Source of the DNA: Cyclospora cayetanensis
Lineage: Eukaryota > Apicomplexa > Conoidasida > Eucoccidiorida > Eimeriidae
Length of the DNA stretch: 64,000 nt
NCBI RefSeq assembly: GCF_002999335.1
Contig: NW_020312109.1
Location: forward strand, 26,655 to 90,654
Direction: 5' to 3'
Shown here: positions 1 to 64,000 of the stretch, in pieces
Position numbering within the stretch: the first letter of the stretch is position 1
How the letters are laid out: every line of letters starts with the position of its first letter
The notes under the pieces: generated by a model
The model's database searches: none
The model's input: only the letters and a program-made list of their open reading frames with translations
Told to the model about the DNA's origin: nothing
Made by a program: the position numbers and the translations under genes

Positions 1-254
1 CTGTCTCTCTCTGCCTCTCTCTATTTCTAGCCTCCCGCGTAGAAGCCTCACGACTCGAAATAACTCCATGCAGGCGGGCCAGCTGCGCCTGCTGGGTACG
101 CAAGCATTGCAGAAACAGAAATCGCACGAGTAGGAGCAGCTGGAGCGAGCTCCCTTGCAAGGGCGGGGATGGAAGGGGCTGGAAATTTACATGCCTCAGC
201 TGGCGAAGGACCCTTATCCTTGTGCCATTCTCTTTCCCAGTTGTGTGCTCGTAG

Positions 255-2111
255 GTAGCGATTGTAAATCCAGATCGGTTGCCCTTCACTTCGATCCCGT
301 ATCCGCTACACCCGTATGAGCGCTATCTGGAAGATCCTGAGGCGCTTGAACGTATCCCTCGCCTTTTCTGGTGCATGGGATGCTGCTGCCTGCTGCTTTC
401 TCCTGCGGCCTTTCTTCTCAACAGCCCCCAGACAGTCGTCGCACGCTACGATTCACGTGCCAGCAGCAACAGCATGAGCAGCTTTGTGGCGCTCGCAGCC
501 ACCGCTGAGAACAAGCCCCCTTCGCCAGGAGACCCTCTCGAGCAACAGCAGCAGCATCCAGAGGGGCCGAGTCAGCCGAAACATCCGCATCGGAATCCTC
601 TGTCTTCCTGCAGCAGTTGCAGCAAAGCGGAATCTGCAGGCGCGCGCAAGACACAGGAGGAGCTGCAACTGCTGCCAACGTACAAAAGTGGAAGCAGTAC
701 TGCAGGCCTCTTCAGCCTGTGGCTCGTGTACGTCCTGCTCGGCCTCTCCGTGCATCTCACCGGCATCTTTTGGGAGGCTACAGCAGCAGCACTGGTACAT
801 CCTGACTGCACTACGGATCCCGAAGCTGCAGCATTGGCTGCAGCAAGCCAGCAACAGCAGAAGCAGCAACAACAGCTAGGCACCCTAGAAGTTACCTCGA
901 TGGGGAATGGACTCATCGCTGCCGCAAATCTTCTCGGAAGAATCATGTGGGGGCTTCTTTCGGATGTGTGCAGCGCAGCCACTGCAGTGGTACGTCTGGT
1001 TTCAAGGGAACGGCGAATCAGCATGGCGGGGCCATATATATATATATATGTATCTATATATGTATATATAGCTATATATACATATATATATATACAGCAC
1101 ATAGACAATGCGTTACACAAGGCCCCTTGCCTCAAGGCAGCTTCGGCTACAGCCTGGCCTTAAGGGTTCCATCACGCAGCAAACATCTGTTTACCCATTC
1201 AGCTTAATGTAGAAACAAATACACCTGTACAAGAACACGGAGGGGCGGACAGACACATGCACAAACCACGTAGCGATGGTGATCTGGACCGCTTGTCTTG
1301 CGTGTTTGCGCTTGCCGCAGAAGGCACTCTGCTTTTCTCTGACGATCCTGTTCGGCTGCTGCACCGCTGCAGTGTACGGGCAGCTCCTGTCCGCGACTTT
1401 GTGGCTGTTTCTGTTCTATCTCTGCGTGGGGGGTCTCTCCGTCACACTACCACTGGTTAGTACGACGTCGAGTAGCGCTCAAGAGGATACATAGAAATGT
1501 CCATATACACATGTATATGTCTCTGTATATTCATATGTTGACATGCCGCATTCGCGGCAGGCCCCGTATGAAGTCATCCGCGTGTATTGCGTACTGTGTG
1601 TGAACAAAGAAAGAAGGGGTGCTGGAGGCCGAAAAAGAATCCAGTGCTTGGGGTGTGGGTTGCATGCAAATATTTGCCGAATGCATTCCTGCCTCCTTTT
1701 TTCTTCCCTTGTAGTTACATTCATGCCCCTCTCCTTGACTAGACGCAAAACAGAGGCACACGTTCTGGGCTCGTACGTGTATTGAGGCCAAAACGCAAGA
1801 AGCAAATCCACCCATCCTCTAAACGCGTTCGTAAGTAAGCAGCGTCCAGCACACCTCTGATGCATGTACGTGTGGTGTGCGTTCCGCAGGTTATTGCGGA
1901 AGTTGCCAATCCCGATGATTTCAGTTATCTCTACACGCTGGCCTACACTTCTAAACCCGCAAGTGCCTGCCTCTCCTCCCTCCTCCTGACCCTCCTCTAC
2001 CCCAGCGTGGGCCTTAGTGGCTGCACAGCATTAGCAGCGATCTCTGCCTCCCTCGCCCTTCTCCTGTGCTCCTACGTCCCTAAAGGGATGTATAGGGGTA
2101 TTGCGCTGTAG
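255..2111 (+). CDS. MFS transporter, oxalate/formate-antiporter-like (3' part)
   Basis: Likely 12-helix solute carrier in a membrane; the substrate cannot be read from sequence. Three exons fit: 255-989, 1321-1455 and 1890-2111, all phase 0, with the acceptor after ..GCTCGTAG, donors GTACGT and GTTAGT, and stop TAG at 2109. The first exon starts with VAIVNPDR and an amphipathic stretch, then a hydrophobic helix, a Gln/Ala/Ser-rich loop, a helix (LFSLWLVYVLLGLSVHL) and the MFS cytoplasmic-loop signature GRIMWGLLSD after NGLIAAANLL. The second and third exons add three to four hydrophobic helices. The low-complexity insert between helices is typical of Eimeria. The 5' part lies before the window. 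A short open stretch at 32-97 between TTCTAG and GGTACGC may be one more exon, but its phase does not join directly to 255. The first intron holds a TATA microsatellite. Confidence 0.78.
1033..1096. repeat. AT/TATATG microsatellite in MFS intron
   Basis: Run of TA dinucleotides with scattered G and C inside the intron 990-1320. It reads as Tyr-Ile-rich nonsense if translated. Confidence 0.9.
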
Positions 2112-2858
2112 AGCCGCCTGCCCGAGGGGGATTTTGGCAGTGTCATTACACTCCCTTGCGAAGGCATCTTCGCCTGCAGTGACCACCTTCTTTGCAAGCA
2201 CTGCGCCTGCTTTTGATACGTGTATTTCATCAGCCTAAATATCGGCATTACCCACGCGATGCAACTTTGTGTGGAAGGTCTCGAGGGATGGATATAGGCT
2301 GCTCGCGGTGCGAGAATCGGTGTAATTACTACGGGTTCCCTGCGTTCCAGCCTGCTGTACAGACACTGAAGGGCTGTCAGGGCTAGTGTTACGAATGAAA
2401 TTGTTAAGCTTGCGCAAAGAATAGGGAGTTTGTATGGGTAAGAGAGGGAGAGGAAAGAAAGTAGCAATAAAATGAGAGGATACATAAGGCGACCCTGGGG
2501 CCGCCTAAATACCCCGATAGGCGACACAGTGCTTTGGACATGAACCTCTGAAACAAGAGTTTCAAGACAAATATTACAAGCAGGCAGTATTGCGCCACAA
2601 AAGCCGTACAGTTAGTAAGTAGCCACGCAGAGAAAGCCCGAAAGGGAAGAAAGACGAGTCTGTGTGTGCTTCGAGAGCGGTCAGGATACCTACCTACAGA
2701 GAGACCAATAAAAGGACAGAAAACAAAGAGACGGTGAGTGCAGCGCGTTTAGATTTCAGCCTGTTTGAACTAGCGTGCGACAAAACAAGCATTATAAAAG
2801 AACGTCAAAATCAATCATACACGGAGAGGACTACATGATCGATGCTGTAACCGGATCA
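2112..2858. other. Convergent intergenic region
   Basis: Lies between the stop of the plus-strand transporter and the stop of the minus-strand secreted gene, so it should hold both 3' UTRs. I see no coding or RNA gene in it. Confidence 0.6.
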
Positions 2859-4130
2859 TTACTCAAGGAGACTTGCGGCTCCCGCCGGCTCTGGGAAGCG
2901 CCATAAATTTAAAGGTCTTTCAGGCCCCACCAGATGATGCTCCCGCGCATAGATCTCCATATAGGCCCAGAGAAGAGAGTGCTCTTCAGGGGCTAAGAGC
3001 GTCACTCCCTTGTGTGCAGAGAGTCTCAGCCTGCTTCGGTGTGCATTCACGAGGGGCCACAGAACTGCCGCCATCTCTTGCATTTCTTGCTCAGTGGGCC
3101 CCTTCATCTGGTAATGCAGTGTCATGTGGGCCCGCAGAGAGGGAAAGAGACCCCGAACAAGTTTGAGACAGAGAGGTAGAGCGAGTGGCGCCAAGCCGTT
3201 GTCACTGCCTACAGGAGCAAATGGTGGCATTGCTTGCAAGGCTGTGCGCAGCGACTCTGACCTCCCGGGAGCTGCGACTGTGTCTAACACAGCCCTCGCC
3301 ATGAACTCTAAAACAATCGGAAGATCTTCCTCTGAAAGAACGGAATGTGCAAACGCATCCGCAACACCCGCGGCGAGCTCCCGCACCTCATCATCGCTCA
3401 TGGGAGACAATCTAAACTTGGGGGCCATCAAATCATAAAAGAAGGCTACCTGTGCTCTGATGCTTTTTTCAATATGCTGCAGCTTCCCGTCTATTACTTC
3501 CAATCCCAGCAGCCCTGGCTGGGTAGTTATGTTCTTGGGCTTCAGGAGGCCCAAGGACTGCAGCTTTCTTTGAATTGCTACTTTCAGGGAAAACACAGGA
3601 AGAGCGCCATGCGGCAGCAAGCCATCCACCACCGATTGTGCAATATTGTCCTCTTCCTCTAGGATCACTTGCAGGTGCTCTGCGATTGCCGCCGAGAACT
3701 CGGAAGGTGAGAGCCTGCGCACCAAGGTGTTTTCGACTGTTAGACGCCTGTATAAAGCAGATATGTGATTTGCGGCGACCAAGCAAATGCGCCAGAGCTC
3801 GGGTTCTGTCGAGGAGAAAGCCGCACATGCGGAGAGAAGGCCTTCCTTTTCTCCGCTGTCTTTTGCGGCTGCCGAGGCAACTTGTTTCTCTGCCTCGCGT
3901 CCCACTGTGGTTCCTAGCTCTATTTCTTTCAAAAGGCTGCTGGTAAAGGCACTGGCGGTGCCAATGTGACTCGGCGAGGGAGCTGCGTCGGCTAGCTCCT
4001 GGAGGGACGGGCCGCTCCCCTCGGCGGCTGCAAACGCCAGGACAGAGAAAGCCTCCAGGAGGTGGCTGAGGCAGGAGTAACGATGCACAGAGAAAACAGA
4101 AAGAATTAATAGCAAAACAACACTCTTCAT
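2859..4130 (-). CDS. Secreted alpha-helical protein of unknown function
   Basis: Single exon, 423 aa, from the ATG at 4130 to the TAA at 2859. The frame is open 19 codons further upstream, but that part has no ATG. MKSVVLLLILSVFSV.. is a clear signal peptide with a short basic start and a hydrophobic core. After it comes a second hydrophobic stretch (HLLEAFSVLAFAAAEG) and then an all-helical, charged body without repeats, poly-Gln or a transmembrane segment. I recognise no family. The lack of low-complexity sequence is unusual beside its neighbours and suggests a constrained globular domain. It could be a parasite secretory protein (rhoptry, dense granule or vacuolar), which is inference from the signal peptide only. 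It might also be the last exon of a longer gene. Confidence 0.6.
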   Translation of the reverse strand: MKSVVLLLILSVFSVHRYSCLSHLLEAFSVLAFAAAEGSGPSLQELADAAPSPSHIGTASAFTSSLLKEIELGTTVGREAEKQVASAAAKDSGEKEGLLSACAAFSSTEPELWRICLVAANHISALYRRLTVENTLVRRLSPSEFSAAIAEHLQVILEEEDNIAQSVVDGLLPHGALPVFSLKVAIQRKLQSLGLLKPKNITTQPGLLGLEVIDGKLQHIEKSIRAQVAFFYDLMAPKFRLSPMSDDEVRELAAGVADAFAHSVLSEEDLPIVLEFMARAVLDTVAAPGRSESLRTALQAMPPFAPVGSDNGLAPLALPLCLKLVRGLFPSLRAHMTLHYQMKGPTEQEMQEMAAVLWPLVNAHRSRLRLSAHKGVTLLAPEEHSLLWAYMEIYAREHHLVGPERPLNLWRFPEPAGAASLLE

Positions 4131-4844
4131 CTTGAGGTGTGGGGCCGCCCACCCGGAGCAGCTCCCCTTCCCCCCCCCCACTCCCACTCTGTTGCCCGAT
4201 TGAAAGGCGCTGTGCTCAACTCACTACTAAAGCATGCCCAATCGGCCGAAGCAATCTCACATAAGCTTCGTAGAAGTCGGAACAGGATAGACAAGAACGG
4301 GTGAATTAGACGCTAAGGGACGAGGCCCTTCAGCTTTGTGGGGCTGCAACAGCCCCAGTCGCCTCTTCAAGCCGCCACAGGCTTCGTTTGCAAGAAAAAG
4401 CGCTTGTCTCCTTAGCTGTGGGTTGAACAAAAGGGGAACCGCCAGAAGAACCCAACGCTGCGCTTCACTATAATCCTAGGACATACACACGCAGACAGAC
4501 CAAAAATACAAACCGGCATGCAGACAGTCAGACAGGTACGCAGAGCGGGGGATGAAACAAGTACTGAACTACGGGGCAAATACTTTTCTTTTGGTGGCTG
4601 TACCACACATCGGCGCCGTGCGGCTTTTGATGTACTCGGATACTACCTGCCGCCTTTTTCGTCATCTGTGCCTGCGAGATGGCTCCAATGGACGAAAAGG
4701 AAGCAGAAATTGAGGAAAAACCCCATAATAATAGGTGCCGAAAGACCCCTTAAGGACTCAGAAAGCGCATTATGTAGCGGGGCCAAGGATTGTGGAAGAA
4801 TTGACTGTTGGAGTGCCTGCTCGTGTATCTTCTATGCATTGCAG

Positions 4845-5010
4845 AGTACTGCTAGCTCAGTACTGCAAGATGCAGTGTTGTGTTCGTGTGCGTTATATGT
4901 TGTTATGTGCAACTAGCTGTGGATGCACGGAGGGCTTAGAGGGTAGAGCTACGCGCACCCCAGTTTTCCTGCCCTCTTATCGGAATCTTGCGGGGCACGG
5001 GTAAGGGAAG
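4845..5010 (+). repeat. Dispersed LTR-like repeat, copy 1
   Basis: Shares a block around TATGTGCAACTAGCTGTGGA and a downstream CGGAGGGCTTAGAGGG block with copies near 11.0, 23.6, 24.9, 28.2, 56.1 and 56.7 kb. The copies are strongly diverged. Confidence 0.6.
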
Positions 5011-5639
5011 GAAGGAGCCCCTTTGAAAGGACTTTCTTAGCTTGCCGTTGAGTGTTATAGAGTCTAGAGTAAAACCTTTCTTTGCGAAGACCTTAGATGG
5101 AGAGGTACACTTTGGGGTTTCCTCTACATGCCACCTGCTAGAGGGTAGAAGAGATCGTTAGATCACTAGGAAAAGAAATTATGCGGTTTGCCTTCCTGCG
5201 CACTAGAGCACTAGCTATGCCGCTTCTCTCCTCTTATCCAGGAACCTTGTGGATGAGAACGGCAGAGAAGGAGAAGAGGATGGAGGTATATGAGGGAAAG
5301 CACTCGAGAACTTTCGATTGAAATTGTATTGGGCTTTTGACTATGAAAGGTCTCCCTGTGAGAGCGAAGAAGAGGAAGCGATACACATTAGAGCCATTCG
5401 CAGAGAGGACACGTAGAATAACAGGTCATTGTAGACTGCCTCCTTTATGGCCCCACAGGGAGAGACCTTACTAGCTCCAGACTCGGTACGAAACAGAATT
5501 AAAGGCACGTTTGCCTCGACCCAAAAGCACGCTCCTGTTCGTAACTTCGCCTCTCAGGGTTTCGCCATGGGAGACAGGGGCATGAAAAGGGCGCCTCACA
5601 GAACGCCGTGAGGACTTTGACCATCAACAGCCAGCTCCA

Positions 5640-5930
5640 CATAGCAACTAGCGCACAGGCATATAACATTGATTCGTTTAGTCTTAAGATGACTTCTCTC
5701 CAAGAATTAGTACCCATAAACACCGAAGCCAAATGGTGGGATGTTGACTTATTCTTAAGTAGGTGTATTTGGTCAAGTACAAAGTGCACATGTGTAGCTC
5801 TTAGCCCGTTGCAGAGAGGCTCAACGCCACGTAACAACAACGCAATAGCCTAGAGGGATGCGCAAAAACCTTAAAAAGACAGTAGCGAATCTACGAGATA
5901 AAACACACCTTGCGGGAGAAATGAAAAGCA
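5640..5930 (-). pseudogene. Ty3/gypsy-type RNase H relic
   Basis: Minus-strand translation gives EPLCNGLRATHVHFVLDQ followed by LLKNKSTSHHLASVFM. This matches the end of the retroelement RNase H domain, where a Glu-Pro-Leu..Gly-Leu-Arg segment is followed by a Thr-Asp-His/Gln motif, a Leu-Lys-Asn-Lys run and Ser-x-Arg-Leu-Ala-Arg-Trp. Stops and frame changes lie upstream, and the expected catalytic Thr-Asp is degraded. No intact polyprotein surrounds it, so it is a dead fragment. The match is by eye. Confidence 0.5.
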
Positions 5931-6561
5931 AGTAGCGATAGAGTGTGTCGCTCGTTCTCCAGCCCTCCAAAGCCAGTCCTCCTTCAAAGCTCTTGAAATA
6001 TCTAACGAAATTCCCTGAATGCCGAAAGTGCGCCCCTCTGAAGCAGACTGCAACAGTGGTCCGAGTCCACAGGAGCGCGCACGGGTTTAAGCGGGACATA
6101 AGATATATACCACTACACAACGCGAAATGCCCCTGACAACTTGAAAATGTCACCAAAGAGTATTTGCAGGCCCCATGGAAGCATACACCACGGTTCCCGA
6201 GGCATTCGCTAAGGTCGGTGTTTCCCAGGGGCCTTAAGCATGCTGTGCTGCTGCCCTTGGAATTGATGCAGAGACTGCCCCTCTAGAGCCCTGGCAGATG
6301 CTTCCGTGGGAAAGGGTGGGGTATGCCAGACAGCTCCTCTGCCTCCGGCTTTCGTATGTGGCAATGAGCACATATATATACTCATTAGTGGATTAGTGCG
6401 TTGTAGAGGGGTATGGCGCACAAGACAGATGTCCATTGCCTGACTCCCCTTTCAAATTCATGCGCTCTAAATGCCTCACTCTCCACGTGAAGCTCCCAAC
6501 AACGTTTGATTTGACGTCGCCACACATGGGCTCAGACATTTCAAAGAAAGTGGCCCCTCTC

Positions 6562-9347
6562 CTAAGGGCTGGCCCCCACTGTGCGGGGACCCAGCTCGAT
6601 GTCAAGCCAGCCATCTGAAGTGTCTGCTATGGCGTCTACCGCTTGGGGAGCAGCTTGTCTGTTTTCCGCTGCTACCGAAACTCCTGCTGCCACGTTGGCT
6701 GACGGTGTTCCAGGGCCAGCTCCGAAGGCTTCGCCTGCTGAATGCGCAGCGATAGCTTGTGCCGTAGCTGCTATGCTTGGTGCGTACGGCATCTCTATTG
6801 CGTCTGCCGTTGGTCTTCGCAGTGATCCCACCGGGGAAAGGTTGCAGTCGTTAGTGAGTCTGGTGCTGACGAGTCCCTGACCGGCTAAGACACTGTGAAT
6901 GTCTTTTTTGCAGTTCGGGCAGGTTAGCCTCCTCTCAAACCACTGAAAGAGACAGGTACGGTGGAAGGCATGACGGCACTCGGGAAGACGGACTGCCGCG
7001 TCCCCCTCCTGCAACATCTCCTGGCAGATGCTGCAGCCCAGAAGGACCAAGGGACTACCCTGTTCTACGTTCTGGAAAAACGGCAAGACCCAACAGAGAC
7101 ATCGGCACACACACACACACATACAGGCACGATGAGAAGGCCAACGCGGGTAAAAGAATCCGGTGCAAGGGGAGGCGCGGCAAGGGCACAGCAAACGATA
7201 CAGTTCATTCCGATACACAAATCAATGAGCTCTTTCAGCTCTGCACATTCGTTCACTGCTGGCTGTTTTCTAAGGTCTGTTCTGGTAGCCATTTCATGTG
7301 TATCCGCACCTCTACATTCATGCATGCCTTCACGAGCTCCATTTTGGCATTGTGCTCCTCCTGGAGAACCCGTCGAGCTTCTCGTGCAAGCCTTTGTTGG
7401 GTGTCATCCCACGCTTCTTGTGAAGGTACCAAGCTCCCGGTGGGAAGCCCGAAAGGGATGTTTCCCCATTGGAGGAGCATGAGGATCAGAAAGAAGCCGC
7501 AAGCAGCGAAGAGAAAAGCAATGGCAGCCAGCAGCCTTCTCTCACGCTCTAGATAGGTGGCGATCTCTGCCGTGGTCGAGAGTGGCAGAAGCGATTTCAG
7601 CTCATCCAGATCAGTGGGGAGGGGTGACACAGGCAAGTGAACGTAAAAGAGATTTACAATTAGCAAAATATCGCCAATGGCCCACAGCAAACATAACATG
7701 AACAGGGAATTCAGCAGCTGTGTAGGCCGCAGCAAACAGGAGCGCCGCGAGAAGCCAGCACCAGGAGAAGGAACTGAGGCAGGAGGCGAAGATGCCAACG
7801 CAGAAGAAGCTGTCAGCGAGCTCAAAGCATGCCGCCCAGCAGCAGAAGAAGGAGACGAAGAAGAAGTCAAGTGACCATGAGCCTCGATACACGAGGTTCC
7901 GCCGAGGAAGAAGCCAAGGGGAAAGAGACAAACAGCGCCGCAAAACATGCCGCACACAAACCAACTCGAGCTCCCTGCGCGAACACCACAACCCCACTCT
8001 CTATACCACAGACCCTACACCACAAGCCACAGCCGCCAACTCCCCCAACTCCAGACCCTAAACACGCACACCGACCCCCACACTACCACTCGTTACCTAC
8101 TTCACCCCACATTCCAGGAAACTCTGATGCCTCGTCCACAATCTACGCAGACTATAGATGCAGCCCTAAGCCCCCGCTGACTGGAAAGCTACACGAAGAA
8201 CCCCCCCTTTAAACGACAATCGCAACATTGGCTTCATCATATTGGAAATCCTGGAGAGCCGCTGCCCTGAAGTTTATAAGGCCTTAGACGGCGAACGCAT
8301 GCTACGCCCACAACACAGTGTAAAGCCTGCTTTTTAGCTTCTTAAGTGCGCACGAAAAGCTGCATTGAAGCACGGATGTTCTGGTAATGCTTGCAAAAAT
8401 GATTTTGTGTGACGCACCCCTATCATGCCAAACCCTGAACAATTTGTGACGCCTTCAAGGGCAAAGGGCATAGAGCATATATATATATACAGATATTCCC
8501 TTACCTGCGTATGGAGCTCTAAAGGTGTATGTGTTGGAAAGAATAATCTCGAGATGCAGCTGCCCCCCCAGAATCCACAGAAGCGAATGGCGAGGCCACA
8601 ATATCACACCACAAGCCGCTGCGGGAAGCAGAGACAAATGGGCTCCCCAGTAGACCTAGCGCACAAAGCAGAGCAATTATTAGAGCGCGCACGAGTCTTT
8701 CGTCATGAGGCCAAAGCCCCCATCCGGTGACCTCCTCCAGAGGGGCCCTGATGGCTTACGCGTGACAGAAAGAAGACGAGGAAGATGAAGGGGGCAACCG
8801 TGGCTAAGGAAACGAGGGCTTTCAGCCTGGCTGCAGGCGAGCGCATGCATCTGCAGAAGGACCTCCTTCTAAGAGGCCAGTGGCAGCACCAACAGCCACT
8901 GGCCGTGGGGACAGTCAGCGCCTGAGAGAGGGCAGTGCCCGCAGGCAGCAGCAAGACAGGAAGCGAGACAACCTCAGGCCATAACAAGTGGCTCCCCAGA
9001 AGGGCTGGGAGGAGCAGCAACCCTGTCAACACCACACCGCTGTACCGCACCAACTCGATGCCCTCCGAGGCAACGAACGCGCGCTGAGAGGAGCGCAGAC
9101 CGGAGGAAGTGCGAACAGGGGGCCCCGAGGAAGAGGCCCTCTGCGACGTCCTTCCTCTGGAGGAGCGCCACTGCTGCGCACGCACCAGTGGGGGCCCCCG
9201 GGGGCCCCCACTGAGAGAGGAGTTGCTGCTGGTGGCGGGTTGCTGGAGTGCGCTGGGGGGGGGCCCCGCTGCCGTTTCCAAGGAAGCCAGTGAGGTGCCT
9301 CGGGGAAGCGCTGCCACGGAAGCGGCGAATGCAGCAGGAGCTGCCAT
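6562..9347 (-). CDS. Multi-spanning membrane RING-H2 E3 ubiquitin ligase
   Basis: Four exons: 9347-8760, 8655-8505, 7773-7310 and 7071-6562. Phases close exactly and give about 570 aa. The first exon holds a Ser/Pro/Arg-rich head, a helix in GVVLTGLLLLPALLG and a last helix ATVAPFIFLVFFLS. The second adds LSLLPAAACGVILWP. The third adds LFMLCLLWAIGDILLIVNLF and LLAAIAFLFAACGFFLILML, then a charged coiled-coil linker. The last exon carries a RING-H2 finger, CSICQEML..ECRHAFHRTCLFQWF..CPNC, with ligands C-x2-C, C-x-H-x2-H-x2-C and C-x2-C, followed by a disordered tail. It probably ubiquitinates substrates at an internal membrane, with the finger in the cytosol. The exon 3 donor may be GTAGAG at 7315 instead of GTGCGG, and the exon 3 acceptor may lie slightly upstream; both keep the frame. 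Substrates and exact subfamily are unknown. Confidence 0.83.
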
Positions 9348-10742
9348 CCTAGGACGCAGCGGCGAGACTCTCAGTCCACGAGCCTCAGCACGAGCTGCAC
9401 CAGGGGCAGCAGCTACCTTCTGTGGAAATGAAAGCTCATGCGGACAGGTCCCCTCACCCCATGCTCCGCGAAAAAGCCAGAAGGCAGCCGTTTCTGCTTG
9501 CCTCGGCGGGAGAGCACAGAGGGCCACAAGGCTTTGGCTGCTCCTCCCCTTTCAGAGAGGCTGCTCAGGGCAGGCCCGTGCAGGTCTTTACGCAGAATAT
9601 GTGAGCACGGGGAATCAAACGCTCTATAAATGCACTGTCTGTTTGTTTTAAGGGTGTGGAGGCCCTAAGGGGAAGAGCTGGGGGGCCCTCATTAACAGAA
9701 CCAGTGGCCCGCAACAGTGGACTCGATGCTGCGTTGCAACAGCAGGGGGTAGTTTGTCGTGTTGTGGTCCTTTGCGGATGCTGCTCTTGCTCATGTTGCT
9801 GTGGTTGGAGGAGCAAAACGAGTGACTGAAGAGGGTCAGAAATGGTTTGGAGGTGCCGCAGAGGAAGGCTACCGCAGACCATCGCCGTGGCTGCCCTGCT
9901 AGTACTGCTGTTGCTGCTGTGGCCGCTGTGCAGTTGGTCTACTTCGCGTAGACGTATGCTGCTGCTGCTGCTGTTGCTGCACGATATCGAGAGTAAGAAC
10001 AAGAATCACACTCGATTCTTCACTGCTTTTCACGCAATAGTCGTCGAAAGAAGGCCGAATTCCAGGGGAGCAGTAGTTCAGTGGGTTCTCCCCTCGTTCG
10101 GGTCGCTGGTGCCCTCGCTGCATACTTCTGCTCCTCCTACTCGGCCCTTGAAGTACACACATCCGCCTTTGAATGGAACTCTTAAAGAAGTAAATCTAAT
10201 TCCGAGAGATGCGTTGTGCCTCCCATAAACAAGCCCAAGGGGCACGAGTTTTCAGACAGATACACTCGTATGAATGACCAGTCCACATAATCCATCGCAC
10301 CCTGCTGTCTAAACTGGCATCTTGCCCTTTGCAGACTACAAACAAGACCAAAAGCAGCCACTGCATTACTGATCCTATGAGGGGCCCTTCCTTGTGGGCG
10401 GCTTCTTATCACAGACGTACTGCGCGCATTTCGGAGTCACCCGAAAATAACTGCCGAAACCTTCTGGTCTCCGGACTATACACCCAAGAAGCTGAAACAA
10501 AAAGTCTGAAATTGCTGCTGTGTGAATAGCCTCCGCATGAAGCGACTAAGATTAGTCCGTCCGAACATCGGCCCTGACTCGAAGGCGCTCCAACGGTTCT
10601 CCCCGCTTGCAACCAGGCTATTTGGGTGTATATTTCTTTTAATCCCCTCTGCTTAGAACTAAAGACCTTAGACCCAAAGTCTGGCTAAGCTTCTGGCAGT
10701 TTTGCAAAACCTTGGCAAACGAAGTGCAGGGCGTGTTCAGCT

Positions 10743-10946
10743 GTGCTGCAATATCTGCCCAAGGCACTCCTGAAGTATGCGCACACTAGGGGTACACTGC
10801 ACACGACGCTGCCGGTTCTACGACCCATGCTACTTGTACCTGCCCTGAAACTTTTTGATTCTCCTGCTGCTACTTTGTTGCCGCATGCAGACGCTCCTTG
10901 CGGTGGCCTAAGAGCTGTACTTTGGAACTTTCTTTCCCTTCACTAG
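10743..10946 (+). pseudogene. Possible retroelement RT/RNase H junction relic
   Basis: The translation contains ALKLFDSPAATLLPHADAP followed by GLRAVLW. This resembles the Ty3/gypsy segment in which a Phe-Asp-Pro stretch leads to the first RNase H aspartate and Gly-x-Gly-Ala-Val-Leu. It directly precedes a copy of the LTR-like repeat. Short and degenerate. Confidence 0.3.
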
Positions 10947-10967
10947 TACAATTTAATTGAGATTTGA

Positions 10968-11200
10968 TAAAAACTCGAGTACTTCATTTGGTTAGTCGTA
11001 TATCTTGTCAATTGCAGAAAGTGTTCATTCAACAAAATAAGAAGCATTGTTGTGTACACGTGCGGTATATGTTGCTATATGCAACTAGCAGTAAATTCTC
11101 GGAGTGCATGAAGGCTGCATCAACGCACAAACTAGCTACCCCTCTCCCCTCACGTCGAAAGCCTAAGGCGAGCGGCGGGGGAAAGGGGAGCTCTTAAAAA
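10968..11200 (+). repeat. Dispersed LTR-like repeat, copy 2
   Basis: Contains CATTTGGTTAGTCGTATATC, AATAAGAAGCATTGTTGTGT and TATATGCAACTAGCAGT. The first two blocks recur in inverted orientation at 24780-24965, so this is the best-preserved pair of the family. Confidence 0.65.
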
Positions 11201-11692
11201 ATGACGCTTATTAACTTCCTGTGTTTAAGTTTTTTATTGGATTTGTGGCTTATTGTCTCGCAGTTGAGACTTTAGAGGGAGCGTTACAACTAGCGCTCTC
11301 ATTCCTACATTGTGCGGAAATGCATTTATGAGCTTGGTAGTGTTGCGATGTATCATCAAATGGCGAGAACCGCGCGCGGTAAGCAGGGCGAAAGCGGAAC
11401 GAATAAATATTTCTGCTGCCGTACAACAGAGCAGCGGGGTTCATGGACAGCCGGAACTCCCGAGCTCACATGCAAGACTGGTGCTGGTGCTGCTCTTTCA
11501 GCAGCTTCCTGCAACAGCGGAAGCTATAAACAAAATCCGGGAGCATATGCAGATGTAGAAATATACACATATACAAATTGCACAAAGGGGCTCAGGAGAG
11601 ACTGCACGGTATTCCTCGTAAGTGTTTGTACAGTGAAATGCGCCCACACGACTGCAACCAACGACCGTACCTGAGGCGTGCGCAGACCTGGG

Positions 11693-11720
11693 GTGCATGC
11701 ATGCATGCATGCATGCATGC
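11693..11720. repeat. (TGCA)n microsatellite
   Basis: Seven uninterrupted ATGC/TGCA units. Confidence 0.95.
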
Positions 11721-12226
11721 CGATATGTCCCCACCGAGTATGCGCATCCATACACAATGGCTGGCTCAGGTGTCAATACATACACCTCGAGTGCGTGTGC
11801 ATGCATGCGCCCCCTGAAGAGTCGCCGCAACTAGCCGCCCTTGGCGTTTGGCGGAATGCATCCACGAGCCCTCAATTCGAGTGGCATTACAAATATAGAA
11901 AAGGAGGGGAGTGCGAAAGCATGGACCTGAGGTGAACATTACGCAGCTTAGGTGTGTATGGGTGTCTGCAACCCTGAGATGGCTTGGGGTTCAACCACTG
12001 CACACTTCAGCTGCATAATGAACCGTTTACATACCTAGTAATCTGGTGAGGCGTGTTATTACGCCGCAAACCAATGCAAAATGAATAGATACTGCTGGAA
12101 TGGATGGAAGCCCATTGCGAGGCGGATACACTTGCAGTAGTAAGACTTGCCAGCTCTTGCTGGCCTCGTTGCTGCTGCTGCTGCCTCAGCAGCACAACAC
12201 AGCCACGCACAGGTTTGTCTGGGTGC

Positions 12227-13037
12227 CTAAGCAGAGCCGCACGGCTCCGTAGTAGCCGCAGTCATTATCATCCGTGGCTGATCCAACGCGCATTCGGGAG
12301 GTGTCTGCATCCGTAGTAGAGCTTGAGGTGAATGCGAGAGCTCTTGCTGAGTCTCTTGCTCCTGACACTGATCCCTTTCCTCCTGATCCTCCTGCACCCA
12401 CAGAGAGTACCAGGGCGAACCAGCACCAGATGGATCCTGCTCTTGTTGCTGTTGCTGCTGCTTGTCCATTGACTCCTGCAGACCTTGCTGCTCGGATGTG
12501 TCAATGACATCTTCACCAGCCATGCTGCCCCTGCAGGTGCCGCTAAAAACAACAACAGAGGCGTCGGTGTCTAGAGCTCCCTTCTTCATTCGGATTGCAG
12601 CAGGTCCTTCACAGGGAGAGGCGGCTTTCCTTTTCATGCAGAGCAAAGCTTCTTCCTCCAGAGAGTCTCCTGATGCGTCCTCTCTCGCTACACTGGAAGC
12701 GGGAGTGCTGCTCTCTGTGCTCCCGCTGGATGCAGCGCCACGCGGCTCTGCAGAACGAGGCACAGCCACATCCTCAACATCAGCCTCATAAGCATCCGAA
12801 ATTCCCAACAGCCGACTGCCATCCTCTGCCGGCTGCTGCTCCTGCTGCATACAGTGGCTTCTACCTGCCCCTTCGTTGGAGCACTCCTCCAGCTGCTTGG
12901 TTTGGTGCAGCTCTTGGAGCTCCCCTCCTTGGGAGTGCTGCTGAGGCTGCAGTGCGTCTTGAGCCTCCTTCTGAAAAACAGCCTGCTGTCTCTGCTCCAG
13001 CTTTTCCAACTTCATGTGCAACAGATCGGTACACCCG

Positions 13038-13088
<51 letters not shown>

Positions 13089-13916
13089 ATCCAAGACACT
13101 GCTACTTCACGCGCAGCAGCGGAACCTCCAAAGGGCTCGACTGGAAATGCGAAGATGAACTGTGCGCAGCTGGGAGGCCCTTGGCAGCCGTCTGCTTGCG
13201 AGCTGTTAGGCAAGGCTAGCCACGCCGCAAGCCGCTCCGAATAGACCAGTTCGCCTTCTGCCCCCTTGGTAGCAGCAGCAGAAGCAACGGCAACAGCAGC
13301 AGCGGCATCAGCTTGAACACCGTGCACGCTCGCCTCCGAACAGAGCAAAGCCGCCGTCCTCCTGCCGGAGCACACTGCAGGCTCTGTTCTATGAGCTGGC
13401 AGCGATGGCTGCTGCTCCTGCTGCAGTTGGTGCTTCCCGCCAGTCGCCTCGCTGTCGCTGCGGAGCCGCTGCAAGGCACCACAGCGATAGCAGCGGAGGC
13501 AGCTTGAATCGAATGAAGCTGCTCCTGCTGTGCTGTCGGCAGGCATCAGTTGCTGCTCCTTTTCCTCGCCCCCGCAGTTCGCCGCGTCTTCTCCCCCAGC
13601 AGCAAACACGTGGCTGCCATGACCAGTTCCTCGCTCGGCTGCCTTGAGAGTGACGCCTGCTGCTGGATCGTTCGCGCTCTCAGCCTCTGAGGCTGAGTCT
13701 CCTGCCTCCAGCAGCAAGGAGGCAACACCGTTGCTGCTGCTGCCGTTGCTGCTGCCGACAGGCGTTGCATCATCCCAAGGAGTTCTTGCTCCTTCCGGGG
13801 AGGCGGCGTATGCAGAAGACACTCCAAAGAGGTGCATGTGCTGCCGTGTTACGAGAGGCTGCTGCTGCTGCTGCTGCAATGGTGGCAGCCCTTGGGAGTG
13901 GCGAACCATCGGCAGC

Positions 13917-13949
<33 letters not shown>

Positions 13950-14799
13950 ACGCAGCTGTCGGGAGCCAGGTACCTGTGCTGCAGCTGCTGGGGTGTTGCA
14001 TGCGCTATCGGAAGAGTGGACACCCCCAAGTGGCAGTGCTGCGGTTGCTGCTGGTCGTGCTGCAGCAGCACGTGCGGATGCATCTGCGGGGGGTACTCAT
14101 GCTGCAGCAGCCTCCGTTGCTGCTGCTGGCACGGCGGCTGCTGCTGCTGCCGTTCTTGCTGCAGCATTACAAGGTGGTGCTGATGCTGCTGGGCATGGGG
14201 GAACAACCTTTGCTCCTGCACGAGCAAATGCCCCTTTTGCTGCTGCTGCTGCTGCTGCTCAACGGCTCCCAATAGGTCGACAGCAGCAGCATCGGCTTGC
14301 GCAGCCGTCGAAGCCGACGGCGTTGCGGCTGCAGCGCTCAGCAACCTCTGAGGGGAGAAAGAGCTCCCCAAGGGGGCGGAAACAGCGACAGTGGCAGGTG
14401 CTGCTGCGACGGGAGAGCAGCATCCGTGAGAATCCCTAGAAAATCCAAAGGCCAATTCCTGCTGCTGTTGCTGCGGCAGAGGGGAAGACTCGTAGCAGTG
14501 CTTTCGCAGCTGCCTTCTATCCCCCGCGCAGTAGCCATGCCAGGGTGTGCTGTGCATGGGAGTCGCTGCTGCTGCTGCAGAAGCCGCTGCGGCTGCTGCT
14601 GCCATCTGGAGAGCCCTATAGGGGCCGTACTTTTTGCAGGAGAAGGATTTATTGACTTTTGTCTCTTGAGTCTTTACGAGAGCTCTGAAGGCGTTCTTGT
14701 GCTCGTCGTATCGAACGCCAAGCGGCAAGGAAAAAAGCAGCGACGGGGGAGGCAAGCACATCGATGGTCCCCGAACTTTTTGCTGCAGCTGCTGCTGCA

Positions 14800-14836
<37 letters not shown>

Positions 14837-16114
14837 AGTGCCAGAGTGAAGAGGTTCTGGCACGAAAAACGCACTTTGTGCTCCTGGCATATGGGCGGCA
14901 CCGCTTGCAGCTGCTCCCCCATTCCACCGACTGGCATGTCCATGCCACCTCTGTTGCTGCTGCGGAGGCTGTGGGTGCGGAGTGGGGTTGCTGTGTTGTG
15001 GCTGCGTTGCGGAGGACGGTGCATGCAGCAAGTGGAGGGGCTGCTGCTGCTGTTGCGGCTGCTGCTGCGGACCGCAGAGTCTGCTGGGAGCTTCCGCGGG
15101 GGGGGGAGATGACTGCAGGAGCCAAGGAATGCTGAGCTGCGGCTGCCTGTGGAGGCAGTGCATGTCGCCTGGGGTTGGATGACGCGGAGATGCTGCTGCT
15201 GCTCCCTTAGGCGGATCGTCCGGCAAGGCACACTCCCCCACAACATAGCTCAACGGCTGCTGCTGCTGCTGGCTTACAGCGTACGCGTGATGGAATTGCT
15301 GCTGCTGCTGTTGCTGCAGATCATACTGCTGCTGTCGCTGCTGCTGCTGTTGCAGAGGCTGCTCGTCGCCGGATCTAAATTTGTCTAGTGTCAAGGGAGT
15401 CATCGCATCGCTGCTGCTTAAGCAGCAGCCTGCACTCAAAGGGTCGTGCTGCTGCTGTTGTCGCTGCCGTTCCTCTCGCTGCTCCTCTTCGGGAGCCGCG
15501 ACGCCTTCTTCGATCAATGCGAAGGCTGGCGTCTCACCCTGAGAATCTGCTGCCTCCCCAACAACAGCAGCAACCCGCTTGGGCCCTGCCTCTGCTGCTG
15601 CTGAGCATACTGATGTCACGCCTGCATCGCCAGCGGTGAGGCTGCCTGCAGCAGCTGCACCGGCGCTGTCTGCAGTGTAAGTCCACTCCCAGGAAGAAGC
15701 CACAGAAGAGCCGCTGCATGAACCGTTTACAGCGGCAGCCCCTTGCTGTTGCCTCCGCTGCTGCTGTTGCTGCATTTCATTCTGTGATGGAATGTGGTGA
15801 GGGTGCACTGCAACATTTGGTGGTTGGAGGACGCGCTGCTGCTGTTGCTGTTGCTGCACACATGTGTGCAGACTTGGGATCTGCTGATGCTGATGCTGCG
15901 ACTGCTGCTGCTGCTCTTGTTGTTGGTCTATCTTGCTGTTGCTGGTGGTACTCAGATCGCTGCTGCCGCTGCTGCTACCACAGTCGCTGCCTTCCTCCGT
16001 TGTGCAGCAAAGCGTCTTGCTGCTGCTGCAGCTACTGCAGAGGCGCCCACTGCAGGCTGGTTGCTGCTCTTGCTGCTCTGCCACAGATCCTGAACATTTC
16101 CACACACCGCGCAT
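12227..16114 (-). CDS. Gln-rich ApiAP2-type DNA-binding protein
   Basis: One long exon, 1295 aa, with its ATG at 16114 immediately after an in-frame TAG and its stop at 12227. More than ten Gln runs and several Ala runs are spread through the protein; the longest is the uninterrupted CTG tract near 13039-13089. At about residues 457-500 lies LPLGVRYDEHKNAFRALV followed by KSFSCKKYGPYRALQMAA. This fits the apicomplexan AP2 domain: Gly-Val-x-Tyr/Phe-Asp, then a Lys-Ser-Phe-Ser-x-Lys-Lys-Tyr-Gly strand/turn, then an Ala-rich helix. That points to sequence-specific transcriptional control in the nucleus. The C-terminal third is acidic, Ser/Ala-rich and carries Lys-Arg-Lys and Arg-Met-Lys-Lys. An open stretch just upstream, ending near 16310 at a strong GTGAGT donor, may be an earlier exon, so the N-terminus is uncertain. 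The AP2 call rests on one short domain read by eye. Confidence 0.65.
13039..13089. repeat. (CTG)17 tract coding poly-Gln on the minus strand
   Basis: Longest uninterrupted trinucleotide run in the window, inside the ApiAP2 exon. The other frames read as Ala, Leu or Cys runs. Confidence 0.95.
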
Positions 16115-17150
16115 CTAGAAGGGGCGTAGCTGCTCGTCTGCGCCTACAATCGTCTTCCTTTCATTGCTCCCATGGGTGCTGCAGCTCCCAACGGTGCTTC
16201 TTCGCTCATGGATGCTTCTGGTGATGTTGCCACGTATGTATCTATCAAGTACAGACGGAGTTGCTGTTTTACCTCTGCCGGTGCAGGTGTTGCTGCTGCG
16301 CGCGACTCACCGAGACAGTAGTCTAGACAGTTCAATGGATTGTTGGATTTGGTATCTAGGACCAATAAGGACCTGCTAAGGCACAACACCCAATGCTGCA
16401 CGGCGAAGATGCCCGCTTATCTACCCTGATGGAGCAAACAACGACCAGCGGTGTCTGCCTAGACACAGCTGCCTTGTCTTCTCTGCACCTCCTTACTCCG
16501 TCCACCTCTGGCTGTCTGTCTGTCTGTACCGGGGGATATACATATATATATATATGCTTGCTAGCCGTGTAGCCTTACAAAAGGGGGGAAGCAGAAGTGC
16601 CTCCTCTTGGAGCATCAGCCGCTTGCGGAGTGTGCAAATCTTTTGAAGGATGAAGAGGAGGTCCGCGTAGCTGATCTTGGTGTTTTTGGTGCTGTTGCGG
16701 ATGCAGTGAGGTACAATCAGTTTGAGTACTGCTGCATTCAGCTGCTGTTGCTGCTGCTGGCGCCGCTAAAGTTGTGGGTAGTGATGATGCCGACGTTGCA
16801 GCTTCAAGCGAGATCAGCGGGGGGGAGCGATGTCTCTGCGGGGAAGGGGTGGTGGAATATTTAGGGCTGCTGGAAATGCAGCTTGGAATCATTATCTCCC
16901 TAAACCGTATTCCCTAATTTGTGAACTCTGAACCCTAAAGCGCCAAGATGACGGAGCTTCTTATCCTACACCCGTAACCCTAACCCTACAGACGACGTAA
17001 ATCAGTGGCTTCCTGCCGATTTGTGCCCTTTCCACCTATGCAAAATCATAAAACCAAAGCTACACAGCGAGATTACCAGAAGCAGGCTCACAGGCGCGAG
17101 TAAGTGCAGGACCACTTCAAGTCGCGCGCGCGGCCGTGTAGTGGCTGGGT
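16115..17150. other. Upstream region of the ApiAP2 gene
   Basis: Contains two short minus-strand open stretches (16401-16144 and 16892-16575) that could be 5' exons of the ApiAP2 gene or leader sequence. The first has a strong GTGAGT donor near 16310. No domain is visible in either. Confidence 0.3.
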
Positions 17151-17417
17151 GACACGTGTGCGTTCGGAAATCAGGGCCAGACGGCTAAATATGAGCCACC
17201 AATTCGATATATATCATTGTGCCCCCCGTTTACGCCGTGGAACGGGACGGAAGACAGGCAACAAGCGAAAGCCGCAGGGATAGGGCGTGTAGGGTGGACC
17301 CTGGGAGAGATGTGCAAATCCGCGAGCACGGGCGCGGCGACAGAGGCAAAACACTGGTTGCCTTCGCCCATTTACCAGGAAATTCGAGAACCCGCAACCC
17401 TAGAAACCCTAGAAACA
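16903..17417. repeat. Interstitial telomere-like repeats
   Basis: Degenerate CCCTAAA/AACCCTA units cluster at 16903-16992 (for example GTAACCCTAACCCTAC) and again at 17395-17417 (AACCCTAGAAACCCTAG). Their unit matches the TTTAGGG telomere repeat type. They are far from any visible chromosome end. Confidence 0.7.
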
Positions 17418-19380
17418 TCAGCCCCAATTGAATCTCCTGTGCAGACGTTCAACTATGGGCCGGCATGCTGTGCTGCGACGGGGTCTGCTGCCGCCGTGTA
17501 TGGCTCGTGCCATCCTCCTCCGGGTTGAGCTGTTTTATTCCGATAAACAATGGCGCCTATATGGGTTCGCCTTTTCTGCAGCATAAATGTCCTACTGCGT
17601 CTGCCCTAAGACCTTGCCTAATGCGGACCTTAGGCAAAGTCGTGTAACTTCGGATGCGCTGCTTGAGACGCCATGCTGCCGTGGCTGGCTCTTATCCGTA
17701 AAGCGAAATCCACGAAAATCGTTATCCATTTGTTATATGTCGGCCGGTTGTTTCTTTTGTTCTCCGAACGGCAGGCATGAATAGGCCGCATTCTCATCAA
17801 TGTGGGGCTATCGCCGGCAACTGCAGCAGCAGTCGTCCGACAAAGGGATCCACACAGTGCACCATTGCTTAGACTATTGCATTGCCCTTCATCTACAGCC
17901 CATAAATTATTGAATATGAAGTGCTATGTAATGCATGCCAGATCATTCAAAACTACGGCGTTACGCCCGTGCATCCCGTGCTATCGTGCACACGGCCTGG
18001 AGGCGTTTAACGGGCTCCTACTTCTGCTGACACACGACAGTGCGACTCAGAATGTCTGCAGCACTTGAGGGACTCTTAAAAATTTTAATGAAGTACATTT
18101 GAGACCGCACAAAACACCATGGCCTCGTTCTATGAAAGATGCACCGTTGGACAAAAGTGTGCGATCAGCATCCACAGCGAGGCGCCGGGGACTCTCTGCT
18201 ATGCCACCGGTTTTCTACGGTCACTCGTTTCATTGCTCTGTATCATTAAATACTCCGCCATACACTCCGTGCAAAAAATTCAAAAGATAGGAACTCACAC
18301 CAAATAACAGCAGGGTATTTGTGTGCTAGAGGAGGTGAGATATGGAACCGTGGAGAAGCCTCACGCTGGGGTCCCCCCAGGAAATAAAACACATTGAAAA
18401 TTCACTGTATAATCTGAGTAGTAATTCTCATGCATTGCTTAAATGGGCTACTTCTGAGACCTCCGCTTCGCCGTGAGGTCGCATGATCTTCTCGGGCTGC
18501 AGTAACGGGGAGCAGCTGACGTTCAGGCGGTAGAACTGTCCTAAAATGCCGAGCACACTTTTCACACAGTGAACAGGAACGGTTCATTTCCCTGTATAGA
18601 AGAAATTTGGTCAAAGGGAGAACGAATGGGGGATACAACATCCATTTCTACAATCGCCTCTTGTTCACAACAAATGCCTACTGACGTTTGCTTAGACATT
18701 GTCGCCTGCTACCGCAGAGCGCGCTACGCGCCAGAGCGATGGACTACACAAGGAAGTTAGTATTTCTGAGTTATGCGCAAACACTGCTTCATTCCCTGCG
18801 AGACAAGCAAAGAGAATCATCATCCACTACAACTGTGTGTGTCTGTGCATGCATGTGTACTTGTTTGTGATTGTCTTCATATGCGTAAACAAGCAAACAA
18901 GGCGTGCAAGCAGTGTTGTTTTATACATGATGCTCTGTCTTCTCATCTGATGCATTCGCATTGCGTCAAGTGGGGTGCTAGAGTTTCTGGTGTTTGCGGG
19001 ATATCGAAGCCTGTCAGTAGCAGTGCTAGCCCACCTCTTTTGCGGCGAAGCCTAATAGGGCCAGCTTGAATCTGCCTGCTACTTGTACATTTGGAAGGAG
19101 TGCGAGGTGAACTGTCTCCCTACGGAGACGCTTTACCTCGCACACTATACAAGCTTCATAAAGAGTTGTATAGTGTTAGTCCAAAAAGCCCCCTCCCTCC
19201 CTTGCCTGTGTCCCTCGGAGTCTCCACATAAAAGGATAAGGACCATCAGGGTGCGCGTAGTTGGACCGTCCAAGCACTAGAGCGTTCACAACCATATACA
19301 CATAGCATTTTGTGCCGACGCAAGCAACAATGCATCTTTTTGCATCGTGCCAACGATACACTGTGATAAATACGGTATAC
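17418..19380. other. Gene-free, stop-dense sequence
   Basis: No coding, RNA or repeat feature that I can support. The base composition matches the relic-rich block that follows. Confidence 0.5.
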
Positions 19381-20059
19381 AAGCAGACACCCAAAAAAGC
19401 AAATTGCTTTCGAAGTCTTGATCAAATGGTAATCCTCTCGTACAAAGTCCCCAAGTGTAACTTAGCGCGCTACAGACACGTATGTAGTAGCTCGCACAGT
19501 AAATCAATTCCACGTGTAATTCACCCCGCTGCATATTCCTTCGGCAATTCAAAATGCCCGTCCTCGTGCACCTAACCTGTTCGCCGAGACCGACTGTGCA
19601 GAGGAGAGTGCAGGGATTCCCGCCAAATTGCCACTCCCCAGGAAGGCAAAAACACGAAAAAGTGAGAAGAAAATTCTAGGCGTTTGTCGGCTGCTGAAGA
19701 TAATTTGATAGGAAAAAAGGCACAAACGCTAGCCAATAAGGAACAACGGCCCAAACCAACACGACTGTGGCGGCCCGATGGCTCGCTGCCGTCGGTGCTC
19801 TGGTATGTGTGGGCTCCCTGCGATGGTAAACACAAGACAAGCAAAAAGAGTCAGGGAAACTAACGTCTACACACACACAGGATCTGTGTGTGGATATGCA
19901 CGCAGACAGAGCCGATGCACGCAGAAAAGTCGACTCTAAAGCCCAAAGGAGGCCTAAGGAGTATTATGGGTAAAGCATAGTTGCGCGTGTCGGTGCATAA
20001 ATCTTTAAGTGTGAAACACCCCTTGACAGTAACAATCAAGAGCTTTACCAGCAAAGCTC

Positions 20060-20935
20060 TTAGATAAAGGCACCTATCCCGGGCAGACCAGCAGCGAGGA
20101 AGGAATGCCAATCGTGAAAAGTGAGGAACACAGTCCATAATGAGTCGCGCTAAACAGCGAGCAGCAATTTCTTTCGCAGGCAGCGAATCCCAACATTGCT
20201 CTGCCGTCAACCAATGAGGCCGGTAAACCCCAAATGGTTTACTAGAACTCCCGTCTAGGGCTAACTTAACGCTCAATAGTCCTACGCTACAACAGTCTTG
20301 GAATCCAGCAAATCTACGGTTTCTTGTTGTTTTTTCGCCTCCAAGCAAGTAAGCTGCTGCGCAGCCAACTCTACGAAAAGCCGAGAGGCCTCGAAGCTTT
20401 CAAAGGAAGCCAATATTGAAACTTCTCATCATCGATGCTGACCACATGGTCGCAAGCATGCTCTGGTCACCTTCCAGAGTAGCTCATCAAGCTTGCCGAT
20501 CCACCAAAACCAAATATCTATGCTCAGAACCCATAACCAAGCAGCCCTTCTCATAGATGCGAGTTTTGTCTTTCTCCCTTTTGAGAATTTCGCATACATT
20601 AGCGTGCGCTAGAGAGCCGTTCTCGGTAAACCTCCGCTGCTAGGCGTGGCTGCTGCTGCCAAACCACCAGGTCCAGGCATGGGCCAGCGAGTCCTCCCTA
20701 AGATAACTACAAAAATGTTATCCTTATGCTAGACCTTTGGCAGTCCAACCGTAAAGCCCATAGCCAGAGCAGTCCAAATTCTATCAGGGACCAGACGGCT
20801 CTGCAGAAGGCCGGGTTCGGGGGAGTTGGACGACTTCAGCTGTAGACACTCTTAGCATGGCCATGCGTTTGCCTTGCTAAGGAATGCCTGACGGGCCACC
20901 AGAAAGACAGTGAGATCTTTTACATTGTGGTGTAA
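20060..20935 (-). pseudogene. Ty3/gypsy-type integrase relic
   Basis: Minus-strand reading from 20935 down gives a degenerate His-His..Cys..Cys zinc-binding region, then PEPGLLQSRLVPDRIW, then TALAMGFTVGLPKV and DNIFVVILGRTRWPM. This follows the integrase order: zinc finger, Pro-x-Gly-Leu-Leu-Gln-Pro-Leu, Trp-x-x-Ile-x-Met-Asp-Phe, Gly-Leu-Pro, and a Val-Val-x-Asp-Arg strand. The first catalytic Asp is replaced by Gly. A second part at about 20225-20060 (LTAEQCWDSLPAKEIAAR, then IMDCVPHFSRLAF) resembles the next catalytic segment. Many stops interrupt it. A further trace (TRGLPFDQDFESN) lies at about 19400-19460 on the same strand. Confidence 0.6.
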
Positions 20936-21129
20936 ATCCCGACAAGATCATGTGACTATGATTTGCGCAGCCTGAAACTGCAGACGGATGTCGAAATTTT
21001 TTGTTTGAATCGCAGCAAGCCATATTTGACGTTGTAGTGCTCCTTCCTTCTGCCATTTTGCAATTTTGGCAATATTGGCAAATACTTCGGTGTCAAAACC
21101 ATCAGACACGCAGTTTTGGTAGGAACCGT

Positions 21130-21370
21130 AAATCATCTCAGACCCGAGCGGTTGGGTTCACAGTAGTGGACCACTGGGTCAATGCGAGAGCGCCCCAACG
21201 GCCATGGTTGTGCTGCTCGTGTTGCACCCCGTCGCGAAATTGTACCGAGGGAACAGCCCGAGCAAACACACAATCCTAGGATCGTCAAAGTTCTCAAAAC
21301 TTGTAGGGTACATAAAAGGGTGATGGTTGGCTTAGACCGTAAAATGGAGCCCAGGTAAAAGGCACACACA
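21130..21370 (-). pseudogene. Ty3/gypsy-type RNase H relic
   Basis: The minus-strand frame contains GCSLGTISRRGATRAAQPWP followed by LGRSRIDPVVHYCEP. This matches Gly-Ala-Val-Leu-x-Gln, then Gln-Pro-x-Ala-x-x-Ser-Arg-x-Leu-x-Pro-x-Glu-x-x-Tyr of retroelement RNase H. The first catalytic Asp is lost. It lies just upstream, in element order, of the integrase relic 20935-20060 on the same strand, so both may come from one insertion. Confidence 0.5.
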
Positions 21371-21734
21371 TTTTCTCACGCCTCGTCACTCCGCATAGAG
21401 TTTCATCTCTTGCACTCTGTACCGCTGCTCGGTTTTGGTAAAGCGTTGGAAATAAGAAACAAGAATCTGGTATTCTTAATTGTTCGCATCCTGATGAGAG
21501 AGAATAGTAACAACTGCTATGCTAGTATCATGTGTTGCTATCAAAGAAACATGCTTACAACCGGGTGGCACAGGTATCGAAGGAACTTATCAGGAGGCTA
21601 ATGAGGGCCCTTGCTCCGGCATTGGCCTCCTCCGTCCAAGTAACAGATTGCCTTTGTTTATTAGATCCGCCAAAGCAGCAGCGATCCGAGCATATTCATT
21701 AAAATTTAAGTAATCAGATGCAAGCCGGTAGTGT

Positions 21735-22340
21735 GTCGCATCGTCCGTGTGCAAAAACAAACAAAAGCCTTGCCCTGACTGCTTGGATTTTTGCTAAAAA
21801 TGGCTCTTATCCCGCAGTCGAAGCATGGACTCCCGGCAAACACTGGCCTGTCACACGTACCACAACGTTTCCCACAGCAGCTAAAGCACGCTTCACGTGT
21901 TGTAGATGATTTTGATGTTTCGACTGAAGATACAAGCGTCACCCATGTAACCAGCCATCCACATTTCCTTTTTAAGCTCATTAAAAATTCGAGTAAGGTG
22001 CCGTTGTAGTGCGGATGAGGCATCCTCAAGTCTCTACGGCCAATAAATATGCTTGAGTTTAGGGGTGTGAGTGGTGTGTGAGTGTGGAATGCCGAATTGT
22101 GCCTGACATCTGAGTGAATGAGACCTGCCAACGGCGTTCGTGAAGTCAGATATGGCACAGACAGTTGATCCGTGTAATTTGTCAAGTACTCCACCATTAT
22201 GGGTCACCTGTAACTTCTCTTCCGAATTGCCCATGCGCAGGGGCTTTAAGCTAGCGCACATGCTCCAGCTTTTGTTTTTTATTTTGAAGCAGACACGAAC
22301 TTACACCCAAAGCGTTGGTTGATTCCTGCACGTTGTCTTT
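21735..22340 (+). pseudogene. Ty3/gypsy-type reverse transcriptase relic
   Basis: The plus-strand frame shows GLPANTGLSHVPQRFPQQ, then VVDDFDVSTEDTSVTHVTS, then a frame with NMLEFRGVSGV and RPANGVREVRYGTDS..FVKYSTIMGHL. The order matches the reverse transcriptase palm and connection: Phe-Gly-Leu-x-Asn-Ala, Tyr-x-Asp-Asp, His-x-x-His, Phe-Leu-Gly-x-x-Val-Ser, Pro-x-Asn-Val-x-Glu-Val-Arg, Tyr-Tyr-Arg-x-Phe. One Asp-Asp pair remains; six or more stops break the frame. Its orientation is opposite to the RNase H/integrase relics beside it. Confidence 0.55.
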
Positions 22341-22952
22341 CTCTTAGAAGCTCCTCTGTCTGCAATTCAAACTCTTCCATCTGCTACTATGGTTTCTGAT
22401 ATAGAGGAACAAAGCTTGAGGCAGGCCCGAAGATTAGCTCAATATGGGGCGCTGGACGACCAGCACGTGGGTAGCCTGTCATTATTTTAAAACTCCGCAA
22501 ATCCCTTGAGATTCCTATTCTTGCTGTTTCTCGGCTAGAGTTTACCCACATGTCTTTTTCAAAGCAGTAACGAAACCAGCAATACGGAAGCCATGTTCAA
22601 AACTGTCTTCTCTGTCTGCTCTGCTGAGCCGCCGCATGGAGACTCCGCTTCAAGTTGCTGGATTACCTACTCCACGCCACTAACCGCAGATGAAATAAGC
22701 GTTTTCAAAGAGTACGAGTGTTGCTTATTCTAGCACTTCATGGCGCACTAACCTTCACAGCGTCCAGTGTCACACGCTTACACGCTTCCCGTGGGGTCAT
22801 ACACTGCACAGCTAAGAATACATCTTTCTGTGGAGGTTCAACGTGAAAGTCATGTACCATGGCCGTAGAGCCCATTTTGGATGCGAAGTAGCGCTTACTT
22901 AGCGTAGCATTGCCAGTTCTTTCGTTCTGCCGTCACTCAGCGAGCCAGAGTC

Positions 22953-23390
22953 ATGAAGACTGAGCAAACGAGTGGATTGGTAGACTACACTTCTGCACTG
23001 TCTCCTCAAATAACAAATCCACTTCACATCGAGCTTCATCTAACGCTCGTTATTTTTGACTATTATTATGATATAGTATTGGCGCAGAATCGACCTGTCA
23101 TAGGTGTCCAACTGAGGCAATATCCTCGTATTAGCCCCATTCATTTCGCCGCAGCCGGCGTGGGAAGCTCCCCGTTTTCCCTGATAGGTCCATTGCCTGC
23201 CAAACAGCTTGCTTTATTGACCCCAGATTTGATCACGTCCTTCGGGGTGTTTGTGTGCTCGTATAGGTCCGGAATAAAAGCCCCGACTTCCCACCATACA
23301 ATCGAATCCGTTGTGGGGAAACACTCCTCGCTGCTTAGGAGAGCGAGGTCTTTCTATACTTCTTTTCCCGTTCATTTAAGAATGTAAGCT
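22953..23390 (+). pseudogene. Possible N-terminal RT-domain relic
   Basis: A 144-codon open stretch. Its last third, CSYRSGIKAPTSHHTIESVV followed by ARSFYTSF, resembles the Tyr-Arg-x-Leu-Asn..Thr..Tyr-Pro-x-Pro..Ala-x-x-Phe-Ser segment that precedes the reverse transcriptase palm. QNRPVIGVQLRQYPRISP fits the region before it. The similarity is weak. It could equally be a chance open frame. Confidence 0.3.
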
Positions 23391-23559
23391 AGGGCCAGCC
23401 GACATAGGTCCGGCATCCAGATATTGTAGATCCCCAATAGGTTCCTGTTTTTCGCAAGAACCTGTGTTCCACTTTGGCGCTCCCTACTAATCCATTTATA
23501 TCATCAACAAAGTACTAGTAAGGAACCGCCTATTTGCTTTGATTCTTAGCATACCTTAT

Positions 23560-23745
23560 TTATTGCAAAATTGGCTTTGCTTGAAACAACAAAACGCAGT
23601 GTTTTGGGTGTTATGCGCAATTAGCTGTGAATTCTCCGAGTGCTCAGAGGGTGCAACTAACCACACCCTAGCTCTCCCCCTCTCCTCACCTCGAGAACTC
23701 TGAAGGTAACGAAGAGGGGAAGGAGCGAGCGTTTATGGTCGATAT
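23560..23745 (+). repeat. Dispersed LTR-like repeat, copy 3
   Basis: Contains TGCGCAATTAGCTGTGAATT, CTCCGAGTGCTCAGAGGGTG and a following CTCCCCCTCTCCTCACC tract that aligns with 11.1 kb. Confidence 0.6.
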
Positions 23746-24779
23746 GCAATAAATTGCAACGAAGTTCTTGGGGGAGCACTCAATAACTCTCGTTAAGGAT
23801 CCATGGATTTGGGAGTCAAGCATCATCCTATTGAAATGCTTGATGGAGCGTTACACTTTTCAGCCAAAGACGTAAGATTTGCGCTCACCAGCTCATGAAA
23901 CCTCGAGTCCATTGATTGTACACGCTTCATACGTCGGCTATTTGCCCGCTTAGTCACTGCTCATCTGAGAACATCTGACAGGACTCTTCGGGTAGAGGTG
24001 AGACAAATCCCTGATAACGCAGCTGCTGGTCTACGTCGTGGTTTTTAAAAGCAAATCCTCATATTTCTTGAACAATAATTCATCGATAGGTTTCCCTACC
24101 TTATGGCCCTCCATTCTTTCAAAGCCTTCTGCGGATTTTGTTTCGACGTTTACAGATTAATCAAGGCTTGTACGAAGGCTTGAACTGTAGAAATCCCCAC
24201 AGCCAGACAAATGACTTTGCAAGAATGGCGCTACAGCCGGATTCCTTTCATCCAACAGGCATGCATTAGGATTGCTCGCTACTTTATTTGGAGAGTACAA
24301 GCAAAGTACATCTCCAACCGGCTTACAAAATCTTCGAATACCTTCGATCCTTACTATTGTCATATTCCTCCTGGTAGCAACACCTCATTCATAAAGAGTT
24401 TGTCACCTAAAGAATTATCCCCTTCGGCCGACGTTGAAGCTACTACGCGTACATCAACTAGCAGGCGGGTCTCTGCTGCCACAAAAGGCGTCGTTCCATT
24501 TCGTCTTTCATCTCCAGAAGGTGCTTTCCCCAGTCTGCTGCCCAGTACCAAACTATCGATTACCAAATAAATTGATCGAAGCCAGAAGATAACAGTTATA
24601 GGAGAACCTGACATCCCACTGCATCCACAGCCACTGAATGGGCGATAAATAGCTTGACTCAACTGTGCGGTGTTAAGAACTAGAACGGTCCTCTTCTAGG
24701 ATCCACAGGAAGCATCTAGTTCCAGACTCAGTACAAACGTAGACCGTTTCAAGAAGAATTCCCTCCTTGTGCTCCTGCA

Positions 24780-24965
24780 ATTCAGGGTTCCTAACACGGG
24801 GAGCGAGGGGAACTACGGGGGCGTAGCTGCACCCTGTAAGTACTTCAAGAACTCACGGTTTGTTATACATTGCAACGTGTGGCGCACGTGCAACATTGCT
24901 TCTTATTAAATCAAAATCAGGCTACTATGCAGCAAGATATACGATCAGCCAAACCAAGTAGTCGA
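24780..24965 (-). repeat. Dispersed LTR-like repeat, copy 4 (inverted)
   Basis: The reverse complement reads ACTTGGTTTGGCTGATCGTA, then TAATAAGAAGCAATGTTGCA, then AGGGTGCAGCTACGCCC. It matches 10968-11200 block for block. Confidence 0.65.
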
Positions 24966-25143
24966 CTTGTGCGCAATTTCCAATTGTAGGAGTTGCCCGT
25001 TACACGAGCAGTGCCTTCCTTAAAGCACGAAATTCGGCAAGCTAGGGTTACGCGCCGTGTGCAATTTCTGACGGCAATGCGGATATTTCCTCTTTACCCG
25101 ACTAGAAAACTCTTAGCACACCGGTATCTTCACGTAACCCAAT

Positions 25144-25386
25144 GTGCGCCAGTCAACTGCGGTGTTTCTACTCATCGATCTTGAAAAGGGTAACATTGCA
25201 GAGATGAAGGCGTGCCTGCAAATCGCGTTCCGTAAGGCTACTTTTCCTCTCACGCGCTCTCGCGCTCCAACCATACGCCGGCTGAAGCAACAGTGCCACG
25301 AACCTTCATATAAGGACGAGGAGAAAGAGTTTCTCAGACTCTCGAAGCGATTCACATACCCAACGCATAAAAGCTCCTGCCCGTAA
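25144..25386 (+). pseudogene. Possible gag-like relic
   Basis: The open frame contains EMKACLQIAFRKATFPLTRS and IRRLKQQC..YKDEEKEFLRL. This resembles the retroelement capsid pattern Trp-x-x-Phe-x-x-x-Leu..Phe-x-x..Leu-x-x-Leu-x-Gln..Tyr-x-x-x-Phe-x-x-Leu. Weak; listed because the surroundings are rich in element fragments. Confidence 0.25.
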
Positions 25387-26200
25387 CTTGGCCCGTACGC
25401 TAGACATAGCAGGTTTCATTCCTTAGGGTCAATTATGCTTGATAAGGGCGAATTTCCGGGAGTGCGAAATAATTTGATTTTCAAAAGGTTAAAAGAATTA
25501 CCGGCATCAGCCGGTCCATATATATACATATGTACATATATATGCCTGTATGGAAACCCCAGCAGCCAATGCGGGAATTTGTAGAATCGGACCGCAAGTT
25601 GCAGCTAGATTCTCCCCTTCTTTCCTTTTGGCTTCGAGCAGCGAGTGAGATGCGAGACGCACTCAAGCAAGCAGCCAAGAGGTAGCCATCCCTGCAAGGT
25701 TGCTGCATGTTCGCTTCCCAATACCTCCAGGCCTTAGCCATAGGTGACGCTAAGCTTCCTACTGTTCATTTTAGCCGCTGTGAGGAAACACCTTGACCTC
25801 TAGAACGCAAGCGCCGTGGGCTAGGCAGGGGACCCTTAAAAGAGGCACTGAGAGAAAGAGGCGCAGATCTAGACAAGACGCGCAACAAACAAACCGAGGA
25901 AGTAGCTGCAATGCAAGACACATAGCGACGATTGATTTCCTCCATTCATTCAAAAACTTTAGTGGAGCCAGTTTGTTCACGGGGAGTTCTCGAATTCTGC
26001 GAGATGAACTCGTAAGACACCTCGACCACGTGCACCCTATAAAGGTCTTCATCACTATCTCGGTGGGTTCCTCAAGTCCTCTCCCTTATGGAGCGAAGCC
26101 TCGAGGACTAAAAGGCTCTCGAGAAAATCCAGAACCTCGCGAAGCCTTTTAATCGGACGACGCGTGGATCCTCCGCAGGTGTCACTACACCGCAAGGCCC

Positions 26201-26935
26201 TTACAGAACCACCACAAGTGCAGGCCGAGAAGAATTTTCGGCGGCTGCTGCATGCGACCGTGCTGTTGCTACTGCCTCCAGAGCAGTAATGGCCTTTTCT
26301 GCTTTTGCTGTGGCGTCTTGTCTTGCGACTGCTGCCGCTGCTGCTGCTGCATCTGCCTCTTGTCGCCTTGCTGCCGCTCCGGCTGCTGCTGCCGCTGCTG
26401 CGTCTTCGGCCTCCTGTCGCCGCTGCTGCAACTGCTGCAGTTCCTTGTAAGCTTCCCTGGCAGCAGCAGCAGCGGCCGTTGCCGCCGATTTGCACGAGGC
26501 AGCCTCCCGCTCTGCTACTGCTTCGGCTTCTGCTGCAGCGCACGCTGCAGCAGAAGCCGCAGCACTTGCAGCATCCGCCTCGTGAGCTATTCTCTCAGTC
26601 TCTGCCGCAGCAGCCCTTGCCCGCTGAGCCTCACGAGCAGCCGCTGCTCTTCTCTCCTTTGCAGCCATCGCTGCTGTTGCTGCTCTTGCTGCTGCCTCCT
26701 GCGCCTTCTCTAGCTGGCGCTGCAGCTCTGCTGCATTTTCACGAGCTGCAACCGCTCTTGCTGCTGCTGTTACGCTGCGGCGGGTTGCGGCCTCAGCAGT
26801 AGCCGCAGCAGCAACAGCGTCGTCGCGCAACGCAGCAGCTGTCTGCCTGGCCTCTGCAGAGAGCTCGTTTACAGCGGCAACACCTGCTCCCGCTGCTGCT
26901 GTGTTTGTAAAGGGACAGGGTGTCTGCTGTTGCAT
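26201..26935 (-). CDS. Ala-rich coiled-coil protein, unknown function
   Basis: 244 aa from the ATG at 26935. The frame is open slightly further upstream without an ATG. Nearly the whole protein is Ala with regularly spaced Glu, Arg, Lys and Gln (for example REAQRARAAAAETERIAHEA), which predicts one long helix or coiled coil. GCA/GCT and CAG repeats dominate the DNA. There is no signal peptide or domain. The heptad-like charge spacing argues for real coding over a plain trinucleotide expansion, but it sits alone in the element-relic block and could be an exon of a larger or decayed gene. Confidence 0.42.
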   Translation of the reverse strand: MQQQTPCPFTNTAAAGAGVAAVNELSAEARQTAAALRDDAVAAAATAEAATRRSVTAAARAVAARENAAELQRQLEKAQEAAARAATAAMAAKERRAAAAREAQRARAAAAETERIAHEADAASAAASAAACAAAEAEAVAEREAASCKSAATAAAAAAREAYKELQQLQQRRQEAEDAAAAAAAGAAARRQEADAAAAAAAVARQDATAKAEKAITALEAVATARSHAAAAENSSRPALVVVL

Positions 26936-27531
26936 CACGATGCAACGGCGAACCAGTGGCAGCCTCAAGATTTCCAATCATTCAGTGTATGGTGTCAGGG
27001 GATAAATAGTCGGGGCAGGCAGCACTATGGGCCTGTGGAAGACCCCTAGGGCGAGGGCCCCCTAGAAACTTGCCGAGCTGCTGTTAAGCCGAGGAGGGAA
27101 GTAAAGGGAAGGAACAGTGAGACGCTTGTCTACACCGAAGCTAAATATCTGTATGAGGAGATGTTTGGTGTCAGTCGTGCATATTCACGTGCACGAACTC
27201 ATTATACCGGGAAGCGCAGGTCTCGGTTGCTGCTGTACTTTGCTAGCTCAGTCCCACGCAGCACGTGCCCGTCCAAGTGTCCTTTCCTCTAGAACGAACG
27301 GAAATATATTTGTTTTAAAGAGAATGTATTCTCAATATGGCCGTAAAATGCAAAATTATCCGCAGACAGAGGCGCGAATGTGTAAATACGCGTATGTGTG
27401 TGTTTAGGGAGTTCGGTGTGGGTATATGCATATGCATCATACCAGTTGGCACAGAGACCTAGCCTCCTTCTAAAACATCCTGCGGTGGCATATCTCGAAT
27501 CCTGTGGCTTTTAAGCAAGCGGTGGTCCTGT

Positions 27532-28008
27532 GTGGTGTTAGAAGAACCGTCGTGCGGTTGGCAGGCAGACACGTTTCCTGTGAGGAGAGGCAATATTAAA
27601 AGGTTGATAGATGCACACCAGAGGTTTGAAGGTTTTGAGCCTCCTTACAAGAAGAATTCGATACTTTTTTTCGAGGCGATGTGTTCTTGTCGTCTCAACT
27701 CTTCGCTGTCTCCACACACGAATCTAAAGGTACAAGTATGTGCAGGAGAAATCAAGGTTTCCGCCAAATCTAGAGGGCTGTCTGTTAGGCTCAACATTCA
27801 TTCCAAAGCAATGAATTTTGTCCTCTGGGCATTTAGCGGAGTCTCTGCGTACAAACGCGCTGGCACAAGAACAGGAAAATCAAAGGTCTTCGTCATACCT
27901 ACAAGTTTGTTCGTGCGTAACCATGAGGATAAAGTGAGCCCCACCCTAGTTTCTGCGTATTTAATGAGGCTTCGTTGGGCGGAGAGTGCGAGACAGACCG
28001 CAGAGTAA
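27532..28008 (+). pseudogene. Possible element protease-region relic, uninterrupted
   Basis: A 158-codon frame without stops. LNSSLSPHTNLKVQVCAGEI followed by RGLSVRLNIHSKAMNFVLWA resembles the strands after the active site of a gypsy-type aspartic protease (..Leu..Val-x-Val-Ala-x-Gly..Val..Arg-Leu..Phe-x-Val). The Asp-Ser/Thr-Gly active-site triad is not visible. It stands upstream of repeat copy 5. A chance frame or an unrelated small gene is possible. Confidence 0.25.
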
Positions 28009-28119
28009 GGCAGCACGTAGCGGGCTAAGCTACACTTTGGCACTTGCTCCTACACTGGCCAAATCTTCTTGGAATGGGCAAAATCGCCTTTTGTTCGGCT
28101 GCTCTCATGGCACATATTT

Positions 28120-28300
28120 CGCAGAGTAGCGCTTGTTCAATATATGAAGGCACATATTTAGTATGCGTGATGGTTGAATGCTATGGCAAACGAGCTGTGA
28201 AGCCTCCCATTGCTTCGAGGTAGCAGTTCGACACACCCCAGCTCTCCCTCCCCCATCACATCTGAACCCCGCGGGGTGCGATGAGGCGAGTACTTGAATT
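28120..28300 (+). repeat. Dispersed LTR-like repeat, copy 5
   Basis: Shares GAGCTGTGAAGCCTCCCATT, GCTTCGAGGTAGCAG and the pyrimidine-rich ACACCCCAGCTCTCCCTCCC tract with the other copies. Confidence 0.55.
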
Positions 28301-28390
28301 CATTTGCTCAGTCTCCAGAAACTTTCTATCCAGTTCGTATCGAATCAGGGGTTTAGGATCTACCTACGGCCACCATAGATGGATCGTTAC

Positions 28391-29077
28391 TCAGGGAACA
28401 AGGGACTGCGGCACGTGAGCGACATGCGCTAGTATGGCCAGGACGGGCAAAGAACGAAGTGCTAGCGAGGCACATGCATGCATCCACCAACTCACCCACA
28501 TGAGTAGACAGGTAGAAGAACATGCAGAGAGGCATTTTCCATCAAGACGCAGCGTGTTGAGATATCTATGACCCGATCTCGTTGGTGCATATCCAAAGAT
28601 ATGGTACATGGATAGACAAAGAAGGACCCCCCTGATGAAGGTCAGAGCGCACGCTCTCGACACTGAGCGAGGCAAAACGGCGTGGAGACCCCTCCACCCC
28701 CAGATATCAACTGGAAGCGCGAGGAAACTGAGCTTTGAATTTGTGCAAAAAGTTGTATGACCAAACCTAATGCCTCGCGCAGGCCCTCCTACGTGGACCC
28801 CAGGCCCATACAGGATCTTCCTCTCAACGTAGACAAACAAAAACATGAGCGCTAGTAAGGAAGCAGGCCGACTTCGAACCCCCTTCCAGAGGGTCCTTTG
28901 AGCAGGCTCCTTCGAGAATCCAGAGAACCTCTTGAAAGTCACGATGCATGCTGAAAGGCAGCGTCCCCAGTGCAAAAAAATGACCTGCTCACCAGCGCTT
29001 AGAAAACCTTCTGAGCAACACCGCCTCCTGAGGGCCCCACGACCAAAAAGCCTACGAAAGACGGCCTCGCAAATCAT
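28391..29077 (-). other. 228-codon open frame, status unclear
   Basis: Starts with ATG at 29077, 26 bases beyond the stop of the secreted coiled-coil gene on the same strand. It has hydrophobic segments (LLALMFLFVYVERKILYG, LTFIRGVLLCLSMYHIFGY) and no recognisable domain. It could be a small membrane protein, an unspliced continuation of the upstream gene, or a chance frame in its 3' UTR. Confidence 0.2.
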
Positions 29078-29102
29078 TCCTTCGACGGCCAGGGTGCGTG
29101 AG

Positions 29103-32100
29103 CTAGCAGCTCACTCCTTTAACGCATACGTGCACGTAAAGCGTATATCCCCTGGTCCACGGTTCCGAGAGGAGAACGACACCCTCTGCTGTTTTGGCAA
29201 GCGAAGCGATGGCCTCTCCAAGCTTCATTTTCTTTACCTCTCGAGCCGTTGACGCGCCCATGGCCGAAGAATACATGGACACTGGCGTTGTGGGATGGCA
29301 GGCAATGCCACCGCAGGAGGCTTGCTGTTGAGCGACTGCCGCTTCAGTCGCTGCTGCTGCTGGCCGTGCGGACTTAAGGGAGGGGCCCCCAGAGGAGCCC
29401 CTGCTAAGAGACCCCCTGGAAGCTCTCGTGACGTCTGTCGTGATCATCTCCGCTACTGCCGTGTATGTGTTGCTTCCCCAGAAGTGTTTTTTCTTTTGCA
29501 TGCTGGTGGAAATCACGACAGGGCACGAGGGTCCTCCCGAATGCACGATCCTCACGAGCGAAGTGAGGGCCGAGACAACGACGGAATCAGCCGGAAGGAC
29601 GAAGCCACTGGAGGTACGTGTAAGCTGGATTTGCATGTAGTGAAAGGCCTCTCGGAGGTGCGGATCTCTGCGACACGGCGGGACTGGAAGAGCAGATGTG
29701 AAACAAAGGATCTCGACGTCCAAGCGGCGCAGAGCGAGTTGAACGGCCTCGCCTGCTGCGACTCCGTCCATTACAGCAGCAGCGGCGGCATCCACGAAGT
29801 TCAGCTGTTGCTGCAGTCTCTCCCACACTGCAGTGAGCTCCTTGGTGGGCGGCTCCACATGGTTCAACATGTGTCGAGCAAGGGTGATGCGGTTGTGAGA
29901 GAGGATGCGCGTTGGAGGCGGCCGTGTCTGATCATCTTGAACCTGCCCCAAATACACCACTAGGGAGTGGGGGACGTCTAAGCCCCCTGCCATGTTGGCT
30001 TCGTTCACGGCACCTGCCAATCTTTCCGGGAATTCGCTTGGGAGCGCCACTCTCAGCTCCTCAGTGGTCTCGAAAATAAATCTTTCTGGCTCCAGAAAAG
30101 GCACGCTGAACACCTCCAAAAGAGACCCCTCCACACGAATCACTGCGTAGGAAGTAGCCTTATGCCCGTAGATGTCTGTGCGCTTCTTCCAGCAAGAGAC
30201 AGCAGCACGCAGAGCGCTCGGAGGCGGCACAAACAAAGTCGATAGGGGCGTTCCTGAGGACTGCGGGGGTGCCACCCCATACACAAACACTATCCCCACA
30301 TCCTTGGCTCGCTCTTTTTGCCTCACCAAATGAACTAACACACTACACACGCTTTGCGGACGAGGGCCTGCAAAAGAAGTGCTTAGATCCAAGAACGTGA
30401 GCGCCCTACTCAAACGCCTCCGCTCCTGATAATCTTCCAGATCCTTTGCGAACTTATCGACCAGCGTCTCTAACACATGCTCCATAAGGTGCATGGCCGA
30501 AAGCTTTTCTGTGAACTCCTCGATCTCTCTTAGCGCACATTGCTGCTGCCGCTGCGCCAAGTGCAGCAACTCTTGACGCGTCAAAATATCAAACAACTGG
30601 AGAGTATTCGACATCCTCTCTTGCAGTCTTTGAATATCCTTCTCCGTCAGCAACTTCGCATCTTCGCTCAGCTGCAACAACTCATCTAGCTGCTCGTTGC
30701 TGGCTTTGAACTGCCGTACAAGGCCCTCAATCTCTGCCTCAATGGACTCAAGCTCTGTTGCAGCGGCCTGCTTCAACTCTGAGCGATACGCCGAAAGCAG
30801 CAGAGACACACGACCCTGCCCTTGCGCCAACAGGTCCTCCACTTTGTCCTCTAGCTCGTTCAATTTCAGCTCGAAGGGCCCTAAAAGGCACAAACAAGCG
30901 ACAGCAACACACCGAGAAGGCCATGGACAAGAACGAAGGCAGTGGTGCTGCTGGCGCGGTTCTAGAAAAAACATAATACCCAGAGCCAGTTCGCTCTAAA
31001 CCAACTCGACGAACGGAAATACAAAGCCCTTCCTGCTGCCCGAAACTGCAAACCGCTCCTCCCGCTATACCCCCCCCCCAACCGTTCTTCCTCTTTCCTT
31101 CAGCAACACGCAGCTAGGCCTCGCAGAGAAGGGCAGCGCGCAGCGAATCGAAGCGACAAACGTCTTGAAGTCTTTAAGCCTCGTTCCACGACATACTGAA
31201 TTGATTCGTGACAAGGTCTATGGCAGCATCGGCTCTGGTGGAGAAAGCCTCGCCTAAGCGCTTCACACTCCTCGCTTCCGCTGCAAGACGCTGCCGCATG
31301 TGACTCAGACGGGCAGAGAAAAGAGTCACTGCCGTCTTATATCTGAGCGCATGCATCCCCAACGACCCGCACAGCAGAGAACCTCAACCGAGCATCTTAG
31401 ACACGATCCGAGAAGCCTGCCTCTCCACAGAAACGATGCCACTCGCCAGCGCTACTACAGCAAAAAGAAACGCACACACACACACACTAAGCAGGGCCAT
31501 CTTTCGACACGCTATGCATGCCGCAGGAGCAGCCATACCTTCGCAATTCATGGTCTAAAGTTTCCTTTGTTTTGTTAAGCCGTAGCTGGATATCCTGACG
31601 CTGCTTCTTCTCTCTACCGCTCTCTCCATAGTTCTCAGCATCTAGCACACTCCTGGATTGCTCGGCAAGAGCAGCAAGGCGCGCGGAAGCAAGTTTCATA
31701 TTTGCCTCCGAAAACTGCTCCTCTCCAACAGCAGAAAGAGAAGTCACATCATGGGCTTCATCCGATGTAACTCCCGCCTCCGCCGATCCCATCCCTGCCG
31801 CAGGAAAGGTAAAACTACTGTTAGCCGTCTCTGAAAAAAGCGCAAAAATCCAGATCCATTCGCATCTCGTTACAAACGACCCTCTGCCTCGAAACTCCTG
31901 TCTGCTTCTTATGCTGCTTCTGATGCAGCTGCCTCTGCTTTGAACCCACCTGCATCCCCTTCTTCCTCTAGGCGCTGCTTGACCGTTTCAGACTGTGCTG
32001 AGGCTTCTTCGGATGCTTCTGCCTGCCCTGCCTTGTCAGCAGAAAAGATGCCGTCTTCCTGAGTCACAGAGCGACCAACCTCAGCCTCTTCTGCAGCTTC

Positions 32101-32763
32101 AGATGACGCAACTGCCGGTTCTTCTGAGTCTCCTGCTGAGGCTGCCGCATCGGCTGCAGGACTGTCGTCTTCAAGCCTGTCTGCATCTTCTCTGCTCGTC
32201 ATTCCATCGCTTTCTGCTGCATCTAACGGTTCGGATAAGCGTCCACCTTCAGATGCCGCAGCTGCTGGTTCTTCTGATGCTGTTGCAAACTCGTCTGCAG
32301 GGGTGACAGAGACTCCGTCGCCGCGAGCCTGGCGAGAAGTCAAGTCTTCATCAGACTCCCCCGTACGTTGATGATGCTCTTCGCTGCTTGAATCTTCTGC
32401 TGCTTCGGGAACCGCCGTCGCTGTTGCTTCTGCCTCTGATTCTGTTGCGGACTCTTCCGCAGGGGCTGCAAAAATGTCATCCTCAGGGTGCCGAAGAGAA
32501 GGCACATCTGCATCTTCTGTATTCAGCGGGCTCTCGTTCGCTGCTGCACCTACTGATTCTGCAGCGGCAGCTGCTGCTGCTTCATCGGTTTCCGGCGTTG
32601 AATCTGGCTGCTTCTCTGACTGTGGCACTCCTTCAAGAGAAGAAGGCAGTCCATTTTCGTTCTCTAGAGGGTCTATTGACGCCAAAGCCACGGAGCACTG
32701 CGTCGCTGCTACTGCCAAGAGCAGCAGAAACACGAAACCCAACAGTCGCACAGGCTGCTCCAT
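29103..32763 (-). CDS. Secreted acidic coiled-coil protein (rhoptry-type candidate)
   Basis: Four exons: 32763-31950, 31794-31539, 31342-31197 and 30880-29103. All phases close and give 997 aa. The start is the ATG at 32763, chosen because MEQPVRLLGFVFLLLLAVAA is a signal peptide; an in-frame ATG 72 bases upstream is possible. Exon 1 is an acidic Ala/Glu/Ser-rich region to residue 271. Exons 2 and 3 and the start of exon 4 form a long coiled coil to about residue 580. The rest is a globular region with scattered Cys (ILCFTSALPVPPCRRD, GPSCPVV, ASCGGIAC). There is no membrane anchor. Signal peptide, acidic low-complexity head, coiled coil and Cys-containing tail suggest a secretory-organelle protein of the invasion machinery. 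RON4-like proteins have about this size, but I do not recognise the sequence and make no assignment. Confidence 0.68.
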
Positions 32764-33790
32764 CTTGCCGGAGGCATGCAACGAATGATGGGGAGGCTGA
32801 TGCTGCTGCTGGTAGTTGCCTAGAAGGGCACTCATAGGCACAAGAGGAGGCAGTGGCGCTGAGGATGTAGCCTCACGAGAGCCGCTGCGCGCATCCTGTC
32901 TCGCTGGTTGCCTCGTTCCCCCGTCGCTACAGTGCCGCTTGCTGGAGTTGGCGAGATGCCTGTGGCAGATTTTGATTTGGCGCAAAGCCAATGGAAGCAG
33001 TTGCTGGCAACAGGAGCATCAGATACGAGACAAAGGGGTGCCTGCCCAGGGAACTTTGCGTTCGCTGCTCCTCTGCTGCTCTGCGTGGCAGCCAAAGCCT
33101 AGGCGCTCACATGCGATCTCGGGCCCTTTTGCGACTCAAGAAAGGGTAAGAACAGAGTCAAGAAGTAGCAAATCGCAAAGCAAAAGACATTCAGCCCCCG
33201 ATGCAGAACTGCTGCTGAACAGTGCTGCAGCTCTGAGGAGCTGCGCTCCCCTCTGCCGGCGGCAAAACTGGTGCTGAATCGAAACCTCAAACCCTATGCC
33301 AGTAGTTTCGCCCCCCTCCCAAAGTGCAAAATCCACATGTTCAGAAGCTCTAATTCGCATGCACAATTATAAAAGTGCATTTCTTCGAGAAAATTTACTG
33401 GTTTTGCTCGGTAGGAGGCTAGCAATTAGGATTACTCAGTGCTATTTAGTCGCACGTCGTTCTCACCAGTTTACTACGTACAGGGCTTGCGCAGCGCAGG
33501 CAGATCCGAGAAGCGCAGCAGGATGCCACTGGTTAAATAAATCCGCCCCTATCATAGAGCCAGTGAACTCACAGCGCTAAATGTCATGCTGTAACGCTAA
33601 AATTTCCTTTGTTGAGCTCGTGGGACGCTTGTTCCTCGAGGTGTTACAAACGCCTAGTTTCACCTCCCCAACTCCTGCTCCCCCTCCTTCCTGCGTGTGT
33701 GACACAACCAGCCAGCCTGCCCTGTGATTTACGCCTTGTTGCGCACTGGGCCGCCGCTGACTCCCGCCTCCCGCCTCCGGCTCGTCGTGT
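32764..33790. other. Divergent promoter region
   Basis: Lies between the secreted coiled-coil gene (-) and the pseudokinase (+), so it should carry both promoters and 5' UTRs. It has no conserved coding sequence. The perfect palindrome at 33791-33838 closes it on the pseudokinase side. Confidence 0.5.
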
Positions 33791-33838
33791 CTGACTCGAG
33801 GATTCAAGGTGTACGTACACCTTGAATCCTCGAGTCAG
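33791..33838. repeat. Perfect 48-bp palindrome
   Basis: Two 24-base arms with no spacer, centred at GTAC/GTAC (33814/33815). The left arm is CTGACTCGAG GATTCAAGGT GTAC and the right arm is its exact reverse complement. It ends 42 bases before the pseudokinase ATG. A 14-bp relative, GGTGTACATACACC, lies in the coding region at 34518-34531. Confidence 0.98.
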
Positions 33839-33880
33839 CGGGCTCTCCAAAAAGCTGCGATCGAGGATACTCAGGCTTGC

Positions 33881-36346
33881 ATGATGCCGCGTCCGATTCT
33901 TCAGGGGCCGACTGCGACGGCTGAGGCCGTGTGCGTGCTGCCATCCTCCACGATCAAAGGGGCAGAAGAGGCAGTAGCAGCCGGAGTAGAGGACGCAACA
34001 CAGTCCGAGTGGCGGTGGTTAGCAGAGGCAACAGAGGATTTCTCGGAGGAGGCGATCCTCGAGGAGCTCCCCGAGAAGGAACAAGAGGCCCTCCTTCAAC
34101 AGTGGCTTGCGGAAACATCCCAAACCGCTCGCCCAGTAGAATCTCCCCCAGAAGTCTTTCAAGTCACTCCCCCTGCCTCGGCTGGAGTATCGCTTCTCAG
34201 CGATGATGACGCATGGACTCTTCCGTCTTCATTCCCACGCGCCTCCCTCCCCAGCGGCCTCCTGGCCGTTCCGTCCGACCCTTTCCTCTCACAAGACTCC
34301 CTGCGCACCCCGAGGAAGAGCCGCCACAGCAGAGTGCAGCAGCAAGAGCTGCAGCAGCAGCAAGAGCTGCAGCAGCAAGAGCTGCTTGACCGGGGGCCCC
34401 CCCCGCCTCCTACGGCCCTTCCGTGGGGGGGAGGCGGCGCGCAGTGGATTTTGAACGCAGACGAGGTGGTGGAGCAGGAGAAGAACGGGGTTCTCGTCCT
34501 TCAGTTCCCGCAGTCGGGGTGTACATACACCTCAAGCGCAGGCGCTGCTGGAGGCGCGGCGAGCGTCCATCACCAGGCGCCGGGGCAAGAGGCCCTCTGG
34601 GAAGTTACCCCCGCAGCCACTACCAAGAGCGGCAGCCTAGTCGTGAAGAAAGTCGCCATAGATGGGGAGCGCAGTATGCCTGCGTGGCTGCTGCGCTGCA
34701 TATGCCTCGCTCAAAACGCAGCGGCTTGTGTGGGCTCCCCCCACGGAGCCCAGGGGGCCCACGAGGAACCGCAAGACGGCTGCGCAGCGCGGTTGTTGCT
34801 GCCAGTGTACGATGTGCATGTGGCCTCTACTGCTGCGTATTTCGTTGTTGAAGGGAGCGCACGCTGCTGCTCCCTTGCCGGAGCAGTGCTGCGTCGGAGC
34901 TCTCAGGAAGCTCTCCGCTGCAGCTGCGGGAGCGGCAGCGACTCCTTCCTGAGAACCTCGACGCACGTGCAGTCCCCCAAAGCCGACGCTGGCGGCGGCT
35001 CCACCGACACCAGCAGCAGCGCAGGGCCGAAATTTCTTGGCTGGGGGTGTGTGGGGTGCCCGCGCCGCTTCCTGTGGCTGTTGCTGTGCGGCTTGGCGTG
35101 GCTCCGAGCTCTCCGTCTGCTGCCTTCGACGGTTTCTCCGTCATCGGTGTACTTGAGAGGCCCCTGCCCGTTGAGGCTGTACCTCGCTGTGCCGCCCCTC
35201 ACGCCGGACGTCGCGTGGGAGCGGGGGGAGGCGCAGCAGCAGCCGCCTGGGGACGTCTCCTGGCTGGCGCATCAGCTCCCTCCGAGCTGCTGGGTTCCCC
35301 CCGAAAGGCGCGCAGCAGAGGCTGCAAGGGAAGCGCAGCCGAGTGCGACGTGCTCGGAAAGCCGCCACGAGACGCACTGGGGCCCGTCGTGCAGCCCAGA
35401 GGACGGCGAGGCGGCAGTCGTCTGGGGCGTTGGCGTGTGCCTTTTGGCTCATTTGCTGCTGCAGCAGCATGGGCGGCAGACAGAAGAGGCGCAGCCAGTG
35501 CGCGTGCAGCGGCCGAAGCAACGGGCGCAGCCGGAGGCGCGGCTGGAGGCGTTGAAGCGCGAGGATTCTGGGAGTAGGAGGAGCCTCGGGGGCAGGCTCT
35601 CCGTAGACGCCGCCGCAGCGGACGAGGTGCTCTGGCCCTCCGGGGAGTCTCTCGCCCTACGCCGCAGGCGCAGTTGCGGCTTGCCGGAAGACTTGCTGCT
35701 GTTGCAGCAAGAGCGAGAAGGCGCCGCTGCCGCTGTGGCAGCGGCAAGCCAGGAGCTTGTGGATACCTGCGAAGGGACCTCCGCAGGCGATGCAGGGCAG
35801 CTGCCTGCATCGCTGCTAGCAGCAGCTTCGGAGGGCGCTGCCCCCTTCATGGTCTACGAAGCCAACGGCGAACTCAGCAGCAGCAGCCTCTTGAAGGCGC
35901 TGCCACAGCTCGCAACCGACCCTCTAGGCTTGCGTCTGCTGCAGCTGTTTCTGCACGCAGCCCCCAGAGCCCGCATCTCCCTTGACGACGCGCTCTCGCA
36001 TCCCTGGTTCCAGGAAATCAGAGCAGATATTGCCGCCGCAGGAAGCAAAGCCTGCTCCTGTGGTCGCGGTAGGGGGAGCTCTAGTGACAGCACCAGCAGG
36101 GAGGGCGAGTGGAGCGACATCGAGCCGAAGCGCTCTTGCGCCGCAGCGGAGTGGGTAAGTGCAGTCGCACGCGCCTCCCAGCGTTCATCGGCGGAGGCAG
36201 CGCAGGGCGAGGAGTGGCTGCTCTCCTTTCTCGACAGACTGGGCTTATCGCCCTCTCGAACAGGCTCTGCAACGAAACCAAGGCCCTTTGAGACCTGCTC
36301 CCCCACTGCGTGCTGCTCAAGGGGGTGTCCGCTGCAGGTGCTGTAA
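33881..36346 (+). CDS. Divergent protein pseudokinase
   Basis: 821 aa in one exon from ATG 33881 to TAA 36346. The frame is open back to about 33800 without an ATG. Kinase landmarks appear in order: a beta-3-like strand SLVVKKVAI near residue 250; a hinge-like VYDVHVASTAAYFVVEGSA; STVSPSSVYL near 415 in place of the catalytic loop; LRLYLAV where DFG is expected; WVPPERR near 472, like the APE region; a helix VVWGVGVCLLAHLLL near 512, like the F helix; and ARISLDDALSHPWFQEI near 700, the typical end of the C-lobe. His-Arg-Asp, Asp-Phe-Gly and a Gly-rich loop are missing, so phosphotransfer is unlikely. Large Gly/Pro/Gln-rich inserts separate the parts. No signal peptide, so a nuclear or cytosolic scaffold or allosteric role is more likely than a secreted ROP-type one. 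Palindromes flank both ends. Confidence 0.66.
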   Translation: MMPRPILQGPTATAEAVCVLPSSTIKGAEEAVAAGVEDATQSEWRWLAEATEDFSEEAILEELPEKEQEALLQQWLAETSQTARPVESPPEVFQVTPPASAGVSLLSDDDAWTLPSSFPRASLPSGLLAVPSDPFLSQDSLRTPRKSRHSRVQQQELQQQQELQQQELLDRGPPPPPTALPWGGGGAQWILNADEVVEQEKNGVLVLQFPQSGCTYTSSAGAAGGAASVHHQAPGQEALWEVTPAATTKSGSLVVKKVAIDGERSMPAWLLRCICLAQNAAACVGSPHGAQGAHEEPQDGCAARLLLPVYDVHVASTAAYFVVEGSARCCSLAGAVLRRSSQEALRCSCGSGSDSFLRTSTHVQSPKADAGGGSTDTSSSAGPKFLGWGCVGCPRRFLWLLLCGLAWLRALRLLPSTVSPSSVYLRGPCPLRLYLAVPPLTPDVAWERGEAQQQPPGDVSWLAHQLPPSCWVPPERRAAEAAREAQPSATCSESRHETHWGPSCSPEDGEAAVVWGVGVCLLAHLLLQQHGRQTEEAQPVRVQRPKQRAQPEARLEALKREDSGSRRSLGGRLSVDAAAADEVLWPSGESLALRRRRSCGLPEDLLLLQQEREGAAAAVAAASQELVDTCEGTSAGDAGQLPASLLAAASEGAAPFMVYEANGELSSSSLLKALPQLATDPLGLRLLQLFLHAAPRARISLDDALSHPWFQEIRADIAAAGSKACSCGRGRGSSSDSTSREGEWSDIEPKRSCAAAEWVSAVARASQRSSAEAAQGEEWLLSFLDRLGLSPSRTGSATKPRPFETCSPTACCSRGCPLQVL

Positions 36347-36370
36347 CAGCATGCTGTTGCAGCACCTGCA
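36333..36370. repeat. 38-bp near-perfect palindrome over the pseudokinase stop codon
   Basis: Arms 36333-36351 and 36352-36370 pair in 18 of 19 positions with no loop; the one mismatch (T36344/G36359) would be a G-U pair in RNA. The TAA stop (36344-36346) lies inside the left arm. Confidence 0.95.
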
Positions 36371-38034
36371 CGCAGACGACTCTAACGTCAGCTGCAAAGT
36401 CTAGCGATACGCTGACGCTTTGGTGTAAGGCGAAGCCACGCGTCTTGCGGGGACTACCAGACGCCCCTGCAGCGCGATTCTGCGTGCCCCGCCCTTATAA
36501 TTTTCTTGCCTTCGGGCACTGCGTGTAACTGCTGCTGCTGTTGGCATTTAAACGGCATGCGCTGCCTCCCTCTTCGCAGCTCGCTGAGCCGAGACGCGGC
36601 GGCGGGCTGTGCTAGTCACGATATGTATTGCAGGGAAACCCTTGTTTATGGGCTTTCAGACTTTCGACGCGCACACAAATTACAGGCATGCATGGAGCGT
36701 GCTAAGTGGATGCAAAAGAATAACTGGGCAGTAATAGGCCCCTCATGCTGCTCCGTCTCATTAGCCTGATGAAACGCTCAAGGCCGCTTTGCCGGTGCCG
36801 CATGCACACGTACCCTACCCGTGCACGCAACGCCACACCGTCACTGCCCCCGCTCACTGCAGTCCCTTAGGGCGCGCGTGCCCGTTATAGAAGAAGGCGC
36901 CCTTTGGCAGTGTGTTACGTGGATTTCGGTTTTCAGAGGCTTTCTTACAAGACGGTTGGAGGCATGCCTCCGGCAGCTGCGGCCACCTTTCTCTATGACC
37001 CTCACAACAATCGAGGGGTGGGTACTGCGCGTACTTGGGAAGTGGGGGTGCTGGCAACTGGAGAGGGGGAATTCGGATGAGCATTGTTGGGCTTTTGACT
37101 GAGCCGTGTAGGTGATCGGACGCATGGAATCTGGCGTGATAGGTGATGAGCAGCACTGTGTTCCGATGATTGATGAGGTGGTTATTTGCGCTGAATCGAG
37201 GGTGTTTGACACGTGATTGTGAGGATGGCTTCTAGAGTGTTGCAGCACATTCCGTAGCTGCTCTTTCAGTTTGCCTTCAGGTGCAACCCCTAGTGACCTC
37301 ACGACAAAGGGAGCAGCTGGAAGGAGAGCACCTGTTCAAAAGCAGTACTGATCTCTATTGCAGCTAGAACTTGTGATCTTTTGCAATGTGAATTTTCTGA
37401 GGGAAGCAGGACCCAGCCAGAGCGATTCGGAGTGCCGCCGTCGAGGGGCGTTTTCCGCCACGTTGATGAAAAAGCATCGCCTATTGCCGCGAGAAACTGG
37501 AATATATACACTTGTGTTTATGTATTCCATAATTTTTCCTACCAAAATTGTTTCATATGAAGCATTTGCGTCTCGGTCTTGGTCAGTGGGTCCGGAGGCA
37601 CAAGATGTGTAGATTGTAAATCTTCAGCAAAGGGGTGCGTATAGAGAGCAAGTAAATCCCCTAAGCGCTAAGTATCCTACGGTCCAAAATCGGTACATCT
37701 GTGGAAAACATGGTGCTTTCTTGCTCGGTTCCAACGTTCCACCGACAAGACACTATGCAGTGTTGGGGTCCTTGATCCCGCATGCAGTTGTAGGAGTATG
37801 CTGCTTGAATGCCCCCGCCTTCTGCTGCACTTCGTCTTCTCTCTGCGCTATATCTTGCTACTTTAATCCCTTTACACCTGTGGTGCTTGAAAGCTCAGGA
37901 CTGCCACTGAGATCCAGGATTGCGTCGTTAGGGGTTGGGTCCAGTTTACTTCCTGGAACCCACAGGACTGGCCAGGCACTCCCACCAAGGGATTACCGTC
38001 AAGAGTCTATGGCTGCATAGGAGGGGTAGCGAGG
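36371..38034. other. Intergenic region, pseudokinase to ferredoxin
   Basis: 3' UTR of the pseudokinase and promoter of the ferredoxin gene. Short open stretches show no domain and I see no RNA gene. Confidence 0.5.
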
Positions 38035-39360
38035 ATGCTACGGCCTCGCTTCTTCCTTGCCGGGTTGCGGCTGCGGCGGATTGGCGAGTGCTCCAGCTGC
38101 TACAGCGCGAACAGCTACACCAGCAGCGTAAAAAGAAGGCGCATGGCAAAAATCGACATGTATGGCAGCTGCTGCAGCGCCTCGCCTTCCAGCTTAGGGG
38201 TTGGCCCTCAACATCGTCTAACTTACAGCTCCCTTCACCGCGTGCAGAGCTTCCACGCACACGATCCTCCACCCGCATCTGACACAGCCATGTAAATCTG
38301 AACTCCTAACCTTAGAGCCTAAGATCAACAAGGTGTCCAGCTAGCGCTGTGGTGCACCCTGAAAGTCGAGGCTTCAAGATACCTACTGGTCATGCCATAT
38401 GAAGGACTCTGCAACCCGAACAGAAAGTCGCTTCGACTTTGATGCTGCGCAGTGTATCTCTAACCCCAAACCCGCAATCGTCAGAATCTCACACTGGTGG
38501 TCGCTTGAAGGTTGTGTGCGCAGATCTTTTGCATTTGTTGAGGATGATGGCAAAGAGACGGCCGTGCAAGTGCCCGAGGGAACGACGATCCTTGAAGCCG
38601 CCCATTCCAATGATGTTCCTCTCGAAGGTAAACATCGATAAACAATAAGTGCAATATGATTCGCATTATCTTGCGTAGCCTGATCGAGCGGGGTCTACCG
38701 CGGCAGGCTTGTCCATCGCTTGGCGATTACGTATGCTGTCGCTACACCTGCTTCACCCTCAAGCGAATCCGAGGTGACTGAAGCCAGAGGTTTCTCAAGG
38801 AGGGGGCGGCAGCGTGTAGTGGCTGCAACACTTGTACACCTGCCTTCCTGAGGACCGAGAGTTTTCGTTTTAGGCTCATGTGAGGGTCAGTGTTCGTGTT
38901 CTACGTGTCACGTCATTCTGAGCGACGAATTGTATGAGGCACTGCCGGAGCCGTCCGTCGAAGAGGAGGACATGCTAGACTTGGCTGCTTGTCTTACAGA
39001 CACGTAAGCGTCAAGCGTAAAATTCCCAGCTTTAGTGTTCCTCATGTGCGTACGGATTCGCTCATGTGCTTGCTCAAGCTGCGTCTACACTGCATGAAGT
39101 CTAAAACCATAGAAAAGCCCTGTGTGTGCCTGCACCCCCTGTGCTTCCTCAATTCGTCTGCTGCCACTCGTTGTGAAGACTTGCGGGTTATTATGGATCA
39201 TAGCGGGACCTATGGAAATTCAAATTCTCGGGTGTCGTGATGCAGGTCGCGTCTGGGTTGTCAGATTCGCGTAAACAAGCATTTTGAAGGCGAGAAGATA
39301 AAGTTGCCTGCCATTACACGCAACTTTTTCGTGGACGGCCACAAGCCATCCCCACATTAG
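38035..39360 (+). CDS. Mitochondrial [2Fe-2S] ferredoxin (adrenodoxin type)
   Basis: Electron carrier that receives electrons from a ferredoxin reductase and supports Fe-S cluster assembly in the mitochondrion. Four exons: 38035-38291, 38524-38627, 38874-39003 and 39246-39360. Phases close and give 201 aa. Exon 1 is an Arg-rich, acid-poor presequence (MLRPRFFLAGLRLRRIG). The domain begins with SFAFVEDDGKETAVQVPEGT and LEAAHSNDVPLEG. The ligands are Cys123, Cys129, Cys132 (CEGQCSCSTC) and Cys169 (LGCQI), with the adrenodoxin spacing C-x5-C-x2-C-x36-C. The acidic helix LPEPSVEEEDMLDLA, which docks the reductase, and the C-terminal strand are complete. An extra Cys127 sits in the cluster loop, where most homologues have Leu or Ser. 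Family and exon structure are secure; the exact start is likely but not proven. Confidence 0.94.
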
Positions 39361-39450
39361 ACCAGTCTGCTTGCCACCCTTGCTCCTCCTATTGTTTTGT
39401 TTCGCGCATAACAGTGGCGTAAACGTGCGGGGCAGGGGCGCCAAGAGCGT

Positions 39451-40744
39451 TTAGTCGCCGGCCTCGAACCTTTTTCCGAGACTGTAAGTTAGCACGTAGT
39501 ACACAACCACTACCGAAAAAACGTAGCACACGATTAGCCCGATGATAAGATAAGCCACCCAACCGAGCCCTTGAAGTCAATCAAATTCGACAGTGAGACG
39601 CAGAACTGCTTCACAACGTAACTTTATCTGAACCACTTACCGGTTGGTGCTTGAGGAAGCTGGCTGCCTACTAAATCCACACCTGTGATGAGGGCCGCGC
39701 CGACGGATCCAGAGGTTAGGTAAGTCAGATTGAGCCTTGCTCGGAGGAAGGAAACGAACAGCTGTTGCCGCAGCGCGTTAACAGGGCGTCATGACCGTTC
39801 GCCTCTCCCTGCATGAGTGCAGCGCAAACGACTCACCGGGCTTATGTACGCCGGCATAACGTTTTCTGTGACGGCTGCCTTGGTACTTTTCTACCGATAA
39901 AGCGTTCACGCAGCTTACCACGCCCAGCAAGCGATACGATCAAGTGGTTCTTTACAAACATCAATAGGAGACCGTCGTGGCATGGCTTGTTGCCGACGCC
40001 CCATTGTCTAGCGTTCACGAACTCATGTGCAATGTCGGCCAAGAGACTCGTAGGTAGTGCCTTACCGCAGAAGCTGATTAGCCATGCTATCCGCCGCTTG
40101 CTGTACAGTCTGTGTGTCTGTTACCAGCAGCGAAGGCACTACAGCCACCGCTAGCTGGGATGGGCAGCGTCGAGCTAATGCGTCCATCATTGTTGTTCGG
40201 AGTAGTCAAACGTGCCTGGAAATGATGAAGTTGACCATCCGCGCATGAATGCGCCCTCTGATCTCGGACTTTGAGGAGTGCAGATTCAAGTTCTGCCTGC
40301 TCCTCGGGGGAAAGGAGCTTTTCTGGGTCACAAAACCACGAGTGAGTTTGTCTGGGGGGGAAAAATGTGCGAAACAGCGATGATGTTAGAAAGGTGTCAG
40401 ATCTGTCAGGGTGGACGCAAAAACAAACCGAGAGGAGAACGTGCATCTTTCCGTGTCTGTGAACGGGTTAGGGAAGGTTGAGGCGGTGTATAGCATTGTC
40501 GAGTCTCTGATTGGAGATTTGTTCATTGGAATTCGATAAATATAGTGAGTAACAGCCCGGATGACGAGTATAAAATAGCGGGTTGAATGCTCTCTTACTC
40601 TTTTCCTTTGCCATGAGGGTAGAACCCTTTGTGAGTGCCACTGTAAGGGGGAAACGGCTCGAAGCGAAAAGGGCGGCCTTCTTCTTCGCTTGATGAAAAA
40701 TGGGGAGACAATAAGAAAACTGCAACGATTTTTGTTAGCCCCAT
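39451..40744 (-). CDS. TPM-domain (Psb32/MOLO-1 type) single-pass membrane protein
   Basis: Six exons: 40744-40599, 40351-40216, 40154-40066, 40046-39895, 39739-39641 and 39569-39451. Phases close and give 246 aa. MGLTKIVAVFLLSPHFSSS is a signal peptide. It is followed by FPPYSGTHKGFYPHGKGKE, then the TPM domain: WFCDPEKLLSPEEQAELESA, the strand LAVAVVPSLLV, and the helix/strand pair IAHEFVNARQWGVGNKP..GLLLMFVKNHLIVSLAG. It ends with a membrane helix (AYLIIGLIVCYVFSVVVVYY) and a short basic tail. TPM domains are lumenal or extracellular modules; here the domain should face the lumen of the secretory path, with a short cytosolic tail. The biochemical role is unknown. The exon 2 donor reads GC (AG/GCACGT), and exons 3 and 4 are separated by only 19 bases, so this stretch is either a mini-intron or a frameshift. 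Confidence 0.82.
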
Positions 40745-41709
40745 TTTATTTGAAGGCTACGAGTATCTTTTCCGCTCTGACTAACTCCATGGTCGTTGGC
40801 AGTACATGATACCATGCTCTCCTATGGTTTCGAATGTGGGTGACGGCAAGTGTACGCGCACATGAAAACTCCCAGTGAAGGTGTCAATCCTGGCAGGATC
40901 ATTCTGCTCCACTTACCAGACTGTCTAATTTCTGTGTAGATCAATTGGTAAATAGCTTTGTCATCATTCAAAAAGCGTCACCTCGAGTTCGCCGACAAGG
41001 GAGGGCCTTGCAAGTAGGGCCCCTTTCCGTTTCGGCAGCGGCTTCAGCAATTCCTGGTTTACTGCGATGACTGAATGTCAAAGAATAACCCATTTTCTCT
41101 CCTTCCCAAATCTGTCATTGCTTTAAATTTTGTTGGGGTCCTCTGGAATATCAAATTCATTTCCTTTGGTTCCTCGATTGATACGCATTTATGTGCTGCT
41201 CTCGCATGTATCCTCGATGAAGGATCAGTCTTCTGTGACAGAGCGACATATGGACTGCAGCCTACACTGTAAATCGATGCTATTCTTTTAATTCATCGTC
41301 CTCTATTTGCTTTTCTGCGTCTAAATGCAAGCGCACCTGCGCTGGAGGAACCTTTAGGCACAACTGCCTGGGCGATACGGAATCCCTCGGCAGGTTCCCT
41401 GGTGGCCTTATGTAAATAAAGACCACGTTGGTTTTGTGTTCGTTTCACTCCATATGGGGAGAAGACCTGGCCCAAAGGAAGTTGTACTTCGGCTCCACGC
41501 CACGTACAGCTGGGCCTGCTTCGCGCCTGACGGTTCTGAGTACACAGAATCTTGAAAAAAATGTGCAGCGGTATACTGATCCCTCCAGCTGCAGTGGTGC
41601 ATTTCGGTGAAATACCTTGATTCTCTGTTATCCTACTGCAAACAAACACAGATACAAAGTGTTGTTGGCGAAATTCCATAGACCGTTCAGAAAGAATAGC
41701 AGACACCAA
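40745..41709. other. Divergent intergenic region
   Basis: Promoter side of both the TPM gene (-) and the unknown gene at 41710 (+). I see nothing else to call. Confidence 0.45.
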
Positions 41710-43753
41710 ATGGGCAGAGCAGCGCGATTTTGGGCTGCGGCCATTGCACGGAGATGCACCAGTGGCAAAGAGGTGTTTCCTAAACCTGAATGGGCGAAAC
41801 TCTGTGAAACTCGAATTTTTCCTGTGCTAAACCAGCTGAGGCCATGCCTCCCCCTCTATGTGGAGATCCTCAAGGCAATGAAACAAGATGACTTTAAGGT
41901 CAGGCAGAGCCGCGTTTTAGTCTCAAGCCCTAAACTCTACACCATCGCGATTTGAGGCACGGAGGACACCAGAGCTTGTAAGTGTTGCAATGGTTCGGAC
42001 TGTGCGGTGTGTGAGCAGCCTCGAGGTCTTATCGTCAACCTCGAGGCTCAAGCTAAACTAGGGGAGTTCTACTTGTGCTGCGCCTACACGCTCAAACCTC
42101 GAGGTAGCACACAACCTAGATGAAAAGCTCTCCAGAGCTGACTGCCCCGATGCTCCCTAGGCCGCGCTATTTGCTGGATCGTGCGCTAGCTACTCCTGAG
42201 GGACTGAGGGTTTACGGTGTGGCATGTTTCGAAAATGCAGATGTAGAGGCTGCGGAAGGAAACGGAAATAAGCTGTTACAACTCGCCCACCAGACAGCAG
42301 AGCAGGAGGTTGAACCCTGGATCGCTACCGTTAGGGTAGGCCTCCTAAACAGATTTAGCGTTTGGGAATTGGAAAGGGCTGTGACTTTAACCATTATCGA
42401 TGAGGAGGGCACAACATACAGCCATTAGCCCAAAGATTCCTGCAGCTTTCTTGTCGTGCCATACACTGCCTTCCTCCTTCGCATTCCAGATGCGTGCAGC
42501 GCTAACGCCCCCAAAACTGCCAGAGTCCTAGAAACCTTCAAACCTCAGTCCTTGGGGGGCTTGCTTTACGCATGCGCTCAGGAGTTCGTGGACGACTATG
42601 ATGCATCTTTGGCAGCCAAGCTGGAGGAGGCCGCTAAATTCAAAGTGAGCGAAAAAAGCGGCTGCAAGAATCCACGTTAGGGGTGTCCTGCAGTGTGCGG
42701 CCTAAAAGATACGTGCGCGCGAATGCACAGAATGCTACGTAGCTCACACACACGAAACGAATCCTGCTCGCCTGCCGATTTTTACTGCCGATCACACGTT
42801 ATTTTCTTGCACACCGGGAATCGTGGATGCAGTCCTCTGGCGCACACGTCTAGCATGCGCCCTGCGGGTGTGTGTCCTCCGTCTCAGGCCTCTGACGAGG
42901 CAACTTTTTGGAATTTGAGCTTTCTTGCAGCGGCGCCTGAACAGTTTTCGCAGTTTCTTGAGGAGGCAGAAAGAAGGCGTGAGCAGGGTGCTGCATCTGC
43001 AAAGGCGGGAGAAGGAATACTATAAAACTCTTTCCCTTGCCCTCTACTTCCTGCGCTGCTCTGCACGAGAGACTTAGCCCCTTGCCTAGAAGGGCACCCG
43101 TAGAACCGAACCGCAGAGAGAGACTCCGCAAGCCCCCGACTGCCGGCATGTGCGCCGTTCCAGACGTTTTTTCCTCCCTCGCCAGCGCGTACTTACTGCG
43201 TCCTCAATCCTTCTTTCTGTGTCAAAGACTGCGGGGGTGCTGGCAGTGTGCGGCTGTTTCTGTCCCCACAGAAGCAGCGGAAGGAAAAGACTTTCTCGCT
43301 GCAGACGTTCCTGAAGGCCTCGAACCCCTGGCGGATGCCGTGTACGTTGAACGGCTCTCTCCTGTTTTAAGCGCCCAGTTACGGATCTCTCGCCTCTCTA
43401 GTGCCGCTCTTCATGAGCCTTCTTAGCACAAGAAAGTCGCTCTTTAGAGACAGAACTCTCGTGTGGCCCTAGCGCATGTGTGTGTATGTGCGCTTCGTTC
43501 TAGGTATGCCGAATGGCTAGCTGCCAGTTCACACCCCGTCAAGGGCGAACTACGGGGTGCCCTGGCGCGGTGGGGGCTCTTGATCACTAAGGAGGAAGTC
43601 AGCGACAGAGGCGCTAGGCAGGAGGCGATGGAAGCAGCAGACAGAGAGGACACAAGCCTTTCTCCCGTAGACGATGAAGAGCAGCAGGAAGCGACGCCCG
43701 AGAGCCCCCAAACGATCAAAAAGGACGAAAATACCAAACCAGGAGGAAGTTGA
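41710..43753 (+). CDS. Unknown protein with mitochondrial-type N-terminus
   Basis: Six exons fit: 41710-41898, 42120-42335, 42429-42644, 42888-42978, 43272-43341 and 43504-43753, giving 343 aa with closing phases. The last three junctions (donors GTGAGC and GTACGT) are well supported; the two around 42336-42428 are tentative. MGRAARFWAAAIARRCTSGK has the Arg-rich, acid-free character of a mitochondrial presequence. The body is helical and charged (FPKPEWAKLCETRIFPVLNQ; FVDDYDASLAAKLEEAAKFK; WNLSFLAAAPEQFSQFLEEA). The C-terminal tail is acidic and Pro/Ser/Glu-rich. No domain is recognised. A lineage-specific respiratory-chain or mitoribosome subunit is a guess consistent with the N-terminus. 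Confidence 0.58.
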
Positions 43754-43960
43754 GACATCTCAACCGCGTTTATTTACAGGGTGAGGACACCCTTCAAAGA
43801 GTCTCACTGACTCACTCTCCGAGGATGTGTGTGCACTACGAACAGTTCTATGGCTGTACCCAACGGACGGCAGGTCAGAGGCAACGTTTCATGCCAGCAT
43901 CCTTGACGCGCCGAAAGGCCCCCCTTGTAGAAGGCAGCAGGCCTTATCGAGAGGGAGGCT

Positions 43961-45059
43961 TCAGAATATTTCGAGCTCCGCAGCTTCAGAGTGCTGTGAG
44001 GCAGAAGCCTGCGCAGCCTCTGGCCATCCCCTGTCTGCCATAAAGAGGGGGTATCGGAGGGGCGAGACGTTCCACGAATGCCGAGTAAGCGGCTCTGCAG
44101 AGACGTTTGCGGAACACAGAGTGACGGTGACACGGTGAGGGCTGCCCTTGCAAGCAGCCGAGGAGGGCCTGCAGACAGAAGCTGAAGAGGAATCGCCAGA
44201 AAGGCAGACGCGTAGAGCGCAGTGCGTGCAGAGACACACACACACACAGACACACACAGACACACACAAAGACACACCCAGTGGGAAAGGAGCTGCTCCT
44301 GATCTCCCTCTTCCCCCAGAATTTCCGTATCGTCAAATGTATAGCCCTCTTGTTCCCGAGGGTCCAGACACTCCGTGTTTGTCATGTCGAGTCATAAGGG
44401 GGCGGGCAAGGCCCCCCTATGAGGCACGGGGCCCTCCAGATCCGAAGTTTTGTCCACTTCGGCTGTAAAATCGGCAAATTTAGTCAGCAGAAATAGAGTA
44501 ACGGCCTTCATAGAGCTGAAGGAAGCCTTGACCTCCTGGAGCTCGGTCTGTCAGCCAGCGTGTACTCAGTGGGAGTACACCCTGTAAGCCCCCCGGCGTG
44601 CTGTTTTGAACACATTTTGAGTGCACACACTCACGAAATAGCAGTATGAAATCGCTAGCAGACGTGTTTTTTCTGTCTACTTCCCTTCTTGACAGCGCCT
44701 CGTATCGGCTGTTTGCTGCGCGGAGAACCACGGGGGGTATCAAAATCCCGTCAGAAGGGCCCCCCGCTGCCCTGCCCGCTCGTGTCTTGTACTTCGCTCC
44801 GTAGATCGGGCGTGCTGCTCTCGTTTACGAAAAACCTATGGATTTTGTTGATTAGATTCGCCCCTGAGTGTGTGTTTCGGTGCAAGGGAGCCGCCGCTCT
44901 CCCTCCTTCCCCCAAGGAGGGGGCCCCCTGCAACCCGCCCTCCAGTAGAGCCGCTCTTCCCGTCGTTGGTCCTCCCTTAGCTCCAAAAGCATTTATCCGA
45001 TAGTCGAAGCGACCAGAAGACTCCCCGACGCAATCCTGAAGCTTGGACGGCGTGTTCAT
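43961..45059 (-). CDS. Candidate multi-exon gene, helical protein, boundaries unresolved
   Basis: Several minus-strand stretches look coding. From ATG 45059: MNTPSKLQDCVGESSGRFDY..ANLINKIHRFF. At about 44710-44637: RYEALSRREVDRKNTSASDF before a GTGAGT donor. At about 44547-44400: ELQEVKASFSSMKAVTLFLL then TKFADFTAEVDKTSDLEG. Then TECLDPREQEGYTFDDTEIL up to about 44280, followed by a GT/CA microsatellite intron and a possible last exon with acceptor CTCTGCAG near 44092. An in-frame TGA just before the ATG at 44385 means that part is a separate exon or a separate start. I could not make every phase agree. The charged helical make-up resembles a coiled-coil tether or trafficking subunit, but no family is recognised. 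Confidence 0.33.
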
Positions 45060-45581
45060 GACGCATCTCTAGGGGGCATCCTGGAGGGGGGCCCCTCCCT
45101 CGCATGGCTACCCCTCGCACTGCGGCAACGCCTGCTATCATACACTCTCCTGGCGCACCCTGTAACTCCTCTTCTCTGAGCACTCCGTTCTCGGGAGAGG
45201 CCTCGCAAGAAGGAATGGATTTATCCTGTCCTCCCAATCCCCTTCTGCAGGATGCCTTGTACTCCATACTAGTGCAGTAAGACGCTGAGCGAAAAGCTTT
45301 CCCCCTCCGCGCTCCTGCCTTCCAGGAGAGGCTTCCTCAGAGGACCCTTGGCCATGCTTGCATGCCTTTTCACCCCGCAAGGGTACCCCAAGAACGAGAG
45401 ACTTCCCTCCTCTTGACCCTCCTTCCGCCACCCCACTGGCTTGCACTTGGCCTCTCCTCGCAGCAGCCTCCCACTACTACGCGCCTCTGTGGCTGTCTAC
45501 CTCTCTGCATGCAGCCTCTCTCTGTGCCTTTCCGCCGCGCAGCCACTCGGCCCGTTAGCAGCAGCAGTCGTAGGAGTAGGC
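45060..45581. other. Divergent intergenic region
   Basis: Between the starts of the candidate minus-strand gene (45059) and the plus-strand gene (45582). Pyrimidine-rich; no clear feature. Confidence 0.4.
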
Positions 45582-47328
45582 ATGCCGTCTGAAGCACGCC
45601 AAACGGCGAATGAAAACATGCCTCTGTCTTCTCACGCTTCAGACCTCTCGAAGGCTCTCAGCTGTCGGCGAGCCGTCTCCCTGCGTGTGCATGCGCGCAG
45701 AGGCATTCCAGTGCCGTCCGCTGCCATCAGCACGTTCTGCCTGGCGGCGGAGTCGCAGACAGCCTTCGTTCACAAGCTCTTCATTGCAGACCAAGATCAA
45801 ATCCACTACAAGATAGAAGCCGCAGCAGACTGGCCAGTTGGAACCAGCGGCGCGTTCACGGGGGTTCCCGCTACCGCCTCTGGAGATCCTCCTCCCTCCT
45901 CTCCTCCTTTCCATTCGGAGGGTGGCATGCCTCTCGTCTGCGCTGCCTGCCAGCAAAAAAAACGAGGTGAAAATCAGCCTCCTAGCAGAAACTCTCATGG
46001 GGCCTCCTGCATCGAAAGAGGCTACAAGCACGTCGCTCGTGTTTGGCCAGCGCAACTCCTCATCTACGTTTCTTACCCCTTTTGCGCCGAAGTCTGGAGC
46101 TCCGGAGCTTCAGGTAAGCCACCTGAAGACTTAAGGCCTTTCTCGATGCTCTACGCGCTCATATACCTCTCATCTCACACCCCATCATATCACAAAAAGA
46201 AGCTCGAAGGTACACCCTTCAGAGATACATATATAGATATATATATATATCTCTGCATATGTATATATCTATATATATATAGATATGTATATATATTTAT
46301 CAATATACATATTACATTCATATATATATCTACATCTATATACATGTATGTATGCGCGGCAGAACTATTCGCACACTACCTAGCTGGGAAGCCGCTAGCT
46401 TCTTGCAGCGTCGCCCTCCTGAGTCGCAGTCTTCACGGAGCGGATATTTTGATTGAGGTTCAGAACGTCTCTCCAGACTTATCTATCCGTAAGCACCGAG
46501 CTGCCAACGCGCTCTTCACACAGACCCCCTCACAGGCAAGAGGCGGCAGCAGCGGCGAAGGGCACTCCCGAGAGATCTACATATGTGTAGCCGTCCACTC
46601 ACACACTTCAGGCAGCCACAACTTCACAGAGTTTCCCGAGCCTCCCTCCCCGCTGTGATAGGCTCGCTCTTTGGTGTTTTTACGGCCTGCAGGAAGGGAG
46701 TTGACGTTGCAATTATCACGCATGCGGCAACGGCTGCAGTGCGGCCCCATCCAACGCTTCCTTCGCTCCGTGCGCCGATCTCTACATACATACACATATA
46801 TACAATATACCCGCCAAATCTGCCATATATATATACATATATACATATATATGTACAGACATGGAAATGCACATGCATATATATATATATGCATGCATAT
46901 AGACATATATCTATATGTACAGACATGGACATGCACATGCACATATATCTATATATATGCATGCATTTAGACATATCTCTATGTGTCTCGTTCTGCATAT
47001 GCCGATACATGCCCAGTGTGTGAGGGGAGAAGGCAGAGAGATGCCGTTGAGACGAAGTCATATGGACTGTTACCTCGAAGCGCCCCTTCCCCGAATGCTG
47101 CGCGCGTATAGACTCCCACGGTGGCTGTGGCTAGCCGTAGGCGCTAATTGATGCATGCGCTGATTAGGGCTTTGCGTGTGCGCTGGACGCTTGCAGATCC
47201 CCAAAAGACGACCAGGGGAACTAAAGGCCACGCAGCTGCGTTCGTGCGAACGCCTGTGGCTGCTGTACGGCAGCGATTGCATTCTCTACTCCGTGAGCTT
47301 TTTTTGCAGTGCTTCTCTGCCTCCATGA
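45582..47328 (+). CDS. Unknown beta-rich protein, four exons
   Basis: Exons 45582-46113, 46363-46488, 46693-46769 and 47197-47328. Phases 1, 1, 0 all agree and give 288 aa. Donors are GTAAGC, GTAAGC and GTGCGC; acceptors are GCGGCAG, CCTGCAG and CTTGCAG. The first exon alternates beta strands (AISTFCLAAESQTAFVHKLF, QLLIYVSYPFCAEVW) with Ser/Pro-rich loops and a CxxC (VCAACQQKK). The second has ADILIEVQNVSPDLSI, and the last has CERLWLLYGSDCILYSV. Strand pairs of this kind occur in arrestin-like folds and in some TRAPP and cilia proteins, but no family is established. The last exon contains GTGAGCTTTTTTTGCAG (47293-47309), which would act as a 17-base intron; without it the frame ends at TGA 47326. 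Introns hold AT microsatellites. Confidence 0.42.
46210..46350. repeat. AT-rich microsatellite
   Basis: Imperfect TATATA/GATATA repeats in the intron before 46363. Further blocks of the same type lie at 46790-46985. Confidence 0.9.
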
Positions 47329-47683
47329 AGTCTGCATTCTTGGTCTGGCAGTTTGCGCCGAACCTTACTCCGTGGGTGCTGCTGCTGCTCGCAGTCTAAC
47401 GGCTCTAGCGACTTCCTTTGGATGCTTGCCTGCCTGCATGCACGCAGATTCACCGCTTCGTCAGCACAGAGATCCTTCGCTGGAGTCTTATGCTCAAATA
47501 CTGCCAGGTACCCCATAGCCTCAAGGCCGACCCTTTTTAGACGCCTTTCCCCAATTCTAGCTCGGCTGTCTAGCCAGTCCTCATTGCGCACAGACGCTGA
47601 CAACACATTCCCAAAATCCAGATGTTGCGCTACAGGCATTCGCCAAAGCCGCCACTGAAGGGCCGAAGCGCCTTCCAGCAGCC

Positions 47684-49515
47684 TCAGCCTCCATAGAACC
47701 TCCAGAAGTCATACGCGGTCCGCTCACGATACACATCCACATACACACATGAATATATACATATATATATGCATATATATATGTATATATGTATATACAT
47801 ATATGCATATATATATGTATATATATGTATATATATATATATGCATATATATATGTATATATGTATATATACACATACCATTTGTACAGAAAATAACGTT
47901 TGTGGGCTCCTTCCCCCCGCAGCTGGGACAAAAAAAATAGCGCTCTTAAGAGCCTCCCGATGAATTGCAGAGCTTGCGTGCATATTGTCGGTAATTAACA
48001 GTAGGATGCCTTTCTGCTCAGACCACCTCGAAGAAGAGCTAGGCTCTCCGGATGAATTGGTGGTGTACTTGGTTCTAGGTGAGGCGCTAGAGCTCCTAGT
48101 GGGGCCGCTGATGCGCACACGAGGCTGCGCCAACGATGCTCGCCAAGAGCGCTTCTCCTCAGCTTGCAGCCGCGACGAGGGGAGACGTGTGAGGGCGACA
48201 AATCGCAAAGGCTGTGGGCACGACAAAAGCCTCCATGCGCATTCGTCCTCCAAAAAATTTCGCAAACAGCTGCAGCGGCACACTGCAGGAACCAGCAGCT
48301 CCCACAACACAAGCAACCCCCACCCTAACCAACCAGACGCACCATCACCTACAGGAAGCGCATATATATATATACATATGTATATGTATGTATGTATTTA
48401 TATAAACATGCTAGCTTTTGCGTCTCAGGCTTCTCTGCGGCGTGTTTTTCTGAGGCATATTCGGCCGCTACTAGGAGCTTGAGAGCCATAACCCTCAGCG
48501 AAATGCGTAGGATACTACACTTGCCCGGCTCCCTGCTCACTCTGATTGTATCCTTGTGTGCTTCCTGCGCGCTTCTTCTCTTTTGCACGCCTTTTGTTTC
48601 TTTCAGCGTCTGCCTGATGCCTCTCCGTAGTCTGCACCAGTAGAGTTCCCCAATCGTAGCTCTACTTTTCACCTACTTGTAGCGGAAGACTCCCCAGGCG
48701 CTTCTTTCCCTCCCTTCCTCCCTTACTTCCCCTAGGGGGCCCCCGTTCGCCTGTAGCTGTTGGTTGCGTAGCCTGCAGTAGGCAGCAGCCGTTGCATGCA
48801 CGAGGCTCTAGAAATTCCTCGGGGGGGAGACACCCCAGGCGCAGCCGTCCAACGACGCGCATGCACAAAAGAATAACTGCCCAAAAACCGCGCAAACAGA
48901 CTGGCATACTACCAGACAGCCCGCCACGCCAGACACAGCTGCTCTCGGGGTGCGATCCGTGTTCGCAGTCATTTCCGTGCAGCCGCACATAGAAGCTGTC
49001 GTCCGGAAGGAGCTCATAAAGTTTCACAGACTCTCAAAGCTCGAGTGAAAAACCCTCGCTCGGGAGGGAAAGTCAGCCTGTGCTCCGCAACGCACAGCTA
49101 TTCGGAGAGACCCTTTGCAGAGGAACTAGCTACTAGACGATGCCGTTCGGCCTTCGCTCCTAACCCCAGTTTGGCGGACGATTGCACGTCAGTGTCGCTG
49201 CGATCCTCCATCAGGCTTTTGGTCTGACTTCCCCCAACTCAGACCTACTTCCTTAGTCTTTATCAGGTCCTTACGGACGTGCCACAACTCAAACCTCTCT
49301 CATAAAGCTCGTCGGCGGCTGTAGATACGCGGAACGAGCAGTGCAGGCGAACCCCCCCTACGCTCACCTTCCTTGCGCAGTGTGGGGTTCCCCCCTTTCC
49401 CTTCCCACCCATTCACACAGCTGACATTCACACACTTGCGCACTTCTGTAAGACTCTCCACCTCCTCAGGCCGTGCTGCCCGCGCTGCGACGCTTCCTCC
49501 GTTTTTCAAATGCAT
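47684..49515 (-). CDS. Unknown protein, four exons
   Basis: Exons 49515-49444, 49030-48913, 48282-47879 and 47722-47684. Phases 0, 1, 0 all agree and give 210 aa. It starts [20 protein letters not shown], continues [19 protein letters not shown] and [20 protein letters not shown], then an Arg/Ser-rich region ([19 protein letters not shown]), then [31 protein letters not shown], and ends [10 protein letters not shown]. There is no signal peptide or known motif. Donors include GTAGTA and GTATGT. A TATATG microsatellite fills the last intron. The frame is open upstream of the chosen ATG, so an earlier exon may exist. It ends convergently with the plus-strand gene at 47328. Confidence 0.42.
47745..47876. 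repeat. (ATATATGC/ATATGT)n microsatellite
   Basis: Alternating ATATAT, GCATAT and GTATAT units filling the last intron of the minus-strand gene. Confidence 0.9.
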
Positions 49516-50551
49516 GAAATATAAGGGCTTTTTAGCGCGAGTCTGCAGGGACTGAGGGGCATCTCCATGCACTGATTTTCCGCCCTACCAGATGCTTCAA
49601 AATCTGTGGCCTCTTTCGAGCCACTTAATTAGGGGCTGATGCCGCCACACGGTATGTGCCTAGCGCTTCTGCGCTCTGCGTTGGTTGGCGTGAGGCAGAA
49701 ACGTGTATTTTTTTCCACGGAATGCAACGGAGTGCTGTCCAGGAAATGGCAACTTCTCAGGCTGGGGAGCCGACGGCGGCAGGATGGTGGTGGCTGCTAC
49801 GTGGAGACGTGAAAGAAAGGGGAAGCGCTGCTGTTCGTTTCAAGCACATAAGCACTTCCTTGTATGCAACACACAGAACGGGGCCTCCCAGTAGACCATC
49901 CACAACCTGCTGCCTACGCTCAGCGTCAAACCACGACGTCTACGCTCATCGTGCCTTTTTAGCACTCAGTGGCAAACACGCAAACCCCTCCTCGCTGTAC
50001 ACCGCACTAAGGCCATCGCAATGCGGGCTGCGCGCCACACGTTTAATCCGCTAGACCTTCCATTTCGTGTCTGCCTCTCTTCTACCTTCTTCACCGTCCT
50101 GTTCCCCACGCACCCGCTGCCTCCCCTCCCCCTTCCCACCACGAAGCCGCCTTCTCTGCTACGCTGGTGCTACGCTGCCCCTTGTGCCTTTCTATCCTTG
50201 ATCTTTTCTGGCAAAAGGTGGCAGCACCAAATCCTCCAAAAGACCTCCCAGAAGCCCCCCACCTAACCCCCCCTTTGCATGCATGCAGGCACGCACCTCC
50301 GCGCTCTAGCTACCAGGTTGGACGTCACATATTGACTCCTACAGGCAGCAAAAATGCCGACTAAAGCCAAGAAGCCTCAAGAAAGCAGCACACGGGGTGA
50401 CTCCGTCCACATACACAGCCAAATGGCGAGGGAAGGCGAAATACAGGCACGCCTCCCCGAAAAAAGCTGCGAAGGAATGCGCATCTGCATGCACCTGAAA
50501 CAACCCCCCGCTGCGCATCTCTTTCCTAAGGCCCCCCCCCCCCGCCGTTCA
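49516..50551. other. Intergenic region before the VPS9 gene 3' end
   Basis: No supported gene. Short open stretches lack motifs. The 3' UTR of the VPS9 gene should begin at the right edge. Confidence 0.45.
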
Positions 50552-53500
50552 TTATGCAGCCCTGTCGGTGCTCGCTGCATTCTGCAGCCTGCTGCTGCTG
50601 CTGCCTTGCTCCAGCTTGAGCTGCTGCTGCAGCAGCACCGTCATTCGCTCCAAGATGTCTACTAGCCCGTGGTATTCGACCAGGAGCTCCTGCAAATCCC
50701 CCACCTTCAAATGGGCGGCTGAGTGCACGCCGCGAAACGTCTTGGGAGATCGCACGGCCTGAGCGAGCAACAGGCGAGCCTGCTGCTGCTGCGCTTGCAG
50801 CTGCCGCTGCAGCAGCAGGGGGGGGCCCCCCCCATGCTGAGGGGGCAGTCCGACGGGGGGCCCCCCAAGGGGCCCCCCTTCGGATGGGGCCGCCCCCCCC
50901 CCGCTTTTCTGCAGCTGCGCCAGCGTGCTGAGAGCTGTCGCTGCCGCAGCCAGTGCAGTGCCTGCCCCATCCGTGGCAGCCGTGCTCTTGACAACTGCAG
51001 CCGCTTCTTCCTGCCGCAGAGCCTCCTCTGCCTCAGCGAAGCGGCGCTCATACTCGGCGCGATCCATGTGCAGCTGGATGCCTGAGGATCCGACGGACTT
51101 GATGAATGCCGCGGCTGAGCAAAAGTGGGTGAAAAAGTAAGCTTCCTCGCCGTGCATTCTTGCGGGATGTCGGTAGGCTGCGACAAACTGAATGTTGCTG
51201 TGCAGACGGGGAGGTCTTGCTTTGATGACGGTGTAGATCAGGAGGGGCAGCAAGTCATCTGCAGTTGCAGCCGCTCGCTGCCTCCGCTCCAGAGCAGCCA
51301 TCAACATCCTGCACCCCGAGAGGATCAGTCGCAGCTTGTCTCGTGGCGCGCGCACTCTGTCGATGCGCACAAACTCTAAGCCCGCCAACTGCAACTCGGG
51401 AACTGGCAAAACGTCTCCTCCGAGGATTTTTGGGGCCCCTTCTCCAGCCGCGTCTGCCGCGCGAGAGGCGGAAGAGGGGCTGCTGCCGCCGTTGCTGCCT
51501 TCCTGCGCGTCTGACACCCCCAACGGCGAGATCTCGAGGTGCTCTGGTTCCAGCCACGCCAGACACCGCATCTTCCGATCCAAAAACATATCCTCTTCCG
51601 CCTCTTCCGGCGTCTCCTTGGGAAGCAACGCGTGCAGCTTCTGAATGAGGAAGCGCTCCAGACCCTCCCCCACCTCCGCGGCATCCCACGCGTCCTGGGG
51701 GGCCCCCCGGGGGGCCCCCGAGAAGGCTTCTGTGCGCAGCAGTCGCACCTGCACTCTACCCATGAAGCTGTGCAGCAGCTCCGCAGCCTCCGCACGCGAC
51801 AGACCGGCAGGAAAGCCTTCGACAAAGCGACGCAGCAACGCCACCACCTCTCCACAAGAGGGATCTTTCAGTCGCTCCAAGAAGAGATTGTAAGGAGTGC
51901 GGGGTCGTCCATGGCTTAAGGCAGCGCCTGCTGCCGCAGAATTGCCTCCCCCTGCCACTCCCCTCAGCGGGGAGAGCTCCCCCTGAGGAGGCTCCGCGGA
52001 AGCGCCACTCGCGCCAAGGCTGCCGCTTGGCGCTGGCTGCTGGAGCGGCGCAGTGCTGGGGAGACTGGCGTCTGGTCGGAAAGCCAGCCTGCTGGAAAGC
52101 TCCGACTCGGCAGCAGACGCGGAGTCTTTCGGCGAGAAAGGCTTCTCCCGCGCTCCTGCTCCCTCAGCATGCAGCGGGCGTCTGCTGCCGCTGCCACTGC
52201 AAAGAGAACGCGAAAAAGCCACCCCCGGAGAAGACTCTCCCTCCTGCAACAACCGCTCAAATTCAGTTGTGCCTTGCTGCCGTGCTGCAGCTGCCGCTGC
52301 CTCCCCTTCTGGAGCCGTCGCTGCTGCTTCCTGCTGCTGTTGCTGCCTTGTGCCTCCTCCGCGCAACACCCCAAGACCAAACGGCAGCGCCCTCAGCAGC
52401 CGACTTGCAGCGCCACCAGCTGCTGCCTGTTGCTGCTCCTGCTGCTGCTGCTGCTGCTGCTGCTTTTGCTGCTTTTGCTGCTCCTGCTGTTGCTGCTCCT
52501 GCTTCTGTGGAGCGGGCGCTGGCGAGCTGGAGAGAGCAGCTGGACGCGCACAGGCTTCTCGAGGAGGCTCCGCTTCGGCAATCCTCGTTGCGTGATCTTC
52601 TTCTGGCCTTGTTCCCGCGGCTGCGGCTGCAGCAGCCGCCGTTTGCTCCAGCTGGAGAGAATGGCTCGTCGTCGCTTTCTCGAGCTGCGCATCGGGGGAT
52701 AAGGGGGGCCCCTCGCTGTCGGGGTGTTCAGACAGCAACACTTGACTCGGCAATGCCGCGTCTGCCTCGAGTGGTCTTTCGGGGGGGGAAAAAGCAGATG
52801 CCAAGTCGGTGTGGCGTGAGCCTCCCCCCGAGGACGTCTCGGAGCGGCTTCGCGTGTGGACGCCTCCGCTGTCGGAGAGGGGTGTTGGCGTCTCGTCGTT
52901 GCTGGGGGGCCCCTCCTCCTCGGAGGGGCCCCCCCCCAGAGACGAGAGCCTCCGACCCTTTTCGTGGGAGTCGGAAGAGGCGCGGCTGTCCGCAGCAACA
53001 CGAACGTTCAGGAGCGCTTGGGAGGGGGGCCCCCCGGGGGGGCCCCCTCCTTGCGCGGGCAGCAGCGGATGCCACAGCCTCGAAGGCGATGTCGATTGGC
53101 TAGCCAGCAGCTCAACAGGTTGAAGCGCTGCTGGAGAAGAGGCCGCAAATTCGCCGCCTTCCTCGAGATGAGATGCTTCCGAGGCTGCCACGCGGGGTGG
53201 AAGGCACTCTCCGAGGGCTGAGGCTGACGACGAGTGATTCTCTCCATCATGATTGCCTCGATTGTGATCGCCTCCTCCCTCGAGATCGCCTCCTCCCTCG
53301 AGATCGCCTCCTCCATTGCAAGGCAGGCCCTCTGGGGTGTTCAAGTCGTCAGACACATAACTTCCAGTAGAAGGGCTTTTGTCTGAAGCTGGTGAACCGC
53401 TTGAGCTCGCAGCTGCTTCAAAAAAAGCCTTGCCACGCGCCTCTCCAAGGCTCGATTGCTCTGTAACAGAGGGCAGAGGGATATGTCCAGAGGCGCTGCT

Positions 53501-54511
53501 GGCGGCAGAGTGCAACACGTGCAGTGTCTCGACACCACCCCTGCGTACAACAGGCATGTCGTTTGAAAACTCAGCGGACTCGGACTGGAAGACGCATTCG
53601 CTTGCGCGAGGGTGGCTACGCTGCAGCGCGCGCATATCGCTTTTTGTTGCTCCCTCTGCGACTAGGCTGCGCTGCTGCTGCTGCTCTTGGAGTGCGATCC
53701 AGGAAGGAGGCCGAGTCTGGGGTAAGAGCTGCTGCGGGGATGGCTGCTTCCAAGGATGCTCTGGGGGTCGCTCGGCTGCTGCAGAAGGAGGCAGCCTGTG
53801 CGGATACACCTGCTGAGAAGCTGCAGCAGCAGACGGCGGGGGAGTTTCAGGAGGCGCCTTCGGGGGAGGGGGGGGGGTCGAGGAGGACTGCCAGTTTGCC
53901 CAACAGCTATCGAGCCCGTCCTGCAGCAGCTGTTGCGGCTGGGAAGCTGCCGGTGCTCCTGACTCGGGGAGCTGCTCGGACTGCGCATTTGTATTGCACA
54001 CCTTCTCTGCCGCTGCCAGCGAACGAGCGCGAGGTGACGCTGCCGCAGGCGTGTCTTGAAGCTGAATCCGTGAAGGCGGCGGAGGGGCCCCCCACGGGGT
54101 CTCAGCGGGCCATAGGGGCCCCTCTGTGCTCCGACGAATGCCTGTCTGTTCGAGAGGCGCCGTTTGCGCGGGTTCTGCCAGCGAGCAAGACGGAGGAAAG
54201 ACAGCCGTCGCAGCAGCCAGAGAGGGCGAGAAGGCGGCTTCCAAGTCTGTGCCTTTTGGTGGGCCCTTCGGGGAGGCAGCCGCCACGGAAGAAGTCGACG
54301 AGGCAGCGCCGGGGAGAGGCGGGAGCTCGCTTGCCGTGGGAGGTGCGCCTGCGTCCAGAGAGAGCAGGCTGTCGAAGCCTGAAAAGGAGCACTCCGGGGG
54401 GATCTGAGTCTGCGCATCCTTGCCCGCGACTCCCTGCCCAAAGGGCGAGCGCAAGCCTCCAGGGGGTTCGAACTCCCTAGAGGGGGCCTCTGCAGTTTGG
54501 GAGGCCCACAT
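50552..54511 (-). CDS. VPS9-domain Rab5-type guanine nucleotide exchange factor
   Basis: 1319 aa from ATG 54511 (MWASQTAEAPSREFEPPGGL) to TGA 50552. The frame is open about 50 codons upstream without an ATG, so a 5' exon is possible. Residues 1 to about 860 are disordered and Ser/Pro/Gly-rich, with a Gln/Glu run coded near 52440-52500. From about 873 a helical bundle begins (YNLFLERLKDPSCGEVVALL), leading into the VPS9 domain: RMLMAALE.., then TADDLLPLLIYTVIKARPPR, LHSNIQFVAAYRHP and EEAYFFTHFCSAAAFIKSV at about 1080-1140. The helical bundle plus VPS9 arrangement is that of Rabex-5-type GEFs, which activate Rab5-family GTPases on endosomes; in apicomplexans the pathway also feeds secretory organelles. 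A C-terminal coiled coil (LQELLVEYHGLVDILERM) follows. No ubiquitin-binding zinc finger is seen. Confidence 0.85.
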   Translation of the reverse strand: MWASQTAEAPSREFEPPGGLRSPFGQGVAGKDAQTQIPPECSFSGFDSLLSLDAGAPPTASELPPLPGAASSTSSVAAASPKGPPKGTDLEAAFSPSLAAATAVFPPSCSLAEPAQTAPLEQTGIRRSTEGPLWPAETPWGAPPPPSRIQLQDTPAAASPRARSLAAAEKVCNTNAQSEQLPESGAPAASQPQQLLQDGLDSCWANWQSSSTPPPPPKAPPETPPPSAAAASQQVYPHRLPPSAAAERPPEHPWKQPSPQQLLPQTRPPSWIALQEQQQQRSLVAEGATKSDMRALQRSHPRASECVFQSESAEFSNDMPVVRRGGVETLHVLHSAASSASGHIPLPSVTEQSSLGEARGKAFFEAAASSSGSPASDKSPSTGSYVSDDLNTPEGLPCNGGGDLEGGGDLEGGGDHNRGNHDGENHSSSASALGECLPPRVAASEASHLEEGGEFAASSPAALQPVELLASQSTSPSRLWHPLLPAQGGGPPGGPPSQALLNVRVAADSRASSDSHEKGRRLSSLGGGPSEEEGPPSNDETPTPLSDSGGVHTRSRSETSSGGGSRHTDLASAFSPPERPLEADAALPSQVLLSEHPDSEGPPLSPDAQLEKATTSHSLQLEQTAAAAAAAAGTRPEEDHATRIAEAEPPREACARPAALSSSPAPAPQKQEQQQQEQQKQQKQQQQQQQQEQQQAAAGGAASRLLRALPFGLGVLRGGGTRQQQQQEAAATAPEGEAAAAAARQQGTTEFERLLQEGESSPGVAFSRSLCSGSGSRRPLHAEGAGAREKPFSPKDSASAAESELSSRLAFRPDASLPSTAPLQQPAPSGSLGASGASAEPPQGELSPLRGVAGGGNSAAAGAALSHGRPRTPYNLFLERLKDPSCGEVVALLRRFVEGFPAGLSRAEAAELLHSFMGRVQVRLLRTEAFSGAPRGAPQDAWDAAEVGEGLERFLIQKLHALLPKETPEEAEEDMFLDRKMRCLAWLEPEHLEISPLGVSDAQEGSNGGSSPSSASRAADAAGEGAPKILGGDVLPVPELQLAGLEFVRIDRVRAPRDKLRLILSGCRMLMAALERRQRAAATADDLLPLLIYTVIKARPPRLHSNIQFVAAYRHPARMHGEEAYFFTHFCSAAAFIKSVGSSGIQLHMDRAEYERRFAEAEEALRQEEAAAVVKSTAATDGAGTALAAAATALSTLAQLQKSGGGAAPSEGGPLGGPPVGLPPQHGGGPPLLLQRQLQAQQQQARLLLAQAVRSPKTFRGVHSAAHLKVGDLQELLVEYHGLVDILERMTVLLQQQLKLEQGSSSSRLQNAASTDRAA

Positions 54512-55503
54512 GGCGAGAGGCGCTGGAGTTCTCACCAGTCGCTTGCAACAGCGCGCTCTCCAGCCCTTGTCAGGGAGGTGGGAAGGGGAACTGCGAGGTG
54601 TCTGGCAGCCTTCGAAGATCGTGAGAGCCAGATATGCAAAAACGCCTGAAATTGACAGAAGCAAAAAATGATGACAGACGCCGAGTGAACCTGTCTTGGC
54701 GACGGCACGGAAGCTGCCTGTCCAGTAGAGCAGCCAGGGCTTTTTGGTCCAAGTCTGTTACAACCTGAACGCCTGTTGTTCCTTTCTGGCACCAAGAAAT
54801 CTCTTCTAATTATGTTGGGTGGTGCCGTTGATTTTCTCGAAAAATGAATCATTAGAGACAGGCAACCTCTGCGGTGTCGAACTGTCTTGCGAGACCTGGC
54901 GAGACATCGTGCTGGAGAGTGCCCCATTAAGGAACGAAAACGGCCAATACAATGAAGGAACTCTACCGATAGCGCCTTCCTCAAATATATATACGAAGAA
55001 GGCACTCTTATATCAGTGCTAAACACCTTGTCCCCCAATACTTTGTGCATCTTTGGGGTGTCGTGCTCTTCCTCTCTTGAAGCGCCATCCCGGTTTGCTC
55101 GGCGTTTCTTCCTACCAATGAACTGCGAGTTTCCCTCGACAACTCGTATGACCTCATATTTACATGAACATGCAAAAAAGAAATTTCTAGCAGAGGCGCT
55201 CTCCGGATCTTCTTTTCATCTCTTGCGAGAATATCTGAAACTGCTTGGAGAAATTCCGTTGTTCACCGTTAGATTCCTTGCGTGCCTTCCGCTGTTGAAT
55301 GCATGCTATTTTTTCGTTGTTTAGACAAAGTCGGGCGTAATCAGTGGGCAACTAAATCGGTAAACGCCTAATCTCGTGCGCAGTTGTTTCTGGGGCTCCC
55401 TTGCACACGATTCACTTGCCTTGCTGCATACGAACCTTAACAGAAATCGCATTCCCCAATATTCGCAGCTGGATGATCTTGCACAATATGCATATCCTAC
55501 ATC

Positions 55504-55854
55504 GTGCATACTTGGTCCTTTAGTGACAAACCTGCAGAAGGTCTATTAGTGTATTTGGCAAAAGGGAAGAACACTTTCCTCCTGCATACGACGCCACCGG
55601 GCTTTTTCCTAAAATGCATGCCACAAGTCTCCATAATGTCAGGCCATAGGACCTTTACTGACCGTGCTTGCAGGAGTTTAGTCCTCCGACACTTTGCCGA
55701 TGTCCATATTACGGCAATACACCTGGAACGGCACCCCGTACAGCAAGGTGATTTGGGGCGATTAATGGGATTAGAAAAAGGCAATTGCACAGAAAAGGTA
55801 GAGGACGTTTGCATTCCACTACCCTGCAGCCTTTTCCAATATACATGGGCGTAA
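55504..55854 (+). pseudogene. Retroelement integrase zinc-finger relic
   Basis: A 116-codon open frame. EGLLVYLAKGKNTFLLHTTP, then SIMSGHRTFTDRACRSLVL and RHFADVHI match the start of a gypsy-type integrase (Gly-Leu-Leu-x-x.., Gly-His-x-Gly-x-x-Arg-Thr-x-x-x-Leu-x-Arg-x-Phe). The Cys pair of the finger is missing and no catalytic core follows. Confidence 0.45.
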
Positions 55855-56039
55855 AAGGACACTTTTAGCGATGTTTCTGGGCTGGACTGAAAGGAAGAAG
55901 CACAAAACGCTCAAATGCTGTAGGGGACGTAGCTACGGTTCTGGTTATCTTTTACCAATAATTCATTTGTGGCTAATGGTGAGCTGGGATAAATGGTGTA
56001 CAACAAAAAAAACGTTCAGTCATTTCCTTACTAAAAGAC

Positions 56040-56160
56040 GCAATATCCCCAGCGTGCGGTTTAGATGCTGTATGCAAGTAGCTGTGCATGCTCGGATTGC
56101 TTCGAGGGTGCAGCTGCGCGCCGCGCGCTCTTGCTTTTCCTGTCCTATAAATATGTCGGG
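56040..56160 (+). repeat. Dispersed LTR-like repeat, copy 6
   Basis: Contains TATGCAAGTAGCTGTGCATG followed by GCTTCGAGGGTGCAGCTGCG, the family core. Confidence 0.55.
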
Positions 56161-56270
56161 GACTCTATGAGGCCCCAGAAAGTCAAGGCTGAAGTTTTCC
56201 CAAGAACCACATAGTGACTCTCTCCTGAGTTTGTATTCGTACTGGAGTATCAAAGATCTTCCTCGGGAGA
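56140..56270 (-). pseudogene. Possible integrase core trace
   Basis: The minus-strand frame contains CGSWENFSLDFLGPHRVP, resembling Trp-Glu-x-Ile-Ser-Met-Asp-Phe..Gly-x-x-Pro at the start of the integrase core. Very short. Confidence 0.2.
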
Positions 56271-56679
56271 ACTTACGTAAAACGTTTAAAGGACAGGAAC
56301 TAGCTTTGTATCGTGGAGTGGGCTGCAGCCGCTTTCCCCTTACCTCTCGCCACCTGGCGGACGTGTACGTCTCCGCAGGTGTTACTGCTAGCGGACCGAC
56401 TATATGCTTATACTTGCAAGTTGTTTGTCCATTGAACTTTGCTTCACATTTGGATTTCTGCCTCATCCACGTCCACCACTCTTGTTTCTTGAACTCGCCT
56501 TCACTTATTTTCCCCTCACTGTATCACTACGTACTATGGTCACAGCACTCTACCTAATATCCTACGGTGAAACTTCAACCCCTCAAGCTCAACGGAAACC
56601 TTAACATTGTTTTGTTCAGAACAGCTCCCCATCTCCCTGCCGTCCCCGCTTCTCACGATCTCGGCAGAGCAGGGAAAGG

Positions 56680-56790
56680 GACAGACAGCTAGAGTGCAGG
56701 CGCGCTGCTGCACCCTCTATATAGTTCCACCAATTATGGCTAGTTGCTTGAAACAACGCATTAGTAACCCTTACCGTATGTGGCTAACGG
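56680..56790 (-). repeat. Dispersed LTR-like repeat, copy 7 (inverted)
   Basis: The reverse complement reads CAAGCAACTAGCCATAATTG and later AGAGGGTGCAGCAGCGCGCC. Confidence 0.45.
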
Positions 56791-57731
56791 TTTTCTGCAA
56801 TGGAGAAGATATACGGGCAGTCAAGTCAAGTACCTAGTTCTATCTTATTTCTTTAATGAATATTAGAAATGTAGTAGAAAGTGCCGAAATGTGGCATAGT
56901 CTGCTACAACTTGCCCCTGGGGCGCCAGAACCATGATGAGTGAGGGCGACACGGAAACGGGGGAGAATGGAGCAATCAGGAAGAACGTTCCGCATGTCTG
57001 AGTGACGTTAAGTATTCGGGTTTGAGGCCAGCTAAGGTCTCTCTATGCTGATCTCAGAAGAGGGGGTTCCACACCCCTAGCGGTCTCCAGCTTTTCTCTG
57101 CGCGCGGGCGATCCAACTTCATCACGTGTTAACACCGAGGGCTATTCTAGAGGTACACGTGTGTCAGAATCAATGCAAAAACAGCTTGCGTTTCCACTAA
57201 CAGCAGCATATGTACTGCGGGAAGCACATACGCAACCATCTCCGTGCTGTTCGCTGAGAGACGGTGCAGTGTGAAAGCGTGCAAGGAGGGCAGACAGAGA
57301 AGAAACGCCGACAGTTTCTGCCTCATTCACACGACTCAGCTGGAGCTGCCCATATAAATTGGCTTCCTATGGGGTTCGGGCGCATAAGGGGCCGTGTGTC
57401 CTTTGCGTGCATGCACCTTCGGGGCTGCGGCCGCCGCGTCAAGATGCGGAATTGACGGGATTAAAACAGCATTGGGCTTTCTTCTGCAGCGCATATCCAC
57501 CGTACGTTTTGTAGACGCTCAAGGAAGATCCTGCTCCCTTATACGATGATCCGAAGACCCCATGACCCTGCCTTGACTTTGACCTCTGAATCTTGAAGCC
57601 TGCCCAGTGCAGATCCATCCCTGGTAGCTGCATTCTTCGTTGATTGCCTCACTTTGCAGCCGAACTGGAGGAACTTACACATCAGGCATCTTGGAGTCAT
57701 TCGAAAATCACCCTTCACGGCTACCGGTAGG

Positions 57732-58432
57732 ATGGCGGACGATGAGAATGACCATATGTTCGCTGAACCCACGTTTGGCGATGAATTTGGCGATGAATTT
57801 GGAGAAGATGATTTAGGGGAGGAGCTTGAGGGGGACCAAGTGCACGGGGCGGATAATGATGTGGACGTTGTTGCTGATCCGAACGACCCGCGGTTGCAGG
57901 TAAGCGCCTTGTACCTTTGGTGCATTATCGCCTCATGTGTTTCGGGAGGCGTTAGGGGTTGTGTGCCCGAATCATGGAAAAAAGGCTTTTTTGACCGACA
58001 TATGACGTATATTCGTGGCTGTCGCACGTATACGCGCACTCTGGGGTGCTGGGGGTTCCCCAGCGGGCTTGCGAGGTAGGCAAACAGGCAAGGGAGATGT
58101 CTCTGTAGGGGTGAGAGCATGACGCAACGCTTGCTGCTGCGTTTTGTGCCTCGTAATGCTGCGTTTCTCAGCGTCCCGACGCACGCCCGAGCGAGGGTCC
58201 GCGCATTACAAGTCCGTACATGACAAAGTTTGAGAAGGCCAGGATTATCGGCACCAGGGCGTTACAGATCAGCATGAATGCCCCCATTACCATTCCTCTG
58301 GACGGCGAGACAGATCCTTTGATCATTGCCGAAAAGGAGCTGTATCAAAAAACCATTCCCTTCCTCGTCCGGAGGTACCTGCCCGACGGAAGTTTCGAAG
58401 ACTGGAAAATCCAGGAGCTTGTCATCGACTGA
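57732..58432 (+). CDS. RPB6: RNA polymerase I/II/III shared subunit RPB6 (RPABC2)
   Basis: Common subunit of the three nuclear RNA polymerases. It sits at the base of the clamp and stabilises the largest subunits. Two exons, 57732-57899 and 58172-58432, phase 0, 142 aa, the usual length. The N-terminus is acidic ([20 protein letters not shown]..), as in all family members. The conserved core is complete: [74 protein letters not shown]. Donor is GTAAGC and acceptor is TTTCTCAG. The gene has no Gln or Ala repeats, unlike its neighbours. Highly confident. Confidence 0.97.
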
Positions 58433-59951
58433 AGCATGCAGCTCATCTCGGCTGTTCATCGTCATCGGTCACCATTCGAAAGGAGTGTGTACGGACTGCC
58501 GGCGGAGGACTCACTTAAAGCTGCGTCCAATTCGTGAAGATGGCGTACAGCCTCTTGCGTCAGCGCACCAGGGCAGCATTCCTTAGGAGCAATGCTCTTT
58601 AAAAAAGTGTCTTTTTCATGGTCTAGGAAGCTGCATGTCGGCTCGCAGAAAAATCTGTCTGACCTTTATGACCACCTCGGGCCCATGAATGATGGCAGCC
58701 CTATGCGAGGATGAATTCATATGCATACAGCTGGCTGGGTGCCTTTTAGCAAGGCAGGTGTGCGCGTTGGGGAGGGAATTCCTGAATGCGGGATGGTTCA
58801 AGGGACCTATAAACTTGAAATATGCGGTGTGAGTTCGCTGTTACAGCTCATTAGACATGGCAACTTAGCAAGGTGTCGCTCGAGGTGGCCGATTACGCTT
58901 AGCGCCCCGAGGCGGCGATAGAACGAACAAATTTTCAGCAGAGTACATAGGCTTTCTTGAGGTCTACACACGAGCAGAGAACCTCTTTTAATAGGCCAAG
59001 CGCATCAGAGCCGCTAGCAGCATCCGCATGCATGTGCATGTGTTTCTTTCGCGCCTAGATGCAGGCTTTCCACATGCTTGTGTGCTCGCTGCTGCCGCTG
59101 TGTCTTCTCTATTTGGTACGGGGAGCCTATACACTCCGCGAGGTAAGGTTTCGAGCAGCCCGATCTGCTGCCTCGCTAACCTGCGCATCTCTCCCTCCTT
59201 CTGCGCGTGGGAGCCTCTCGCCTAAAACTGGCTTGCTTGCTTGCTTGCGAGCCAGCAGCAGCAGCCGCAGTAGAAGAAAGCGGGAGGAGGGATAAGTACT
59301 TGCGTAGACAGAACGGGGCACTTGAAAGATATACGGGCGGCATGCATAGGTACACGACAGCGCCTAGAACCTCGTGTGTGGACTGAACCAACACTCTCTA
59401 CTCCACGACCCTCCACCAGCAAAGGAAGGATGCGGACGGCCTCAAAAAAGCCTTGCACGCACATTTAGGTAGCCCGCTTCTCTACCTTCGCCCTTTTTTC
59501 TTTTTGCGTGTCACGACAACACCCCCCTCCCTATGTCCCTTTCTTCCTTGTAACTCACTGCCACGAAACTCGTCGATCCCGTGGCATCAGCGGGTTAGCC
59601 GCGAGAAATTGAGACCCCCAACCCCTCCCCAAAAGAAGAGTAAAAATCGGGGAAGCAAGCAAGCGGATTGCATGTAGTATACGCAAGACTTCGCTCACCA
59701 CCCCCCCTGCGCAATTCTTGAGGATGAACGTGCACCAGTCCACGCCCAAGTTCGCACACGCAGCCGCATATGCATCTGCACTATTTTTCGCGTTTCTCTT
59801 GTCGTAGAAACAGCCGTCGAAGCTGTGAAGAGCAGATCTAGCGAGATTGAGGAAAAGGTTCCCCTCCCCCCCGCCCACGGCTTCACGCCCCCTCCTCTAG
59901 TAACCAACACTTATGTTGGCGTCCTACTGTAACAACTTTCTTATTCCCCTG
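58433..59951. other. Intergenic region, RPB6 to RBM25-like gene
   Basis: Holds the 3' UTRs of both genes. A possible tiny two-exon gene (59059-59807) lies inside; otherwise nothing supported. Confidence 0.45.
59059..59807 (+). CDS. Possible 50-aa two-helix membrane micropeptide
   Basis: ATG 59059 opens MQAFHMLVCSLLPLCLLYLV then RGAYTLRE up to a GTAAGG donor (exon 59059-59142). An in-phase second exon from 59739 (acceptor CACCAG) would read STPKFAHAAAYASALFFAFL and stop at 59807. Together they give two short hydrophobic helices joined by a polar loop. No family recognised. The evidence is only the good first donor and the matching phase, so it may be chance. Confidence 0.22.
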
Positions 59952-60978
59952 TTAGGCTTCCTTCTGAACTTTGAGCTGCTCAAAGATGAGGAGCCGCCAG
60001 AGATGCTTCAAGAAACCCTCCGCCTCGTCATCCAAAAATCGGCTCAGCTCCTCTAAAAGCTCCTTCGGATTGGGCTTCTCAGCAACTCTGTTCAAAATAT
60101 AATCAATCACCTCCTGCACCAAAGACTCTTCAGCCCCCATGAACTCGATCACCTTCTTGCGCACCCAAGGTCGCAACTTCTTCTCGAAAACATTCGCCTG
60201 TTGTACATTCACAAGGCGTACATAAACCTAGATGTGCATGCATACATGCACGCACATACAAGACAGGGGAGCAAGATCGCGACTAAAAAACACACGCATA
60301 CATATACTTGTATCAGTGTATATACATGTAAGTGCACAAATGTACAGACAAGTCCGGTTCTTGGCAGACGCAGGTGTAGGCGCCTCCACGCGTTGCGGCA
60401 ATCGTGCGCAGCCATTGAAGTCTTTTTGTAGGCATGTGCATGCACGTGAACACCTTGAAATACGCTCGACACCTCATGGAGAGCAACCCACGCCACCATG
60501 CCATCAATGGAAGAAATCTCAAGAGCGTGACGAGATCCGCCAACAGAAATTACCCCTGCAGCCTGACCTGATTGAGGAGCGTCCAGTCAATCTTGTAGGC
60601 GAACAGCTCCGCCTTCTCACTTGGCACCCTGAAAGCAAAGCAATAGTGTGTAAAGTGTTCCTTTTTAGGACGCCTATTCTAAGCTCAGCAGGCCGAAGGC
60701 GGTGTCTGCGAATCGTTTTATTCAGCGCGAGACAGTCCAGCCTTAGGCAGCTGCGCCAGCCAGCCGCAATCGCTGGAGGGGCGCGTTTCCCTCGCCTCAC
60801 ATGGCAAGAATTTTCTTCGAATGCTCAATAACCTGCATTGTCTCCTTCACCTTGTTGACTTTGTTGACAACATCTCTGTGGTCGTCCAGCTTCGTCAACG
60901 GCTTGTGCTTTCTGCCCTCCTCAAGCGCGTCCTCTTCATCTTCAAAGAACTTGCGAAGCTCCTTCGCAGACTTCCTGC

Positions 60979-61012
<34 letters not shown>

Positions 61013-63601
61013 CTTTGAAGACTCCTGAGCTCCCAATACAGGGACAAAGACAGAGTGAGTACATACACACATATACATGTACAAATACACACCTACATAC
61101 ACACATATATGAATACACACATACACATATATATACGTACAAATACACATATATACATACACATATATATATATACACACATAAACATACATATATATAT
61201 ATATACATACACATATACATACATATATATATGTATACATATACAAATACACACATACACACATATATATACATATACATACACATACACACCCATACAC
61301 ACGATGCATAACACGCCGTAACCTCGTCCACGCAACTTTCTTAGCTCCACTCGCCATCTCTTGACAAGCAGCACAGCGAGAGAACAAGAAAAAAATGGAA
61401 TATTTAGCAACCCCTCTCCCTCCCTTTCTCCTTCCCCCATAAAAATCACCTGCTCTCTAATTTTTTCGCGGTCTGCGCTTTTTGCCTTGTCTCTTCTCGA
61501 ACCATCGTCTCGGCTGCTGCCGCTGCCGCTGCCGCTCAATTTGTGTTTTTCTCTCTCCGAATCTCTCCTGCTGCGTGACTCCAGGTACTCCTGATGGTTC
61601 TCCTGCTCGCTGTCAACGCCGCTTAACACACGAGAACCCTTCTTGCCCCCCCCCCCCTGCAAAACTGCCAGCTCCTGCTGCTCTGCTGCGACGTCGTTTG
61701 CGTCATCCTCGGCTTCCGCCCTCCTGCGACGCCGTCTCTCGAGGCGGATGCTCGGATCTTCCAACCCCTCCCACCACTCTGCGCGCATGCATGCACCCCC
61801 GCGCCGACAGCGACACAGCTAGCTAGCTAGCTAGCTAGCTAAGAAACCCCCCCTCCCCCCTTGCAGCTTCCAAACGTCCACGGGAAGGAGCCTCTTCGAC
61901 CTTACCGCCCCGCAAGTCTTGCTCGATGAGCTTCCTCTTGTCTTCCGAACTTAATTCCAATTCGCCAACCAACTCCCTAGAAAGAGGCAAACAAGGAGAC
62001 AGCAAGCGGTGCAGGCTGCCTGCGGCTTCCCACATCAACCCAAGGACGGCTGTCAAACACCGCGCAAAGTGCAAAAAAAGGTCGACCGACGTCTCATGCA
62101 CAGAGAGCAGCAGCGCTTCCCCTCTCCCCCCGTGCCAGCACAAGGCACATGCAGTGGGGACGGCGTTCCGAGCAAGCGAACGGCAGAATGTGCAGCCGCC
62201 ACCGAGGCAAACAAAACAAACAGGGAGACAGAGATTCACAGAGAGACGCACACATATATCTACATACATACACAGAGCGAGAGGGAGAGAGAAACGGCGA
62301 GAGAATGGAAGGGAGACCATGGTGGGGTTGTGATTCACAACCTACTTTTCTCTGTCAACCGCCAAATTTTGTTCTTGGATTTTCCAGGAGGCTTCTCGTC
62401 TTGTGAACTCCCTGAAGGGGAAATACTTCTCACAAAGAGCAATATTATCCCCCAAATGCTGCACCTAAACACCCTGCCGCCCTCCCCCAGCCTGCCTCCA
62501 AAGATTGCGCTGTATCGCCAGCTTGATGGCAGACGGCAGGGTTGGTAGGGTTAAGAAAAGCTTCGCACCTTTCGTACTCTGCCTCCCTCCGTCCAGCACT
62601 CTGTAAACGTTCTAGTTCGCGTCTGCTCGGCCTGTAATCTTCGTCAATGTATCTGAGCAGGGAGGCACCAGCGCAGAAATAGAGCATAGACACGCCTTGC
62701 AACGCAAGCAAAGCATATCGCGGCGCAGCAAAAGCTGCATTGAGGAGTCTCTCAGACGGGAGGGATACGCTGGGCGAGCCAGCAAGCGAGCAAGAGAGGA
62801 GAGCAAGCGAGCGAGAAAAGCGGGAAAGGCCGTCTTCCAAGACACTTGAAGCAAACAAAATATACGACACGCGTTGATGCCAAGCCACGCCAAGCTGCAG
62901 CTGCACCAATCAAGTGCAGCCAATCAGCTGCAGCAGCAACAGCAGCCAATCAGCAGCAACAGCAGCCAATCAGCAGCAACAGCCCATGCCCCAGCAGCAG
63001 CACATTACCACCAACGCACGTTCGCCGATCAGTGCCGTCAGGCGCAATGCGGTAGATCGAATTTTCTGCAGCAGCTGCAATTGCTTCAGGATCTAGCTTC
63101 CGAAGTCTGTGGAAAGCCGCTCCTGCGGATGCATCTGCAGCTGCAGAGGTCTTAGCAGAGGCAGCTGCGCTGCTGCTGCTGCTTTGATGCGGCTCTGGAG
63201 GCTGCGGAGGAGGTGCAACCTTCGGATCCATCGGCTCAGAATCATCTTCCTCCTGCAAGCGGCGCAAAAGGCAGAAACAACACAGCCTTCTCTTTGAGCC
63301 TTCAAGGCAGCTTGCAAGACAAGCTCCTGCCTAATGAGAGGATGGGCAGCCTCCTTTTCAGAGCAGCATCTCCGTGAAAAAACCACGTACGTCACTGCTT
63401 TTGCGCAGCCTCCGCACTGCCCCCGAGCCAATCTGCATCCAATCCTCCATATATATATATATATATGCAGCAGCCGCTCTGCCAACAGCCTACCGGCAGA
63501 TGCACATTCTTCCTATTCAAAAGCTCCTGCACGGCCTCCTTCAGCTTCGCATACTCAGCCTCAATCTCCGCCTCGACAGCCTCGCGCGTCTTGTGCTTGT
63601 A
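59952..63601 (-). CDS. RBM25: RBM25-type U1 snRNP-associated splicing factor (3' part)
   Basis: Nine exons visible: 63601-63494, 63252-63020, 62631-62569, 62411-62346, 61976-61906, 61778-61450, 61024-60801, 60628-60568 and 60197-59952. All phases agree, giving 466 aa; earlier exons, with the expected RRM, lie beyond the window. The middle is charged and helical (TREAVEAEIEAEYAKLKEAV; FTRREASWKIQEQNLAVDRE), then Arg/Ser/Asp/Lys-rich with a poly-Ser run. The C-terminus is the PWI domain: VPSEKAELFAYKIDWTLLNQ, KKLRPWVRKKVIEFMGAEES, FLDDEAEGFLKHLWRLLIFE. It binds nucleic acid and links U1 snRNP (Snu71-like) to 5' splice-site choice in the nucleus. Introns carry CA/TA, AGCT and other microsatellites. 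Confidence 0.92.
61045..61305. repeat. CA/TA microsatellite in RBM25-like intron
   Basis: About 260 bases of ACACAT/ATATAC repeats between the exons at 61450 and 61024. All frames read Tyr/Ile/His/Thr nonsense. Confidence 0.92.
61817..61841. repeat. (AGCT)n microsatellite
   Basis: Six uninterrupted AGCT units in the intron between the exons ending at 61906 and starting at 61778. Confidence 0.95.
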
Positions 63602-63786
63602 CTGACGCAATCGCATGCAGACGCAGGCACACCCAAGAAGCCCACAAGCACCTCAAAACTGACCTCCCTTCTGGCTGGCTAGCTGGATGCTGCAAATGCT
63701 GCTTGGAATGAAACAGAAGCTGCCTTCCCCCTGTCTACGGAGGTGTACTGCAGCGTCCAAGAGGCTTCCGCATGCGACCTTCCCCC

Positions 63787-64000
63787 CCCAAACACACACA
63801 GTTTACGCATACACACACAGTTTACGCATACACACACAGTTTACGCATACACATACAGTTTACGCATACACACACAGTTTACGCATACACACACAGTTTA
63901 CGCATACACACACAGTTTACGCATACACACACAGTTTACGCATACACACACAGTTTACGCATACACACACAGTTTACGCATACACACACAGTTTACGCAT
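63787..64000. repeat. 19-bp minisatellite, runs off the window
   Basis: Eleven or more tandem units of CACACACAGTTTACGCATA, nearly identical (one unit has CATACA for CACACA). Position is just upstream of the visible RBM25-like exons, probably in an intron. Confidence 0.97.

Follow-up and report, generated by a model that had tools for sequence, protein, structure and literature searches.

A recurrent 14-bp palindromic motif within a 48-bp perfect palindrome upstream of cyc_04570 in Cyclospora cayetanensis

The stretch of Cyclospora cayetanensis DNA analyzed here (64,000 nucleotides, referred to as the window, with positions counted from its first base) harbors a perfect palindrome at 33791-33838: two 24-bp arms meet without a mismatch or a loop, so that the sequence equals its own reverse complement and has no strand (CTGACTCGAGGATTCAAGGTGTAC/GTACACCTTGAATCCTCGAGTCAG). 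Base pairing ends beyond these limits on either side. No other perfect palindrome in the window is as long; the next in length are AT-rich ones of 38 and 34 bp, and then a G/C run of 28 bp. A preliminary description of the locus had drawn attention to the spacerless arms as being far beyond chance, and both points hold: under a simple model with a probability of 1/4 per pair, about 1.5e-7 palindromes of 24 pairs are expected in 43.2 Mb, and the expected number of cases in which one of 284 cores gains 17 further pairs is about 1.7e-8. The palindrome ends 42 bp before an ATG at 33881, also as described, and the intervening gap (33839-33880, forward strand) contains TCGAGGAT at 33861-33868, which, read by eye, recurs in the left arm at 33796-33803. 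The palindrome consists of two layers. At its center lies a 14-bp core, GGTGTACGTACACC (33808-33821, strandless), that recurs through the genome; this is flanked by a left outer arm of 17 bp (33791-33807, forward strand) and a right outer arm of 17 bp (33822-33838, reverse strand), the exact reverse complement of the left one, and the arms are matched at this locus only. The notable item is the recurrent 14-bp element within the palindrome, rather than the 48-bp palindrome itself. A second copy of the motif, GGTGTACATACACC, had been recognized as a 14-bp relative at 34518-34531 (C74:61172, strandless); it is one mismatch away from the core and lies inside the downstream gene, 710 bp from the first copy.

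The downstream gene, cyc_04570 (33881-36346, forward strand), encodes, if intronless, an 821-aa protein that is distantly kinase-like. The protein read from 33881 is a 100% match, across 73% of the query, to cyc_04570 of Cyclospora cayetanensis, and on this one protein the DNA belongs to Cyclospora and not to Eimeria. Homologues are present in Eimeria stiedai and E. flavescens. The earlier label of pseudokinase is plausible but thinly supported. The database name of the match is 'Protein kinase domain-containin[g]' and a three-sequence profile gives a weak match to the C-lobe of CDK2 (E ~8e-4), but a Pfam search of the protein returned no kinase, and the top profile match is a Mediator subunit (7e-5) that ranks above CDK2 and is probably spurious. 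The public cyc_04570 protein (733 aa) lacks 88 residues at 34275-34538 (approximate limits), as if an intron were present. Much of this peptide is present in both Eimeria homologues, and the annotated intron is therefore probably wrong.

The distribution of the core was determined in 43.2 Mb of genome sequence (392 contigs), using as control the reversed core pattern, which has equal composition and is likewise palindromic. There are 49 exact copies of GGTGTACGTACACC, against 0.16 expected (4^-14 per base), and 284 copies with at most one mismatch, against 10 for the control. The mismatches are sharply position-specific: when the 235 one-mismatch variants are counted by symmetric position, 27 fall at positions 1/14, 60 at 2/13 (53 of them G to C), 9 at 3/12, 4 at 4/11, 15 at 5/10, 28 at 6/9 and 92 at the central pair 7/8 (84 of them C to T). 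This spectrum yields the logo GSTGTAYRTACASC, of which the core at 33808-33821 is a consensus copy. The logo occurs at 312 sites (control 0, about 2.6 expected), or approximately one per 139 kb, and the shorter form STGTAYRTACAS is found 834 times vs. 91 in the control. With spacers of 0-20 bases allowed between the half-sites, 49 of 51 matches have a spacing of zero. Around 40 other exact sites, offset 10 is T in 42 of 80 flanks and A in 2 of 80; the T favored there is not found in the 48-bp copy. A mobile element was rejected as the source of the copies, the same 40 sites having no common flank beyond the preference at offsets 9-10. Motif sites lie closer together than random (adjacent gaps of at most 2 kb, 11 vs. 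3.7 expected; at most 10 kb, 43 vs. 18.1 expected), a tendency that could be due in part to an uneven density of genes or to gene duplication. In literature text searches the string GGTGTACGTACACC was not found, GTGTACGTACAC appeared in an unrelated context only, and the hits for TGTACGTACA included a study of AraR and, by title, none on an apicomplexan. Judged by titles and the starts of abstracts, no report of the Cyclospora motif was found, and none of a palindromic AP2 promoter motif in Eimeria. By string search, the main texts of two papers on Toxoplasma/Cryptosporidium elements (PMC2688925, PMC3734150) contain none of TGTAC, GTACA and GTGTA, while the text of PMC5604118 names AP2-G motifs and contains no TGTA or TACA string.

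A zero-spaced palindrome with such a pattern of tolerance is the mark that would be expected of a homodimer. The most likely ligand of the 14-bp core is a dimeric DNA-binding protein, which would read both half-sites at the fixed zero spacing. A dimeric protein site had been suggested for the palindrome as a whole. The suggestion agrees well with the core, given its sharp logo, zero spacing and hundreds of copies, but is unsupported for the full 48 bp because the outer arms are matched at no other locus. An analogue of this geometry is found in Bacillus, where the AraR homodimer binds a zero-spaced palindrome, At(T/A)tGTaCGTAcaa(A/T)T, with the same center as the Cyclospora core (PMC4218819). 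AraR is however a bacterial repressor from an unrelated organism, and no membership is claimed.

The best candidate binder found is a putative Cyclospora counterpart of PFG. In Plasmodium female gametocytes, PFG is tied by ChIP-seq to a ten-base element, TGTRNNYACA, which it binds with AP2-FG; mutation of this element reduces PFG binding to background, and PFG activates female-gametocyte genes (PMC10945693). PFG homologues are reported in T. gondii and E. tenella (ETH2_1252400, PMC10945693). The Cyclospora core TGTACGTACA and the logo TGTAYRTACA fit the Plasmodium element, and both elements are symmetric with fixed spacing. However, the Cyclospora motif is longer (GS...SC, with a weaker T at offset 10), and while the element acts upstream of genes in Plasmodium (PMC10945693), several sites of the Cyclospora motif are embedded in coding sequence. 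The copy at 33808 precedes an ATG, but three others are located within Pfam domains that pass the cut-off, and two more within proteins that have homologues. A further difference concerns position 6 of the motif (position 4 of the ten-mer), where A is strongly preferred and the 28 variants comprise 8 G, 10 C and 10 T; G being no commoner than C or T, the Cyclospora motif has no general preference for purines there. In 264 kb of sequence (the window and 20 stretches picked because they contain the core), with exact cores left out, TGTRNNYACA in its general form shows hardly any enrichment (28 occurrences vs. 19 for the reversed control); TGTA..TACA occurs 20 times vs. 6, and TGTG..CACA 5 times vs. 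5. The fit is therefore to TGTAYRTACA only. An AP2 protein is a fair alternative as candidate binder, since Cyclospora has at least 35 ApiAP2 proteins (PMC4851813). Compared with the AP2-G motif, (Gx)GTACNC (PMC6631176), the Cyclospora half-site contains GTACAC, but the bracketed Gx before GTAC is absent from the core, and the account of AP2-G sites given in the relevant part of that source does not describe them as a zero-spaced 14-bp palindrome (PMC6631176).

Rather than the site of a regulator, the core might be a general chromosome element involved in recombination, replication or chromatin, similar in spirit to the highly iterated palindrome HIP1. This explanation appears doubtful, although motif sites do occur in conserved coding exons of unrelated genes and tend to lie in coding-like sequence. 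On a coding score derived from 17 long open frames, for which homology was not checked, 16 of 21 motif sites score above zero, as against 33% of 4200 random windows; the window site ahead of the ATG also receives a positive score. Scores above 5 are reached by 2 of the 21 sites vs. 8% of the background, which is no difference, so that many motif sites look coding, but not strongly so. By Pfam, motif sites lie inside three domains that pass the cut-off (a kinase, an NAD-binding domain and a prolyl-oligopeptidase propeller) and inside an ABC transporter that scores just below it; for 16 of the 20 site frames submitted to Pfam no match above cut-off was obtained. HIP1 is likewise a palindrome repeated through a genome, but its sequence, GCGATCGC, occurs at high frequency in cyanobacteria (PMC4390886), whereas the motif described here is 14 bp long and belongs to a eukaryote. 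A comparably high density is not seen in Cyclospora, with 312 sites in 43.2 Mb. The match of the core to a known apicomplexan transcription element and the clustering of motif sites also count against a general chromosome element.

The outer arms call for a separate account from that of the putatively dimer-bound core, and probably one of them was copied with the other as template. In a comparison with 40 other exact sites (8 of the 49 exact sites were left out), the 48-bp copy pairs at all 17 positions between offsets 8 and 24, while the best of the other cores pairs at 9 of 17. Per column, pairing among these 40 cores is near chance, with the largest excess at offset 8 (17 vs. 10.8). Extended arms were rejected as part of the motif, since these 40 cores do not have them. 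The palindrome and its arms matched only the palindrome itself and its own inverse in a genome search, although such a search may miss common words and its result is not proof of rarity. Perfect short inverted repeats do arise in the Cyclospora genome, possibly seeded by self-complementary cores. In the same 264 kb, with loops of up to 40 nt and a looser filter, there are 8 perfect inverted repeats with arms of at least 13 bp, including the 48-bp palindrome and the G/C-run palindrome at 9186-9213, vs. 0 mirror repeats; the corresponding numbers are 9 vs. 1 for arms of at least 12 bp and 15 vs. 3 for arms of at least 11 bp. A stricter complexity filter, with loops of up to 20 nt, leaves 3 inverted vs. 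0 mirror repeats (arms of at least 13 bp) and 9 vs. 4 (at least 11 bp). Under this stricter filter, 17 direct repeats and 1 complement-direct repeat have arms of at least 13 bp, and local direct duplication is therefore the commoner process in these 264 kb. A looser hairpin count, with low-complexity arms and one hairpin counted nested, was set aside.

Short-range template switching often generates perfect inverted repeats (PMC7954356; PMC7202029). The Cyclospora palindrome shares with quasipalindromes and template-switch repeats its perfect arms, abrupt ends and self-complementary seed (PMC7954356), but the ancestral state is not seen for the 48 bp. Since inverted repeats outnumber mirror repeats in the 264 kb, template switching at the self-complementary core is the best explanation of the arms and the best-supported origin that can be proposed from the sequence. 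In such an event, the nascent strand would fold at the core during replication, forming a GGTGT/ACACC stem with an ACGT loop, would be extended by 17 nt along its own arm and would then return to the template, giving rise to a perfect inverted repeat around the core. The palindrome would accordingly be a copy of the genome-wide motif GSTGTAYRTACASC whose flanks have been made an inverted repeat by template switching and whose core is bound by a dimer, for which a PFG-like protein is the candidate. This composite reading is the preferred one, held with a confidence that is evenly balanced.

Alternatively, the whole 48 bp may have been selected for its effect on the downstream gene, either as a stronger site that accommodates several dimers or as a hairpin in the 5' leader that limits ribosome scanning. 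The position of the palindrome 42 bp ahead of the ATG, the second motif copy 710 bp away in the same gene and the existence of another motif-related extended inverted repeat (L023:9605-9640) are in line with this. So is the strong predicted RNA fold of 33761-33900: its energy is -59.9 kcal/mol, whereas 200 shuffles average -41.7 (z -4.85) and none of them folds as well. A strong hairpin so near the ATG would hinder scanning if transcribed; this argues weakly that transcription may start downstream of the palindrome, or else that the gene may be restrained, and an mRNA hairpin, as had been proposed, is possible. Selection of the entire palindrome is nevertheless unlikely, because such arms are found at none of 40 other exact sites (8 of 49 left out) and because perfect inverted repeats without the motif also occur in the Cyclospora genome. 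Any effect of the palindrome on the downstream gene would be presumptive.

Amplification of the REPLI-g type can make inverted chimeras, and an assembly, amplification or linker artefact has to be considered as the source of the palindrome. An earlier Cyclospora assembly was made from REPLI-g amplified DNA (PMC4851813), although the preparation of the present assembly may differ. On the other side, the palindrome is centered on a natural genome motif, is found at one locus in the genome and stops pairing after 24 bp. Fold-back artefacts usually duplicate long stretches. A 20-mer spanning arm and half core is absent from a collection of prokaryotic contigs (genome_contigs) and a 20-mer spanning arm and core from viral_contigs, searches that would reveal widespread linkers only, and blastn of 68 bp against plasmids gave no match. 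A linker, vector or contaminant was rejected on these results, which are a weak test for rare linkers. The cloning or assembly artefact raised in the preliminary description thus gained no positive support, the structure being matched at a single locus and having no match in the prokaryotic, viral and plasmid collections, and an artefactual origin is very unlikely.

Enrichment of the motif as a recurrent peptide, VYVH, is the least probable explanation of all and hardly credible. In its favor, the VYVH frame has no stop in 52 of 80 cases, compared with 40 of 80 for either of the other frames and a background of 42%, and a protein search at two further sites showed that VYVH persists in 1 of 2 homologues at one site (the second has VYVN) and in 3 of 4 at the other (the fourth has VHIH). 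However, the window site at 34518-34531 is read in another frame, as CTYT, the 33808 site lies upstream of the ATG, and synonymous changes of the first valine codon belong to the 4/11 class, which has fewer sites than any other. Among the 20 frames submitted to Pfam, 17 were VYVH frames, by the authors' choice. Around the site at 34518-34531, E. stiedai retains the peptide FPQSGCTYT, and E. flavescens has FPQSGYTYT. The frequency of non-GTG valine codons (2777 codons) predicts about 1.4 position-4 variants per copy coding in the VYVH frame, and up to about 68 if all 49 copies coded in that frame. The entire 4/11 class comprises only 4 sites, and these codon variants therefore indicate that the motif is constrained at the level of DNA rather than peptide; the codon test contradicts enrichment driven by the peptide.

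To our knowledge, Cyclospora is not amenable to continuous culture, and little is therefore known of its switch to sexual stages. If the preferred reading is true, the protein that binds the core motif possibly controls the sexual stages of the parasite. A broader proposal is more tentative: Cyclospora, and perhaps coccidia, may possess a conserved palindromic element of 14-20 bp, constrained as DNA, placed both in exons and ahead of genes, and serving a PFG-like sexual-stage network, with a core that also seeds template-switch palindromes. Constraint on DNA inside coding exons would be unusual for an apicomplexan transcription element. The combination of a sharp, countable motif, GSTGTAYRTACASC, with a named candidate binder allows a direct test of binding by the Eimeria or a putative Cyclospora PFG homologue. 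As for the palindrome, it has the look of a mutational accident at a motif site, and its main use is to have exposed the motif.

Other inverted structures were seen in the same sequences. In the window, a perfect hairpin with 17-bp arms and a 2-nt loop lies at 26524-26559, and an AT-rich array of overlapping imperfect palindromes occupies 47729-47878. The 10-kb locus L023, which holds two motif copies (at 5000 and 5864), also carries the inverted repeat at 9605-9640, whose 15-bp arms are built on TGTACGTACATACA, a relative of the motif. Two perfect hairpins occur near each other in L036, one with 31-bp arms and a 4-nt loop (238-303) and the other with 16-bp arms and a 15-nt loop (580-626). In L018, a perfect 44-bp palindrome with an (AGCT)n core and 10-bp non-repetitive arms is found at 1715-1758, and several near-tandem units resembling AAATGAAGGCGGTT extend over 6245-6734.
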